From NCBI GenBank assembly GCA_947258875.1, contig CAMYKB010000033.1, positions 1-55,204 of the forward strand: a stretch of 55,204 nucleotides of DNA, read 5' to 3'. How positions within the stretch are numbered: the stretch's first letter is position 1; every line of letters begins with the position of its first letter. Positions 1 through 55,204 of the stretch are shown here, one piece after another. This stretch comes from an uncultured Gammaproteobacteria bacterium. Lineage in GTDB: Bacteria > Pseudomonadota > Gammaproteobacteria > CAMYKB01. A program made the position numbers and the translations under genes. The notes beneath the pieces were generated by a model. It was not told the origin of the DNA. It did no database searches and saw only the letters and a list, made by a program, of their open reading frames with translations.

Positions 1-99
1 TCCTTTAAGTTCTCTGGCGGCAATGTCGGCGATACCCTGAAGGTCTCGTGGGTCGATAACAAGGGCGGCTCCGATTCCGTCGAAACCGCTATCAAGTAG
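1..99 (+). CDS. soxZ: SoxZ, C-terminal end (partial)
   Basis: The first 99 bases are an open frame ending in TAG at 97-99. It encodes 32 residues with the pattern GGNVGDTLKVSWVDNKG, which matches the end of the SoxZ immunoglobulin-like fold. SoxZ pairs with SoxY to form the periplasmic carrier on whose SoxY cysteine thiosulfate-derived sulfur is oxidised. The N-terminal two thirds lie outside the window. soxA follows directly, which supports the assignment, since the order soxY-soxZ-soxA is common in sulfur oxidisers. Confidence 0.85.
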   Translation, partial: SFKFSGGNVGDTLKVSWVDNKGGSDSVETAIK

Positions 100-141
100 G
101 CTGTGCCGAATAGAAACAAATATGTGAGGAGGATGTATCTC

Positions 142-978
142 GTGAAGAAATTTATTGCAATGACTACAGCATTGGTGCTGTTGGGCACGGCTTCACTGCC
201 TGCCCAGGCAACACCCGAAGAAGATCTCAAGACATTTCGCGCTTACTTTCATAAGCGTTTTTCTGAGACACCACCTAAGGATTTCATCAATGGTGTCTAT
301 TCGATTGACCCAGCATCGCGCGAGCAATGGGAAGCCATTGAGGAATTCCCACCTTACGAACTGAGCGTTGATAAGGGTAAGGCATTGTTTGAAAAACCGT
401 TCGCCAACGGCAAGAACATGGCAAGCTGCTTCAAGAATGGTGGTGTCGGTATCAAGCAATACTATCCTTACTATGACAAAGTCACCGGAGCTGTCAGAAC
501 GCTGGAACAGGAAATCAATGAATGCCTGCTCATGAATGGTGAAAAGCCTCTCAAATATAAGAAGGGCAAAATGGCTGATGTCTCGGCCTATATGGCCTAT
601 ACCTCGCGAGGTAACGACATTAATGTAGTCATTCCCAGCGATCCCAAGGCACTAGAGTGGTACAACCGTGGCAAAAAGCATTTTTATGGCAAACGCGGAC
701 AACTGAACATGTCATGTGCAGATTGCCATGTGTACAACGCCGGCATGAATATCCGTGCCGACAAGTTGAGTCCTGCACTGGGGCACACCAGCCACTTCCC
801 AGTCTATCGTTCCAAATGGGGGGGTCTGGGCACCCTGCATCGCCGCTATGGCGGTTGCAACAAACAGGTTCGCGCCAAACCATTCAAGGCACAGAGTGAT
901 GAATACCGTGCTCTTGAGTATTTCCACACCTACATGAGTAATGGCCTAACGCTGAACGGCCCGGGTGCGCGCAAATAA
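142..978 (+). CDS. soxA: SoxA, sulfur-oxidation c-type cytochrome (one-heme form)
   Basis: SoxA is the periplasmic cytochrome subunit of SoxAX, which joins thiosulfate to the SoxY cysteine oxidatively. The GTG at 142 is preferred: GAGGAGG at 126-132 lies 9 bases upstream, and the first residues form a clean signal peptide ending ASLPAQA. An earlier GTG (103) and ATG (133) place the ribosome site badly. From this start the protein is 278 aa. One haem motif, CADCH, sits at about residues 192-196. The cysteine in YGGCN (about 239) corresponds to the active-site haem-ligand cysteine of the family. The N-terminal half has cysteines but no CxxCH, so it appears to be the single-haem type. A hairpin terminator follows the stop codon. 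Confidence 0.93.
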   Translation: MKKFIAMTTALVLLGTASLPAQATPEEDLKTFRAYFHKRFSETPPKDFINGVYSIDPASREQWEAIEEFPPYELSVDKGKALFEKPFANGKNMASCFKNGGVGIKQYYPYYDKVTGAVRTLEQEINECLLMNGEKPLKYKKGKMADVSAYMAYTSRGNDINVVIPSDPKALEWYNRGKKHFYGKRGQLNMSCADCHVYNAGMNIRADKLSPALGHTSHFPVYRSKWGGLGTLHRRYGGCNKQVRAKPFKAQSDEYRALEYFHTYMSNGLTLNGPGARK

Positions 979-1005
979 TATTTCCAATAACCATCTAATC
1001 CATTC

Positions 1006-1031
1006 AAGCCCGGCCTTTGCCGGGCTTTTTT
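1006..1031 (+). terminator. Rho-independent terminator after soxA
   Basis: The 9-bp arms AAGCCCGGC (1006-1014) and GCCGGGCTT (1019-1027) are separated by the loop CTTT and followed by a T run. It lies about 28 bases after the soxA stop and separates the soxZA transcript from soxB. Confidence 0.85.
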
Positions 1032-1132
1032 ATGCAGACAAGACAGGAGGAAATGATACTGAAACAGGTGTTACAGGACGCCCAAAACCACTCAAAGGAA
1101 TAGTTTAGCGCTTTAATGCGTCTTTATAGTTT

Positions 1133-1322
1133 AGGGGTTTCTGATTAATTCCAGTCGAGTGATCTGAGAATCAAATCACCCGCTTTGCATAGTGCTGACA
1201 ACAGGCTATTAACCCGTTTGGAATAGGTGAATGCAAGCCCACAAGGACCTCGATGCCGTGCATCGTTGCAGGCAAATGAAGGGGCTTGTCTCAGCGTGAC
1301 GCCGGTCGATTAATCGGAATTC
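1133..1322 (+). repeat. Divergent copy (E) of the GGAACCTCTGATTAAT-ended dispersed repeat
   Basis: Most of the soxA-soxB gap is occupied by this element. The left end reads AGGGGTTTCTGATTAAT (1133-1149). The right end, read inward on the other strand, contains GATTAATCGACCGG, like the copy at 50461-50718. Inside, GAGTGATCTGAGAATCAAA lines up with the conserved front part of the copies at 20216 and 50461, and AGGACCT followed by CG(A/C) lines up with the copy at 43833. A small CGATG/CATCG hairpin and flanking CAAGCCC/GGGCTTG arms suggest secondary structure. This is the weakest family member and was aligned by eye only. Confidence 0.45.
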
Positions 1323-1361
1323 ACCCTGCCCAGATTACATTCATTACATACTGGAGCCCTC

Positions 1362-3140
1362 ATGAATCTTTCTCGCCGCGAATTTATGCAACTACTGGCA
1401 ACCGCCAGCGCAGCCGGCTTTCAACTCACGGGCTGCGATAAAAGTGCTGATAAACCATTATCTAACCAAGCAGCGGGCAGCGGCAGTGTAAAGCCGGATA
1501 AACAACCCGGTAACCCCTACGAAGTGCCAGCCTTTGGCAATGTCTCGTTCTTACATTACACCGACTGTCATGCACAGTTGATGCCGATATATTTCCGCGA
1601 ACCCAGCATCAACCTCGGCATCGCCGGAATGAAAGGTAACCCACCGCACCTGGTGGGAGAACACTTCCTTAAGTACTACAACATTTCTCCTAGTTCACTC
1701 GAGGCCCATGCCTTTACTAACCTGGATTTCACCGAGGCCGCACAGAAATACGGCAAGGTAGGCGGTTTTGCCCATCTCTCCACCTTGGTGAAAAACCTGC
1801 GTGCACAACGCCCTAACAGTTTACTGCTGGACGGTGGCGACACCTGGCAAGGCTCAGCGACTTCACTATGGACTAATGCCCAGGATATGGTCGATGCACA
1901 ATTGCTACTGGGCGTGGACGTCATGACGCCCCACTGGGAAATGACCTTTGGTGCTGATCGCGTCAAACATATCATCGAGAATGACTTTGCCGGCAAGATT
2001 GACTTTGTTTGTCAGAACGTGGTTGATACAGAATGGGAAGAGCGGGTTTTCAAACCTTATGTAATGAAAGAAATGGGCGGTATAGCCGTCGCTATTGTCG
2101 GCCAGGCATTCCCCTATACACCGATAGCAAATCCACGCTACATGGTTTCCGGGTGGAGTTTTGGTATACGCCCTGACGGCATGCAGGAGGTCGTTGACCA
2201 GGCACGCGCTGAGGGCGCCAAGGTCGTAATCCTGCTGTCCCACAACGGTATGGATGTTGATCTGAAGATGGCATCCGAAGTCACCGGCATCAACGCCATC
2301 ATGGGAGGTCATACACATGATGCGGTACCCAGGCCGGTAGAGGTTGCCAATGCCAGCGGCAAGACCCTGGTCATCAATTCTGGTTCCAACGGCAAGTTCC
2401 TCTCAGTACTCGATATGGAAGTGAAGAACGGTGAAGTCACCGATTATCGCTACAAACTACTACCGGTATTTTCGGGATTGATCCAAGCTGATAACGGGAT
2501 GCAGACACACATCGACAAGGTGCGAGCCCCTTACAAGGATAGACTCGAGCAAGAGTTGGCCGTCACAGACGACCTCTTATATCGCCGCGGCAACTTTAAC
2601 GGCACCTTCGACCAATTGATCTGCGACGCCATGATCGCGGAAACCGATTCCGAAATTGCGTTCTCACCCGGCTTCCGCTGGGGTGTGAGCGTACTGCCAG
2701 GGCAACCCATCACCTTTGAACACGTGATGACGCAGACTGCGATTACCTACCCCAACACGACCCGCAATCATATGACTGGCGAATTTCTCAAGACTGTGCT
2801 CGAAGACGTTGCTGACAACATCTTCAACGTTGATCCCTACTACCAGCAAGGCGGTGACATGGTGCGTGTCGGCGGACTCAAGTATGCAATAGATCCGAAA
2901 CAAACTATCGGCAACCGTATTTCCGATATGGAACTGAATGGCAAACCCATTGAAGCCAGCAAGGAATATGTTGTTGCGGGCTGGGCCAGCGTACAAGAAA
3001 CACCGGCGGGCGATACTGAAACGCCAATCTGGGAAGTTGTTTCCGATTACCTTAAGGATCAGAAAACGGTCAAGGTCTCGAAACTCAATGAACCCCTGAT
3101 CAAGAATATTTCCAACAATCCAGGCATAACTAAAGCCTGA
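1362..3140 (+). CDS. soxB: SoxB, S-sulfosulfanyl-L-cysteine sulfohydrolase
   Basis: SoxB is a periplasmic dimanganese hydrolase that releases sulfate from the SoxYZ-bound sulfur chain. The 592-aa protein starts at ATG 1362 with TGGAG at 1352-1356. It begins with a Tat-type signal (SRREFMQLLA) running into a cysteine (LTGCDK) that could also be a lipobox. The metallophosphoesterase motifs are visible in order: HYTDCHAQL near residue 65, LLDGGDTWQGS near 155, and MGGHTHD near 317. The C-terminal 5'-nucleotidase-like domain is complete. It is separated from soxZA by a terminator and a repeat element, so it is probably transcribed on its own. Confidence 0.95.
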   Translation: MNLSRREFMQLLATASAAGFQLTGCDKSADKPLSNQAAGSGSVKPDKQPGNPYEVPAFGNVSFLHYTDCHAQLMPIYFREPSINLGIAGMKGNPPHLVGEHFLKYYNISPSSLEAHAFTNLDFTEAAQKYGKVGGFAHLSTLVKNLRAQRPNSLLLDGGDTWQGSATSLWTNAQDMVDAQLLLGVDVMTPHWEMTFGADRVKHIIENDFAGKIDFVCQNVVDTEWEERVFKPYVMKEMGGIAVAIVGQAFPYTPIANPRYMVSGWSFGIRPDGMQEVVDQARAEGAKVVILLSHNGMDVDLKMASEVTGINAIMGGHTHDAVPRPVEVANASGKTLVINSGSNGKFLSVLDMEVKNGEVTDYRYKLLPVFSGLIQADNGMQTHIDKVRAPYKDRLEQELAVTDDLLYRRGNFNGTFDQLICDAMIAETDSEIAFSPGFRWGVSVLPGQPITFEHVMTQTAITYPNTTRNHMTGEFLKTVLEDVADNIFNVDPYYQQGGDMVRVGGLKYAIDPKQTIGNRISDMELNGKPIEASKEYVVAGWASVQETPAGDTETPIWEVVSDYLKDQKTVKVSKLNEPLIKNISNNPGITKA

Positions 3141-3156
3141 CTCGTCAGGCAGCCAA

Positions 3157-3190
3157 GAAAAAGACTCCAGCTTCACGGTGGAGCCTTTTT
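3157..3190 (+). terminator. Terminator after soxB
   Basis: AAAAAG...CTCCA pairs with TGGAG...CTTTTT around the loop GCTTCACGG, with one mismatch in the stem. It begins 17 bases after the soxB stop and ends in a T run. Confidence 0.75.
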
Positions 3191-3371
3191 GTTTGCGCAT
3201 GAATTATCCGGGCGGGTCATCTCATAACGTGCCGCAACTTGTCCAGGAGCACATCAATGGCTGCGTAGTGTTCATTTCAAATAAACACCTTCACAGCGGC
3301 AGCCTTGCACACCCGGAACATTCACCATGGCATCCGTTTTCCCCGCGGCACGGAAAACATCCAATCCGTAC

Positions 3372-3728
3372 TCAAAGCCCCACACAACCGCAAGGAATCC
3401 AGCCAGTAACGTCATGTCTATTGGTCGCGCGTAGCCAACCTGATAAAACCTCGCTGACGAGTAAGCTTTCCCCGACCTTTACCGACAACTCCACAGCCGA
3501 ATATGCGCAGATCGCTATGCCTTCGCCGCCTGCAAGTTTCAGGTAGCCCCTGGGAACCCACCCCTGCTTACAGCTGCGTTTGGAGATACACCATACCCAG
3601 GCCGGGTTATCAGCATCCTCTTTTTCGATAAGGACATGATCACCAACGCGCAGGACGATTGGGTCCGGGTAAGAGGCCTGGTGATCCAAAATCACCACAA
3701 GGAGTTTACTGTCCGCTGAATTATCCAA
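3372..3728 (-). CDS. Small protein with two SH3-like domains
   Basis: A cytosolic-looking 118-aa protein with no signal peptide. It has two similar halves, each resembling a bacterial variant SH3 domain. The first half reads PIVLRVGDHVLIEKED...GWVPRGYL and the second AVELSVKVGESLLV...GWIPCGCV. It resembles short SH3-domain hypothetical proteins of Proteobacteria, which start at a VxxDHQASYPDP motif. The farthest start is a TTG (3728) without a clear ribosome site, and the GTG codons at 3698 and 3695 are alternatives. Its ligand is unknown, and it stands alone between soxB and tRNA-Lys. Confidence 0.65.
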   Translation of the reverse strand: MDNSADSKLLVVILDHQASYPDPIVLRVGDHVLIEKEDADNPAWVWCISKRSCKQGWVPRGYLKLAGGEGIAICAYSAVELSVKVGESLLVSEVLSGWLRATNRHDVTGWIPCGCVGL

Positions 3729-3807
3729 GGAAAACAGTCATTGATTACGGCGCGATGATTATCCATACCGTATATAGCAGAAATGCAGAAACTACTGAAG
3801 AAAAAAA

Positions 3808-3883
3808 TGGTGGGCCGTGTAGGATTCGAACCTACGACCAATGGATTAAAAGTCCACTGCTCTACCAACTGAGCTAACGGCCC
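3808..3883 (-). tRNA. tRNA-Lys (anticodon TTT)
   Basis: Read on the minus strand this is a complete 76-nt cloverleaf. The acceptor GGGCCGT (complement of 3877-3883) pairs with ACGGCCC, the D-loop is AGCTCAGTTGGTAGAGC, and the anticodon loop ACTTTTAAT gives TTT. The T-arm is GTAGGTTCGAATCCTAC and the encoded CCA is at 3810-3808. A run of seven Ts directly follows the CCA and may end the transcript. The plus-strand reading gives a spurious peptide containing GGPCRIRTYD, a known annotation artefact. Confidence 0.97.
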
Positions 3884-3886
3884 TGA

Positions 3887-3936
3887 AAAATCTGACCTAA
3901 ATTATGTTAATTTGAACATAATTTAGGTCAGATTTT
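3887..3936. repeat. Perfect 22-bp inverted repeat at the 5' side of tRNA-Lys
   Basis: The left arm 3887-3908 (AAAATCTGACCTAAATTATG, then TT) is matched exactly by the right arm 3915-3936, with a 6-base loop AATTTG. It begins four bases from the tRNA 5' end, so it covers the expected tRNA promoter region. A further direct copy of CTAAATTATGTTAA lies at 3953-3966. The rest of the gap to 4159 shows no gene. Confidence 0.8.
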
Positions 3937-4159
3937 GAAACGCTTACTGTAACTAAATTATGTTAAAAAAAAACCAACCGAAAAATGATAATAATCATCC
4001 TTCCCGTGGGCCTTGAAAATTAAACTATTTATCAGAGCCAGCGCCGAATATCCCCTGCAATACAGCTCTGTTAACGCGGCCGGCAGGTGCAATTTAAGGC
4101 GACCACCCCGCAGCAGGCGCATATATTACCTTCCCGAACGAGAAGCACAAGTAGAAATT

Positions 4160-4182
4160 GGCCGGTGCTAATGCCACCGGCC
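4160..4182 (-). terminator. Hairpin terminator after the YeeE/YedE gene
   Basis: GGCCGGTG (4160-4167) and CACCGGCC (4175-4182) form an 8-bp stem with a 7-base loop, 10 bases beyond the stop of the minus-strand transporter gene. The T content downstream is modest (AATTTC). Confidence 0.65.
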
Positions 4183-4192
4183 ATATTTTTGC

Positions 4193-5455
4193 TCAAACCG
4201 CCTCGAGTTTACGCAGGCTATTGGGTAATAGGTGCAGGTCGGCCAATCCGGCCACCAGCGCCTTGATGAAGGTGGCCTCTTCTTCGTAAACCAGCTTGTA
4301 GTACTGCACCTTCATAGTCAGCGCACTGCCTAGCACGATGGCAACAAAGGTAACGAAGGAGCCGACAGCCAAGGTGGAGATTCCGGTAATTCCCTGACCA
4401 ATGGTGCAACCCATACCCAACACGCCACCGAAGCCCATGAAGACCGCACCGATAAAGTGGGTAACGAAGTCACGCCACGAGGCAAACCACTCGAAACGGA
4501 AGCTGCGTGAAAGCAGTGACCACAGGAATGAGCCCAAGATCACCCCCAGCACAGACATGATACCGAAAGTCAGGAAGCTGCTTTTAAAGCCGGATGCGGC
4601 ATAACCCAAGGACTGTCCCATGGGATTGATAAAGGTGAATGACTGTGGTGCCAGCGGGCGTGAATCAGCGGGCTTACCTGCCGCATCTTCCGCGAGGAAA
4701 TCCCACTCCTGGACAAAACCCCGTAGATTATAGGTTTCCCCATCCAGATTTATAGCGACATTACTGGTGACATACCATGCTGCAAGCACCGCCAGGCCCA
4801 CGACCAGACCACCCAGAATATTATCGAAACTGCCACGAAAATCAGCTGATTTAAACACCAGCACCAGAACAACAAGACCAATAGCGCCGCCACCGAACAA
4901 TCTCAGGTTTAGCGCATTCTCAGTACTGATCAGGCTACCGATATCCTGACTCGATGGCAGACCAATGGCCAGTTTGCTGGTCCATGGATAAAACAACAGG
5001 CTCATCAGGGTCTGGTCGCTACCCGGGAAAGGATTCACCATAAAATAGGCGATGACTGCAATAACAAGAAACACCATGATTGATTTGATATTACCGCCAC
5101 CGATACGTACCAGTGTCTTGTTGCCGCAGCCACTGCCCAGCGTCATGCCGATCCCGAACATGAGGCCACCGAGCAGGTTTTCTACCCATACCAGCTGGCT
5201 ATTACGATACGGGGGAAAGGCGTCACCAGGTGACACCATACCAACCTTTTCAAGGATGACGACCCCCAAAATGGCCGTCGCGATGGCGAGCAACCAGGCT
5301 CGCATGCGGCTCTTGTCGCCCATATTGACCCAGTCGGAGACCGCACCCATGGTGCAGAAATTGGTTTTATTGACAACCACGCCCAGTACCAGCGCAATAC
5401 CAAATGTGGCCCACAGGAACATCGACTGAGCCGATGCAAAGCTTTCAAAATTCAT
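4193..5455 (-). CDS. YeeE/YedE-family sulfur (thiosulfate) transporter
   Basis: A 420-aa polytopic inner-membrane protein. Three conserved cysteine motifs of the family are present: TNFCTMGA (Cys34), GSGCGN (Cys110) and GMGCTIGQG (near residue 350). In characterised YeeE/TsuA proteins, equivalent cysteines line the pore and pass thiosulfate inward. A roughly 70-residue non-membrane stretch in the middle (LDGETYNLRGF to QSFTFINPMG) enlarges it relative to the short form. The start ATG at 5455 is preceded by GTGAGGAAA. Its position near soxZA/soxB suggests that it moves a sulfur compound for the same metabolism, but the substrate is inferred. Confidence 0.85.
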   Translation of the reverse strand: MNFESFASAQSMFLWATFGIALVLGVVVNKTNFCTMGAVSDWVNMGDKSRMRAWLLAIATAILGVVILEKVGMVSPGDAFPPYRNSQLVWVENLLGGLMFGIGMTLGSGCGNKTLVRIGGGNIKSIMVFLVIAVIAYFMVNPFPGSDQTLMSLLFYPWTSKLAIGLPSSQDIGSLISTENALNLRLFGGGAIGLVVLVLVFKSADFRGSFDNILGGLVVGLAVLAAWYVTSNVAINLDGETYNLRGFVQEWDFLAEDAAGKPADSRPLAPQSFTFINPMGQSLGYAASGFKSSFLTFGIMSVLGVILGSFLWSLLSRSFRFEWFASWRDFVTHFIGAVFMGFGGVLGMGCTIGQGITGISTLAVGSFVTFVAIVLGSALTMKVQYYKLVYEEEATFIKALVAGLADLHLLPNSLRKLEAV

Positions 5456-5683
5456 TTATTTTCCTCACGTAATTGCAACAACCCCGGGCATCCAGTTAAA
5501 GACGACACAGGGCAGCTATTTATTTCATCAGGATAAACCGATTGTTATCGCTGGTTCACCTTGGAAGGGCTATTGGTAATTCTAAAACGTTTACCGCATA
5601 GAAGCAGCAATCATGAGATAGTTTTTAACAATAACCATTTTAGTACTAATGACATTGCCATACGATATGACCGCGCAGCCCGA

Positions 5684-6361
5684 TCAACCTCTCTCAATAT
5701 AAAACGTTGGGTCTTCGATAGCGGCATCCCGGAATCCCTGGGCACGCAGGCGACATGAATCACACACCCCACAAGCAGCACCCTGCTCGTTGGCTTGGTA
5801 ACAGGATACCGTAAGGCTGTAATCCACTCCAAGTTCTGCACCGATATTGATGATTTGCGCCTTGCTGAGAGCGATCAATGGAGCATGAATGTGTAATTCC
5901 TGGCCCTCGAGCGCCGCCTTGGTCGCCAGGTTAGCCATCGCCTCAAAGGCCTGGATAAACTGCGGACGGCAGTCCGGATAGCCGGAATAGTCGACAGCAT
6001 TCACGCCAATAAAGATATCCTGTACGTTCAAGACCTCGGCCCAGGCGAGCGCAATCGATAGAAATACCGTGTTGCGCGCCGGGACATAGGTTGACGGGAT
6101 ACCTTTGGATTGCCGTTCCGGGACCGCCAGCGCGGGATCAGTCAACGCAGAGCCACCAAACACCGACAACTCCAGTGGAAATACCCTGTGCTCTTCTACC
6201 GCGGCAGCCCGCGCCACGCGCTCTGCGGCAACCAGCTCTGACGCGTGCCGTTGGCCGTAGTGAAAACTCAACGTATAACAGGCATAGCCCTCGCTCTGTG
6301 CAATGGCCAGCGCGGTCGCCGAGTCGAGCCCGCCCGAGAGCAGTACGATTGCCTTGGTCAT
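5684..6361 (-). CDS. queC: QueC, 7-cyano-7-deazaguanine synthase
   Basis: QueC converts 7-carboxy-7-deazaguanine and ammonia to preQ0, using ATP, for queuosine synthesis. The PP-loop SGGLDSA is near the N-terminus. The C-terminal zinc-binding cysteines appear as VSCYQ...[13 protein letters not shown] 6361 gives 225 aa starting [11 protein letters not shown], the usual beginning of the family. An in-frame TTG six codons upstream (6379) is possible. It lies downstream of queE on the same strand, after about 350 bases. Confidence 0.95.
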
Positions 6362-6410
6362 GTCATTAACGCTATACAAACGATGGGTTTGAATTGTAAT
6401 GCAGACAAGA

Positions 6411-6644
6411 TTAGGTCAGCAAATGCCCACCAAAGGCGGCACGCACCTGCCCCGGCAGCCGCCTTAGCAGGACATTTGCCAACACCGGCCAGTCTGCTTC
6501 GGAGGCTGGCCGATTTTCGGCATATTGAGAAGCCGCTAACGCCCACAAACGTACCCATAAGGATACGGGGCTCGCTGCCAACAGCTTTGCTGACGCATCA
6601 GCCCGTTCCTGTACGGGCCCGTCTGGCAGGTTTTCATCAACCAC
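6411..6644 (-). CDS. Small hypothetical ORF between queE and queC, possibly frameshifted
   Basis: A 77-aa frame starting at GTG 6644 with protein-like composition ([35 protein letters not shown]). It is not a recognised family. A second frame opens at ATG 6673 ([14 protein letters not shown]) and runs into the start of this one. One extra A in the A4 run (complement of 6631-6634) would join them as ...[17 protein letters not shown]..., an 87-aa protein. It may therefore be a frameshifted gene or a base-calling error. No other gene is seen in the queE-queC gap. Confidence 0.35.
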
Positions 6645-6709
6645 TGGGCGATATTTATATCAAGTAGCGGCATGAGAAAGCACGCTTGTCGGAGCTTGAG
6701 CGGCGCCTG

Positions 6710-7387
6710 CTAGTGACCCGGCTCATCGCCCCACAGGTATTTATGCAGCTGCAGTTGAAATCTTACCGGCAAACAGTCCTGTAAAATCCATTCAGCAAGT
6801 AATGCCGGTTTGAGTTGTCCGTGACTGGGTGAGAACAGGATTTCACAACGCTGCGCTAAATCATGCTCAACAAGGCATGCCTTTGCCCATTCATAGTCGG
6901 CGAGGTCACAGATCACAAACTTGGCCTGATCTTTAGCCTGCAGGTGCTGCATGTTCTCGTAGCGGTTCTTGTCGACTTCACCGGAGGCTGGTGTCTTCAG
7001 GTCCATGACCTTTACAACACGTGGATCAACCTGCGAAATATCCATAGCACCACTGGTTTCCAGCGACACTTCATAGTCTGCATCACATAATTTCGTCAGC
7101 AGCGTCAGGCATGACGGTTGCGCCAAGGGCTCTCCGCCGGTAACCGTGACATAGGTGGGTTGATAGGTGGCAACACTGTTACAGATATCCTCCAATGGCA
7201 TCCACTCACCACCGCTAAAGGCATACTCGGTATCGCAATATTGACAACGTAGCGGGCACCCAGTGAGGCGTATAAAGACCGTTGGCATACCAACAGTGCG
7301 GGATTCACCCTGCAAAGAATGAAAAATTTCGGTGATGCGCAGGCGACCCGCTTCGTGCCGCGGGGACAAACCCGCTGCTACAGCCAC
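6710..7387 (-). CDS. queE: QueE, 7-carboxy-7-deazaguanine synthase
   Basis: A radical SAM enzyme that contracts 6-carboxytetrahydropterin to 7-carboxy-7-deazaguanine, the step before QueC. The 4Fe-4S site GCPLRCQYCD gives Cys44, Cys48 and Cys51, the CxxxCxxC spacing. SLQGES and VTGGEP are family substrate and SAM-binding motifs. The length of 225 aa is normal. The GTG start at 7387 is four bases after the cpoB stop and has GAGGGG upstream, so it is translated with the Tol-Pal operon. Confidence 0.95.
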   Translation of the reverse strand: MAVAAGLSPRHEAGRLRITEIFHSLQGESRTVGMPTVFIRLTGCPLRCQYCDTEYAFSGGEWMPLEDICNSVATYQPTYVTVTGGEPLAQPSCLTLLTKLCDADYEVSLETSGAMDISQVDPRVVKVMDLKTPASGEVDKNRYENMQHLQAKDQAKFVICDLADYEWAKACLVEHDLAQRCEILFSPSHGQLKPALLAEWILQDCLPVRFQLQLHKYLWGDEPGH

Positions 7388-7391
7388 TGGC

Positions 7392-8180
7392 TTAATGCCC
7401 CTCGGTTTTCATGCGCGCCAGTCGCTCCTTAGCCAGTCCGGCAACCTTGGTCTTAGGGTACTTACTCTGCACACTGGTAAGCACTTTTCGCGCCTTTTGC
7501 CACTGTTTAAGTTCATAGTGAGTAAAACCCAGTTTCAATAGCGCATCGGGAATTTTCGGGCTTTGCGGATACAGGTTAATAGCCTTTTTGAACTCCACCA
7601 ACGCGGCATCATAGCTGCGTCTGACGTAATTGGCTTCTGCCAGCCAGTATTGTGCATTAGCAGCATAGGGGCTTTGTGGATAATCATTAAGAAAACGCCG
7701 AAATGCCTGGATAGATTGATCGTATTGGCCTTTTTTCAACAGATCAAACGACTTGCGATAGGCGTCCGCACCGGTAGCCGAGGTTGCGGCCTGTGCCGGC
7801 ACTGTTGCACCGGGAATATTCGCGGCGTCTCCACCAGTTGAGCCTTCACCACTTTCAAGTCGTTGCAGGCGCTGGTCGATATTCAGAAACAGCTCCTTTT
7901 GGCGGCGATTAATCTCATCCAGCTCGTAGGCATTGCGCTCGGTTTCACCGCGCAATTCCTGCACTTCTTGCTGCAAGCTCTCGATGCGCTGCATTAATTC
8001 AATGAGTGATTTGTTATCGAGCTTACGTTCGACCTGCTCGGTACGTTCCTCGAGCACAGTGATCCGTTCATCGAGTTCTTTGCGCGACGGCGCACCGATT
8101 GCAGCGGCAGTCGTGGAGGCAGCGATCAACGCCACCACGATCCCCGCTCTTAGCATTTTGAGAGTACCATACTGATTCAT
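7392..8180 (-). CDS. cpoB: CpoB (YbgF), Tol-Pal-associated TPR protein
   Basis: A periplasmic protein that couples peptidoglycan synthesis to Tol-Pal outer-membrane constriction. The ATG at 8180 is preferred: it gives 262 aa with a signal peptide (LRAGIVVALIAASTTAAAIGA) and avoids overlap with pal, which a longer frame from 8243 would cause. After the signal comes a coiled-coil trimerisation segment (RKELDERITVLEERTEQVER), a Gly/Ala/Thr-rich linker, then three TPR-like repeats (YDQSIQAFRRFL, YDAALVEFKKAI, WQKARKVLTSVQ). Confidence 0.92.
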   Translation of the reverse strand: MNQYGTLKMLRAGIVVALIAASTTAAAIGAPSRKELDERITVLEERTEQVERKLDNKSLIELMQRIESLQQEVQELRGETERNAYELDEINRRQKELFLNIDQRLQRLESGEGSTGGDAANIPGATVPAQAATSATGADAYRKSFDLLKKGQYDQSIQAFRRFLNDYPQSPYAANAQYWLAEANYVRRSYDAALVEFKKAINLYPQSPKIPDALLKLGFTHYELKQWQKARKVLTSVQSKYPKTKVAGLAKERLARMKTEGH

Positions 8181-8203
8181 AACACCCGCTCGGCCAGAAG
8201 CCC

Positions 8204-8719
8204 TCAACGATAGACGATTTCCACACGCCGGTTTTGTTGCCACGAGACATCATCATGTCCAGGCGCAGCCGGCAATTCTTCGCCATAGCTGGTTGTTTCC
8301 ACCTGCCCGTCAGCCGCACCCTGCAACACGATCAGACGTTTTACCGACAAGGCGCGTCGCTCACCCAAGCCCAGGTTATATTCACGTGAACCACGCTCAT
8401 CTGCATGCCCCTCAAGACGGATGCGCGTATTAGGATGTCGAGCCAGGTACTGACCGTGGGCAGCGACGATATCCACAGCATCAGAACGGATCTGGGCGCT
8501 GTCGTAGTCAAAGTAAATGACGCGGCTCGAAAGCGGGCTGTTCGGATCATTCAGCTCATCGACCTGCAAATCACCTGCATCACCGCCCAAGGGAGTGGTT
8601 CCGATATCGCTTGGCGACATCTGACCGGGATCTTCCGCCGGGTCTGTGGTTGTCTTGCAACCCGCCAACCCCAACGTCGTGAGCACAGCAAACATTGCCA
8701 GTGTCTTGTATACATTCAT
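8204..8719 (-). CDS. pal: Pal, peptidoglycan-associated lipoprotein
   Basis: An outer-membrane lipoprotein that binds peptidoglycan and TolB. The lipobox LGLAGC ends at Cys21. The C-terminal OmpA-like domain has FDYDSAQI, LEGHADERGSREYNLGLGERRA and RRVEIVYR, including the Asp and Arg that bind meso-diaminopimelate. The 171-aa length is normal. AGAGGGG stands upstream of ATG 8719. It lies between tolB and cpoB as in most Gammaproteobacteria. Confidence 0.97.
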   Translation of the reverse strand: MNVYKTLAMFAVLTTLGLAGCKTTTDPAEDPGQMSPSDIGTTPLGGDAGDLQVDELNDPNSPLSSRVIYFDYDSAQIRSDAVDIVAAHGQYLARHPNTRIRLEGHADERGSREYNLGLGERRALSVKRLIVLQGAADGQVETTSYGEELPAAPGHDDVSWQQNRRVEIVYR

Positions 8720-8775
8720 TTCAAAACCCCTCTGTAGTGATTATTTTATCTCTTAATGCCGATGTTTCGCGACCA

Positions 8776-10074
8776 TTATTCACGAAACGGCGACCATACA
8801 GGCTCACGCACGCCACCCTCCTGTAAACGTAGACGCTGTTTTACACGGCCATCCTCACTGACAGCCGCCAACACACCACGGCCACGGTTCACGGTGGCAT
8901 ACACTATCATCACGCCATTAGGCGCGAAGCTGGGCGCTTCATCAAGACGCCCATCTGACAATACGCGTATATCGCCATTCGCCAGATCCATTACCGCAAT
9001 CCGGAAACCCTGGCCTTTGTTATGCACCATCGCCAGTTGTTTGCCATCGGGAGAAACATCAGCATCTGCGTTGTAAATGCCATCAAAGGTCAAGCGCTTG
9101 GAGCGCCCGCCACTCGCAGATACGGTGTATAGCTGCGGCTTGCCGCTACGATCCGAAGTGAACACCAGTGTCTTGCCATCAGGCATCCACACCGGCTCGG
9201 TATCGATACCACGGCTTTTGGTGAGCCGTGTCTTAGCTCGTGTCGCCAGCTCCATCACATAGATATCCGGGTTACCATTTTTCGAGTGCGTGAAGGCCAG
9301 CCACTTCCCATCCGGCGACCAGGCCGGCGCGCTATTGATGCCCACCGCGTTGGTGACTTTGATACGAGATCCGCCTGAAATGTCCTGCACATAAATCTCG
9401 GCGCGCTTGTTCTCAAACGAGACATAGGCGATGCGCTGTCCATCTGGTGACCATGCCGGTGACATCAGGGGTTCTTTGGATGCAAAGAAACGGCGTGCGC
9501 TATAGCCATCCGAGTCTGCGACCTGCAGGACATAACGCTTCTTACCGCCACCCAGTTCTTCGGTATTAATAAATGCTATACGCGTGCTGAACGCACCCTT
9601 TTTACCCGTTAACTTCTCGAACACCAGATCACTGATCTTGTGCCCGACGCGTCGCAGGTCGCGGCCGCGCGCCGTAATGCGATTACCCATGATCCGTCGG
9701 CGGCTGATGGTATCGATTAACTGAAACTCAACAACGTAGTTATCCTGCCCACTGGTCTGTACGCTGCCGATAACAATATTTTCGATTCCTTTGCCACTCC
9801 ATGCCGGGTGATTGATCTGCCGGGCATCAGTAATACGTTGCGGAAACAAATCAGCAGGTGTTGTAGCAATCAAACCACTGCGTCCCAGGTCCGCATTGAC
9901 AATCCCGCCAACATCCTGCGGTGGTGTACCGCCTTCAGTTGTAAATGGAATAACAGCAACCGGGATCGCACCCTCAATGCCCTGAGTAATCTCGATTTCG
10001 AGCACTGCTTTTGCGTGTGCTGCAAAAAACAAAAACACGCTCGCTAATCCAATCTTGATAGTGTTCAATTTCAA
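8776..10074 (-). CDS. tolB: TolB, periplasmic beta-propeller
   Basis: TolB shuttles between Pal and the TolQRA complex. The 432-aa protein has a signal peptide ending FFAAHAKA, an N-terminal alpha/beta domain (IPVAVIPF onward), and a six-bladed propeller. Repeated blade motifs include SPAWSPDGQRIAYVSF, SAPAWSPDGKWLAF, TEPVWMPDGKTLVF and ADVSPDGKQLAMV. The stop is followed by 56 bases before pal. The start is only five bases after the tolA stop. Confidence 0.97.
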   Translation of the reverse strand: MKLNTIKIGLASVFLFFAAHAKAVLEIEITQGIEGAIPVAVIPFTTEGGTPPQDVGGIVNADLGRSGLIATTPADLFPQRITDARQINHPAWSGKGIENIVIGSVQTSGQDNYVVEFQLIDTISRRRIMGNRITARGRDLRRVGHKISDLVFEKLTGKKGAFSTRIAFINTEELGGGKKRYVLQVADSDGYSARRFFASKEPLMSPAWSPDGQRIAYVSFENKRAEIYVQDISGGSRIKVTNAVGINSAPAWSPDGKWLAFTHSKNGNPDIYVMELATRAKTRLTKSRGIDTEPVWMPDGKTLVFTSDRSGKPQLYTVSASGGRSKRLTFDGIYNADADVSPDGKQLAMVHNKGQGFRIAVMDLANGDIRVLSDGRLDEAPSFAPNGVMIVYATVNRGRGVLAAVSEDGRVKQRLRLQEGGVREPVWSPFRE

Positions 10075-10079
10075 CTGTC

Positions 10080-11069
10080 CTACTGGTTCCTGAATGTGAA
10101 TAATATTTCTCTCAGAAAAATTTCTGGCTTGGGCGGTGAAGGCAGTGGCTCAGATTTTCTCACCGCATTTTCCACCGATTTCTTCAATACCTCGTCACCA
10201 CTGCACTCGCGCACATCGACCGATTTGAGGTAACCACCAGGTGTTTGCTCAATATAAACCTTACACCATGCATTCTCATCAATATTGAGGGGTTTTCTCC
10301 AATTCGATCTCACTTTTGCGGCAATAGCTGCAATATATTTGTCTTGCAGGCTCTTTAATTCGCGCTGGTTAGCGGCTTGCTGCGCAGCCTGCATCGCCGC
10401 TTCCTCCTCGGCCATAAGGCTGGCGAGGCGTTGTTGCTCGGCTCTGGCCTCCGCATCACGCTGTTTCTTCAGATCTTCCTGGCGTTTCTTCTGCGCCAGC
10501 TTCTTGGCCTCTTCTTTCTTACGTTTCTCCTCGGCAAGGCGCGCCTCTTCCTGCTTGCGCTTTTCTTCGGCGAGCTTTTTCTCTTGTTGCTGCTTCTGTT
10601 CCTGCTCCGCGCGGCGTTTTTCCTCGAGACGCTTTTTCTCCTCTGCCTTGCGCTTTTCATCCGCCTGGCGTTTCTCATTGGCCTTGCGTTCCTGCTCGCG
10701 CTTGACCTCAGCTTGCTTCTGTTGTTCGCGTTGCTGCGCCTCCTGCTGTTTGCGTTCTTGCTCCTTGCGCTTTAGCTCAACAGCCTGGCGTTGCTTTTCA
10801 GCCGCCAGCTCTGCCTGCGCTTTCTCAAGCTCCTGCTGGCGTTTCAATTCTGCCGCTTTACGTTGCCGCTCGAGGCGCTGCCTGTCCACCTTGGGTGGTG
10901 TAGTTGCACCTGTCTCAATAATTGTTGCCTGCACAGTTTCAACAACAACCCCCAGACCCTTTGGTTTGTGGTTAAACTGAAAACTCACAAACAGCAACAG
11001 CAGCACAACCACATGAACAATGATGGCAACTGCGAACGAAAATGAAATATGAGGTTTGTATTTGACCAT
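10080..11069 (-). CDS. tolA: TolA, inner-membrane energy transducer
   Basis: It has the three expected parts. The single N-terminal transmembrane helix (ISFSFAVAIIVHVVVLLLLF) includes the conserved Ser and His used to contact TolQR. A long Lys/Glu/Ala/Arg-rich helical arm spans roughly residues 60-225. The globular C-terminal domain ends with SEPLPSPPKPEIFL. The length is 329 aa, somewhat short for the family because of a shorter arm. It reaches from TolQR to Pal and TolB across the periplasm. Confidence 0.95.
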   Translation of the reverse strand: MVKYKPHISFSFAVAIIVHVVVLLLLFVSFQFNHKPKGLGVVVETVQATIIETGATTPPKVDRQRLERQRKAAELKRQQELEKAQAELAAEKQRQAVELKRKEQERKQQEAQQREQQKQAEVKREQERKANEKRQADEKRKAEEKKRLEEKRRAEQEQKQQQEKKLAEEKRKQEEARLAEEKRKKEEAKKLAQKKRQEDLKKQRDAEARAEQQRLASLMAEEEAAMQAAQQAANQRELKSLQDKYIAAIAAKVRSNWRKPLNIDENAWCKVYIEQTPGGYLKSVDVRECSGDEVLKKSVENAVRKSEPLPSPPKPEIFLREILFTFRNQ

Positions 11070-11078
11070 TCCCTGAAG

Positions 11079-11519
11079 CTAATTCTCTCTATCAGAAGGC
11101 GGTTCAGTTACCAGCCCCACGCTGTCTGCACCTGCATTTTTCAACAACACCATGGCCAGCACCACACGCCCATATTCAACCCCCTGATCACCCTTTACGA
11201 ATACCTTCGCTCGAGGATTGGCAACCATATACTCTGCTGCCTGTTGTTGTAGGTCCTGTTCACCGATAGCTTGTTCATCACTACCCTCGAGTTGCAGATA
11301 GAACGCGCCCTGGTCATCTATGATCACGACCAGCTGTTTGTCCAGGGTCTCTTCTGATAACTCCTTTGAAGGCGCATTTGGCAAATCTATTTCGACGCCC
11401 TGTTGCAACATCGGAGCTGTCACCATGAAAATAACCAGCAGCACCAGCATCACATCGATATAAGGCACGACATTGATCTGCGACATGGGCTTACGGCGGG
11501 TAGCCGGGTTATAGGCCAT
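11079..11519 (-). CDS. tolR: TolR, Tol-Pal inner-membrane channel subunit
   Basis: An ExbD/TolR family protein of 146 aa. Its single transmembrane helix, PYIDVMLVLLVIFMVTAPM, contains the conserved proton-accepting Asp. It is followed by the family motif VEIDLP and a periplasmic domain. Ahead of the helix is RRKPMSQINVVPY. It lies between tolQ (54 bases upstream) and tolA (9 bases downstream) and uses the proton gradient together with TolQ. Confidence 0.96.
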   Translation of the reverse strand: MAYNPATRRKPMSQINVVPYIDVMLVLLVIFMVTAPMLQQGVEIDLPNAPSKELSEETLDKQLVVIIDDQGAFYLQLEGSDEQAIGEQDLQQQAAEYMVANPRAKVFVKGDQGVEYGRVVLAMVLLKNAGADSVGLVTEPPSDREN

Positions 11520-11573
11520 ACAATTTAGTCTCCAACACCCTTGCAGTTTTCACGAACAGCATCAAACGGCGCA

Positions 11574-12260
11574 TTAATCATCATTTTTGGCCAGTGCCTG
11601 GCGTTGTAACAAGGCTGTAAATTCTTCCACAAAATTATCGTAACGATTCACCAGGCGGTCGACCTGACTGGAGTAGCGGTTATAGGCAATCACTGCCGGA
11701 ATGGCTGCAAACAAACCCATCGCGGTGGCAATCAGCGCCTCGGCAATACCTGGCGCAACCAGCGACAAAGTCGCCTGTTGTTGCATGCTACTCAGGGCGC
11801 GAAACGAATTCATGATGCCCCAGACGGTACCAAACAAACCGATATAGGGGCTGGTAGATCCAACGGTGGCAAGAAAAGAAAGGTATCGTTCCAGGGCATC
11901 CACTTCCCGCGATAACGCCACTTTCATGGAACGTAATGCGGTATCCGAAATTGACAGCGTGCTCACCTGATTCTGCTGATGGAGCCGTGCAAACTCCTTA
12001 AACCCCGAGGCGAAGATATGCTCAAGTCCGCTCAAGGATTTCTTCTTGCGTAATTTTTCATAGATCATGGCCAGGTCGGAACCGGACCAGAACCTGTCCT
12101 CGAAATCCTCGGCAGCCATATTTGCATCACGCAATATCTTCCATTTACTGGCAATCATGAACCATGATACAAACGATGCGATTAGTAACAACAACATCAC
12201 CAGCTTGACAAGCATGCTGGCTTCCATAACGAGCTGAAAAACACTCAAATCAACTTGCAC
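11574..12260 (-). CDS. tolQ: TolQ, Tol-Pal inner-membrane channel subunit
   Basis: A MotA/TolQ/ExbB family protein of 228 aa with three transmembrane helices: VKLVMLLLLIASFVSWFM, a second containing the signature GTVWGIMNSF region, and IAEALIATAMGLFAAIPAV. Forming the proton channel with TolR drives TolA. Its start overlaps the ybgC stop by 11 bases, indicating translational coupling. Confidence 0.96.
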   Translation of the reverse strand: MQVDLSVFQLVMEASMLVKLVMLLLLIASFVSWFMIASKWKILRDANMAAEDFEDRFWSGSDLAMIYEKLRKKKSLSGLEHIFASGFKEFARLHQQNQVSTLSISDTALRSMKVALSREVDALERYLSFLATVGSTSPYIGLFGTVWGIMNSFRALSSMQQQATLSLVAPGIAEALIATAMGLFAAIPAVIAYNRYSSQVDRLVNRYDNFVEEFTALLQRQALAKNDD

Positions 12261-12669
12261 TTTGCAGATCCTTTTTTATTGAATCAGGGATGGATTTAGG
12301 CCTGAAACTTTGAGCATCAACACTGACTACCGTGATATGTGCGGTTGACAAGAGTTCGCTTTCTTCAGGCAGATTGTGGCGCACGATAGTCTGCTCGAAG
12401 ACGATACTGGCGCGGCCGCAGGACTGGACCGCCGCTGTGACCTCGAGCATTTCATTGAAGCGTGCCGGTTTGAGGTAATCGATACTAACAGAACGCACCG
12501 CAAACAGAATATGTTGCTCCCTGGCGAGGATATCCTGCTGGTAGCCCAGTCCACGCAGCCACTCGGTGCGCGCACGTTCCATAAATTTAAGATAGTTGGC
12601 ATAAAATACCACACCGCCACTATCGGTATCCTCATAATAGACCCTCACAGGCCATACGAATGTTTGCAC
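12250..12669 (-). CDS. ybgC: YbgC, acyl-CoA thioesterase of the Tol-Pal cluster
   Basis: A hotdog-fold thioesterase of 139 aa. The signature YYEDTDSGGVVFYANYLKF holds the catalytic Asp. It hydrolyses acyl-CoA or acyl-ACP thioesters and is the usual first gene of tol-pal operons. The start is GTG 12669 with GAGGA upstream. The 520 bases beyond it, to 13191, hold the operon promoter region and a terminator for the gene on the far side, and no gene I can support. Confidence 0.94.
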   Translation of the reverse strand: MQTFVWPVRVYYEDTDSGGVVFYANYLKFMERARTEWLRGLGYQQDILAREQHILFAVRSVSIDYLKPARFNEMLEVTAAVQSCGRASIVFEQTIVRHNLPEESELLSTAHITVVSVDAQSFRPKSIPDSIKKDLQSAS

Positions 12670-13109
12670 TCACTATCCTCGATAGGCTGTGTTGTGATTC
12701 GCAATCGGACCAGCCAGCCGCGACAACAATATTGCCAAGCTTGATCGGCGCATATATCAGCCAGTTACAGTTAACAGAGCATGATACTGGAAAAAAGTTT
12801 CCTGCACCCGGTAACCCTGCACAAAACTGGGTGCTTTATCACGCCAGCCTATATCAGGCAAAGACAGCGCACACGGCCTATCTGATACGGGGATTGATTA
12901 TAACCGCAACTGTAAGCCCGCAAGCACATCTTGAAACCTGTTTTTGATCAGAAATTCGCCTCAAACACGGTGATCACGCGTCAAGGGAAGAGACCCACCC
13001 AGGGAGAGCGTGGCAGGCCGCGCCTGTAGCATGCAGCCAATTGAATACGCCTCAAATGAACTCCGTAACACATGGCACGTATTTTGAGACCGGCTACAAA
13101 AGAAACAAA

Positions 13110-13135
13110 GCGCAAGGGGAGTGCTCCCCTTGCGC
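13110..13135 (-). terminator. Strong hairpin terminator after the EF-hand gene
   Basis: GCGCAAGGGGAG (13110-13121) and CTCCCCTTGCGC (13124-13135) are perfectly complementary around a 2-base loop. On the minus strand the hairpin is followed by TTTGTTTCTTTTG, and it lies 56 bases past the stop of the EF-hand gene. Confidence 0.75.
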
Positions 13136-13191
13136 CAGAAAAAGTGGCAACATCAGGTTGCCGGGAGGAAGGTCAGCGCGTAATAAACTAC

Positions 13192-13416
13192 TTACTTGGA
13201 TCCGGCTTCAGAGTACTCTGCTTCATCCAGTTTGCCGTCCTTATTAGCATCAGCATCCAGGAAGACTTCGGTCAGGCCTTTAACTGCCTTAGCTTCATCC
13301 ATACTGACTGTACCGTCCTGATCGGCATCAACCGCTGCGAAGTCGGGTTTCTCTCCGGCATAGGCAACAGCAGCAACAGAAGTCATAGCAAATACCAGCA
13401 GTGCTTTAATTTTCAT
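13192..13416 (-). CDS. Small exported EF-hand protein
   Basis: A 74-aa protein with a signal peptide (KIKALLVFAMTSVAAVAYA) and then two EF-hand calcium-binding loops: DADQDGTVSMDE and DANKDGKLDEAE, each with Asp/Asn at positions 1, 3, 5 and Glu at 12. TTAGGAG precedes ATG 13416. It is probably a periplasmic calcium binder of unknown purpose. It appears monocistronic, with its own terminator and a 240-base gap upstream. Confidence 0.85.
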   Translation of the reverse strand: MKIKALLVFAMTSVAAVAYAGEKPDFAAVDADQDGTVSMDEAKAVKGLTEVFLDADANKDGKLDEAEYSEAGSK

Positions 13417-13655
13417 GATTTAGCTCCTAAAACGTAGTTATCAAATATTGTGTTCCCGCTTATGCAGGTGCGTATGACTAGAGCAATCCCCATGCCATAA
13501 TATTTTTTATTATACAAATCAGTTAGTTAGGGATTTATTGCCGGATATACAGCCCGTCCTGTCTGTCGCCGCAGCCCGACAACATATCACTGCATCTTCT
13601 CTAATCTGTTGATTTTGTTATTAGAATTAATGTCGCTGTATGGCGACGACTGAGC

Positions 13656-15017
13656 TTATTGGGACGCCTTGAACAAGCCGGGATCCAACTCATGGCGATG
13701 TAACAACTTATAAAACTCAGTGCGATTGCGCTTGGCAATCCGCGCCGCCTGGCTGACATTGCCACTGGTAATTTGCAGTAATTGCATCAGGTAATCACGT
13801 TCGAAGCCACGGCGCGCATCGGCAAAAGAAGGTATCTCGCCCGTCTTTTCCCGCAAGGCGCGCTGCACCAGAGACTCAGGGATCAATGATGTGGTCGATA
13901 ATGTGACGACCTGTTCCATCACATTGTAGAGCTGGCGCACATTGCCAGGCCATGGCGCGTGGATCAATAATTCCAGTGCAGGCGGCGCAAGCCCCTTAAT
14001 CTGCTTGTCATAACGGGCATTGAGTTCATCTAGAAAGTGACCCGCCAGTAACGGGATATCTTCACGGCGCTGCACTAGAGATGGCAACTCCAGTGACACC
14101 ACATTGAGACGGTAGTACAAGTCCTCGCGGAAATGTTTGTCCGCCATCGCCTTATCAAGATCCCTATGGGTGGCAGATATGATGCGCACATCCACGGGCA
14201 GGCTGTTCGTTGAACCAACCGGCCGCACCTTTTTTTCCTGCAACACGCGCAGCAACTTGACCTGCAGGGCCAATGGCATATCGCCGATTTCGTCCAGAAA
14301 CAGGGTGCCGCCATCCGCCGACTGAAACAGACCTATATGGTTCTGGCTGGCGCCGGTAAAGGCGCCCTTGCGGTGACCAAACAATTCCGATTCGAGCAAC
14401 GCTTCGGGTATCGCGCCGCAATTCACAGCAATAAAGGGCTGTGTTGCCCGTAGGCTGGTTTTGTGAATAGCCGCTGCCAGTAATTCCTTACCTGTACCGC
14501 TATCCCCCCTAATAAACACACTGGCATCACCCTGTGCGACCATATGTGCACGCGCAAGCACCTCTTCCATCAAGGGGCTGCGCGTAATGATAGCGGCGCG
14601 CCAACCCTCACTGTCGCCATCCGGCGCCATCTGCATACCACCCGATAAGCGCAGCGCCCTTTCTATATGTTCCATCAAGGTCTTGCTGTCGTAGGGTTTG
14701 GTGAGATATCCAAAAAGGCCGCTTTTAGTGGCGTCCACGGCATCCGGTATCGTGCCATGGGCAGTCAGAATAATCACCGGCAGAGCTGGGTGCGCCGAAT
14801 GCACCGCCTCGAATAACGCCAAGCCATCCATGCCCTCCATACGCAAGTCGGTAATGATGAGTTGCGGGTGAAAAGTGGCAATACAGGCCAACGCCTTCTC
14901 GCCACTGCTGGCCTCTGCAACATCATAGCCAGCGGTCCGCAAGCGTATCGCTAGCAGGCGCAACAGACCCGGATCATCATCCACCAGCAGAATCTTGTTT
15001 CGTATGGTCATGCTCAT
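13656..15017 (-). CDS. glrR: GlrR (QseF)-type sigma-54-dependent response regulator
   Basis: A 453-aa NtrC-family regulator. The receiver domain begins KILLVDDDPGLLRLL, with the phospho-Asp in LIITDLRMEG. The AAA+ domain has Walker A GDSGTGKE, the sigma-54 contact loop GAFTGA and TLFLDEIGDMP. The C-terminal DNA-binding domain is NVSQAARIAKRNRTEFYKLL. Its overlap with qseG and position after glrK identify it as the GlrK/GlrR (QseE/F) pair, which in enterics responds to envelope or cell-wall state. The targets here are unknown. Confidence 0.92.
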   Translation of the reverse strand: MSMTIRNKILLVDDDPGLLRLLAIRLRTAGYDVAEASSGEKALACIATFHPQLIITDLRMEGMDGLALFEAVHSAHPALPVIILTAHGTIPDAVDATKSGLFGYLTKPYDSKTLMEHIERALRLSGGMQMAPDGDSEGWRAAIITRSPLMEEVLARAHMVAQGDASVFIRGDSGTGKELLAAAIHKTSLRATQPFIAVNCGAIPEALLESELFGHRKGAFTGASQNHIGLFQSADGGTLFLDEIGDMPLALQVKLLRVLQEKKVRPVGSTNSLPVDVRIISATHRDLDKAMADKHFREDLYYRLNVVSLELPSLVQRREDIPLLAGHFLDELNARYDKQIKGLAPPALELLIHAPWPGNVRQLYNVMEQVVTLSTTSLIPESLVQRALREKTGEIPSFADARRGFERDYLMQLLQITSGNVSQAARIAKRNRTEFYKLLHRHELDPGLFKASQ

Positions 15018-15607
15018 TCTCCAGCAGTACCGTTCTGGCTGCGATCGCGCTCATGAATGTTCCGCTCGATCGCCTTGAGTGCTTCAAGTTGCCTTTCCAT
15101 GGCCTGTACTTGCCGCCTCATCGCCCGCAGGCGTTTTACCTGCAGTGCCTTGTCATTCAATTGAACTAGCAATACACGCGCCAGGTACCTCAACTCAGGC
15201 GCGTCACCCACTAGTGAGCCATTGAGACAAGGGGCCAGCAATGTAGTGATATCTGCCTCCGCAGGTGCCTTCAGCCCCGGATGTGTGTGCAACATTGCCA
15301 GCTTAATGCGAGTATCGCTGCATGCGTCAGGTATCAGCGCCTGCGCGAGCTCACTGCGCAAATCTGCGGCCTGCTGCGCCTGCATATACAGCAGGTCTCC
15401 ATACTCCTGAAACAGATCTGCAGCAGGACAAGCCGCCTCCAGGCCACCAAAGGAGCCACAACTAACATCCTCATCCAGATGCATGTCAACAAGAGACACG
15501 GACGATCCGGACAGTAACGGTGCCGGCCCAGGGGCTGACTGACACCCATGCAATATAAATATGGATGCCACCAATAACAGCTTATGGAGAACCGTTTTTC
15601 TCATCAT
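15014..15607 (-). CDS. qseG: QseG-like outer-membrane lipoprotein
   Basis: A 197-aa lipoprotein with the lipobox SIFILHGC (Cys22). The remainder is poorly conserved: a helical cysteine-containing middle, then a C-terminal coiled-coil segment (LKAIERNIHERDRSQ). QseG in enterics interacts with the QseE sensor. Assignment rests mainly on position: its ends overlap glrR and glrK by 4 bases each, the typical glrK-qseG-glrR arrangement. Confidence 0.75.
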   Translation of the reverse strand: MMRKTVLHKLLLVASIFILHGCQSAPGPAPLLSGSSVSLVDMHLDEDVSCGSFGGLEAACPAADLFQEYGDLLYMQAQQAADLRSELAQALIPDACSDTRIKLAMLHTHPGLKAPAEADITTLLAPCLNGSLVGDAPELRYLARVLLVQLNDKALQVKRLRAMRRQVQAMERQLEALKAIERNIHERDRSQNGTAGE

Positions 15608-17112
15608 GCCTCAGATATGAATTGCTGCAAGGGGAGCACTACCCTCAACGATGCACCTTGACCTGTGTCCCTGACCTCGATACTGCCACCATTAGCGGCA
15701 ATATATTCGCGCGCTATCGACAACCCCAGACCCGAGCCTTTCACATAACTATCTGTAGGTGTATCGCTTTGATAAAAGGCCTCGAATACCTTGTCCTGTT
15801 CAGTCGACGCTATTCCAGGACCGCTATCTGTGACATCCAGCAGGGCTTGCTCGCCGTTATGACGCAGTTGCACATTTATCCGCCCATTGTAGGGTGTGAA
15901 TTTGACGGCATTGGAAAACAGATTATCAATGACCGTGGTAATCTGGTCTTCGTCGACCATCACATTTATAGACTCCAGATCGGTATCAATGACTTGCGAT
16001 TTTGCGAGCATCGCGGGTTTATGATTGCTAATCACCTTTTCAATCAGCGGCAATAAATTCACATCACGGGTTGTTAACTGTGGCGTACGCTCCCTGACCA
16101 TACTGAAGTTCAATAAATCATCTATCAGGCGGTGCAGCTGTAAGGTATTGCCATGCAATATCTGCACAACCTCCTGTTGTTGTACATTGAGCGGACCTAT
16201 GATGCGGTCATTCAGCAACTCAGCCACCTCCCGTATCGCCGCTAAAGGCGTCTTCAACTCGTGTGAGACATGGTGCAGAAAGCGTGTCTTTTGTCCTTCC
16301 AGCTCCACCAGGCGATGCCTTAGCCAATCCAAGCGTCGACCAAGCTCCTGCAAATCTTGTGGTCCGGATACCTGCACGGGTTTATCAAACTCGCCGTCAC
16401 CCAGTTCCAAAATCGCTTGCTCAACCTGGCGGATCGGACGCGAAATCAGCACTGTGAACACAGCCACTGACAGCAACGTCAAGGGAATCAGTGCTGCAGC
16501 AAACCAAAACAGGATTTGTTTTGATCGCGCCGCGCGTTGCTGCATGGCGCGCACCTCTCGGTCTATCATGCGGTAACTACCAGTCAGCACTGTTTGCGCT
16601 GTGTCGGTTAATGCGCCAAAGCGTGTTGCCATATCCTCATTTGTTCTATCAGCAGTTTGCGTAGCGCTGACTTCGGAAAATAATGCGTTCTCGTCGGCGA
16701 TCAGTTGGGTAACAGTGGCACGATGCCAGCCATCCAATGGCAAGCTATACAGATCATTCGCGGTTTGCTGGAATTGCGCATGTGTGTCCTGATAAGCCAT
16801 ATACAAGTTCTCATCAGCCAACACCAGATATTGCTGGGCATTACGCTCCATAGTGGTGAGCTGATCACCTAGCATCTGGCTGCCCTGAATGGCCTGCGCC
16901 GCCTGATAGACCGCACTCTGGCTATGCACCGCTAAACGGTCGAGATAAAACACGGTATACACCAGAGACGCGATGAGCGGTAAGGCAACAAAGGCGAAAC
17001 CGTAGAGTATAAGACGCAGTGTGGATTTCGGTTGACCCAGGCTCATCAAATCTTGGAATGCGGCAGCAACCGTCCTCGTAAATAGCGTAGACAGGTCAAG
17101 GCGACCCATCAT
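15604..17112 (-). CDS. glrK: GlrK (QseE)-type sensor histidine kinase
   Basis: A 502-aa inner-membrane kinase. Transmembrane helix 1 is LILYGFAFVALPLIASLVYTV. A periplasmic helical sensor region of about 140 residues follows, then helix 2 (ILFWFAAALIPLTLLSVAVF), a HAMP domain, the phospho-acceptor HVSHELKTPLAAI and the ATP-binding motifs DNLFSNAVKFTP, DSGPGI and GSGLGLSIA. It should phosphorylate GlrR. It begins just after ruvB on the same strand, with 24 bases between. Confidence 0.92.
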   Translation of the reverse strand: MMGRLDLSTLFTRTVAAAFQDLMSLGQPKSTLRLILYGFAFVALPLIASLVYTVFYLDRLAVHSQSAVYQAAQAIQGSQMLGDQLTTMERNAQQYLVLADENLYMAYQDTHAQFQQTANDLYSLPLDGWHRATVTQLIADENALFSEVSATQTADRTNEDMATRFGALTDTAQTVLTGSYRMIDREVRAMQQRAARSKQILFWFAAALIPLTLLSVAVFTVLISRPIRQVEQAILELGDGEFDKPVQVSGPQDLQELGRRLDWLRHRLVELEGQKTRFLHHVSHELKTPLAAIREVAELLNDRIIGPLNVQQQEVVQILHGNTLQLHRLIDDLLNFSMVRERTPQLTTRDVNLLPLIEKVISNHKPAMLAKSQVIDTDLESINVMVDEDQITTVIDNLFSNAVKFTPYNGRINVQLRHNGEQALLDVTDSGPGIASTEQDKVFEAFYQSDTPTDSYVKGSGLGLSIAREYIAANGGSIEVRDTGQGASLRVVLPLQQFISEA

Positions 17113-17136
17113 GCTTTATAGCATCACGTGGAAGTT

Positions 17137-18192
17137 TTAACTGAGAGGAGCGTCGAATAAGTCCGAGCCAGCATCCGTCACCGGTTCGCGATGGGGTGGC
17201 GCCAGACCAAAATGCCGGTAGGCGTTAGCCGTAGCGACACGGCCGCGCGGCGTACGCATGATAAAACCCTTCTGGATGAGATACGGCTCAATAACATCTT
17301 CAATGGTGCCTCGTTCTTCGCCAATTGCTGCTGCCAGGCTGTCGACACCCACCGGGCCACCATCGAATTTCTCGATCACGGCCAGTAACAGGCGGCGGTC
17401 CATGTGATCAAAACCGTTGACATCAACACTCAGCATATCCAGGGCCTTATCGGCAATCTCAGGGGTAATATCACCGTCGCCTTTGACCTCTGCATAATCG
17501 CGTACCCGGCGTAACAGACGATTGGCGATGCGGGGCGTCCCCCGAGAACGGCGTGCAATCTCGTCAGCCCCGCTACTATCGATAGTGACACCAAGAATAC
17601 CTGCCGAACGTTGTACGATACGGCCCAGTTCCTCTGTGGAATAGAATTCCAGACGCTGCACAATCCCGAAGCGATCACGCAGCGGCGAGGTCAGCAAACC
17701 AGCGCGCGTGGTTGCGCCCACCAAGGTAAACGGTGGTAAGTCGAGTTTAATGGAACGTGCCGCAGGACCTTCGCCAATCATGATATCCAGTTGGAAATCC
17801 TCCAGTGCCGGATACAGCACTTCCTCGACGACCGGACTAAGGCGATGAATTTCATCGACGAATAATACGTCCCCGGATTCGAGATTAGTCAGCAACGCCG
17901 CTAAGTCGCCAGGCCGCTCCAGCACCGGACCTGAGGTGTGACGCAGATTGACTCCCATTTCATGGGCAATAATATGCGAGAGTGTGGTTTTGCCGAGACC
18001 GGGCGGACCAAAGATGAGCACATGATCCAATGCCTCGCTGCGTGCACGCGCGGCCGCAATAAAAATCGCCATCTGTTCCCGCACCTTGGTCTGACCCACG
18101 TAATCATCCAGCGCGCGCGGCCGAATGGAATTCTCCAACGCTTCCTCGCTATCCAGCTCCCCGGCATCGATGATGCGGCCCTGCTCGCTCAT
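17137..18192 (-). CDS. ruvB: RuvB, Holliday junction branch-migration ATPase
   Basis: A AAA+ motor (351 aa) that drives branch migration with RuvA. Walker [10 protein letters not shown] and Walker [11 protein letters not shown] are near residues 65 and 115. Sensor motifs include [18 protein letters not shown]. The C-terminal winged helix contains RTPRGRVAT. It overlaps ruvA by 4 bases. Confidence 0.98.
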
Positions 18193-18791
18193 GACAGGCT
18201 TGCCTTCAACGCCAGGCGGATAATGTCTTCACTGCTACGGCCCTTGGCATCAACTCTGTTTACCATGCGACTCGCCTCGGGTGGTTTGTAGCCCAGCGAA
18301 ATCAGGGCATGGACAGCATCCTCTACCGGATCCGCAGCTTTGTTTAAAACCTGCTCTGCAGGTTCCGCCGTTGCCAGATCGCCGGAGATCTTGTCAATAC
18401 GATCACGCATCTCGATGATCAAGCGCTCAGCCGTCTTGCGGCCCACGCCTGGCAGGCGAATCAGTGATTGCGCATCGCCTTCGCGCACACAGCGACTGAA
18501 GGACTGGGCATCCATACCCGACAAGATGGCCAGCGCCATCTTGGCGCCGACGCCGTTGACCTTAAGCAGATTGCGGAACATGGCACGTTCTGATTCGTTA
18601 GTGAAGGCATATAGAGTTTGCGCATCTTCCCTTACCAACAGATGCGTCGACAAGGTGACCGTCTCACCGACTGCAGGCAAGGCATAAAAGGTAGACATGG
18701 GCGCTTCCATCTCATAACCCACACCGTTCACCTCCAACAGCAGCCGCGGAGGCTGCTTGCTGATCAGCTCGCCACGCAAGCGACCGATCAC
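18189..18791 (-). CDS. ruvA: RuvA, Holliday junction DNA-binding subunit
   Basis: A 200-aa protein with the expected N-terminal OB fold (MIGRLRGEL), helix-hairpin-helix motifs ([29 protein letters not shown]) and a small C-terminal RuvB-binding domain ([16 protein letters not shown]). Its tetramer holds the four-way junction. It overlaps both ruvB and ruvC by 4 bases, so all three are translationally coupled. Confidence 0.98.
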
Positions 18792-19306
18792 CTGCGTGCC
18801 CTGCCGTTCTGTAATGCCTGCACCAGTTGATTAGTTGCTGTACCGCTATGCGCATGACACAAGGCCACGGCCAGGGCATCTGCGGCATCGGCCTGCAAGT
18901 GCTCATTACCCAGGTTCAACAAGCATTGCACCATATGTTGTACTTGCGACTTGTCTGCGCCACCCCTGCCAACAATCGCCTGCTTGATAGAACGTGGACT
19001 GTATTCACTGACTATGCATTGTTGGTTAACGGCCGCACAGATTGCAGCGCCACGCGCTTGCCCCAGTTTCAGCGCAGATGCCGCATTTTTGCTGACGAAG
19101 ACCTGTTCGATTGCAAACTCACCGGGGTTGTGGCGCTCGATCAGGGCACTGACCTCGGCAAAGATAATCCCCAGTTTATCGGCAAGTGTGTCAGCCTTGA
19201 TACGGATACAACCGCAATCGATATACTGACTATGTCGCCCATCGCTGTCGATGACACCATAACCGGTGATCTGTGAACCTGGGTCAATCCCAAGAATGCG
19301 CATCAT
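18788..19306 (-). CDS. ruvC: RuvC, Holliday junction resolvase
   Basis: An RNase H-fold endonuclease of 172 aa that cuts Holliday junctions moved by RuvAB. The catalytic acidic residues are visible in LGIDPGSQITGYG (Asp), FAIEQVFVSKN (Glu) and DAADALAVALCHAH (Asp pair). It starts with ATG-ATG; the second may be the true start. yebC lies 80 bases upstream. Confidence 0.97.
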   Translation of the reverse strand: MMRILGIDPGSQITGYGVIDSDGRHSQYIDCGCIRIKADTLADKLGIIFAEVSALIERHNPGEFAIEQVFVSKNAASALKLGQARGAAICAAVNQQCIVSEYSPRSIKQAIVGRGGADKSQVQHMVQCLLNLGNEHLQADAADALAVALCHAHSGTATNQLVQALQNGRARR

Positions 19307-19386
19307 CGTGGAGAGGCCAGCGACGCGAAACTCAGGGCGTAAGTCAATAACAATAGAGATCGCTTCGCCTTCATCACGACAGTTTA

Positions 19387-20133
19387 CTATCCTGCCTGCG
19401 CATAAACCTCTTCCGAAATATCAGCATTGGAATAAACATTCTGTACGTCATCGAGGTCTTCCATCATATCCAGCATACGTAACACCTTCTCCCCATCCTC
19501 GCCACTAACTGCGATCTCGTTCTCGGCGCGCATCGTCACCTCGGCATGTTCAGGCGCCAGACCGGCCTGCGTCATTGCATCTTTCACGGTCACAAAATTT
19601 TCCTCCGTGGTCAACACCTCGATAGCGCCCTCATCATCAGTCACCACGTCATCGGCACCGGCATCCAGGCCAGCCTCCATGATGGCATCTTCATTAGCCC
19701 CGACCGGGTAGCTCAGCACCCCCAGCTTGGTGAACATATAGGCCACCGAGCCAGTGGTACCTAGATTACCGCCACTCTTACTAAAGGCATGCCTGACCTC
19801 TGCAACGGTGCGGTTACGATTATCGGTCAGGCAATCCACCATTATCGCAATGCCGCCAGGACCATAACCTTCATAACGGATTTCCTCGTAATTCACGCCT
19901 TCCAGTTCGCCGGCACCGCGTTTGATCGCGCGCTCGACAGTGTCCTTAGGCATATTCGCCGACAGACCCTTGTCGACAGCCAGACGGAGACGCGGGTTAG
20001 CATTGAGATCCGAACCACCCATACGCGATGCCACCGTGATTTCGCGGATCAAGCGGGTGAATAATTTACCGCGTTTATTATCCTGGGCCTTTTTACGGTG
20101 CTGGATATTGGCCCACTTACTATGTCCTGCCAT
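19387..20133 (-). CDS. yebC: YebC/TACO1-family protein
   Basis: A 248-aa YebC family member beginning [18 protein letters not shown], the nearly invariant family start. Members act as transcriptional regulators in some bacteria, and recent work on the family links YebC2 forms to translation of proline-rich stretches. Acidic C-terminal domains follow. The conserved neighbours ruvC, nudB and aspS fit a gammaproteobacterial YebC. Confidence 0.95.
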
Positions 20134-20215
20134 TGATCACTCTCGATTCTATTTCACATTATTTGATCAGTTTACCACCTCAATCACAGGCATTATATGA
20201 TCTCGGCGTCGCGCC

Positions 20216-20471
20216 AAGGAATCTCTCATTAATTCCATCCTTAGGTCCGCAAACAGCGCATCCATACGCTACTACCCATAGATGGCTGCGTTGCGCGCCA
20301 AATCGCCCACTTTCGCGTTGCGAATCTTAGCAATAGCTTATTCTTGTTTACAGGGACGCAGGTAAGGGGCGTGAGCAGGATGCGATAAGGCTTAGCTGCG
20401 ATCCGCACCTTGAATTGGGGGATTTTGCATCACAGATCATTCCGCCTAGAACTCATCAGAGGTCCCTTAAG
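20216..20471 (-). repeat. Dispersed repeat copy A, with one 48-bp module
   Basis: This fills most of the gap after yebC. Ends: AAGGAATCTCTCATTAATTCC at the left, and at the right CTCATCAGAGGTCCCTTAAGG, which reads inward as AGGGACCTCTGATGAGTTC. On the minus strand its interior closely matches the copy at 50461-50718 (GATGCAA(A/T)ATC..CCA, GCATCCTGCTCACGCCCCTT). It matches the copy at 43833 beyond the module (ATTGC(T/G)AAGATT(C/T)GCAAC). One copy of the 48-bp module lies at 20350-20397. Its outer end contains the stop codon of the hydrolase gene. Confidence 0.8.
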
Positions 20472-21093
20472 GCTCAAAATCACCCTTTTTCAGAAAGCTG
20501 CAAATGGCAGCAGCGACCTGTGTTGAAAACAGCATCCCGGAATGCCCATAGGGCACTGTTAAATGCATACTGACATCCGCAGAACGTGTTTCTGCAAGCG
20601 CCACCGTACCATCACTGGGCTGTTGCAGATTACCGAACAGCAAGCCGCCGATTCCCATACGCCGGCTACCGGCGATCATGCCCAACTGACTGTGCCCTTT
20701 CCAGCGCGGCACATCACCGAGCAGGCCCTGCTGGATGCTCTTGCCCAGCAGCGGACATAACAACATATTTCGCGACATACCCCTTGCCACTTCACTGCCC
20801 TTGATAGGGGTACCCATCATCACCACCCTGCCCGGTTTCTGCACCGGCATGAGGTCGAATAGATGCAGCACAACCAAACCACCCAGGCTGTGTGCGACCA
20901 GATGAATAACTTCTACATCAAGACGGTTCAAAAGTTCCTGCAGGCGCTGCGCATTGGCGCGTGGTGACAGCAGCAGGCTGCGATTCTGGAAATAATAACA
21001 ATCATAGCCCTGCCCTGCGATATACCGGCGCAACAACAGAAACTCCCACGCCGGCATCCAGATACCGGGAACAAAGACCACCGCTTCACGCAT
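20467..21093 (-). CDS. Alpha/beta hydrolase (esterase/lipase-like)
   Basis: A 208-aa cytosolic alpha/beta hydrolase. The nucleophile elbow is HLVAHSLGGLV, an oxyanion region appears as VFVPGIWMP, and the remaining triad is likely the Asp in SDGTVAL and the His in PYGHSGM. The ATG at 21093 overlaps the nudB stop by 8 bases and is preferred to an earlier start at 21147 inside nudB. The substrate is unknown. The last codons, ending TAA at 20467-20469, lie in the end of a repeat element, so the original C-terminus may have been altered. Confidence 0.8.
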   Translation of the reverse strand: MREAVVFVPGIWMPAWEFLLLRRYIAGQGYDCYYFQNRSLLLSPRANAQRLQELLNRLDVEVIHLVAHSLGGLVVLHLFDLMPVQKPGRVVMMGTPIKGSEVARGMSRNMLLCPLLGKSIQQGLLGDVPRWKGHSQLGMIAGSRRMGIGGLLFGNLQQPSDGTVALAETRSADVSMHLTVPYGHSGMLFSTQVAAAICSFLKKGDFEP

Positions 21094-21565
21094 ACTCGCT
21101 CTCTTGTCCCGCATCGGCAGGATCAGGAACCCATTCAAGTATGGCATCGCGGTTAGTATGCGAACTCGCCAACTGCGCAGCTTCTTGTTTGCTCAACCAG
21201 CAATAATCCTGGTGCTCGCGCCCATCAAGGAGTACGGCAGTTGGCGCAGGCAACTGCAGGCAAAACACGTGTTCACAGTTTTCGGAGGTGCCCGGCGCGT
21301 AACGATGCCGCCACATGGGATAAATCGTAAAGTAATGGGATTGATTACAATCACTCAGATCGGCGGCCTCTAAACCCGTTTCCTCCATGAGTTCACGACA
21401 CGCCGCTTGCCAGGTCGTCTCACCCCATTCCAGGCTGCCGGTAACGGATTGCCAAAAGTCAGCAGGCTGTTTACGCCGCAGCAGCAGAACCTCAGATTGT
21501 ACGGTGTGCACAATAACGAGCACCGATTCGGGGCGTTTATGCATGCTGGAGCAGGTGTTTGTCAT
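21086..21565 (-). CDS. nudB: NudB, dihydroneopterin triphosphate diphosphatase
   Basis: A Nudix hydrolase of 159 aa for the folate pathway. The Nudix box reads GSLEWGETTWQAACRELMEE followed by TGL. RPESVLVIVHT at the start and YCWLSKQEA near the end match NudB. An internal ATG at 21544 (MHKRPESV) would fit most homologues better than 21565. It sits in the conserved aspS-nudB-yebC-ruvC neighbourhood, but a plus-strand gene has been placed between it and aspS. Confidence 0.9.
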   Translation of the reverse strand: MTNTCSSMHKRPESVLVIVHTVQSEVLLLRRKQPADFWQSVTGSLEWGETTWQAACRELMEETGLEAADLSDCNQSHYFTIYPMWRHRYAPGTSENCEHVFCLQLPAPTAVLLDGREHQDYCWLSKQEAAQLASSHTNRDAILEWVPDPADAGQESEYA

Positions 21566-21664
21566 GGCTGGTCAGTCTGCCTCATGGGTAAGACTGTGAT
21601 CAACCATAATAATAATTAAATTCAATGCTTCCCAAACGGACGTGAAGAGGCGAGAATTTACCCC

Positions 21665-22882
21665 ATGAAACGACAAAAACGCCATTCTATCGGGTTAGTT
21701 CCCGGTTTTTTACTGTTGCTGCTCGCCACTCAGCTTATAAGCTGCGTCACTCAAGAAACCAGGCAGGGGCCAACACCCTTGAGTGAGGCCGAAATCAACA
21801 TCCAGCTGGCCCTACGACATCTGCGCGACGATGAGGTAGAACAAGCGCTGGCGCGGGTCAATCAGGCTCTCAAGCAGGAGCCTGAGCTGGTGAGCGCTAA
21901 CAGTCTAGCCGGGCTGTTATATGAAAAAATTGATCGCCCGGATGTGGCCGCCAGTTTCTTCCAGAAGGCCATCATGCTGGCTCCACATGATGCGGCGGTG
22001 CGTAACAACTACGGCAAATTGCTGTGCAACCTGGGGCGTCTGCAAGAGGCTGACGCCGAATTCATGCAGGCAGCCCGCAGCCCCGGCAACCGCTCGCCAG
22101 AAATTGCCTACACTAATGCGGGCCTGTGTGCGCTACGTGCACCTGATCCTGGGCGTGCCGAAACTAACTTTATCGCTGCATTACAAGCCAATGCGAACAT
22201 GCCCGTCGCCCGTTATCAACTCGCGCACAGCTATCAACAACAAGGACGGCACATTCAAGCTCAGAACGAACTGCGGCAGTATCTTGCAATTGCCGAGCAC
22301 ACCGCACAGACGCTCTGGCTGGCCATCATTATCGAACGTGGCCTTGGTAATAACGATGCGGTCGAACTGTACAGTCAGCAACTGAAGCTTCAGTTTCCCG
22401 ACTCTGATGAATACCTATTATTGATGCAAACAGAAGCACAGCCGGTGTATGCCCACAGCGCACCGCCAGCAAACAACGACCTGAGGGCAGCTAGCACAAG
22501 CAACATCACAGCCAGTGCCACTGCGCTAATTGACCAACAATCCATCCGTAAGAAACCAAACAAACCCCTACAAAAAAAGGCATGGCTACTGGCACAAGAC
22601 CCACGGCATTACACCGTTCAATTGATGTCTGGAAGTAATGAAAGCGCAATAAAGCGTTTTTACGAGCAAAATCAGTTACCTCAACAGATCGCCTACTATG
22701 CGATCAAGAATAAAGATTCGCTTTGGTACACCATGCTGTATGGAAGTTTTTCGGGATTCAGCAAGGCACGTGAGGCAATCAATCAATTACCAGTGAACTT
22801 ACGCAACAAACAGCCCTGGGTTCGTAGCTTCGACAGTATCCAGAAAGAAATTCGCGCCAATCAATCGGCGGTCGCCGAATAA
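21665..22882 (+). CDS. PilW/PilF-like TPR lipoprotein with a C-terminal SPOR domain
   Basis: A 405-aa lipoprotein with the lipobox TQLISC (Cys about 27). Residues 45-255 are TPR repeats resembling PilW/PilF, the pilotin that brings the PilQ secretin to the outer membrane (AEINIQLALRHLRDDEVEQA, NNYGKLLCNLGRLQEADAEF, ARYQLAHSYQQQGR). After a low-complexity linker comes a SPOR-like domain (HYTVQLMSGSNESAIKRFYE, WYTMLYGSF, LRNKQPWVRSF), which normally binds septal denuded peptidoglycan. PilF proteins are usually about 250 aa without SPOR, so this is a fusion. Its stop is five bases from the aspS stop, tail to tail. Confidence 0.8.
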   Translation: MKRQKRHSIGLVPGFLLLLLATQLISCVTQETRQGPTPLSEAEINIQLALRHLRDDEVEQALARVNQALKQEPELVSANSLAGLLYEKIDRPDVAASFFQKAIMLAPHDAAVRNNYGKLLCNLGRLQEADAEFMQAARSPGNRSPEIAYTNAGLCALRAPDPGRAETNFIAALQANANMPVARYQLAHSYQQQGRHIQAQNELRQYLAIAEHTAQTLWLAIIIERGLGNNDAVELYSQQLKLQFPDSDEYLLLMQTEAQPVYAHSAPPANNDLRAASTSNITASATALIDQQSIRKKPNKPLQKKAWLLAQDPRHYTVQLMSGSNESAIKRFYEQNQLPQQIAYYAIKNKDSLWYTMLYGSFSGFSKAREAINQLPVNLRNKQPWVRSFDSIQKEIRANQSAVAE

Positions 22883-22887
22883 TCTAC

Positions 22888-24666
22888 TTATGCGTCTTTT
22901 TCCTTGCGCCGTATACGCAGATTCAGTTCCTTTAGTTGCGTCTCACTGACATCTGAAGGCGCATTAGTCAGTAGGCAATTGGCCGTCTGGGTCTTAGGAA
23001 ACGCCATCACATCACGGATCGATTGTGAGCCCGTCAACAACATCACCAGCCGATCGAGACCAAAGGCAATACCACCGTGCGGCGGGCAGCCAAATTCTAG
23101 CGCCCTAAGCAGAAAACCAAATTTATCTTCGGCTTCTTCATCGCTGATACCCAACAACTTAAACACCCGTGTCTGCACATCAGAACGGAAAATACGCATC
23201 GAGCCACCTCCGACTTCGGTACCGTTGAGTACCATGTCATAGGCGCGCGAATGACACATACCGGGATCGGTCTCCAGCTTGTCCAGATGCTCCTCACTGG
23301 GTGAGGTGAAGGGGTGGTGCAGCGATATCCAGCGGTTTGACTTGTCATCCCACTCAAACATCGGAAAGTCCACTACCCATAATGGTCGCCAGCCGTGCTC
23401 CACTAGGCCACGATCATGACCCAGCTTGACGCGCAGCGCGCCCAGGGATTCGTTGACGATGGATGTCTTGTCAGCGCCGAAGAACACCAGGTCACCATCT
23501 TCGGCCGCGGTGCGTTGCATAATGGTATCCACCACATCGTCGGGCAAGAACTTGAGGATCGGTGATTGCAGGCCTTCGCGGCCCTTCGCGAGTTCATTAA
23601 CCTTGATATAGGCCAACCCTCGGGCGCCATAGATGCTGACGAATTTGGTGTAATCATCTATTTCCTTACGTGTGAGTTCACCACCTTGTGGCAGCCGCAA
23701 GGCTGCGACACGGCCATTGGGGTCATTGGCCGGGCCGGCAAACACCTTGAATTCCACACCCGCCATCACGTCACCGACATCGACCAATTCCAGCGGTATC
23801 CGTAAATCGGGTTTATCAGAACCAAAGCGCAACATGGCTTCAGCGTAGCTCATGCGTGGGAACGGTTCCGGCAGCGCCTCACCCAGTACCTTGGCAACCA
23901 CTTCACGGATCATGTCTTCCATCAACCACATCAACTGGTCCTCGTCCATGAACGAGGTCTCGATATCCAGCTGAGTGAATTCTGGTTGACGGTCAGCGCG
24001 CAAATCCTCGTCACGAAAACAGCGCACCACCTGATAGTAACGATCCATACCCGACATCATAAGTAACTGTTTGAACAGCTGCGGTGACTGCGGCAATGCA
24101 AAAAATTCACCGTGATGAACTCGGCTTGGAACCAGATAGTCGCGCGCACCTTCGGGGGTAGCACGAGTCAACATCGGCGTTTCGATATCCATAAAGCCGT
24201 TGTCATCCAGGTAATTGCGCAGCACCCGGGTTATCTCCGAGCGAATAAGCAGACGCTGTTGCATCTCCGGTTTGCGCAGATCGATATAGCGGTAGCGCAG
24301 GCGGATCTCTTCGTTGACATCGTCATCGTCAAGCTGGAAAGGCGGCGTTTCGGCCCTGTTAAGAACCTCCAACTCCAGCCCCAGAACTTCGATCTTGCCA
24401 GTCGGCAGATCCGGATTCACTGTACCTTCGGGGCGGGGGCGCACCTTGCCCTTCACACGTAACACATACTCATTACGTACCTGCTCGGCGACCGCGAATA
24501 CCTCTGGGCGATCCGGGTCGAACACTACCTGCACCAGTCCTTCGCGGTCACGCAGATCGATAAAGATCACCCCGCCGTGATCGCGGCGGCGATTCACCCA
24601 GCCGCTCAGTTCGACTTCCTGATCCAAAAGGGTCTCGTCTACAGCCCCGCAATAATGACTACGCAT
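22888..24666 (-). CDS. aspS: AspS, aspartyl-tRNA synthetase
   Basis: A class II synthetase of 592 aa, the bacterial length with the GAD insertion domain. An N-terminal OB fold binds the anticodon ([20 protein letters not shown]). Motif 2 is [18 protein letters not shown] and motif 3 is [13 protein letters not shown]. Both discriminating and non-discriminating forms exist; I cannot decide between them by eye. It lies downstream of the DUF502 gene on the same strand. Confidence 0.97.
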
Positions 24667-24772
24667 GGTCTTGTCCTGATCACTCGATTTATAAAATATG
24701 GGTTTTGCCCAACTTCCAGCTTTAATAGGCTATTTTCAGTGAATTAGCGCAGCTACGGCAAAGGCGGGAATC

Positions 24773-25402
24773 TTACGGGTTGGGGTCAATAGGCGCAACA
24801 TCATTGCCGTTGCCGCTGCCGGGTGACACCACCCCCAGCGACATAATCATCTTTAGCCCCTCCTCGACATCCATATCCAGTTCTATGGTGTCGTCTTTGG
24901 GGACCACCATGATAAACCCGGAAGTGGGATTGGGTGTGGTAGGCACAAATACCGTAACCACCTCGCGACTGGTTTTATCCTGTAACTCCTGAGGACTGGT
25001 AGCGGTCTGGAAACACAGGGTCCAGATACCCGTGCGCGGGTACTGGATCAACAATACCTTGCGGAAAGACTCGCTGCCAGTCGATAGCAGGCCGTGTAAC
25101 ACCTGTTTCACTGCGGAATAGATACTCCTAACCAGCGGGATTCTTGCCAGCAAGGACTCCCAGGCGCCGACCAGTTGCCGGCCCAGAATATTGGCGGCCA
25201 GGATCCCGGTAACAAACAGCACGATGAGTGAGAGCAGCAGGCCCAGGCCAGGAATATGGAAGCCCAACAAGGCGTCCGGGCGCCAGGCAGGCGGCAACAA
25301 TAGCAAGCTGCGATCCATCAAATCGACCAACAGTTTGATGACAAACACCGTTATTCCCAGAGGTACCCACACCAACAACCCCGCGATCAGATAACGGCGC
25401 AT
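24773..25402 (-). CDS. DUF502 family membrane protein
   Basis: A 209-aa inner-membrane protein with two strong helices (YLIAGLLVWVPLGITVFVI and GLGLLLSLIVLFVTGILAA). The conserved DUF502 features RIPLVRSIYSAVKQV and FVPTTPNPTSGFIMVVPKDD follow. The function is unknown. It stands between fmdB and aspS, an arrangement common in Gammaproteobacteria. Confidence 0.88.
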   Translation of the reverse strand: MRRYLIAGLLVWVPLGITVFVIKLLVDLMDRSLLLLPPAWRPDALLGFHIPGLGLLLSLIVLFVTGILAANILGRQLVGAWESLLARIPLVRSIYSAVKQVLHGLLSTGSESFRKVLLIQYPRTGIWTLCFQTATSPQELQDKTSREVVTVFVPTTPNPTSGFIMVVPKDDTIELDMDVEEGLKMIMSLGVVSPGSGNGNDVAPIDPNP

Positions 25403-25440
25403 TTCAAATCCCGCCCATAGGACTGTGCCCTAATCGGTGA

Positions 25441-25743
25441 CTAGCTGGCACTGGAGGATTTCTTAGCGGAACTTGGTGATGAGTTCGTTGGCGAGGCAGT
25501 CTTGTCCTGGCTGGAGGAAGGGGCACCCGCGTCTTTCTCGGCCAGATTGCGCTTCTTACCACCGCTTTTAAAGTCGGTTTCATACCAACCCTTACCACTA
25601 AGTCTAAAGCCCGCCGCCGAGATCAGCTTCCTGAGCTCGGGCTTTTCGCAGGCAGGACAATCCCTTAGCGGCATATCACTCATCTTCTGTATGACCTCAT
25701 GAACAGAGCCACAGGCATCACATTCATATTCGTAGATGGGCAT
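25441..25743 (-). CDS. FmdB-family zinc ribbon protein
   Basis: A 100-aa protein starting MPIYEYECDACGSVHEV. The zinc ribbon is CDACG and CPACE. AGGAG precedes ATG 25743; the frame continues upstream to 25806 but without family similarity. The C-terminal half is a Ser/Lys-rich, probably disordered tail. It was named for similarity to a putative formamidase regulator; the real role is unknown. The fmdB-DUF502-aspS order is conserved. Confidence 0.88.
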   Translation of the reverse strand: MPIYEYECDACGSVHEVIQKMSDMPLRDCPACEKPELRKLISAAGFRLSGKGWYETDFKSGGKKRNLAEKDAGAPSSSQDKTASPTNSSPSSAKKSSSAS

Positions 25744-25832
25744 CAACTCAACTCCTAAACTTGGCCAAGACGTCGGATTATATTGGGGCAATACGCTGTA
25801 TACCAACCCCGACAGGGCACTACACCATAAAA

Positions 25833-25855
25833 AAAGCGGCCCACAGGGCCGCTTT
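25833..25855 (-). terminator. Terminator after the DUF5666/DUF6502 cluster
   Basis: AGCGGCCC (25835-25842) pairs with GGGCCGCT (25846-25853) around loop ACA. On the minus strand it is followed by a run of Ts. It lies about 30 bases past the stop of the last cluster gene. Confidence 0.85.
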
Positions 25856-25882
25856 CCTTCCCCCTCACACCTTTCGGTGCGC

Positions 25883-27346
25883 TTAATCTTCGAGCTCGAG
25901 CTGGTCTAGCGGGGCGGCTACGTCGACGAACGCATTCCAGCGGGCCTCAACCACGGTCTGATTATCCACCAGGGCAGCAAAGAAATCGTTCTGGTTGATA
26001 GTCGCATCACCGAAGCCCTCATAGTTGGTATTGCTATCCGCTGTGAGCGCGACATCCAGAATAGTGAGCGTTAGGGTACTGCCCGACAAATTGATATTGC
26101 TGACAGGTCCCCGCAACTCAACCCGGCCTGATATATCCTCACGACGGACCTCGGTGGCTATGAAGTCTGGGCCATCAATGAACCCATTCACTTGAAGCTC
26201 ATCTCCATCCGCAATATCAGCGAACGTGAATGGATCGATATCAGCGCTGCTGTTGTCCTCCAGTTCCGCATCCAGTGCGAACTTAACCGGGATGCCCAAC
26301 AGGGTCAGCGTACGATCAGTCGCATTAATGCTGCCTGGATCGACAGTGGCCTGGATGCGGAATTCGTTGTCCTCAAATTCGATCTCGTCGGCAACCAGCA
26401 CATCATTGACAAATACACCCTCGACTTCGAGCCGCGCGCCCTCTGCAATATTAGCCACCGAGCCGCCTTCAAACTGGGTCGAATTGGTAATAGACACAGG
26501 CACGTTATCAATTTCGAAACCGCCCGGCAATCCGGCATCAGAGGTCACGATACCTTCAATTTCCACTTCATCGTCTTCAACGGCATCGAGCCCTGCCTCG
26601 GCCTCAACCTTTGATGCCAAAAGAGTCTGGGTTGTAGGATTGTAATCCGCCTTCAGGCCCTTGACCTCAACCAACAGGTCATCGGTTGGCACACCACCAG
26701 GCAAGTTATCCAGTGTCGCCACACTATAATCCACCGTCAAACCATCTATTGTGAACTCGGTACCGCCGGAATTGCGCACCACCCCAACGACCTTGTAGTC
26801 GTCAACTTGTGTAGGATCCTTTATCTCAATGTAGGTCGCCACGATATGGTCGTTGTTGTCACGCAATCCACTGACCTCCAGCACATCGCCAACCTGAACC
26901 GTACTCATATCAAACGCAACGCTGTTATTGGATCCGGGAGACGTCCCATCGTCTAGCACGGTCATGCCATTCACTTGCACCATTTGCCCCATCACGACCA
27001 GCTCGCCGGTGGTTGCATTAAATTCAACATCAACCGGCCCTTTAACCGTTTCGTCGTATTCGACCGTATCGGCAGTCAGGCTATCGGAATCACCCGCGAT
27101 ACGCACCACCTGGCCCACCTTCAAATCGGTTTGTGCCGCAGTTTGACCATCAATGGTAAACGTTGCAGCATTTGTATCGAATCGAGTGCCGTTTAGTATG
27201 ACGCTACCAAAACCTGTAATTGGGCCATCGCTGACGATGCCGCTGCCACTGATATCCGCCAACGGACCACTACTACCGCCGCAGGAGGCAAGTATCATCA
27301 CCACCATAAAAGCATAAACACTATTCAAAAACCGGTTCATTATCAT
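25883..27346 (-). CDS. DUF5666-like repeat lipoprotein (first paralogue)
   Basis: A 487-aa exported protein with the lipobox MILASC. The mature part is acidic and all-beta in appearance, with six tandem units of about 65-75 residues. Unit starts are at GPITGFGSVILNG, GPVDVEFNATTG, VVGVVRNSGG, VEIEGIVTSD, RIQATVDPGS and VELRGPVSNI. Each unit ends in a phrase of the type V.G...VEV.G......A..IE. It is very similar in plan to the protein at 28286-29764. The start overlaps the DUF6502 stop by 4 bases. The function is unknown; a surface or periplasmic adhesive or binding role is only a guess. Confidence 0.8.
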   Translation of the reverse strand: MIMNRFLNSVYAFMVVMILASCGGSSGPLADISGSGIVSDGPITGFGSVILNGTRFDTNAATFTIDGQTAAQTDLKVGQVVRIAGDSDSLTADTVEYDETVKGPVDVEFNATTGELVVMGQMVQVNGMTVLDDGTSPGSNNSVAFDMSTVQVGDVLEVSGLRDNNDHIVATYIEIKDPTQVDDYKVVGVVRNSGGTEFTIDGLTVDYSVATLDNLPGGVPTDDLLVEVKGLKADYNPTTQTLLASKVEAEAGLDAVEDDEVEIEGIVTSDAGLPGGFEIDNVPVSITNSTQFEGGSVANIAEGARLEVEGVFVNDVLVADEIEFEDNEFRIQATVDPGSINATDRTLTLLGIPVKFALDAELEDNSSADIDPFTFADIADGDELQVNGFIDGPDFIATEVRREDISGRVELRGPVSNINLSGSTLTLTILDVALTADSNTNYEGFGDATINQNDFFAALVDNQTVVEARWNAFVDVAAPLDQLELED

Positions 27347-28194
27347 TTCTCCGTCTGGCTGCCGTCCGCTGCGTCACTCCCGGCGGGTTCGACAAACTCT
27401 TCAAATTCATAAATACCGACACCCAGTCTTGCTCTGGATACCCCTTGCAAATTCTCTTCACTGCCCCGATCACGTTCGGCCAGCCATTGATCGATTTCTT
27501 CGAGTGTGCGCTGGCCAAGTTTTGCACTCAACTGACGGAACTCACCGATGTACTCCACCGGCACATTGCGGAACTGGGCGCTACGCTGGAAGCGCTTCTC
27601 ATCGGCAGCGCAATTCATATTGTGTCCGATGGTATCAATCAGATCGGCAGTATGAGCACCAAGGAATTGCACAACTTCTGACCCGCCAGTACTGGGAATA
27701 TAACCATGGGCCATCAATTTGAGCCGGCTGTCTTCAGCAAGTTCAATTGCACCAACGCGTTGTAATTCATCTGCAACAGCGCGTGGCGGCATATCACCGC
27801 TGTACTTTTTGACAAGCTCAGAAAAACTTCCTTTGCCTTCAAATGGCAGCGGCATCGGGTCGCCGACATCATTATGGTAGGCCGGATCACGGAACCATGC
27901 CGTGGCGATACGTGCGGCGCGGTTATGCCGCTCGTCCAAACCGGTCGATTCCAGCGGCGGCAAACTTTTAACCCTCGAAACTTCCTTGCGATTCAAACCT
28001 GTCAACACAGATACCCGCGAAACTGACTGCTTGCGTCCATCAACGTGGAACTCATTGTCTGCCACATCAACATAAACACGTTTTAGTATTTCGGCAAAAG
28101 CGCCATAGGACATGCCATGTTGCAACATGATTTTCACCAACGGCCTTAGCAGCCGTGCAATTGCCTCAGTAATGACTTTTGAATGAACCTGCAT
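27343..28194 (-). CDS. DUF6502-like protein with helix-turn-helix-like N-terminus
   Basis: A 283-aa protein without signal peptide. Residues 10-75 look like a winged helix: LLRPLVKIMLQHGMSYGAFAE, then SVSRVSVLTGLNRKEVSRV, which reads as a recognition helix. The middle and C-terminal parts are helical (FSELVKKYSGDMPPRAVADE, RTLEEIDQWLAERDR), with an acidic tail. It resembles the DUF6502 family from memory. A regulatory role is inferred from the N-terminus and from its place between two DUF5666 genes. AAGGA precedes ATG 28194. Confidence 0.75.
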   Translation of the reverse strand: MQVHSKVITEAIARLLRPLVKIMLQHGMSYGAFAEILKRVYVDVADNEFHVDGRKQSVSRVSVLTGLNRKEVSRVKSLPPLESTGLDERHNRAARIATAWFRDPAYHNDVGDPMPLPFEGKGSFSELVKKYSGDMPPRAVADELQRVGAIELAEDSRLKLMAHGYIPSTGGSEVVQFLGAHTADLIDTIGHNMNCAADEKRFQRSAQFRNVPVEYIGEFRQLSAKLGQRTLEEIDQWLAERDRGSEENLQGVSRARLGVGIYEFEEFVEPAGSDAADGSQTEK

Positions 28195-28219
28195 ATCAAC
28201 ACAATCCTTTGATCTACAT

Positions 28220-28250
28220 CCCGGAGGACATTATACGTCTGCCCTCCGGG
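28220..28250 (-). other. Intergenic hairpin between the second DUF5666 gene and the DUF6502 gene
   Basis: CCCGGAGG (28220-28227) and CCTCCGGG (28243-28250) are exact complements around a 15-base loop. No T run follows on the minus strand, so it looks more like an mRNA processing or attenuation hairpin than a terminator. The loop includes a TATAAT-like string. Confidence 0.45.
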
Positions 28251-28285
28251 AATATCCTGTCATTAACAACAATCAGATCAGCACA

Positions 28286-29764
28286 CTAGTCATCACTGCC
28301 ATCTTCACTTTCGATTTCGAGCTCAGTGGCCGGACCCGTGACATCCACGAAGGGATCCCACTTCACTTTTACTATCATGCCTTCAGCCAGGTACCCGAAA
28401 AAGTCTCCCGCTAGAACACTTTCAACCTCATCGATTTCATACTCGGTCCCAGCGTCGACGGAAACCGTAATACCCAGCAAAGTCACTGTCATGTTGTTTA
28501 CATCAAATGCGTCCACCGGGCCTTGCAAAGTTGCACTGGTATCAGCTTCATCGCGCTCCAGTCGTGTAGCGATAACAACATCGCCTTCGACATAGCCCTT
28601 CACCTCAACCCGGTCACCTTCAGCAAGATCAGAGATATCGAACATTCTCTCTTCATCGCGATCATCACGCACCCGTGTTTGATCATTGATCGCTACTGTG
28701 ATTCCGAGCAAGGTGATCGTTCCATTATCAGCATCAATCGCCTCAATATCTGCCTCAATCTTGACGTCATTGTCGAACTTGAATTCCACTTCATCGGCTT
28801 GCAGAACGCCATTGTCATCCAGATAACCTTCAACCTCGAGCTTGACACCTGGCTGGATATCATCTGCCACGCCACCCTCAAAGCGGGTGTTGTCATCTGT
28901 GCTGACAGGAATACCATTGATTTCAAACTCAGTGGCCGAGGTAACCACCGTCACATAACCCTCGATTTCTATCTCGCTACCCTCATCAGCATCTTCATGA
29001 ACGGCATGTTTTTGCTGTACCTTGGTGGCTACAAGATAAGGTGGAGGATTACTATAATCATTGCTATCACCCTTCACTGAGACCAACATGCCATCACTTA
29101 ACACGCCGTCGGTAATGTTGGTCAGATTTGCCGCGCTATAGTTTACTGTCAAACCGGAGATCTTGAATTCGAATAACGAGGTATCCAGATCGCTGATGGA
29201 TCCAATTACTTTGTACTTCGGCAGCGCGTCTTCCAGCTCAATGAAACTGGCTACGATTTCTCCGGCATCATTTCGCAAACCACTTACTTCGACCAGGGTG
29301 CCCTCCATAAGGCTGAGAAAATCAGTCTCATGAAAAACCGTCATTTCATCAGTGAGTACCGTTTGACCAAGAACGACCAAAGTATCTGTTGATGGATCAA
29401 TGGATTCGATGGGTCCCTTTACCGTTTCTTCAACCTCGATTTCATCGGCAACACCCTCAGCGTGGTCACCCATCACCGTCACGATCATGCCGACTTCAAG
29501 TGCCGATTCATCAACTTCTACGTCATCCGCAATGACCTTGGCGTTTGACGTATCGAAACGCATGCCATTGACATAGACACTGCCAAAACCCGTAATGGCA
29601 CCAACGCTGACATCATTTGGATTAGTAGCAGCTGTCGTACTTCCACCACCACCACAACCAGCAAGGAACAGAGGCGCAGCGATTGCAAATCCGGCCAAAA
29701 TAGTGAGACTGATCATCACAAATTGCCGCAGATAGAACATACTGCTATGGACGAGATTTTTCAT
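28286..29764 (-). CDS. DUF5666-like repeat lipoprotein (second paralogue)
   Basis: A 492-aa exported protein with the lipobox PLFLAGC followed by GGGGS. It has six units that correspond one-to-one with those of the protein at 25883-27346: GAITGFGSVYVNGMRFDT, GPIESIDPSTD, VIGSISDLDT, IEIEGYVTVV, KIEADIEAID and LQGPVDAFDV. Both proteins end in a related WDPF/WNAFVDV segment and an acidic tail. A whole-gene duplication flanking the DUF6502 gene is therefore likely. It is the first gene of the cluster, about 80 bases from its predicted promoter. Confidence 0.8.
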   Translation of the reverse strand: MKNLVHSSMFYLRQFVMISLTILAGFAIAAPLFLAGCGGGGSTTAATNPNDVSVGAITGFGSVYVNGMRFDTSNAKVIADDVEVDESALEVGMIVTVMGDHAEGVADEIEVEETVKGPIESIDPSTDTLVVLGQTVLTDEMTVFHETDFLSLMEGTLVEVSGLRNDAGEIVASFIELEDALPKYKVIGSISDLDTSLFEFKISGLTVNYSAANLTNITDGVLSDGMLVSVKGDSNDYSNPPPYLVATKVQQKHAVHEDADEGSEIEIEGYVTVVTSATEFEINGIPVSTDDNTRFEGGVADDIQPGVKLEVEGYLDDNGVLQADEVEFKFDNDVKIEADIEAIDADNGTITLLGITVAINDQTRVRDDRDEERMFDISDLAEGDRVEVKGYVEGDVVIATRLERDEADTSATLQGPVDAFDVNNMTVTLLGITVSVDAGTEYEIDEVESVLAGDFFGYLAEGMIVKVKWDPFVDVTGPATELEIESEDGSDD

Positions 29765-29843
29765 GAGGTTACTCCCATAATCTTATTCAGGGTTAAGACC
29801 GAATCCTTGTCAGGGGCCTGGCATCAACACACACCAGAATGAT

Positions 29844-29878
29844 ATTGGGAAAATATTCCCAATCTACATGTTTGTCAA
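29844..29878 (-). promoter_or_regulatory. Promoter with palindromic operator for the DUF5666/DUF6502 cluster
   Basis: On the minus strand, TTGACA (complement of 29873-29878) stands 17 bases before TATTTT (complement of 29850-29855), a good sigma-70-type pair. The -10 lies inside the perfect inverted repeat ATTGGGAA (29844-29851) / TTCCCAAT (29856-29863), an operator-like arrangement that would let a bound protein block RNA polymerase. The regulator is unknown. Confidence 0.65.
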
Positions 29879-30004
29879 TATCTTTTTATGAGAACCAGTA
29901 CCAATTCCAGAATACTTCTACAGCCATCAAGGCCCTCCAAGCAGGCTTGATAGATCACAGAACGGTGAATTAATTCAACAATTACAGAAGGTTAAGTGGA
30001 CTAT

Positions 30005-30853
30005 ATGACAGCAAAGCACTCAGGGCGCAGCATATTAATCACCGGTTGTTCCAGCGGCATTGGCCTTTGTGTGGCTAGCGGCCTGAAACAACGCGGCTAC
30101 CGTGTGTTTGCCACAGCCAGGAGACAGACCGACGTCGAACGACTGACAACAGCGGGGCTCGAATCCCTGCAATTGGATCTTGATGATAGCGCCTCAATCG
30201 CCACCGCTGTCGACAAGGTCTTGGAACGTACCGGGGGCAAACTGGATGCCTTGTTCAACAACGGCGCCTATGGTCAGCCAGGTGCGATTGAAGATTTAAG
30301 TCGCGAGGTGCTACGCGCACAACTCGAAACTAATCTACTGGGCTGGCTTGAATTGACTAACCTGATCATTCCGGTGATGCGCAAACAAGGCCATGGACGC
30401 ATCATCCAGAACAGCTCAGTGCTGGGGTTTGCAGCACTCCCTTTTCGCGGCGCCTACAATACCAGCAAATATGCCCTCGAGGGCATGACCGACACCCTGC
30501 GCCTGGAACTACGCGGCAGCGGCATCCACGTCTCTTTGGTAGAACCTGGGCCGATCGAAAGCCGCTTCAGGGCTAACGCCCATACCGCGATGCAAAAAAA
30601 CATCGATATCGAAAACAGCGTTTACCACCATCGTTACAAGGCCACGATAGAACGCCTCAGCAAGGAGGGACCGGCAGTCCCCTTTACGCTGCCGCCGCAC
30701 GCAGTGCTTAAACGCGTGATTCATGCCCTGGAGAGCCGCAGTCCAAAGCCTCGTTACTATGTAACCTTTCCGACCTATTTGTTTGGTTACCTGAAACGTG
30801 CCATATCAACACGCATGCTGGACACAATTCTCATGAAGCTCGCGGGATCCTGA
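30005..30853 (+). CDS. Short-chain dehydrogenase/reductase
   Basis: A classical SDR of 282 aa. The nucleotide-binding motif is TGCSSGIG, the NNGA motif is NNGAYGQPG, and the catalytic Ser and Tyr-x-x-x-Lys are in NSSVLGF and YNTSKYALEG. The C-terminal region (RARYYVTF-like, GYLKRAISTRML) resembles SDRs annotated as acting on lipids or retinol-like alcohols, but the substrate cannot be told. AGAAGG at 29986-29991 fits neither the GTG at 29996 nor the ATG at 30005 perfectly; the ATG is chosen. Confidence 0.85.
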   Translation: MTAKHSGRSILITGCSSGIGLCVASGLKQRGYRVFATARRQTDVERLTTAGLESLQLDLDDSASIATAVDKVLERTGGKLDALFNNGAYGQPGAIEDLSREVLRAQLETNLLGWLELTNLIIPVMRKQGHGRIIQNSSVLGFAALPFRGAYNTSKYALEGMTDTLRLELRGSGIHVSLVEPGPIESRFRANAHTAMQKNIDIENSVYHHRYKATIERLSKEGPAVPFTLPPHAVLKRVIHALESRSPKPRYYVTFPTYLFGYLKRAISTRMLDTILMKLAGS

Positions 30854-31018
30854 GTCCAGGCAAACACATCGGCAACCCAAAGAAGCTTGGATGAACTCAT
30901 GACTGCCGGCCAGGTGCTCGAAATCAATCGGGACTTGCTAGCACCGCTGCAGACTTAATGGGCACTGGAATTGTGAGAATCTTTATATACTAAAGAACAT
31001 GGCCTTGGCGTCGAAAAC

Positions 31019-31684
31019 TCAGGACCCGCGCTCAACAGGAAGCCCTGCGAGTTGCCATTCAGGATAACCGTCTTCAAGACGTCGCGCCTTGAAACCATAC
31101 TCGCGCAGACGGCTGACTGCATCATAGGCCAACACGCAGTACGGTCCGCGGCAATAGGCAACCACTTGTTCATTGAGCTGAAAGTGATTCAAATGTGCTT
31201 CCAGCTCCGCGAGAGGAATATTGATGGCGCCAGGCAAATGCCCCGCCGCAAATTCCTCGGCGGGCCGTACATCCAGAACCGTCACCGTGCCATTACGAGC
31301 ACGTTCCAGCAGCTCAGTTGCTGGCACGGGTTCCAGTGAATCCTTTTCTCTCAGGTACTGTGCAACCAGGCGGTCTACGTCTGCCAGACGTTGTTCAGCA
31401 ACACGCCGCAGACTATCCAGCAAAGCGATAACATCGTCACCCGCCAGTCGATAAAGCACCTGTTGGCCTTGCTTGCGACCGATAACCAGACCAGCCTGCT
31501 TCAGGTGCTGCAAGTGCTGGGATGTGTTGGCAACGGACAAACTCGACACCTGCGCTAGGGCTTCCACTCCCCGCTCTCCCTGGGCCAGGAACTCCAGCAA
31601 TTCCAGACGGTTAGCATTCCCCAACGCCTTGCCGACACGTGCAAACTGGGAGAACAGCTCCTGTTTGAAGTTACCACTGGACAT
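31019..31684 (-). CDS. ArsR-family regulator fused to a rhodanese domain
   Basis: A 221-aa fusion. Residues 1-105 are an ArsR winged helix (ALGNANRLELLEFLAQGERG, SLSVANTSQHLQHLKQAGLV as recognition helix). Residues 115-221 are a rhodanese domain with the active-site loop YCRGPYCVLA. The ArsR part has no cysteines, so metal sensing by the usual CxC sites is unlikely. Sensing or transfer of sulfane sulfur by the rhodanese cysteine is a reasonable inference. It diverges from the membrane-enzyme genes starting at 31794, with an operator-like palindrome between. Confidence 0.9.
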   Translation of the reverse strand: MSSGNFKQELFSQFARVGKALGNANRLELLEFLAQGERGVEALAQVSSLSVANTSQHLQHLKQAGLVIGRKQGQQVLYRLAGDDVIALLDSLRRVAEQRLADVDRLVAQYLREKDSLEPVPATELLERARNGTVTVLDVRPAEEFAAGHLPGAINIPLAELEAHLNHFQLNEQVVAYCRGPYCVLAYDAVSRLREYGFKARRLEDGYPEWQLAGLPVERGS

Positions 31685-31707
31685 GATCTAATACCTCATC
31701 TTAATTA

Positions 31708-31729
31708 TATTCAATAAATCAATTGAATA
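31708..31729. promoter_or_regulatory. ArsR-type operator palindrome
   Basis: TATTCAAT (31708-31715) and ATTGAATA (31722-31729) are perfect inverted arms with a 6-base AT-rich spacer, in the divergent region between the ArsR-rhodanese gene and the desaturase-like gene. TTCAAT-N6-ATTGAA resembles operators known for ArsR/SmtB proteins, so autoregulation and control of the divergent operon are likely. Confidence 0.6.
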
Positions 31730-31793
31730 ATTTATATATACAGTTTAGCCTTATAAGTCACTATTACAAGCCCCACAGCTCGAGTATCAGCAC

Positions 31794-32612
31794 ATGGCAA
31801 TAAGCGACACCATCAACAACTATGAAATGATCATCCGGCTCGGCGCCTTCTTTGGCGTGTTTGCCATTATGGCAACATGGGAAATACTGTCTCCACGCCG
31901 TGCGCTGACACAATCAAAACCGGCACGCTGGCTGAACAACCTCAGCCTGGTTGCGCTGGATACCCTCCTGGTGCGTATGCTACTTCCGGCGACCGCTGTG
32001 AGCATCGCGCTGCATTCACAACTCCAGGACTGGGGACTGTTGAATATTATCGAGCTACCGTTTTGGCTGGGTGTAGTCATAGCCATCATCGTCATGGATT
32101 TCGCCATCTACCTGCAGCATGTGATGTTTCATGCTCTGCCCATGCTATGGCGTCTGCATCGCGTTCACCATGCGGACCTGGATTTCGACCTCACCACTGG
32201 CAGCCGTTTTCACCCCATCGAAATCCTGTTATCGATGCTGATTAAATTTACGGTCATTATTTTGCTCGGCCCACCAGTAGTTGCCGTGTTGTTATTTGAA
32301 ATACTCCTCAACGGTATGTCGATGTTCAATCATAGTAACGTGCGTCTAGTACATCACTCCATCGAAGATGACGAAACCAACAGCAATTTCGGCTTCAACC
32401 TGTCATGGTGTGACAAACTGTTTGCCACCTACCATCAACAGCCCCGCGCCGGCCATGAGAACATGACCATAGGCATTCGCGGATTCCGCGACAGCAGGCA
32501 CTGCATCAACCTGGCGGGCTTGCTGTCATTGCCCTTTATCGGCAAAGTGACGGGTTATGCGATAAACCGTCGCCAATGGGATGAGGATGATGGAAAAACA
32601 GCCGGCAAATAG
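31794..32612 (+). CDS. Sterol desaturase / fatty acid hydroxylase family protein
   Basis: A 272-aa integral membrane di-iron enzyme. The histidine clusters typical of the family are HVMFHAL, RLHRVHH, FHPIE, HSNVRLVHH and TYHQQP. Four hydrophobic helices lie in the first 170 residues. The substrate is probably a lipid or other hydrophobic compound, unidentified. It overlaps the next gene by about 30 bases, so the two form an operon diverging from the ArsR-rhodanese regulator. Confidence 0.85.
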   Translation: MAISDTINNYEMIIRLGAFFGVFAIMATWEILSPRRALTQSKPARWLNNLSLVALDTLLVRMLLPATAVSIALHSQLQDWGLLNIIELPFWLGVVIAIIVMDFAIYLQHVMFHALPMLWRLHRVHHADLDFDLTTGSRFHPIEILLSMLIKFTVIILLGPPVVAVLLFEILLNGMSMFNHSNVRLVHHSIEDDETNSNFGFNLSWCDKLFATYHQQPRAGHENMTIGIRGFRDSRHCINLAGLLSLPFIGKVTGYAINRRQWDEDDGKTAGK

Positions 32613-33579
32613 AAACAAAATTCTGCGTATCAGTCTACTTGTCCTACTGGCTATTGGTATCACCTTAGCAATTACCTACCGGGATCTATTTAATGAAGAG
32701 GCCCTGACTCAATGGGTTAACAATGCTGGTGCGGCGGCACCCGTTTTGTTCATCATAATTTATGCGCTGGCGGCCGTGTTGTTCCTGCCCGGTTCGTTGT
32801 TAACGCTTGCTGGTGGCGCACTGTTCGGCCCAGTATGGGGTACATTGTATAACCTCACTGGCGCAACCATCGGTGCCACATTATCCTTTCTGGTATCGCG
32901 TTATCTCGCCGCCGACTGGGTGACCCAGAAAACCGGCGGGCGTTTAAAGCAATTGATCGATGGCGTTGAGAACGAGGGTTGGCGCTTCGTTGCGTTTACG
33001 CGTCTGGTGCCCGTGTTCCCCTTCAATCTGTTGAACTATGCCCTGGGGCTGACACGCATACCTTTGTTGCATTACGTCCTCGCAACCTTTATCTGCATGT
33101 TCCCCGGCGGCCTGGCATACACCTATCTTGGTTATGTCGGCCGCGAAGCCCTAAGTGGTGATGAAGCCGTGATTCAAAAAATACTTCTGGCGCTGGCGTT
33201 GTTGGCAGTCGCAATCTTCCTGCCCAGATTTATTAAGCGCTTGCGCCAACCATCCATCCCATTGTTAACAGTCGATGAACTTCGACAACGCTTGGCCGAT
33301 GGCACTGAGACACTAGTACTGGACATGCGCTCAGCGGATGAATTCAGCGGCGAATTGGGGCACATCAAGGACGCCATGAATATCCCGGTTGAATCGCTAC
33401 GCAAACAACTTCAGCAACTGGATGCCTTCCGCAACCAGCCGATAGCCATCATCTGTCATACGGATCGCAGGTCCAAGCATGCTGCGCAACTCCTGGCCGG
33501 AGCCGGTTTCACACGTCTTGCGATCGTCACTGGCGGCATGGTGAAATGGCACCAGCACGATTTTCCAGTAGAAGCCTAA
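32581..33579 (+). CDS. TVP38/TMEM64 (DedA-like) membrane protein fused to a rhodanese domain
   Basis: A 332-aa fusion. Residues 1-210 are a TVP38-type membrane domain, with the hallmarks VLFLPGSLLTLAGGALFGP, GATIGATLSFLVSRY and FTRLVPVFPFNLLNYALGLT. Residues 220-332 are a rhodanese domain with the active cysteine in ICHTDRRS. An ATG at 32590 may be the true start. The gene shares its last 4 bases, tail to tail, with lutC. The rhodanese domain links it functionally to the divergent ArsR-rhodanese regulator; the transported or processed compound is unknown. Confidence 0.88.
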   Translation: MRMMEKQPANRNKILRISLLVLLAIGITLAITYRDLFNEEALTQWVNNAGAAAPVLFIIIYALAAVLFLPGSLLTLAGGALFGPVWGTLYNLTGATIGATLSFLVSRYLAADWVTQKTGGRLKQLIDGVENEGWRFVAFTRLVPVFPFNLLNYALGLTRIPLLHYVLATFICMFPGGLAYTYLGYVGREALSGDEAVIQKILLALALLAVAIFLPRFIKRLRQPSIPLLTVDELRQRLADGTETLVLDMRSADEFSGELGHIKDAMNIPVESLRKQLQQLDAFRNQPIAIICHTDRRSKHAAQLLAGAGFTRLAIVTGGMVKWHQHDFPVEA

Positions 33580-34220
33580 GCTATCAACAACACATGCAGG
33601 CGGCGTGGTCCGTGCGCACCCAGTTGAATGGTCTGCTCGACATCGGCAGTACGTGAGGGGCCGGTAATAAAATTCACCGTCCGCGGCATATCGATGCCCT
33701 GTTGTTGCAGCAATGACCAGACATCTTCCATGTGAGTTACGATTTGAGACGCCCGCACCACCACCACGTGATCGTCGGGGAGAAAATTCAAAGAAGTTGG
33801 GCTTTCACGACTTGATAACAGCACTACACTGCCAGTCTCGGCAACAGCGGCAAAACAGGGCGTAACACTTATATTGTGTTCACCATGTGTCGGCCCAAAC
33901 TCAAGCTCCAGCCCATCAGGCCATGACAGGTTACTAAGAACAGGTGCTATAACAATACCTGACCCTGCATTATGCACCTCAATATATTTCGTAATCGCCG
34001 CGGGCACAGCGTTGATACTGGATAGCTGCTCAACTGTGGCACCCGCGTGTTGCAGCTTGTGGATAAATCGCACAGCGGGCTTGTCTAAGATCATTGGCAA
34101 GGTATGTCGCCGCGCATTATTGAGTCTTTGCGTGGCTGACTGCAGCTGTTCTAACGGCAACTTATCCCGGCCCAGTGAGCGGCGCAACTGCCGAAGAATG
34201 CTCGCCCGTGCATCACCCAT
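33576..34220 (-). CDS. lutC: LutC-type LUD domain protein
   Basis: A 214-aa LUD (YkgG) protein, third subunit of the LutABC complex that oxidises L-lactate to pyruvate. Family features are SLNFLPDDHVVVV, NFITGPSRTADVEQTIQLGA and HGPRRLHVLL. The N-terminal region RQLRRSLGRDKL is typical. It begins at the base where the lutB stop ends, so the genes are translationally coupled. Confidence 0.9.
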   Translation of the reverse strand: MGDARASILRQLRRSLGRDKLPLEQLQSATQRLNNARRHTLPMILDKPAVRFIHKLQHAGATVEQLSSINAVPAAITKYIEVHNAGSGIVIAPVLSNLSWPDGLELEFGPTHGEHNISVTPCFAAVAETGSVVLLSSRESPTSLNFLPDDHVVVVRASQIVTHMEDVWSLLQQQGIDMPRTVNFITGPSRTADVEQTIQLGAHGPRRLHVLLIA

Positions 34221-35644
34221 CAGCGTTGCTCTCCGTTACGTCGTCGCCACGCAGAAACAAATGTTTCCCCCTGGGGCGCCGGCAAATCACGGCTCTCAGT
34301 CCAACCTCGTGCAAACGGCATAGCACGGAAATACCCCTTACCACAGCTCATTCCGGCAAGTACCCGGATCTTGATATCAGCAAGAAAGCGATACAAGCGT
34401 GGATGTTTGGCAAACCAGGCCCATAGCCGCAACGCCCAGCGTTCGTGGCGCGGACCCAGACCGGTCTCGAATTGCTGTCGCCGCAGGCCGCGCAACATCT
34501 CAGGCAACGGAATACCCATCGGGCAAACCTGTTGGCAACGACCATTGAGAGTGCAGGCATTCGGCAGATCACCACTTGTCTTTACACCCAGCATCAGCGG
34601 CGTGAGCACCGCCCCCATCGGACCAGGATAAACCCAGCCGTAGGCATGCCCGCCCACGGCACTGTATACGGGGCAATGGTTTAGACAGGCTCCACAGCGG
34701 ATGCAGTGCAACATATCGCGGAATTCATTACCCAACATGTCGCTGCGCCCGTTATCAAGCAGCACCACATGGTATTCCTCTGGTCCGTCAAGATCGCCAT
34801 CACGCCTGGGGCCGGTACTAAAGGTGGTATAGCTGGTAATTTCCTGCCCGGTGGCGCTACGCGCCAACAGACGCAGTAGAGTGCTCGCATCATTTAGCGT
34901 AGGCACAAGCTTGTCGATCGCCGCAATCACAATATGCACCCTGGGAATCGAGCAGGAGAGATCACCATTGCCCTCATTGGTAACGATGATGTTAGAGCCG
35001 GTTTCAGCAATCAAAAAATTGGCGCCGGTAATCCCTACATCCGCTGTCAGAAACTGGTCGCGCAGCACCTGTCGCGCCTCATTGACAATTGCCGGAATCT
35101 CGGTCTGCCGTTCGGCATAACCCAGAGCAGCATGATGCGTATGGAATAAATCAGTGATCTGTTCTTTGGTCTTGTGTACCGCAGGCGCAATGATATGACT
35201 GGGCGCCTCCCTGGCGAGTTGAATAATGTATTCACCAAGGTCGGTTTCGATCACTTCAAATCCAGCTGCTTGCAGGGCGTCGTTTACCGCAATCTCCTCG
35301 CCCACCATGGATTTACCCTTGGCAATACGTCTGGCATTGGTGCCCAGGCAAATATTGACAATTGCCTTGCAGGCGTCTTCCGGTGTACGCGCCCAATGCA
35401 CATGCCCGCCACGTTGCTCAACCTGTTGCTCGTAGTGCTCAAGATAGACATCCAGATACTCAAGGCTATGCTCCTTGATCGCCCTGGCATCTGCCTGTAA
35501 TTTCTCAAATTCAGGTAGCGCGTTTACTGCCGCTGCACGTTTGTCGACAAAACCGCCCCTGGCTTTGGCTAGCGCGCGCTGCAAAGTTTCATCATGCAAT
35601 GCCACCCTGGTATTGTGTTTGAATAGGTGGGTGCTGCTGTCCAC
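34220..35644 (-). CDS. lutB: LutB-type iron-sulfur protein with LUD domain
   Basis: A 474-aa protein. The N-terminal LUD domain includes GITGANFLIAETGSN and TNEGNGDLS. Two 4Fe-4S clusters are bound by CIRCGACLNHCPVY and CTLNGRCQQVCPMGIP. The C-terminal extension (WAWFAKHPRLYRFL and following) matches LutB. It would pass electrons from lactate within the LutABC complex. Its ends touch lutA and lutC. Confidence 0.94.
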   Translation of the reverse strand: MDSSTHLFKHNTRVALHDETLQRALAKARGGFVDKRAAAVNALPEFEKLQADARAIKEHSLEYLDVYLEHYEQQVEQRGGHVHWARTPEDACKAIVNICLGTNARRIAKGKSMVGEEIAVNDALQAAGFEVIETDLGEYIIQLAREAPSHIIAPAVHKTKEQITDLFHTHHAALGYAERQTEIPAIVNEARQVLRDQFLTADVGITGANFLIAETGSNIIVTNEGNGDLSCSIPRVHIVIAAIDKLVPTLNDASTLLRLLARSATGQEITSYTTFSTGPRRDGDLDGPEEYHVVLLDNGRSDMLGNEFRDMLHCIRCGACLNHCPVYSAVGGHAYGWVYPGPMGAVLTPLMLGVKTSGDLPNACTLNGRCQQVCPMGIPLPEMLRGLRRQQFETGLGPRHERWALRLWAWFAKHPRLYRFLADIKIRVLAGMSCGKGYFRAMPFARGWTESRDLPAPQGETFVSAWRRRNGEQR

Positions 35645-36453
35645 TATGACACCGGATCTTCACTTGTCGGCCCGCTGCTCACTGGGACGCCGATTGGGGG
35701 CACGGTTGTCATGCCCGCCAACACTTCAGCTATGTGATATACCTTGATGGGCTGTTGCAGCCGAGAAAGACGGCCGGCAATATTTAATAGACAGCCCATA
35801 TCACCGGCGAACAGCGTATCGGCACCGCTGTCCATAATGTTTTTTGCCTTGTCAGATACCAGGCGCGTCGACAGCTCTGGATATTTCACACAAAAGGTAC
35901 CGCCGAAACCACAACAGACTTCGGTATCCTGCATCTCGACCAATACCAATCCTTCAATGTTGGCGAGAAGATTGCGGGGCTGCTGCTTGATACCCAACTC
36001 ACGCAACCCTGAACAGCTGTCATGATATGCTGCCTTACCTGCATAGTATGCAGTCAGTTGCTTAATGCCCAATACGTCAGTCATGAAACTGATCAGCTCA
36101 TAACTCTTGCCTGCAAAATCCTGTGCTCTGGCCTGCCACTGCGGATCACCTGCAAACAGTTTCGGATAATGCAGCTTGAGCATGCCTGCGCAGGACCCGG
36201 ATGGTGCCACGACATAATCGTAATTTTCGAAGATACTAATAACATGTTGCGCTATGGCGCGCGCATCGGCTTGATCACCGTTGTTATAGGCAGGCTGACC
36301 GCAACAGGTTTGCGATACGGGCACATCGACTTCACAGCCCGCATCCTGCAACAACTTTGCGGTTGCAAAACCCACATTGGGGCGAAACAGATCAACCAGG
36401 CAGGTCGCAAACAAACCGACCTTCGGACCGCGGTGAGATACAGCAGAATCCAT
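35644..36453 (-). CDS. lutA: LutA-type heterodisulfide-reductase-like Fe-S oxidoreductase
   Basis: A 269-aa protein with two cysteine-rich CCG domains: QTCCGQPAYNNGD, and EVCCGFGGTFCVKYPE with an upstream DSCSG. These bind an unusual Fe-S cluster in related enzymes. ATG 36453 (MDSAVSHRGPKVGLFATC) is the sensible start; the frame extends upstream into the cupredoxin gene without similarity. No lactate permease is visible in the window. Confidence 0.93.
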   Translation of the reverse strand: MDSAVSHRGPKVGLFATCLVDLFRPNVGFATAKLLQDAGCEVDVPVSQTCCGQPAYNNGDQADARAIAQHVISIFENYDYVVAPSGSCAGMLKLHYPKLFAGDPQWQARAQDFAGKSYELISFMTDVLGIKQLTAYYAGKAAYHDSCSGLRELGIKQQPRNLLANIEGLVLVEMQDTEVCCGFGGTFCVKYPELSTRLVSDKAKNIMDSGADTLFAGDMGCLLNIAGRLSRLQQPIKVYHIAEVLAGMTTVPPIGVPVSSGPTSEDPVS

Positions 36454-36502
36454 AGCCACAAGTCTAATACAAGCCGGCAAGAAAGTATGGCGAAAATAGC
36501 AG

Positions 36503-36865
36503 CTACGTTGTAACGTGCAAGCGTCCCCGGTACATACCCATCTGGCAGGTGAATTCATGCACGCCAGGCTGTTCGAATTTCACCGGGATATCGATAGTTC
36601 CATTTACAGGCGGTGAGACGGCGATATCCAAATCAGGAATCAGCACTTGTTCGGCACAAGACGACGGATCAGCACGGTGAATTCGCAACGTCACGAGCCG
36701 CCCAACCGGCAGCTCAATATCGGTGGGCGTGAACACACCGTCCTGCATGCGTACATCCACTAACGCGCTCGCAACGCGTTGCGTCGCTACGTTGCGTGCA
36801 AACCAGAACCACCACACGATTAACGCAATCAGCAGCAATCCACCCAGGTTAATAATCCAGGGCAT
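36503..36865 (-). CDS. Membrane-anchored cupredoxin-like protein
   Basis: A 120-aa protein with one N-terminal transmembrane anchor (INLGGLLLIALIVWWFWFA) and a plastocyanin-like beta domain ending FTCQMGMYRGRLHV. The Cys and Met residues there suggest a copper site facing the periplasm. ATG 36865 is one base after the copA stop, so it is co-translated with the copper exporter. It may receive or buffer copper moved by CopA. Cupredoxin-CopA pairs of this type are seen in other Proteobacteria. Confidence 0.82.
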   Translation of the reverse strand: MPWIINLGGLLLIALIVWWFWFARNVATQRVASALVDVRMQDGVFTPTDIELPVGRLVTLRIHRADPSSCAEQVLIPDLDIAVSPPVNGTIDIPVKFEQPGVHEFTCQMGMYRGRLHVTT

Positions 36866-36866
36866 G

Positions 36867-39104
36867 TTAAAACGTTTTGCCGAGCTTGAGGCCACGCAAA
36901 CGATTGGCATTGGTTACAACCGTCACTGAGGAAAGCGCCATTGCCGCACCGGCGATCATGGGATTAAGCAATACTCCAAACATGGGGTAGAGAATACCAG
37001 CTGCCACCGGAATACCGAGCGTATTGTAAATAAAAGCGCCGAACAGATTTTGATGAATATTTCTCACGGTGGCACGTGATACAGCGATAGCATCAACAAC
37101 ACCTTGCAATGAACCGCGCATCAAGGTCACATCGGCACTTTCGATTGCAACATCGGTACCCGTGCCGATGGCAAAACCGACATCGGCACGCGCCAACGCC
37201 GGTGCATCATTGATACCATCGCCTACCATGGCAACGATGTCACCTCGTTGCTGAAGAGTGGCCACCTGGTCGACCTTATTTGCGGGTAATACCTCGGCAA
37301 TCACTTCGTCGACCCCAACCTTGGCAGCAACCGCTTCAGCGGCTTTGCGCACATCTCCAGTCAGCATAATGACCCTTAGCCCCAGGCTTTTAAGTTGTTG
37401 GATCGCCTGCGTAGAATCCGCTTTAATGGTGTCGGCCACACCGATCACACCGGCCAATTTGTCATCCAACGCGAGATACATGACCGTTTGTCCATCAACC
37501 GCCATAGTATTGGCTTTATCCGTCGACTCATCGATGACGATGTTACGGCTGCGCATGAGCCGTCCATTACCAAACAACACTTCGCGCCCGGCGACGCGAC
37601 CCTCAATACCATGACCCGCAATCGCCTTGAATCCTGCGACCTTTTCCAAAGACAACGCCCGTGCGTTCGCGGCTTCAATAATTGCATGCGCCAGTGGATG
37701 TTCGGAGCCCGCCTCAAGGCTTGCCGCCAGCTGCAGCAACTGATCACGATCTATATCTGTTACTGGAAAAACACCGGTGACTGCCGGTTTGCCCTCAGTG
37801 ATGGTGCCGGTCTTATCCAGCACAATTGCGGTTAATTCACGTGATTGCTGCAAGGCCTCACCATTGCGTATCAGGATTCCGTGCTGGGCTGCCTTACCCA
37901 CACCCACCATGATCGAAATCGGTGTTGCCAGGCCCAGAGCACAAGGACATGCGATCACCAACACACTCATGGCGGTGACCAGCATAAAACTGGCCTTGGG
38001 ATCAGGGCCAATGTTGTACCAGACCAATAAGGTAATGACCGCAACAATCAACACCACCGGCACAAATACTGCCGTCACCTTGTCGGCAAGCCGGCCAATG
38101 GCGGGTTTGGCGCCCTGCGCCTTGCGCACCATTTCAATAATATGTGCCAACGCAGTATCGCGGCCGATATGCGTGGCACGGAACAAAAATGTGCCACTGA
38201 CATTCAAGGATCCACCCGTCACGCGATCTCCGATTTGCTTCTCGACTGGAATGGGTTCTCCCGTCAGCATGGATTCATCGACAGCCGACACACCATCGAT
38301 GAGTTCACCATCCACAGCGATACGCTCACCGGGGCGCACACGCAAACTGTCACCCAAACCGACCCCGGCGATCGGAATATCAATCTCCTTGCCCTCACGC
38401 ACCACACGCGCAGTCTTGGGTTGCAGGCCAATGAGTTTCTTCACGGCTTCGGATGTGCGTCGGCGCGCTCGCGCCTCAAGAGCGGAGCCGATATTAACCA
38501 ACGCAATGATAATGACCGCTGCTTCATAATAGGCGTGTTGCGCCTGTTCCGGGACCAGGCCCGGCCACAGGCTCACCACCAAGGAATACAGCCACGCTGC
38601 GCCGGTACCCAGGGCAACCAGGGTATCCATGGTGGCGTTATGCACCTTGAAGGCCTTCCAAGCGCCGACAAAAAAATGCCCGCCCGAATAAGCCATAACC
38701 CCGGCCGTTATGATACCAACCAGAATCCAGAAGAATTGCCCGCTGCCCTGAATCGAAGGAAACCAGCCCACCATACTGCCAACCATCAACGGCAAACCAA
38801 CAATCGCGGCCACCAGGGCACGCCTCACCAATACGCGGTAGTGTTCGGCTTCAGCGCTTCGTCTGTCGCCCTCCTCATCGCCATCATCGTCCATCTCGGC
38901 AGCTTTGTAACCGGCATCTTCAACCGCCTTTAACAACGCCCCGGCATTGACATCGCCTTCCACAGTAGCCGTATGATCAGCGAAATTCACGGTCACTGCA
39001 TTCACGCCGGGCGTATTTTTGAGCGCATTCTCAACACTGCTGACACAGCCTGCGCAGCGCATACCGTCAATTGACAAACGTATTGTTTTTTTTGCTGATG
39101 ACAT
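36867..39104 (-). CDS. copA: CopA-type copper-exporting P1B ATPase
   Basis: A 745-aa heavy-metal ATPase. One N-terminal HMA domain has GMRCAGC. Membrane helices follow, with the metal-site motif [10 protein letters not shown], the phosphorylation site DKTGTITEG, the nucleotide motif EHPLAHAI and the hinge [10 protein letters not shown]. The CPC motif is typical of Cu(I) exporters. It lies first in a possible operon with the cupredoxin and lutABC on the minus strand. Confidence 0.94.
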
Positions 39105-39303
39105 AACTACCCAAAAGCCTCTTCAGTGAAAATCAACCGGTTGACTTGAATAGATCTTATACCCATCACATACGGGCAACCTGATTCTAACAAGGAAGGA
39201 TCTGCCCATGATCCGGGCAAACAGGAATACCGCCCATGCGCCCGTCAGATACGCATCAATAGGCACAAGGTAGAAACCATGCACACAGAATCTTGAAATC
39301 GGC

Positions 39304-39654
39304 TTACCGTTTACTATCAAGCAATCTCCATGCCGCCCGTGACCAACGACATGCTTCACATGAACACTTCCGCTTGTCATGCTCATAACGTGAGACTAGG
39401 CCATCGACATAACAAAAGGCAAACTCCAGGGAGTTCTTTAGCACCTCTAGCGATTTCTGATCAAAGGCAACACATCCGTCATTACTGCACAACCATTGAC
39501 ATTCAAGCTCTGAGTCACATTGCCGACAGCAAATATCCTCTTGATCATAATTACCACTATGCGTGCACTCCGGCAGGTCAATTTCGTTCTGCATAAGCAA
39601 ACGAGGATAATCCAGGGCCTCGATAATTTTTTGCCTCTCAGCATTATTGTCCAT
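39304..39654 (-). CDS. Small cysteine-rich hypothetical protein
   Basis: A 116-aa protein, start ATG 39654 with GGAGTGG upstream. No signal peptide or membrane segment is seen. Ten cysteines occur in clusters (ECTHSG, ICCRQCDSELECQWLC, KCSCEACRW), suggesting one or two zinc or iron-sulfur sites. The phrases ECQWL and CSCEACRW are familiar from conserved hypothetical proteins of Gammaproteobacteria, but no function is known. Spaces on either side (39105-39303 and 39655-39959) contain no other gene I can support. Confidence 0.65.
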   Translation of the reverse strand: MDNNAERQKIIEALDYPRLLMQNEIDLPECTHSGNYDQEDICCRQCDSELECQWLCSNDGCVAFDQKSLEVLKNSLEFAFCYVDGLVSRYEHDKRKCSCEACRWSRAAWRLLDSKR

Positions 39655-39959
39655 ATCACCACTCCTGTAACTACAATACCTGCCAACTACTCTAATCCAC
39701 ACCGACGGCTAACCAGTGTACCGCCACTATAGATGTATACTTCAATGCAAAAGATTGTGCTTACAATGAGCTTAGATGGCGGCGAGCACTTTTTAATGAC
39801 ATGGATCAATACCGGATATCAAGAGTGGCTATTCGGCACAGCTTTTCCCATCTCCTCCGTTTCAGCCTGCATTTCGAATTTAGGCACTGTCGACCAACCC
39901 GGTTTCTGAGCGTCGCATTCATCATCGCTAAAACCGGTGCAATGGCTGTTCAACGTTAC

Positions 39960-42554
39960 CTAGGCGGCGGCCCTGGCGCCACCCTTGGTAAACACAAAGT
40001 TCTGGTTGTCTACGTCTACAGAGATACCCTCTCCTGGACCGAACGTGCCAGAAAGAATTTCCTGCGCCAGCGGGTTTTCGATCTCCTGCTGAATGGCCCG
40101 TTTCAAGGGGCGCGCGCCATACACCGGATCGAAACCGGCCTCGCCAAGCTTATCCAGTGCAGCCTCTGTGAAGCTGATCGCCATATCGCGATCGGCCAGT
40201 CTCGCCCGCAGGTAACCGAGCTGTATATCGGCGATGGCACGAATCTGTTCTCTACCTAGTGGATGGAAGACCACAGTCTCATCAACGCGATTTATGAACT
40301 CGGGGCGAAAATGCTGACCTACAACCTCCATCACGGCAGCCTTCATGCGGACGTAGTTTTCCTCACCAGCTAGCTCCTGGATTTGCTGACTGCCAAGGTT
40401 GGATGTCATCACGATCACAGTATTGCGGAAATCCACGGTACGTCCGTGGCCATCCGTGAGACGACCATCATCCAGCACCTGTAACAATACGTTAAACACA
40501 TCCGCGTGTGCCTTTTCGACTTCATCCATTAAAATGACGGAATACGGTTTGCGACGTACCGCCTCGGTAAGATAACCACCTTCTTCATAACCCACATAGC
40601 CGGGTGGCGCACCGATCAGGCGCGCAACGGAATGTTTTTCCATGAATTCGGACATGTCGATCCGCACCATGGCCTCTTCGGTGTCGAACAGGAACGATGC
40701 CAACGCTTTGGTCAATTCGGTCTTGCCCACACCGGTCGGCCCCAGGAACAGGAAGGAACCGTTTGGCCGGTTCGGATCAGACAGGCCAGCCCGCGAGCGG
40801 CGAATCGCGTCGGAGACTGCCTTGACCGCTTCAGTCTGACCAATCACACGCTTGCGCAACTCATCTTCCATGCGCAGCAGTTTCTCCTTCTCGCCTTCCA
40901 GCATCTTGGAGACCGGAATACCTGTCCACTTTGATACGACTTCGGCGATTTCTTCTTCAGTTACCTTGTTACGTAACAGCGTGGTCTCGTGTTGTTCGGC
41001 ATCGGCCGCGCCCTGCAGTTGCTTTTCAAGCTCGGGGATACGCCCGTATTGCAGCTCAGACATACGTGCCAGGTCGCCAGCGCGATGTGCAGTTTCCAGT
41101 TCATGTCGGGCACGTTCCAGTTCCTCTTTTATATGCGTAGCGCCCTGCACGGCCGCCTTTTCGGATTTCCAGATTTCCTCCAGATCCGAATACTCCTTCT
41201 CTAACCGGGAAATTTCCTCCTCAAGATTAGCGAGGCGCTTCCTGGAGGCCTCATCAGTATCTTTTTTCACCGCCTCACGCTCTATTTTGAGTTGAATCAG
41301 GCGGCGATCGAGTTTATCCATTTGCTCCGGTTTGGAATCGATCTCCATACGGATGCGCGAAGCGGCCTCGTCCATTAAATCAATGGCTTTATCCGGCAAC
41401 TGCCGATCGGTAATGTAGCGATGCGAGAGCGTAGTCGCTGCAACCAGCCCCGGATCAGTGATCTCGACGCCGTGATGCACCTCATAGCGCTCACTCAAGC
41501 CACGCAGGATTGCGATGGTGTCTTCAACTGTCGGCTCATTAACCAATACTTTCTGAAAACGCCGCTCCAGTGCCGCATCTTTTTCGATGTATTGCCGATA
41601 TTCATCCAGCGTGGTTGCGCCGATACAATGCAGTTCACCACGCGCCAGCGCCGGCTTGAGCATGTTACCCGCATCCATTGCTCCTTCAGCCTTGCCTGCA
41701 CCGACCATGGTGTGCAACTCGTCAATAAATAAAATAATCTGCCCTTCCTGTTTGGAAAGATCATTGAGCACGGCTTTCAGGCGCTCCTCGAATTCACCAC
41801 GGAATTTGGCGCCGGCAATCAGGGCACCCATATCCAACGACAACAGGCGCTTGTGTTTGATGCCCTCGGGTACTTCGCCATTGACGATGCGTTGCGCCAG
41901 GCCTTCGGCGATAGCAGTTTTGCCGACGCCGGGTTCACCGATCAATACCGGATTGTTCTTGGTGCGACGTTGCAACACCTGTATCGCACGACGGATTTCA
42001 TCATCCCGGCCGATCACGGGATCGAGTTTACCCTGCTCGGCGCGCTCGGTCAGATCAATGGTGTATTTCTCCAACGCCTGCCGTTGTTCTTCTGCATTGG
42101 GATCATCCACGCGCTCTCCACCGCGCATGGTTTCTATAGCCTGCTCAAGGGCACCTTTACTGGCCCCCGCATTACGCAGCAGCTCTCCCAGCGCGCCTTT
42201 ATCCTCCAGCGCCGCCAACACAAACAACTCAGAAGAAATGTATTGATCATTGCGCTGCTGCGCGAGTTTGTCAGTAACATTGAGCAGGCGACCCAGATCA
42301 TTGGAAACATGCACCTCGCCCGGCGTACCAGAGACGGTAGGCAACCGGTCCAACGCCTCGCCAAGTTGCGAACGCAGTACGTTCATATTGACACCAGCCT
42401 GCGTCAGCAGGTGCCGGACCGTGCCACCTTCCTGATCAAGCATGGCGATCAGCAGGTGTACCGGTTCTATAAACTGGTGATCACGACCCACCGCCAGCGA
42501 CTGCGCATCTTGCAACGCCAACTGAAATTTACTGGTAAGTTTATCCATTCTCAT
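39960..42554 (-). CDS. clpB: ClpB, disaggregase chaperone
   Basis: An 864-aa Hsp100 protein that, with DnaK, dissolves aggregates. The N-terminal Clp domain begins [18 protein letters not shown]. The two AAA+ modules have Walker [11 protein letters not shown] and [10 protein letters not shown], separated by the long coiled-coil middle domain ([20 protein letters not shown]). MRM at the start leaves ATG 42548 as an alternative. A heat-shock promoter lies 37 bases upstream of the start. Confidence 0.97.
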
Positions 42555-42590
42555 GGCTTTGACCTGTGTTGTCTTAGAATCTACCTACAA

Positions 42591-42618
42591 GATGTGGGCT
42601 GATGTACGCGATTCAAGT
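42591..42618 (-). promoter_or_regulatory. Sigma-32-type heat-shock promoter of clpB
   Basis: On the minus strand, CTTGAA (complement of 42613-42618) is followed after 14 bases by CCACATCT (complement of 42591-42598). The latter matches 7 of 8 positions of CCCCATNT, with N free. The spacing matches RpoH consensus promoters. Confidence 0.65.
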
Positions 42619-42660
42619 GGCGCAGATGATTCGCCCGCCAATTCCTGACGCGGCTGCCTA

Positions 42661-43167
42661 CTATTTCTTATAGACCTTACGCCGGAAAATGTCTGTACGC
42701 CGACTGACAACACGGTCGAGAAATAACAAACCATCAAGATGGTCGATCTCATGCTGCACCGCGCGTGCTTCGAAACCCTGCATCTCAAACTCGCACAGTT
42801 CGCCATGTGGATCCTGTGCCTGTAATCTAATGCGCTGCGCACGAATCACGTTCCCTGTGAAATCAGGCACTGATAAACACCCTTCACGTCCGATCTCATG
42901 GCCTTCCCATTCTGCAATCACGGGATTAATCAGAACCAGGTGACCATGATTTGGTACCGACTTGCGCATAGCGGACACATCGACAATCACGATGCGCTGC
43001 AGGCGGCCGACCTGCGGGGCTGCAATACCGACAGCACCGGGCCCTGCACAACGGCTTGCCTCCAGATCCATGATGAATTCCTGTAATTCATCATCAAACG
43101 ACTCGACTTCCATGGACTCATATTTAAGGCGCTCGTCCGGGTAGACTAGAATGTCGCGTGCCGGCAT
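42661..43167 (-). CDS. def: Def, peptide deformylase
   Basis: A 168-aa metalloenzyme that removes the N-formyl group from new proteins. All three motifs are present: GIAAPQVG, EGCLSVP and QHEIDHLDG, with Cys and two His as metal ligands. This is probably a second-type deformylase, because the usual def-fmt pair is not next to it. It starts three bases after the GcvR-like stop, so the two are one transcript. Confidence 0.95.
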   Translation of the reverse strand: MPARDILVYPDERLKYESMEVESFDDELQEFIMDLEASRCAGPGAVGIAAPQVGRLQRIVIVDVSAMRKSVPNHGHLVLINPVIAEWEGHEIGREGCLSVPDFTGNVIRAQRIRLQAQDPHGELCEFEMQGFEARAVQHEIDHLDGLLFLDRVVSRRTDIFRRKVYKK

Positions 43168-43170
43168 AGA

Positions 43171-43692
43171 TCAACCCACCATGATATCGACAGCTTCAAT
43201 GGTGATATCTATATCCTCATCGGCAAGCGGTCGCACTGCATCACGCAATTCATCCAGGCCCTGGGCCGCCTGACCCTCTATATACATCATGTAGATCGGT
43301 GACTGCTCGTTGCCGCCGACGGTTGATTCCAGGTCGAGGATATTGAAACCGGCCTCAGCCAGAGCAGATGTGACCCGCGCAACGATACCTGCGCGGTCAG
43401 CCCCGTAGACTGTGATACGCACATCCGACGCAGGATGGTCGTGCAAACTTCCGGCGATGGCATCGACATGCAGGCGTACATCAAGACGGTCTGCCAGCGG
43501 CTTGAGCAACGACTCAAGGTCACGTTGCGGCAACGCCGAGTGCACCATTAGCATGGTTGTAAAATTACCCGCCAGTCGTATCATCGAGGCCTCGCCCAGA
43601 TTACAGCCGGCCTCATACAACACCTGAGTTAGCTGTGAGACTATCCCCGGCCTGTCTTGCCCTACCAGGGTGAGCATGTACCACTGACTCAT
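43171..43692 (-). CDS. GcvR-like ACT-domain protein
   Basis: A 173-aa protein made of two ACT domains: LVGQDRPGIVSQLTQVLYEA at the start and VYGADRAGIVARVTSALAEA in the second half. It resembles GcvR, which binds GcvA and represses glycine cleavage genes in enterics. No gcv genes are here, so the target is uncertain; an amino-acid-binding regulatory role is as far as the sequence goes. Confidence 0.82.
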   Translation of the reverse strand: MSQWYMLTLVGQDRPGIVSQLTQVLYEAGCNLGEASMIRLAGNFTTMLMVHSALPQRDLESLLKPLADRLDVRLHVDAIAGSLHDHPASDVRITVYGADRAGIVARVTSALAEAGFNILDLESTVGGNEQSPIYMMYIEGQAAQGLDELRDAVRPLADEDIDITIEAVDIMVG

Positions 43693-43832
43693 GGCATTCT
43701 CCTGTGTGTGAGTGTTGTCGGTAAGAACGCGATTTGCGCATACCCGGTATTATCACAAACCATTCCACTACAGAATTGTAGTGATATCAATAAATCCCCA
43801 AACGCAGAGCTGACGCCGTAATTATGCAGCCC

Positions 43833-43993
43833 GGGAACCTCTGTTTAAGTCTGGGTGGAATGAGTTGTCGTTCAAAATTGCCAAATTCGAAGCGCGAATT
43901 GCAGGCAATGACCCGCCATTGCGAAGATTTGCAACAAGGAAGTTGAGGACCTTGGACGCAAATCAAACATCCATGACTCAGCTAGAGGTTCCC
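43833..43993 (+). repeat. Dispersed repeat copy C, without the 48-bp module
   Basis: Ends GGGAACCTCTG (43833-43843) and inverted AGAGGTTCCC (43984-43993). The interior matches copies A and B on either side of their 48-bp modules, first at GGTGGAATGA..TGT, then at GCG(A/G)AT(T/C)GCAG and ATTGCGAAGATTTGCAAC, but lacks the module. The right end encodes the last residues and stop of pgeF. The gap 43693-43832 contains no gene and should hold the promoter for the GcvR-def unit. Confidence 0.75.
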
Positions 43994-44737
43994 TAACCAG
44001 ATAAGGCTTGCCATACGCCCGGTATTTGCACCGTCACGCCGGTAGGAATAAAAGCGCTGCGCATCACTATAGGTGCATAGGCCACCACCATAGACGGCAT
44101 CCACGCCGATAGAACGCAAGCGCAAGCGGGCCAGTTGGTAGATATCCGCAAGCCAGCGGTCAGACCCCGAAGGGCGAAATGCCACTTCAGCCTCTGCATC
44201 ATATGAGACAAACTGCTGACGGACCTCATCACCAACCTCGAAGACTTCTGCTCCAATAGCGGGCCCTAACCACGCCATGACACGGTTAGCGGGTAGCTCC
44301 AGCGCCTCCACAGTAGCTTCAAGCACACCAGCCGCCAGGCCGCGCCAACCAGCATGTGCGGCAGCCACGCACGTGGCAGAAACATCACAGAACAGTACCG
44401 GCAGGCAATCGGCCGTTTGTACTGCGCATACACTCGCAGCAGAAAACGCAACTGAGGCATCGGCCTCGACCCCGAGTTGCCAGTGCGCACAGTCGATGAC
44501 TGTGTTGCCGTGTACCTGCTTCAGCCATGCCGGTTCCGCATGCAGCGATAAAACCGAGCATAGACGCATGCGGTTTGCCATGACAACATCGCTGGCTTCA
44601 CCCACATGTTCGCCAAGATTGAAACTGTCATAAGGTGGCGTGCTGAGGCCACCCTCACGCGTGGTACTTATCGCACGCACCGCTGCCGGTGCCGGCCAAT
44701 CGGGTACCAGCCATGACAAAGGGCGTTCTTCAGACAT
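43982..44737 (-). CDS. pgeF: PgeF/YfiH-family purine nucleoside phosphorylase-like enzyme
   Basis: A 251-aa member of the LACC1/YfiH (polyphenol oxidase-like) family, reported to act on purine nucleosides or on peptidoglycan-precursor editing. Typical motifs are LKQVHGNTV, QTADCLPVLFCD and AAAHAGWRGLAAGV, with the metal-binding His and Cys. ATG 44737 overlaps the rluD stop by 8 bases and is preferred to 44770. Its last codons W-L-G-N-L-stop are formed by the end of a repeat, so the native C-terminus may have been replaced. Confidence 0.9.
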   Translation of the reverse strand: MSEERPLSWLVPDWPAPAAVRAISTTREGGLSTPPYDSFNLGEHVGEASDVVMANRMRLCSVLSLHAEPAWLKQVHGNTVIDCAHWQLGVEADASVAFSAASVCAVQTADCLPVLFCDVSATCVAAAHAGWRGLAAGVLEATVEALELPANRVMAWLGPAIGAEVFEVGDEVRQQFVSYDAEAEVAFRPSGSDRWLADIYQLARLRLRSIGVDAVYGGGLCTYSDAQRFYSYRRDGANTGRMASLIWLGNL

Positions 44738-45686
44738 GCCGCGCAGCCGCTGTATCCTGCTGTAATACATCGATCAAGGCCTGCATATCGTCCGGCATGG
44801 GCGCTTGCCACTGCATGTCCCCACCCGTTTGCGGGTGCTGCAGCCCCAAGCGGACTGCGTGCAACGCCTGACGTTTGAAGGCGCGTAGCTGGCTGGTGAG
44901 TTCCGGCGTTGCACCACGAGGTAACTTAAGCCTGCCACCATAAACAGCATCGCCCTGGATCGGGTGATGAATATGGGCCATATGTACGCGGATCTGGTGG
45001 GTCCGTCCGGTCTCCAGGGAGACACGCAACAGGGTGTGTTCGCGAAAACGCTGTTCTACCCGGTAATGCGTGACGGCGGCCTTGCCCTCATCAACCACCG
45101 CCATACGCTTGCGATCCACATGATGACGGCCGATATCGCCTTCGACAGTGCCACCTGCAATAACCTGGCCCTGCACCAGAGCGAGGTATTCACGTTTGAC
45201 GCTGCGCGCCTGTAATTGTTTCACCAGGTGGGTATGCGCCTTGAGGGTCTTTGCCACCACCATCAGCCCACTGGTGTCCTTATCCAGGCGATGCACAATC
45301 CCAGCCCTGGGTACGGACTCCAGTGCAGGCACATGATGCAGCAAGGCATTCAACAAGGTGCCCCGCCAATTGCCTGCGCCGGGATGGGTCACCATGTTAG
45401 GCGGCTTGTTGATAATAAGGATGTAGTCATCTTCAAACACGATATCAAGGGGGATGGCTTCCGCGCTGAAGGTCTGCTCGACTTCCTGCTGCGGCACAAC
45501 CTCCACCTGTTCACCGCCGTGGACCGCATCACGCGGCCGCATCTGGATGCCATCGACGGTTACATGGCCCTGCTTGATCCAGCGCTGCAGGCGTGCCCGT
45601 GAATAATCCGGAAATAAACCGGCCAACACCTGGTCCAACCGTTGTCCGGCATTTTCTTCCGGGATCATGCATGTGAGTTTTTCCAA
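44730..45686 (-). CDS. rluD: RluD, 23S rRNA pseudouridine synthase
   Basis: A 318-aa enzyme that isomerises uridines in helix 69 of 23S rRNA. The S4 domain is at the start (GQRLDQVLAGLFPDYSRARL). The catalytic Asp is in GIVHRLDKDTSGL. RVHMAHIHHPIQGD supports RluD over RluA or RluC. It lies back to back with bamD and upstream of pgeF, the usual gammaproteobacterial order. Confidence 0.95.
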   Translation of the reverse strand: MEKLTCMIPEENAGQRLDQVLAGLFPDYSRARLQRWIKQGHVTVDGIQMRPRDAVHGGEQVEVVPQQEVEQTFSAEAIPLDIVFEDDYILIINKPPNMVTHPGAGNWRGTLLNALLHHVPALESVPRAGIVHRLDKDTSGLMVVAKTLKAHTHLVKQLQARSVKREYLALVQGQVIAGGTVEGDIGRHHVDRKRMAVVDEGKAAVTHYRVEQRFREHTLLRVSLETGRTHQIRVHMAHIHHPIQGDAVYGGRLKLPRGATPELTSQLRAFKRQALHAVRLGLQHPQTGGDMQWQAPMPDDMQALIDVLQQDTAAARHV

Positions 45687-45722
45687 GATATCTGCCCTTG
45701 CAGCCTGAAATGAATAATCAAT

Positions 45723-45748
45723 GGAACCTCTGACTAATCAGAGGTTCC
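45723..45748. repeat. End-to-end palindrome made only of repeat ends (D)
   Basis: GGAACCTCTGA (45723-45733) and TCAGAGGTTCC (45738-45748) are perfect inverted arms with CTAA between. The arms equal the outer ends of the longer copies, so this looks like a member stripped of its interior. It sits between the divergent rluD and bamD genes. Confidence 0.75.
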
Positions 45749-45758
45749 CAGGTATAAT
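45730..45758 (+). promoter_or_regulatory. Candidate bamD promoter overlapping the repeat palindrome
   Basis: TATAAT at 45753-45758 is a full -10 consensus. CTGACT at 45730-45735 is 17 bases upstream and matches TTGACA in 4 of 6 positions. The -35 lies within palindrome D. bamD starts 38 bases after the -10. Confidence 0.55.
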
Positions 45759-45796
45759 CCCGACCATTATCCCCGAGTAAGGCGCCCCTTTCATCC

Positions 45797-46561
45797 ATGA
45801 ACCGCTTCAAACTTATCACCAGTCTGTGCTTATTAGCCGTTCTCAACGCCTGTTCAGGAAACCCGGAAAAAGACGAACCCGACAAGGGTCTCTCTGCGGC
45901 ACAACTGTATCGCGAAGCCAAGGCCTCACTCGATGCCGGCCAGTATGAAGAAGCAGTGAATGAATTCGAGACCCTGGAAGCACGCTATCCCTTTGGCAAA
46001 TATGCCCAGCAGGCGCAACTCGATGCCGCATACGCCTATTACAAGTATGGTGAAACCGATTCAGCGATCGCCAGCGCCGAACGATTCATCAAGCTCAACC
46101 CCAAGAATCCGCACGTCGATTATGCCTATTATCTCAAAGGACTGGCAAACTTCGACCGCAGCAAGAGCCTGACCGATATAATTCTGCCACAGGACGCGGC
46201 CAGCAAGGATACGACCAGCCTGCGGCAGGCGTTTGATGATTTCGCCATACTCACCAAAAAATTCCCGGACAGCCGCTATGCCGAAGACGCTCGGCAACGC
46301 ATGATATTCCTCTATAACCAGCTTGCCACGCATGAAATCAAAGTTGCTGAATATTATATGCGCCGCGGTGCGTATGTGGCTGCCATCAATCGCTGTAAGT
46401 ATGCCGTGGAAAATTACCCGTCAGCCACTGCGCTACCGGATGCACTGAGTATCATGGTGGCCGCATACCGCAAGCAAGACCTGAACGATCTAGCCGACGA
46501 CACCTTGCGTATCTTAGCGACCAATTTTCCTGAACAGGCGGCAAAGGTGGCAAACAAATGA
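45797..46561 (+). CDS. bamD: BamD, outer-membrane assembly lipoprotein
   Basis: A 254-aa essential lipoprotein of the BAM complex. The lipobox is LAVLNACSG. Five TPR motifs follow (AAQLYREAKASLDAGQYEEAV, YAQQAQLDAAYAYYKYGETD, ILTKKFPDSRYAEDARQRMI). It supports BamA in inserting beta-barrels. Divergent transcription from rluD is conserved in many Gammaproteobacteria. The 90 bases after its stop, up to the nadE stop, show no clear terminator. Confidence 0.97.
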   Translation: MNRFKLITSLCLLAVLNACSGNPEKDEPDKGLSAAQLYREAKASLDAGQYEEAVNEFETLEARYPFGKYAQQAQLDAAYAYYKYGETDSAIASAERFIKLNPKNPHVDYAYYLKGLANFDRSKSLTDIILPQDAASKDTTSLRQAFDDFAILTKKFPDSRYAEDARQRMIFLYNQLATHEIKVAEYYMRRGAYVAAINRCKYAVENYPSATALPDALSIMVAAYRKQDLNDLADDTLRILATNFPEQAAKVANK

Positions 46562-46651
46562 TTTCTTGTTGACTGGCACAGCAAAGTCCAGCATGCCCAA
46601 ATTGCTGTTGGGGTCCCTACCTCACTGCTACCGACAACAACGCAAACCCAC

Positions 46652-48286
46652 TCAAGACTCAAAAATCTTGCCGTAACCTGAGGTGATGGGGTAACGCCGA
46701 TCCTTGCCAAAACCGCGCTGTGTAATACGCACACCCGGTGGCGCCTGGCGGCGCTTGTACTCGTTGGTCAGCACCATTTTTGCTATGCGCCTAACAGTGG
46801 CAGCATCGTAACCTCGCGCAATAATCTCGGACGCCGAGCAATCCTGTTCCACAAACAATTCAAGTATTGGATCCAGCACATCGTACAGCGGCAGACTGTC
46901 ACTGTCTTTCTGCTCTGGTGCAAGTTCTGCAGATGGCGGCCGCGTGATGACACGCTCAGGGATCACCCGTCCCAGGGTGTTGCGATACTCGGCAAGCCTG
47001 TAGACCCAGGTTTTGCTGACATCCTTGAGCGGCGCGAAGCCGCCCGCCATATCACCATAGAGCGTGGCATAACCCACGGCCATTTCACTCTTGTTACCTG
47101 TGGTTAACAACATGCGGCGCTTTTTATTCGAGAACGCCATGAGAATAATGCCGCGAATACGCGCCTGAATATTTTCTTCTGTGGTATCCGCAGGCAACCC
47201 CGAAAAAGGTTCTGCAAGCGCAGCGAGAAAGACATCGAACATCGGTTCTATGGAGATAAGTTGATGCACTACTCCCAACGCGTCTGCTTCTTCACGCGCA
47301 TCGTCGATACTCATCTGTGCGGTATAACGCGAGGGCATCAACACGGCCTCCACGTTTTCGCCACCCAGTGCATCGACAGCAATGGCCAGTGTTAGGGCCG
47401 AATCGATACCGCCAGACAAACCCAATACCGCGCCACGGAAACTGTTCTTGGTGACATAATCATGCACACCCAGCACCAGGGCACGGTAAAGACTGCTCGC
47501 GTCACTGCTGCCTTGCCCAGACTTCTCGCTGGTTGCGAATTCGCCACGCTGCGGCGAGTACGTCACGCAATACAGGCCTTCCTCAAAGTCTGGCGCCCTG
47601 AAACTTAATTGTCCGTCGGCCGCCATCACCAGTGAATCTCCATCGTAAACCAGCTCATCCTGGCCACCGACGTAATTGACATAAATGATTGGCAAACCGG
47701 TCTCCTGCGTGCGTGCGCGCAACTCATTTACACGCCGCTGGTGCTTACCCAGGTGGTAGGGCGAGGCATTGATGTTGATAAGTAATCCGGCACCGGCGGC
47801 GACCGCCTGCTGCGCGGGTTGCGGTTGCCATATGTCTTCGCAGATGGTGATACCGACAGCGACGCCCTTGATATCCACCACACAGGCGCTCGTGCCTGCC
47901 TGGAAATAACGCTTGTCATCGAATACCTTGTAATTTGGCAGTATTTGCTTGTCATAGCGCGCCACCACCTGACCAGCGCGCATCAATAACGCCGAGTTAA
48001 ATAAATACCCCCCCTCTTCGACCGGCACACCGATAATGACATCGATGCCTGATACTGCTGTTGCGACATCATCCAACGCACGGTGCACGCGCCGCATAAA
48101 ACTGGCGCGCAGTAATAAGTCTTCGGGCGGGTAACCAGAGAGCGTCAGCTCGGGGAAAACTACCAGATCAGCCTGAGTGAGATCACGCGCCCGATTTATG
48201 ACTTCAATAATCTTTTGCGCATTTCCCTCAACATCACCGACCAGTACATTTAGTTGCGCAAGCGCTACCTTCAGCTCATCGCTCAT
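46652..48286 (-). CDS. nadE: NadE, glutamine-dependent NAD+ synthetase
   Basis: A 544-aa two-domain enzyme. The N-terminal nitrilase-type glutaminase has the catalytic Glu in FPELTLSGYPPEDL, Lys in YDKQILPNY and Cys in GITICEDIW. The C-terminal synthetase has the PP-loop LGLSGGIDSALT and MAVGYATLYGD. It converts deamido-NAD+ to NAD+. It follows sucD with one base between, so it is part of the sucCD transcript. Confidence 0.96.
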   Translation of the reverse strand: MSDELKVALAQLNVLVGDVEGNAQKIIEVINRARDLTQADLVVFPELTLSGYPPEDLLLRASFMRRVHRALDDVATAVSGIDVIIGVPVEEGGYLFNSALLMRAGQVVARYDKQILPNYKVFDDKRYFQAGTSACVVDIKGVAVGITICEDIWQPQPAQQAVAAGAGLLININASPYHLGKHQRRVNELRARTQETGLPIIYVNYVGGQDELVYDGDSLVMAADGQLSFRAPDFEEGLYCVTYSPQRGEFATSEKSGQGSSDASSLYRALVLGVHDYVTKNSFRGAVLGLSGGIDSALTLAIAVDALGGENVEAVLMPSRYTAQMSIDDAREEADALGVVHQLISIEPMFDVFLAALAEPFSGLPADTTEENIQARIRGIILMAFSNKKRRMLLTTGNKSEMAVGYATLYGDMAGGFAPLKDVSKTWVYRLAEYRNTLGRVIPERVITRPPSAELAPEQKDSDSLPLYDVLDPILELFVEQDCSASEIIARGYDAATVRRIAKMVLTNEYKRRQAPPGVRITQRGFGKDRRYPITSGYGKIFES

Positions 48287-48287
48287 A

Positions 48288-49163
48288 CTAGCCGTTGCTT
48301 AGTAATGACTGCATGCGCGAACCGAGTTCTGCAGGAGAGCGTACCGTCGCCACACCGGCTGTTTCCAGGGCCTGGTATTTTTGCTCGGCCGTACCCTTGC
48401 CACCGCTGATAATGGCTCCGGCATGACCCATGCGCTTGCCGGGTGGCGCCGTCACACCAGCGATATACGATACCACCGGCTTGCTGACCTGCGACTGGAT
48501 ATAGTCGGCAGCCGCTTCCTCGGCTGTGCCACCGATTTCACCCACCATGATGATACCGTCGGTCTGTGGATCCTGTTCGAACAGTTCCAGGCAGTCGATA
48601 AAATTCATTCCCTGGATGGGATCGCCACCTATGCCGATACAGGTGCTTTGACCCAGGCCATTTAGCGTAGTCTGGTGAACGGCTTCATAGGTAAGAGTAC
48701 CGGATCGTGACACCACACCAATCTTTCCCGGTTTATGTATGGCACCCGGCATGATGCCGATCTTACATTCACCGGGGGTGATAATGCCGGGACAATTGGG
48801 GCCGATGAGATAGATACCGCTACCATCAAGGGCCGCTTTTACCTTCAGCATATCCAATACCGGGATACCCTCGGTGATACAGACAATCACCTTGATACCC
48901 GCATCGGCCGCTTCCAGTATGGCGTCCGCTGCAAACGCCGCCGGCACATAAATCATACTGGCATCGGCTCCGGTCTCTGCCATAGCTGCGGCCACGGTGT
49001 CGAATACCGGCACATCTAGATGTGTTTGTCCGCCCTTGCCTGGCGTTACACCACCGACAAGTTGCGTGCCATATTCCTGCGCCTGTGAAGAATGAAACGT
49101 GCCCTGCTTGCCGGTAAAACCCTGACAGATGACTTTGGTTGATTTATCAATGAGTACACTCAT
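48288..49163 (-). CDS. sucD: SucD, succinyl-CoA synthetase alpha subunit
   Basis: A 291-aa subunit. The CoA-binding motif is [13 protein letters not shown]. The phosphohistidine lies in [15 protein letters not shown], and the other features ([27 protein letters not shown]) are typical. Together with SucC it makes ATP or GTP in the TCA cycle. It starts 23 bases after the sucC stop. Confidence 0.98.
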
Positions 49164-49186
49164 GCTTTGGTATCCGTCTGTCTGGT

Positions 49187-50347
49187 TCAGGCCGCGGCCT
49201 TGACCGCGCGCGTGGCGGCCTCGGTCAAATCACTCACGGCAATAATATCGAGCCCACTGTCGGCCAGCAGTGCGCGCCCCTGTTCAACATTGGTGCCCTC
49301 CAGGCGCACCACCACCGGGATCTGTACACCCACCTCGCGCACCGCATTGATAATCCCCTCGGCAATCAAATCACAACGCACAATGCCGCCAAAGATATTC
49401 ACCAGCACAGCGCGCACCTTTTCGTCCGAGAGAATCAGCTTAAAGGCCTCGGCCACGCGTTCTGCTGTGGTACCCCCTCCAACATCGAGAAAATTCGCCG
49501 GTTCTCCGCCCTGCAGCTTGATCAGGTCCATGGTCGCCATCGCCAGGCCGGCGCCGTTCACCATGCAACCGATGGCCCCATCGAGTTTGATGTAATTAAG
49601 GTCGTGCTCCTGAGCAATGACTTCGCTTTTTTCTTCCTGTCCGGTATCGCGTAACGCCAGCAGATCCGGGTGCCGATACAATGCGTTGGCATCCAGGTTA
49701 ATCTTACCATCCAGCGCCATAACCTGGCCCTCACCGTTGAGTATCATGGGATTGACTTCGACAAGGCTGGCATCCGCTTCGATGAAAAGCTTATAAAGAC
49801 CAGCCAGCATTTTTGCGAACTCACCTACCTGCCCCTTGTCCAGACCCAGGGTAAAACCCAGTTTACGCGCTTGGTAAGGCATCAATCCCGTGACAGGATC
49901 AACCGCTTCCGTGAGAATCTTCTCCGGCGTTTCGGCGGCCACGGTCTCAATATCCATACCGCCCGCAGCGGAGGCCATAATAGTTACCCGGCGACTGGCC
50001 CGGTCGACCAGTAAGCCCAAGTAGAACTCCTGCCTGATCTCTGTCAAGGTCTCGACCAGCAGGGTCTCCACCGGCAAACCATCAGGTCCGGTCTGGTGTG
50101 TTACCAAGCGTGAACCCAGCAGATCCTTAACGACTGCTTGCAGGCCATCCTGTCCTTCGGCACTCTTCACACCGCCGCCCTTGCCCCGCCCGCCAGCATG
50201 GATCTGGGCCTTGACGATCCAGGCATTACCCTCGAGTTGTTCCAAAACTTTGTTAATATCGGCACTGTCGCGCACTACCACGCCCGCCGGCACGGCGATA
50301 CCATAGTGTGCAAACAGCGATTTGGCCTGAAATTCATGGAGGTTCAT
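49187..50347 (-). CDS. sucC: SucC, succinyl-CoA synthetase beta subunit
   Basis: A 386-aa ATP-grasp subunit starting [32 protein letters not shown] binds the nucleotide. VEVNPMILN and [16 protein letters not shown] are conserved. The order is sucC-sucD-nadE. Its upstream region also contains repeat copy B, which separates it from the divergent PP0621-pilSR group. Confidence 0.98.
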
Positions 50348-50460
50348 CTGTTTGGGTACTCCCTCGTCCAGTCCCCGGAATCATAATACTGGTGTCAGCA
50401 ACAACAGTGGACTAACTATAATAGTCCCGGCTTGCAGATGCACCACATAAACCACAGACT

Positions 50461-50718
50461 AGGGTTCTCTGATTAATGCATGGGCAGAATAATATGAGAT
50501 GCAATATCGACCATTTGAAGGCGCGCATCGCAGGTAAAGCTTACCGCATCCTGCTCACGCCCCTTACCTACATCCATGTAGGCAAAGCTTACCCTATCCT
50601 GCTCACACCCCTTACCTACATCCATGCAGGCATTAGCAATGCTATTGCCGAGGGTCGGGCAATTTTGTACCCAGGTCTGGACATTAGACAACCGGTCTTG
50701 AATTAATCAGAGGTTCCT
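50461..50718 (+). repeat. Dispersed repeat copy B, with two 48-bp modules
   Basis: Left end AGGGTTCTCTGATTAAT (50461-50477), right end ATTAATCAGAGGTTCCT (50702-50718), nearly exact inverted ends. The copy is flanked by CTAG-like and CTAA tetranucleotides. Two tandem 48-bp units occupy 50532-50579 and 50580-50627; both contain CATCC/TATCC followed by TGCTCAC(G/A)CCCCTTACC. The rest matches copy A on its minus strand. It fills the sucC-PP0621 gap, where no other gene is seen. Confidence 0.82.
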
Positions 50719-50725
50719 AAGCCCT

Positions 50726-50953
50726 ATGTCTCGTCTTTTTTTACTCATCGCTATTATCGGGCTTGTGTGGCTGATCGCACGCAGCGTATTCAAGTCTTCG
50801 GCTAATCCGACAACACCGGAACAACAAACAAATACCAAGATGATCCGCTGTGATTACTGCGGAACCCATGTGCCCGAGAACGAGATTATCCACACCAACG
50901 ACAAGCGGTATTGCTGCGAGCAGCACCGCAAATCGGACCAGGAGACACCGTAG
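50726..50953 (+). CDS. PP0621-like small membrane-anchored zinc ribbon protein
   Basis: A 75-aa protein. The N-terminal helix LFLLIAIIGLVWLIARSVF anchors it. A CDYCGTHVPENEI...RYCCEQH ribbon could bind zinc. This matches the short PP0621 family, whose genes precede pilS in many Pseudomonas-like genomes. The function is unknown. The nearby repeat end supplies the AGAGG-like sequence 13 bases before the ATG, so the translation signal is unusual. Confidence 0.82.
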   Translation: MSRLFLLIAIIGLVWLIARSVFKSSANPTTPEQQTNTKMIRCDYCGTHVPENEIIHTNDKRYCCEQHRKSDQETP

Positions 50954-50984
50954 GATCCATGCCCCGGGTCTGACTGGATGTGAT

Positions 50985-52628
50985 ATGACACCCCGTAACC
51001 GCATGACCGACATCAGCCTGCCATCGACCGCCTGGGGTTCGCAGTGGCTGCTAAATTTTTACAGATTAGTGCTCGCCGCATTGTTTCTGATATTGATCAT
51101 CAAAGGCACGCCAAATTTCCTGGGCCAACTCGATCCCGTCCTTTTCCGCTCAATCGCAACCGCCTACCTGACATTCACGATCGGCTGGATGTTTGTGATC
51201 CACTATCGAGTTCCTGAATTTCGTTTACAGGTCTATATTCAGTCACTCATCGATATCCTCGCGATTGGCATCTTTATGTATCTCAGTGGCGGCGTGACCA
51301 GCGGCATAGGCATGTTGTTGATCGTCACCATTGCCGGCGGCGGCCTGTTAATGCCGGGCCGTTCTGCTTTGCTGTTTGCCGCGACCGGTACAATCACACT
51401 GCTTGCTGTGGAATCCTATGGACAGATAACACAGAATTTCCAGGAAACCGCATATACACAGACCGGCCTGCTCGGTGCTGCGTTGTTTGCCACGGCACTG
51501 CTGGCCATGGCACTGGCACAGCGAGCCCGTCAAAGTGAGTTACTGGCAGCCAAGCGCGGCATTGACCTTGCCAATATGGCGGAACTCAACGCGCACATCG
51601 TCAACCAATTGCAATCCGGTATCCTGGTGGTCGATGATGATGCTAATGTACTGCTGATGAACAAGGCGGCACAGCAGTTACTGGGACAGGAAAAGGCACC
51701 CGGCACGACCGCCCTGATCAAGATTTCCCACGCACTGCATGGCCTGCTACAACGCTGGGTTGCTGACAATAGGGATATCCCCGAAAGTATCAGCCTGGAG
51801 CATACGAGTAATGCCGGGCTACGCGCGCAATTCAAGCATATCGGTGCACGCAAGGAAGACAAGGGCTGCGTCATCTATCTCGAGGATACGGCCGACATCA
51901 ATCGCCAGATCCAGCAAAGCAAACTGGCGTCGTTGGGGCGGTTAACAGCGAGTATTGCCCATGAAATTCGCAATCCATTGGGCGCTATCAGCCATGCCAC
52001 ACAACTGCTGGAAGAATCTCATAATATCGAGCCATCCGACAAACGATTACTCGATATCATTCACTTACAATCCAACCGCCTCAATGAGATCATCAACAAT
52101 ATCCTGGGCCTGTCGCGACGGGACAATCTTCATCCCGAAGCTATCAGCCTGGAAGCTTGGCTCGCTCACTTTAGCGAGGAATTCAGCGTCATAGAGGGAC
52201 TGCAGAGCGACTGGGCACAAATCGACATCGAGCCGCACAACATGTCAGTAACCATGGACGCCAATCATCTGCATCAAATCCTGTGGAACCTGTGCACTAA
52301 TGCGGTCAAATACGGCAGGAATACAGAAGGCGAACTGGCACTCGTGTTCCAGGGAGGCATTTCACCGGATAGTCATGCGCCCTATCTCGACATCATCGAC
52401 TCGGGGCCTGGTATAGACAAGACCTCTCAGGCTCAGCTGTTCGAACCGTTCTTTACCACCAGCACGACTGGCACCGGCCTGGGGCTGTACATCTCACGCG
52501 AGTTGTGCCAAAACAACGGTGGAGACCTGAGCCATATCCCTAACCCGATGGGCGGCAGCTGTTTTCGTATCCATTTCCCTATCAGCCAGACAGAGGACCA
52601 GGAGCTTGCAACACGCGCTTATCATTGA
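50985..52628 (+). CDS. pilS: PilS, sensor kinase for type IV pilin
   Basis: A 547-aa kinase starting at ATG 50985 (MTPRNRMTDIS). An ATG at 51003 is also possible; the frame extends upstream but overlaps the PP0621 gene. Six hydrophobic helices occupy roughly residues 20-190, as in PilS. A PAS-like domain (ILVVDDDANVLLMNKAAQQL) follows. The phosphorylation site is SIAHEIRNPLGAI and the ATPase motifs are LWNLCTNAVKYG, DSGPGI and GTGLGLYIS. PilS senses pilin level in the membrane in Pseudomonas. Confidence 0.93.
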   Translation: MTPRNRMTDISLPSTAWGSQWLLNFYRLVLAALFLILIIKGTPNFLGQLDPVLFRSIATAYLTFTIGWMFVIHYRVPEFRLQVYIQSLIDILAIGIFMYLSGGVTSGIGMLLIVTIAGGGLLMPGRSALLFAATGTITLLAVESYGQITQNFQETAYTQTGLLGAALFATALLAMALAQRARQSELLAAKRGIDLANMAELNAHIVNQLQSGILVVDDDANVLLMNKAAQQLLGQEKAPGTTALIKISHALHGLLQRWVADNRDIPESISLEHTSNAGLRAQFKHIGARKEDKGCVIYLEDTADINRQIQQSKLASLGRLTASIAHEIRNPLGAISHATQLLEESHNIEPSDKRLLDIIHLQSNRLNEIINNILGLSRRDNLHPEAISLEAWLAHFSEEFSVIEGLQSDWAQIDIEPHNMSVTMDANHLHQILWNLCTNAVKYGRNTEGELALVFQGGISPDSHAPYLDIIDSGPGIDKTSQAQLFEPFFTTSTTGTGLGLYISRELCQNNGGDLSHIPNPMGGSCFRIHFPISQTEDQELATRAYH

Positions 52629-53937
52629 TGACGAGCCTGATATCCGCGAACTGCTGGAGATCACGCTCAACCGCATGCAGCTGAGGACGCATGCGGCGGC
52701 CAATGTCAGGGAAGCCAAGACGCTGCTGGCCGAGCATGACTTCGACCTCTGTCTGACCGATATGCGCCTGCCCGACGGCAACGGCATCGAACTGGTCGAA
52801 TATATTCAGGTCAACCACCCCGCCCTGCCGGTAGCCATGATCACTGCGCACGGCAGCATGGACACCGCCATCAAGGCCCTCAAGGCCGGCGCCTTCGATT
52901 TTGTCTCCAAACCTATTGATCTAGGCATCCTGCGCGGCCTGGTCGATAGCGCACTGAAACTCTCAAACCAAGACGATATACCCCCCCTTACCGAACCAGC
53001 CGATGACCCGTTACTGGGTGAATCAGCGGTCATGAAAAAATTAAAGACCACCATCAACAAGCTGGCACGCAGCCAGGCACCCGTCTGTATCCTGGGCGAA
53101 TCCGGGGTCGGTAAAGAACTGGTGGCCAACCGCATACACAACCTTGGGCCCCGCGCAGACAAACCCTTTGTACCCGTCAACTGCGGCGCCATACCCGCTG
53201 AGTTGATGGAAAGCGAATTTTTCGGCCATCTCAAGGGCAGTTTTACAGGAGCCATAACCGACAAGGAAGGTCTGTTTCTGGCCGCCAACGGCGGCACCCT
53301 GTTTCTTGATGAAATCGCCGAGTTGCCGCTGCACATGCAGGTCAAACTGCTGCGCGGCATCCAGGAAAAGGCCATCAAGCCGATCGGCGCGCACAACGAG
53401 ATCCCGGTTGATATCCGTATCCTCAGCGCCACCCACAAGGACCTTGCCAAAGAGGTCCATGAGGGCCATTTTCGCCAGGACTTGTACTTCCGCATCAACG
53501 TCATTGAATTGCAGGTACCACCATTGCGCGAGCGCAATGGTGACATACGCATTCTCAGCGAATACCTGCTGGAACGTCTGGCAGGTCAATGGGAAGTTGA
53601 ACCCCTCAGACTATCAAATACCGCACGCAATAAACTTGAAGGCTACGGCTTCCCCGGCAATGTGCGCGAACTTGAGAATATCCTCGAACGCGCCGCGACC
53701 CTGTGTGATAACCAGCTGATCGAGGCCGAAGACCTGCATCTTCAGGACAAGACAAAACCGCAGCCCGCCGGGATGGCGCAGCAGGGTCAGCTGGAAGACT
53801 ACCTGGAAGACCAGGAAAAACAGGCCATTGTCGAGGCCCTCGAAAAAACCCGCTGGAACAAGACCGCCGCCGCCAAGTTGCTGGGCCTCAGCTTCCGCCA
53901 GCTGCGCTACCGACTCAAGAAGCTTGAGCTTGAGTGA
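52606..53937 (+). CDS. pilR: PilR, sigma-54-dependent activator of pilin transcription
   Basis: A 443-aa NtrC-type regulator starting at TTG 52606 with AGGAG three bases upstream, overlapping pilS by 23 bases. The receiver domain (ALIIDDEPDIRELL, phospho-Asp in LCLTDMRLPDG) is followed by Walker A GESGVGKEL, the sigma-54 loop GSFTGA and TLFLDEIAELP. The Fis-like C-terminus is NKTAAAKLLGLSFRQLRYRL. Its target is very probably the pilA gene 268 bases downstream. The stop is followed by the TTGTCA-N5-TGACAA palindrome. Confidence 0.94.
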   Translation: MQHALIIDDEPDIRELLEITLNRMQLRTHAAANVREAKTLLAEHDFDLCLTDMRLPDGNGIELVEYIQVNHPALPVAMITAHGSMDTAIKALKAGAFDFVSKPIDLGILRGLVDSALKLSNQDDIPPLTEPADDPLLGESAVMKKLKTTINKLARSQAPVCILGESGVGKELVANRIHNLGPRADKPFVPVNCGAIPAELMESEFFGHLKGSFTGAITDKEGLFLAANGGTLFLDEIAELPLHMQVKLLRGIQEKAIKPIGAHNEIPVDIRILSATHKDLAKEVHEGHFRQDLYFRINVIELQVPPLRERNGDIRILSEYLLERLAGQWEVEPLRLSNTARNKLEGYGFPGNVRELENILERAATLCDNQLIEAEDLHLQDKTKPQPAGMAQQGQLEDYLEDQEKQAIVEALEKTRWNKTAAAKLLGLSFRQLRYRLKKLELE

Positions 53938-53953
53938 CTGTATATGACCTTTA

Positions 53954-53970
53954 TTGTCAGTTTGTGACAA
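53954..53970. promoter_or_regulatory. TTGTCA-N5-TGACAA palindrome upstream of pilA
   Basis: Perfect 6-bp arms TTGTCA (53954-53959) and TGACAA (53965-53970). It is about 100 bases upstream of the sigma-54-like element, a usual distance for an enhancer-binding protein site. Whether PilR binds it is not known. Confidence 0.35.
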
Positions 53971-54062
53971 TTCTTGATTAATTGAAATGTTAAATTCTGT
54001 AACATCCTGAATGGACGGTACTTTTTTAACGATTAATAGCCTAATTTCAGCGTTATAAAACC

Positions 54063-54078
54063 TGGCACGGAACCTGTA
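54063..54078 (+). promoter_or_regulatory. Candidate sigma-54 promoter of pilA
   Basis: TGGCAC at 54063-54068 is an exact -24 box; five bases later CTGTA stands where TTGCA is expected. The -12 match is imperfect. The 128-base leader and the adjacent pilSR genes make the assignment plausible. Confidence 0.5.
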
Positions 54079-54205
54079 TATAGTTAGGGCAGATTGGCAA
54101 ACCAATCCGTTTCCGGTTCTGTCACGGACGATGGCCTTACTAGCGCCAACAATCGATGTAACTGGAGTTTCTAAATTTAGTTGTTAAATTTATCGGGAGA
54201 TAAAC

Positions 54206-54697
54206 ATGAAAAAAGTTCAACAGGGTTTTACGCTTATCGAATTGATGATCGTGGTTGCGATTATCGGTATTCTGGCCGCGATCGCGATCCCGGCTTATCA
54301 GGATTACACCATCCGTGCCAAGGTCACTGAAGGTCTGACCCTCGCCAGCTCCTATAAGACTCAGGTTGCTGAAGCATTCCAGTCTGACGGGATCGTCGGT
54401 GTGCAAACCCTATCTGCCAGCCTTCCAGCTTGGGTACCCACTAAATATGTGAGCAACATGGTAATCGGCGTGACCGGCGTTGTCACCATCACTTATGGCC
54501 CTAACCCGGCTCAGGTTAATGGTCAGACAGTCATCTTGACGCCGTCTATTGCCGCTGCTGCATTGGGCGCTGGCGTGGCTGGCAACATTGACTGGGCCTG
54601 TGAATCTACAACCAACGCAACCGCAACTGCACGCGGGCTTTTGGTTACTGGCGGCGCTACATTGCTTAACCGCTATGTTCCGACAGAATGTAAGTAA
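54206..54697 (+). CDS. pilA: PilA, major type IVa pilin
   Basis: A 163-aa prepilin with the leader MKKVQQG cleaved before Phe, in the motif [19 protein letters not shown] (Glu5 present). [14 protein letters not shown] is the classic helix continuation. The C-terminal disulfide loop is likely formed by the two Cys in DWACES and VPTECK. ATG 54206 is preceded by a GGGAG site. A strong terminator follows. Confidence 0.95.
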
Positions 54698-54723
54698 TCT
54701 GTCTCAGGCATAACATCTCAACC

Positions 54724-54750
54724 AAAGCCCCTCTCCGGAGGGGCTTTTTT
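54724..54750 (+). terminator. Terminator after pilA
   Basis: AGCCCCTC (54726-54733) and GAGGGGCT (54738-54745) pair around TCCG and are followed by six Ts. It separates pilA from the second pilin gene. Confidence 0.9.
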
Positions 54751-54946
54751 ATAGTCTCGGTTATTTGAATCCTACATCCCAGTAGAAAACACATGATCGC
54801 ACTTTTGACAGACCTCTCTTAATCTATGTTTAGAAAGGAGGGGATTTTTCTTTTAATGGTAGGTTTTAGCGGTATAAAAGGCCTAGCTATTTGAACCTAT
54901 TAAAGCTTATAAAGGTAATTCAAGGTACTAAGAATGGATAACTTCA

Positions 54947-55204
54947 ATGAAGACCTGTGAAGGTGGTTTCACACTGATCGAACTTATGATCGTAGTTGCA
55001 ATAATCGGCATACTCGCCGCTATTGCAATACCGGCTTATCAAGACTACACCATACGCGCGAAGGTGTCGGAAGGTCTGGTCCTGGCGTCTCCCGCCAAGA
55101 CCGGCGTCGCCGAATACTATGTCTCGGAGGGTACGCTACCCACCGATAACACCCAGGCGGGGGTGGCACCACCCACCGAAATCACGGGCGATTACACCGC
55201 CTCG
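54947..55204 (+). CDS. Second type IVa pilin (partial, cut by window end)
   Basis: From ATG 54947, 86 codons run to the window edge without a stop. The leader MKTCEGG is short and contains a Cys. The mature start [20 protein letters not shown] is identical to PilA, and [10 protein letters not shown] follows, but the variable part differs ([20 protein letters not shown]). This marks a tandem pilin pair. No good ribosome site precedes the ATG. Instead AAGGT (54922-54926) serves an 8-codon mini-ORF (ATG 54934 to TGA 54958-54960) overlapping the pilin start, which could couple translation. Confidence 0.88.

Follow-up and report, generated by a model that had tools for sequence, protein, structure and literature searches.

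Local autoregulators are a known kind of transcriptional control, and TetR- or lambda CI-style autoregulated repressors have their operators over the promoter. The operons described here resemble those systems in their putative local regulator, a DUF6502 protein, in a palindrome over the −10 box, in co-transcribed targets and in some candidate targets in trans. They differ in that the overall fold of DUF6502 has no convincing match and in that the leaderless start predicted at the operator edge is unusual. PF20112 (DUF6502) is entered in Pfam as a family of unknown function. In the papers searched we found none naming DUF6502, DUF5666 (PF18914) mentioned just in passing or in lists, and no description of the palindrome as an operator of the DUF6502 family. 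Features that we did not find described are the role of the family, its operator, a promoter centred on that operator for which a leaderless start is predicted, and the motif that links DUF6502 to unrelated envelope proteins.

The window, i.e. the whole stretch of 55,204 nucleotides analysed, carries on its minus strand the three open reading frames that the initial annotation had placed on a single strand, and their positions were confirmed. Transcription runs from the lipoprotein gene P0003 through the DUF6502 gene P0002 and the lipoprotein gene P0001 to a terminator:

29873..29878, minus strand: −35 box TTGACA, whose distance from the palindrome is constant in relatives
29843..29864, no strand assigned: palindrome, GATTGGGAATATTTTCCCAATA on the minus strand, proposed DUF6502 binding site, from the site alignment
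29850..29855, minus strand: −10 box TATTTT in the palindrome centre, 17 nt from the −35 box
29772..29776, minus strand: GGGAG, probable ribosome-binding site of P0003, read from the sequence
28286..29764, minus strand: first lipoprotein gene (P0003, 492 aa, DUF5666), lipobox LAGC, without the GGIxGTG motif
27343..28194, minus strand: DUF6502 gene (P0002, 283 aa), proposed autorepressor with predicted HTH 58-77 and winged HTH 124-160
25883..27346, minus strand: second lipoprotein gene (P0001, 487 aa, DUF5666), lipobox LASC, degenerate motif DISGSG
25829..25857 (about), minus strand: intrinsic terminator hairpin followed by a T run, from folding energy

The start of P0001 and the stop of the DUF6502 gene overlap by 4 nt. 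The strong terminator that had been proposed to end the locus was recovered as the hairpin at about 25829-25857, the region 3′ of P0001 (25815-25882) folding at −32.8 kcal/mol (z −3.9). This hairpin was not picked up by a simple consensus terminator scan, and an Rfam search over 20000-35000 of the window matched no family.

Both lipoproteins belong to DUF5666, with 134 and 198 bits against a gathering score of 27 bits. Pfam finds five stretches of PF18914 in each (E 2.7e-39 and 2.5e-59) and a broader profile finds six units per protein. In both sequences a lipobox, read by eye, follows a hydrophobic stretch (LAGC in P0003, LASC in P0001). P0001 and P0003 align over their full length with 38% identity (482 aa, E 8e-85), so that their earlier description as paralogous six-unit lipoproteins holds. 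The unit-by-unit alignment that the initial annotation had proposed as a check speaks for gene duplication. Scores along the diagonal are 113-136, as compared with at most 72 off the diagonal and at most 50 for shuffled sequences. Since each unit best matches its positional counterpart, the whole gene was duplicated and the repeats did not arise independently. In a tree of 91 DUF5666 proteins, P0001 and P0003 fall in a supported clade (98) that also takes in DUF6502-flanking pairs of other genomes. The idea that upstream DUF5666 copies form one ancient lineage was rejected because the tree forces at least 7 changes; as read from this tree, upstream copies arose repeatedly.

The predicted model of P0003 (pLDDT 87) consists of six tandem OB folds, each unit being a barrel of five strands in which a helix separates the third strand from the fourth, and each lipoprotein is predicted to be an array of six such domains. 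The best structural matches of the model are OB-fold chains (Z up to 10.4, 76 residues, 2.0 Å), the closest being tRNA-synthetase OB domains and the periplasmic OB proteins CusF, PilY2 and YgiW. By model comparison YgiW (BOF), CusF and PilY2 share the fold (Z 8.6 to 9.2); these are single domains, unlike the six tandem domains predicted here. KPN03535 of Klebsiella is presented as an OB-fold lipoprotein (PMC2954213); it too is a single domain, in contrast to the predicted six-domain tandem array. A sequence search of PDB chains gave no match to the array, and membership of P0003 in the CcmE family (PF03100) was rejected (18.8 bits against a cut-off of 24.6). The DUF5666 unit, present in five to six copies in both lipoproteins, would be an OB fold according to the model. 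The initial annotation had suggested a surface or periplasmic matrix or a ligand-binding system; the features that bear on such a possible role are the predicted OB-fold architecture and the lipobox signals.

The association of the two families extends well beyond this locus. Among 274 class-level genomes, 63 carry both families, 12 only DUF6502, 8 only DUF5666 and 191 neither (Fisher p 2e-40). In a second sample of 200 phylum-level genomes, DUF5666 is present in 14 and DUF6502 in 11, with both in 10. DUF6502 occurs in Gammaproteobacteria and in MAGs of Nitrospirota and Thermodesulfobacteriota, among others. We surveyed 80 named DUF6502 loci drawn from these three groups, SAR324 and others, and a DUF5666 gene lies directly downstream on the same strand in 71 of them; the commonest junction is a 4-nt overlap (27 loci). 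The initial annotation had proposed that the duplicated lipoproteins and the regulator form one unit, an idea that rare adjacency of DUF6502 and DUF5666 in other genomes would have refuted. The survey upholds the linkage between regulator and lipoprotein, which is strongly supported. The two duplicated genes that flank the regulator do not form the core, which consists of DUF6502 and a single coupled lipoprotein downstream of it; the upstream paralogue is optional. No further conserved partner gene was found in these loci, other neighbour clusters being sparse or confined to one lineage.

P0002 matches almost the entire DUF6502 model (PF20112; residues 8-271, E 2.9e-79, 266 bits against a gathering score of 27 bits), and the present analysis adds to this family a proposed operator and regulated genes. 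The structure predicted by AlphaFold2 (pLDDT 86, pTM 0.72) is a helical protein with a helix-turn-helix at residues 58-77, a winged helix-turn-helix at about 124-160 and, at the C-terminus, two long helices. In local matches only, the first part is similar to TetR-type HTHs and to sigma region 4, and the second to winged-helix domains. The model thus provides P0002 with predicted DNA-binding domains. The conserved DUF6502 positions, among them R60, R69, K70, E71 and R74 in the region of HTH helix 2, include no cysteine. Among solved structures none convincingly matches the whole fold. The only near-full-length structural match is HetR of cyanobacteria (Z 7.7, 223 residues). The two align over nearly their full length, but with an rmsd of 10.5 Å and without similarity between their profiles (hhalign probability 0.25%), and a PDB sequence search lent no support; we do not claim kinship.

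The palindrome TTTGGGAATATATTCCCAAA is found in the promoters of DUF6502 operons from several phyla, and its consensus aligned over the loci is ATTTGGGAATATATTCCCAAAT. A weight matrix (score ≥12) detects it no more than about 380 nt from the operon start at 72 of 79 loci, whereas 1.1 Mb of the same contigs yield 13 matches. Among independent clade-A loci, which did not serve for training, 23 of 36 carry the site as compared with 5 of 961 control windows. Operons led by DUF5666, fetched with their upstream DNA, have the palindrome there in 11 of 13 cases, and several have another one ahead of DUF6502. No site can be recognised in roughly every sixth clade-A locus and in half of those of clade B. 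In the window the palindrome lies 79-100 nt before the P0003 start codon. The pattern TTGGGAA-N4-TTCCCAA has one exact copy in the 3.0 Mb genome, at 29845-29862; two-mismatch matches in the same genome are no commoner than those of a control pattern.

Of 102 clade-A loci with DUF6502 as the first gene, 46 form a start-codon class, in which only 0-3 nt separate the end of the 22-mer from the ATG; TTGACA (5 or 6 of 6 positions) lies 16-18 nt from the palindrome centre at 43 loci of this class. Across the aligned loci, as in the window, a −35 box stands 17 nt from a −10 box that forms the palindrome centre. The start-codon class leaves no room for a ribosome-binding site, so that transcription should begin on the AUG or beside it, and a leaderless mRNA is predicted for about half of the DUF6502-first operons. 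The operon in the window is not of this kind and is predicted to have a 5′ leader of about 80 nt. In the start-codon class the site is upstream of the expected transcript, which makes a role at the RNA level unlikely. The palindrome had first surfaced as peptides like GNIIPN at the beginning of over-long DUF6502 open reading frames.

Variation of the site follows variation of the protein. With DUF6502 divided into clades A and B by profile score and not by a tree, 77 loci of clade A have the core GGGA-N6-TCCC, and each of the 16 loci of clade B in which a core is present has GGGA-N5-TCCC (Fisher 2.8e-16); since the loci share ancestry, this p-value and the one given above overstate the strength of the association. 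The clade-B flanks are changed too, to GTGGGA or ATGGGA, and about 0.6% of background windows contain a core of either spacing. The site also occurs away from DUF6502. Unlinked DUF5666 genes encoding pure OB arrays carry it in DUF6502-containing genomes (L132, L133, L134, L136, L137, L140, L145, L146, L176 and L191) and are without it in genomes that lack DUF6502 (L128, L130, L138 and L141). The single exception is G185, a genome 81% complete, where a site precedes DUF5666 and no DUF6502 was detected. Mosaic DUF5666 proteins, which combine the domain with Calx-beta, DUF4382 or DUF2807, are unlinked and have no site; the third DUF5666 gene of the window's genome is one of them. From these distributions, the pure OB-array proteins appear to be the ones under DUF6502 control. 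Exact sites number 10 in 75 genomes with DUF6502 and 6 in 199 without, two of these six being in G185. Two related genomes have a principal clade-A DUF6502 gene with no DUF5666 gene beside it; in both, an exact site accompanied by a −35 box lies far away, at the start codon of a gene for a beta-propeller lipoprotein. It appears that where DUF5666 is absent the palindrome can mark other lipoproteins. The palindrome behaves as a DUF6502 operator, and we infer binding from its conservation, the covariation of its spacing and the sites in trans. Comparison of these sequences strongly suggests that DUF6502 is a DNA-binding regulator acting on the palindrome in the promoter of its own operon. The initial annotation had guessed at a regulator, and this guess gains a predicted HTH, a predicted winged HTH and a covarying putative operator.

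We consider it probable that the locus is a self-regulated envelope-lipoprotein operon, in which DUF6502 is a transcription factor acting on the palindrome over the −10 box, most likely to repress its own gene and the lipoprotein genes. DUF6502, probably as a dimer, would bind the 20-22 bp palindrome (GGGA-N6-TCCC core) centred on the −10 box. A protein bound there would cover this box and block RNA polymerase, so that autorepression is the likeliest effect. The operon would be kept off until some condition relieves DUF6502, in which no sensor domain or inducer is evident. The coupled downstream gene would then yield a lipoprotein exported to the envelope, here a predicted array of six OB folds. 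Observed are the anatomy of the operon, the co-occurrence of the families, the conserved site with its clade covariation and the sites in trans; the folds are predicted, and we infer the dimer, the binding, the repression, an inducer and a ligand of the OB arrays.

Centring on the −10 box is a placement typical of repressors, and both the window and the majority of start-codon-class loci have the palindrome centred there, 17 nt from a near-consensus −35 box. This arrangement speaks against a DUF6502 that binds the palindrome and activates transcription, or switches between activation and repression, for instance by remodelling a poor promoter. Activation could occur from sites lying well ahead of the start codon, and a minority of loci have theirs over 100 nt before the first one, with TTGACA matches at the fixed spacing rarer there; on balance we find activation unlikely. 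The DUF6502 loci that have no site might instead indicate that the palindrome belongs to another, wider regulator, with DUF6502 only a passenger or co-factor. However, the spacing of the site shifts with the DUF6502 clade, exact sites cluster in DUF6502-containing genomes, and DUF6502 is the sole other gene conserved in these loci besides its lipoproteins, all of which leaves such a regulator very improbable. With DUF6502 as the probable autorepressor, the operator, the promoter geometry and the regulated genes would turn DUF6502 into a testable regulator family, and DUF5666 proteins would gain a regulatory context along with a predicted fold.

Soon after the lipobox, the coupled downstream DUF5666 proteins carry GGIGGTG or a close variant, the strict pattern being present in 87 of 99. 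Outside the DUF5666 set, where the coupled lipoproteins have fn3, Calx-beta or unassigned folds, 6 of 7 share it, which makes a tag-like motif common to unrelated coupled proteins a puzzle. None of 18 upstream DUF5666 copies has it, several of these being cut at the N-terminus, and among unlinked DUF5666 proteins it occurs in 2 of 20 from DUF6502-containing genomes and in 0 of 8 from genomes without DUF6502. We did not find GGIGGTG described in this setting in the papers searched. A nucleotide element was rejected: across 50 genes the third position of the codons is free to vary, so that the motif is a feature of the protein. Most coupled lipoproteins have it immediately behind the lipobox regardless of fold, which would suit a sorting or surface-export signal unrelated to regulation and similar in concept to the lipoprotein export signals of Bacteroidetes. 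This reading is possible but less likely than not, given that the motif is missing from the upstream copies and nearly so from unlinked DUF5666 lipoproteins with similar signals, and that at least one coupled protein has the motif without a lipobox (L170). It is also conceivable, and we think improbable, that the motif at the mature N-terminus is a signal read by DUF6502. The precursor, made by coupled translation beside the regulator, would bind DUF6502 as long as it is unexported and set expression, thereby matching synthesis to export; unrelated envelope proteins would share this product-feedback tag because they are wired to the same regulator family. In the window, P0003 is without the motif and P0001 retains the degenerate form DISGSG.

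In one lineage of Gammaproteobacteria, the palindrome that is the putative DUF6502 binding site has a second copy, also strong, which is located at L098:12342, L101:2431 and L105:11494 and accompanied by its own TTGACA (-35 box). Downstream of this second copy lies a gene for a 352-aa protein with weak likeness to MobB, followed by an ABC exporter gene. Since palindrome and TTGACA precede these genes, the putative DUF6502-regulated set may be wider than the lipoproteins. Single extra sites are located near genes for a PKD/cadherin-like protein (L055:3049), a multihaem cytochrome (L109:17537) and an oxidoreductase (L119:2982); with one case each, these may be due to chance.

The window's own genome carries a third DUF5666 gene (contig C49, L127:4212-6227), whose 671-aa product is a mosaic of Calx-beta, DUF5666 and DUF2807. 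The putative DUF6502 operator is absent at this gene. Genome G166 contains a tandem pair of DUF6502 genes, each from a different clade (L162:4511-6672).

Other genes were observed beside DUF6502 operons. At thermodesulfobacterial, nitrospirotal and deferribacterial loci (L091, L093, L095, L102, L106, L108, L113), the gene after the operon encodes a DUF4382 lipoprotein, in many cases one that also has DUF5666 units. At L150:4186-5997, two palindromes and DUF6502 enclose a sulfatase-modifying-factor-like gene, and a divergent lipoprotein gene is found on the other side. In the window, the operon is followed by aspS and genes for a DUF502-like membrane protein and an fmdB-like zinc-ribbon protein (22888-25806); an fmdB-like gene is also found near DUF6502 at L179.
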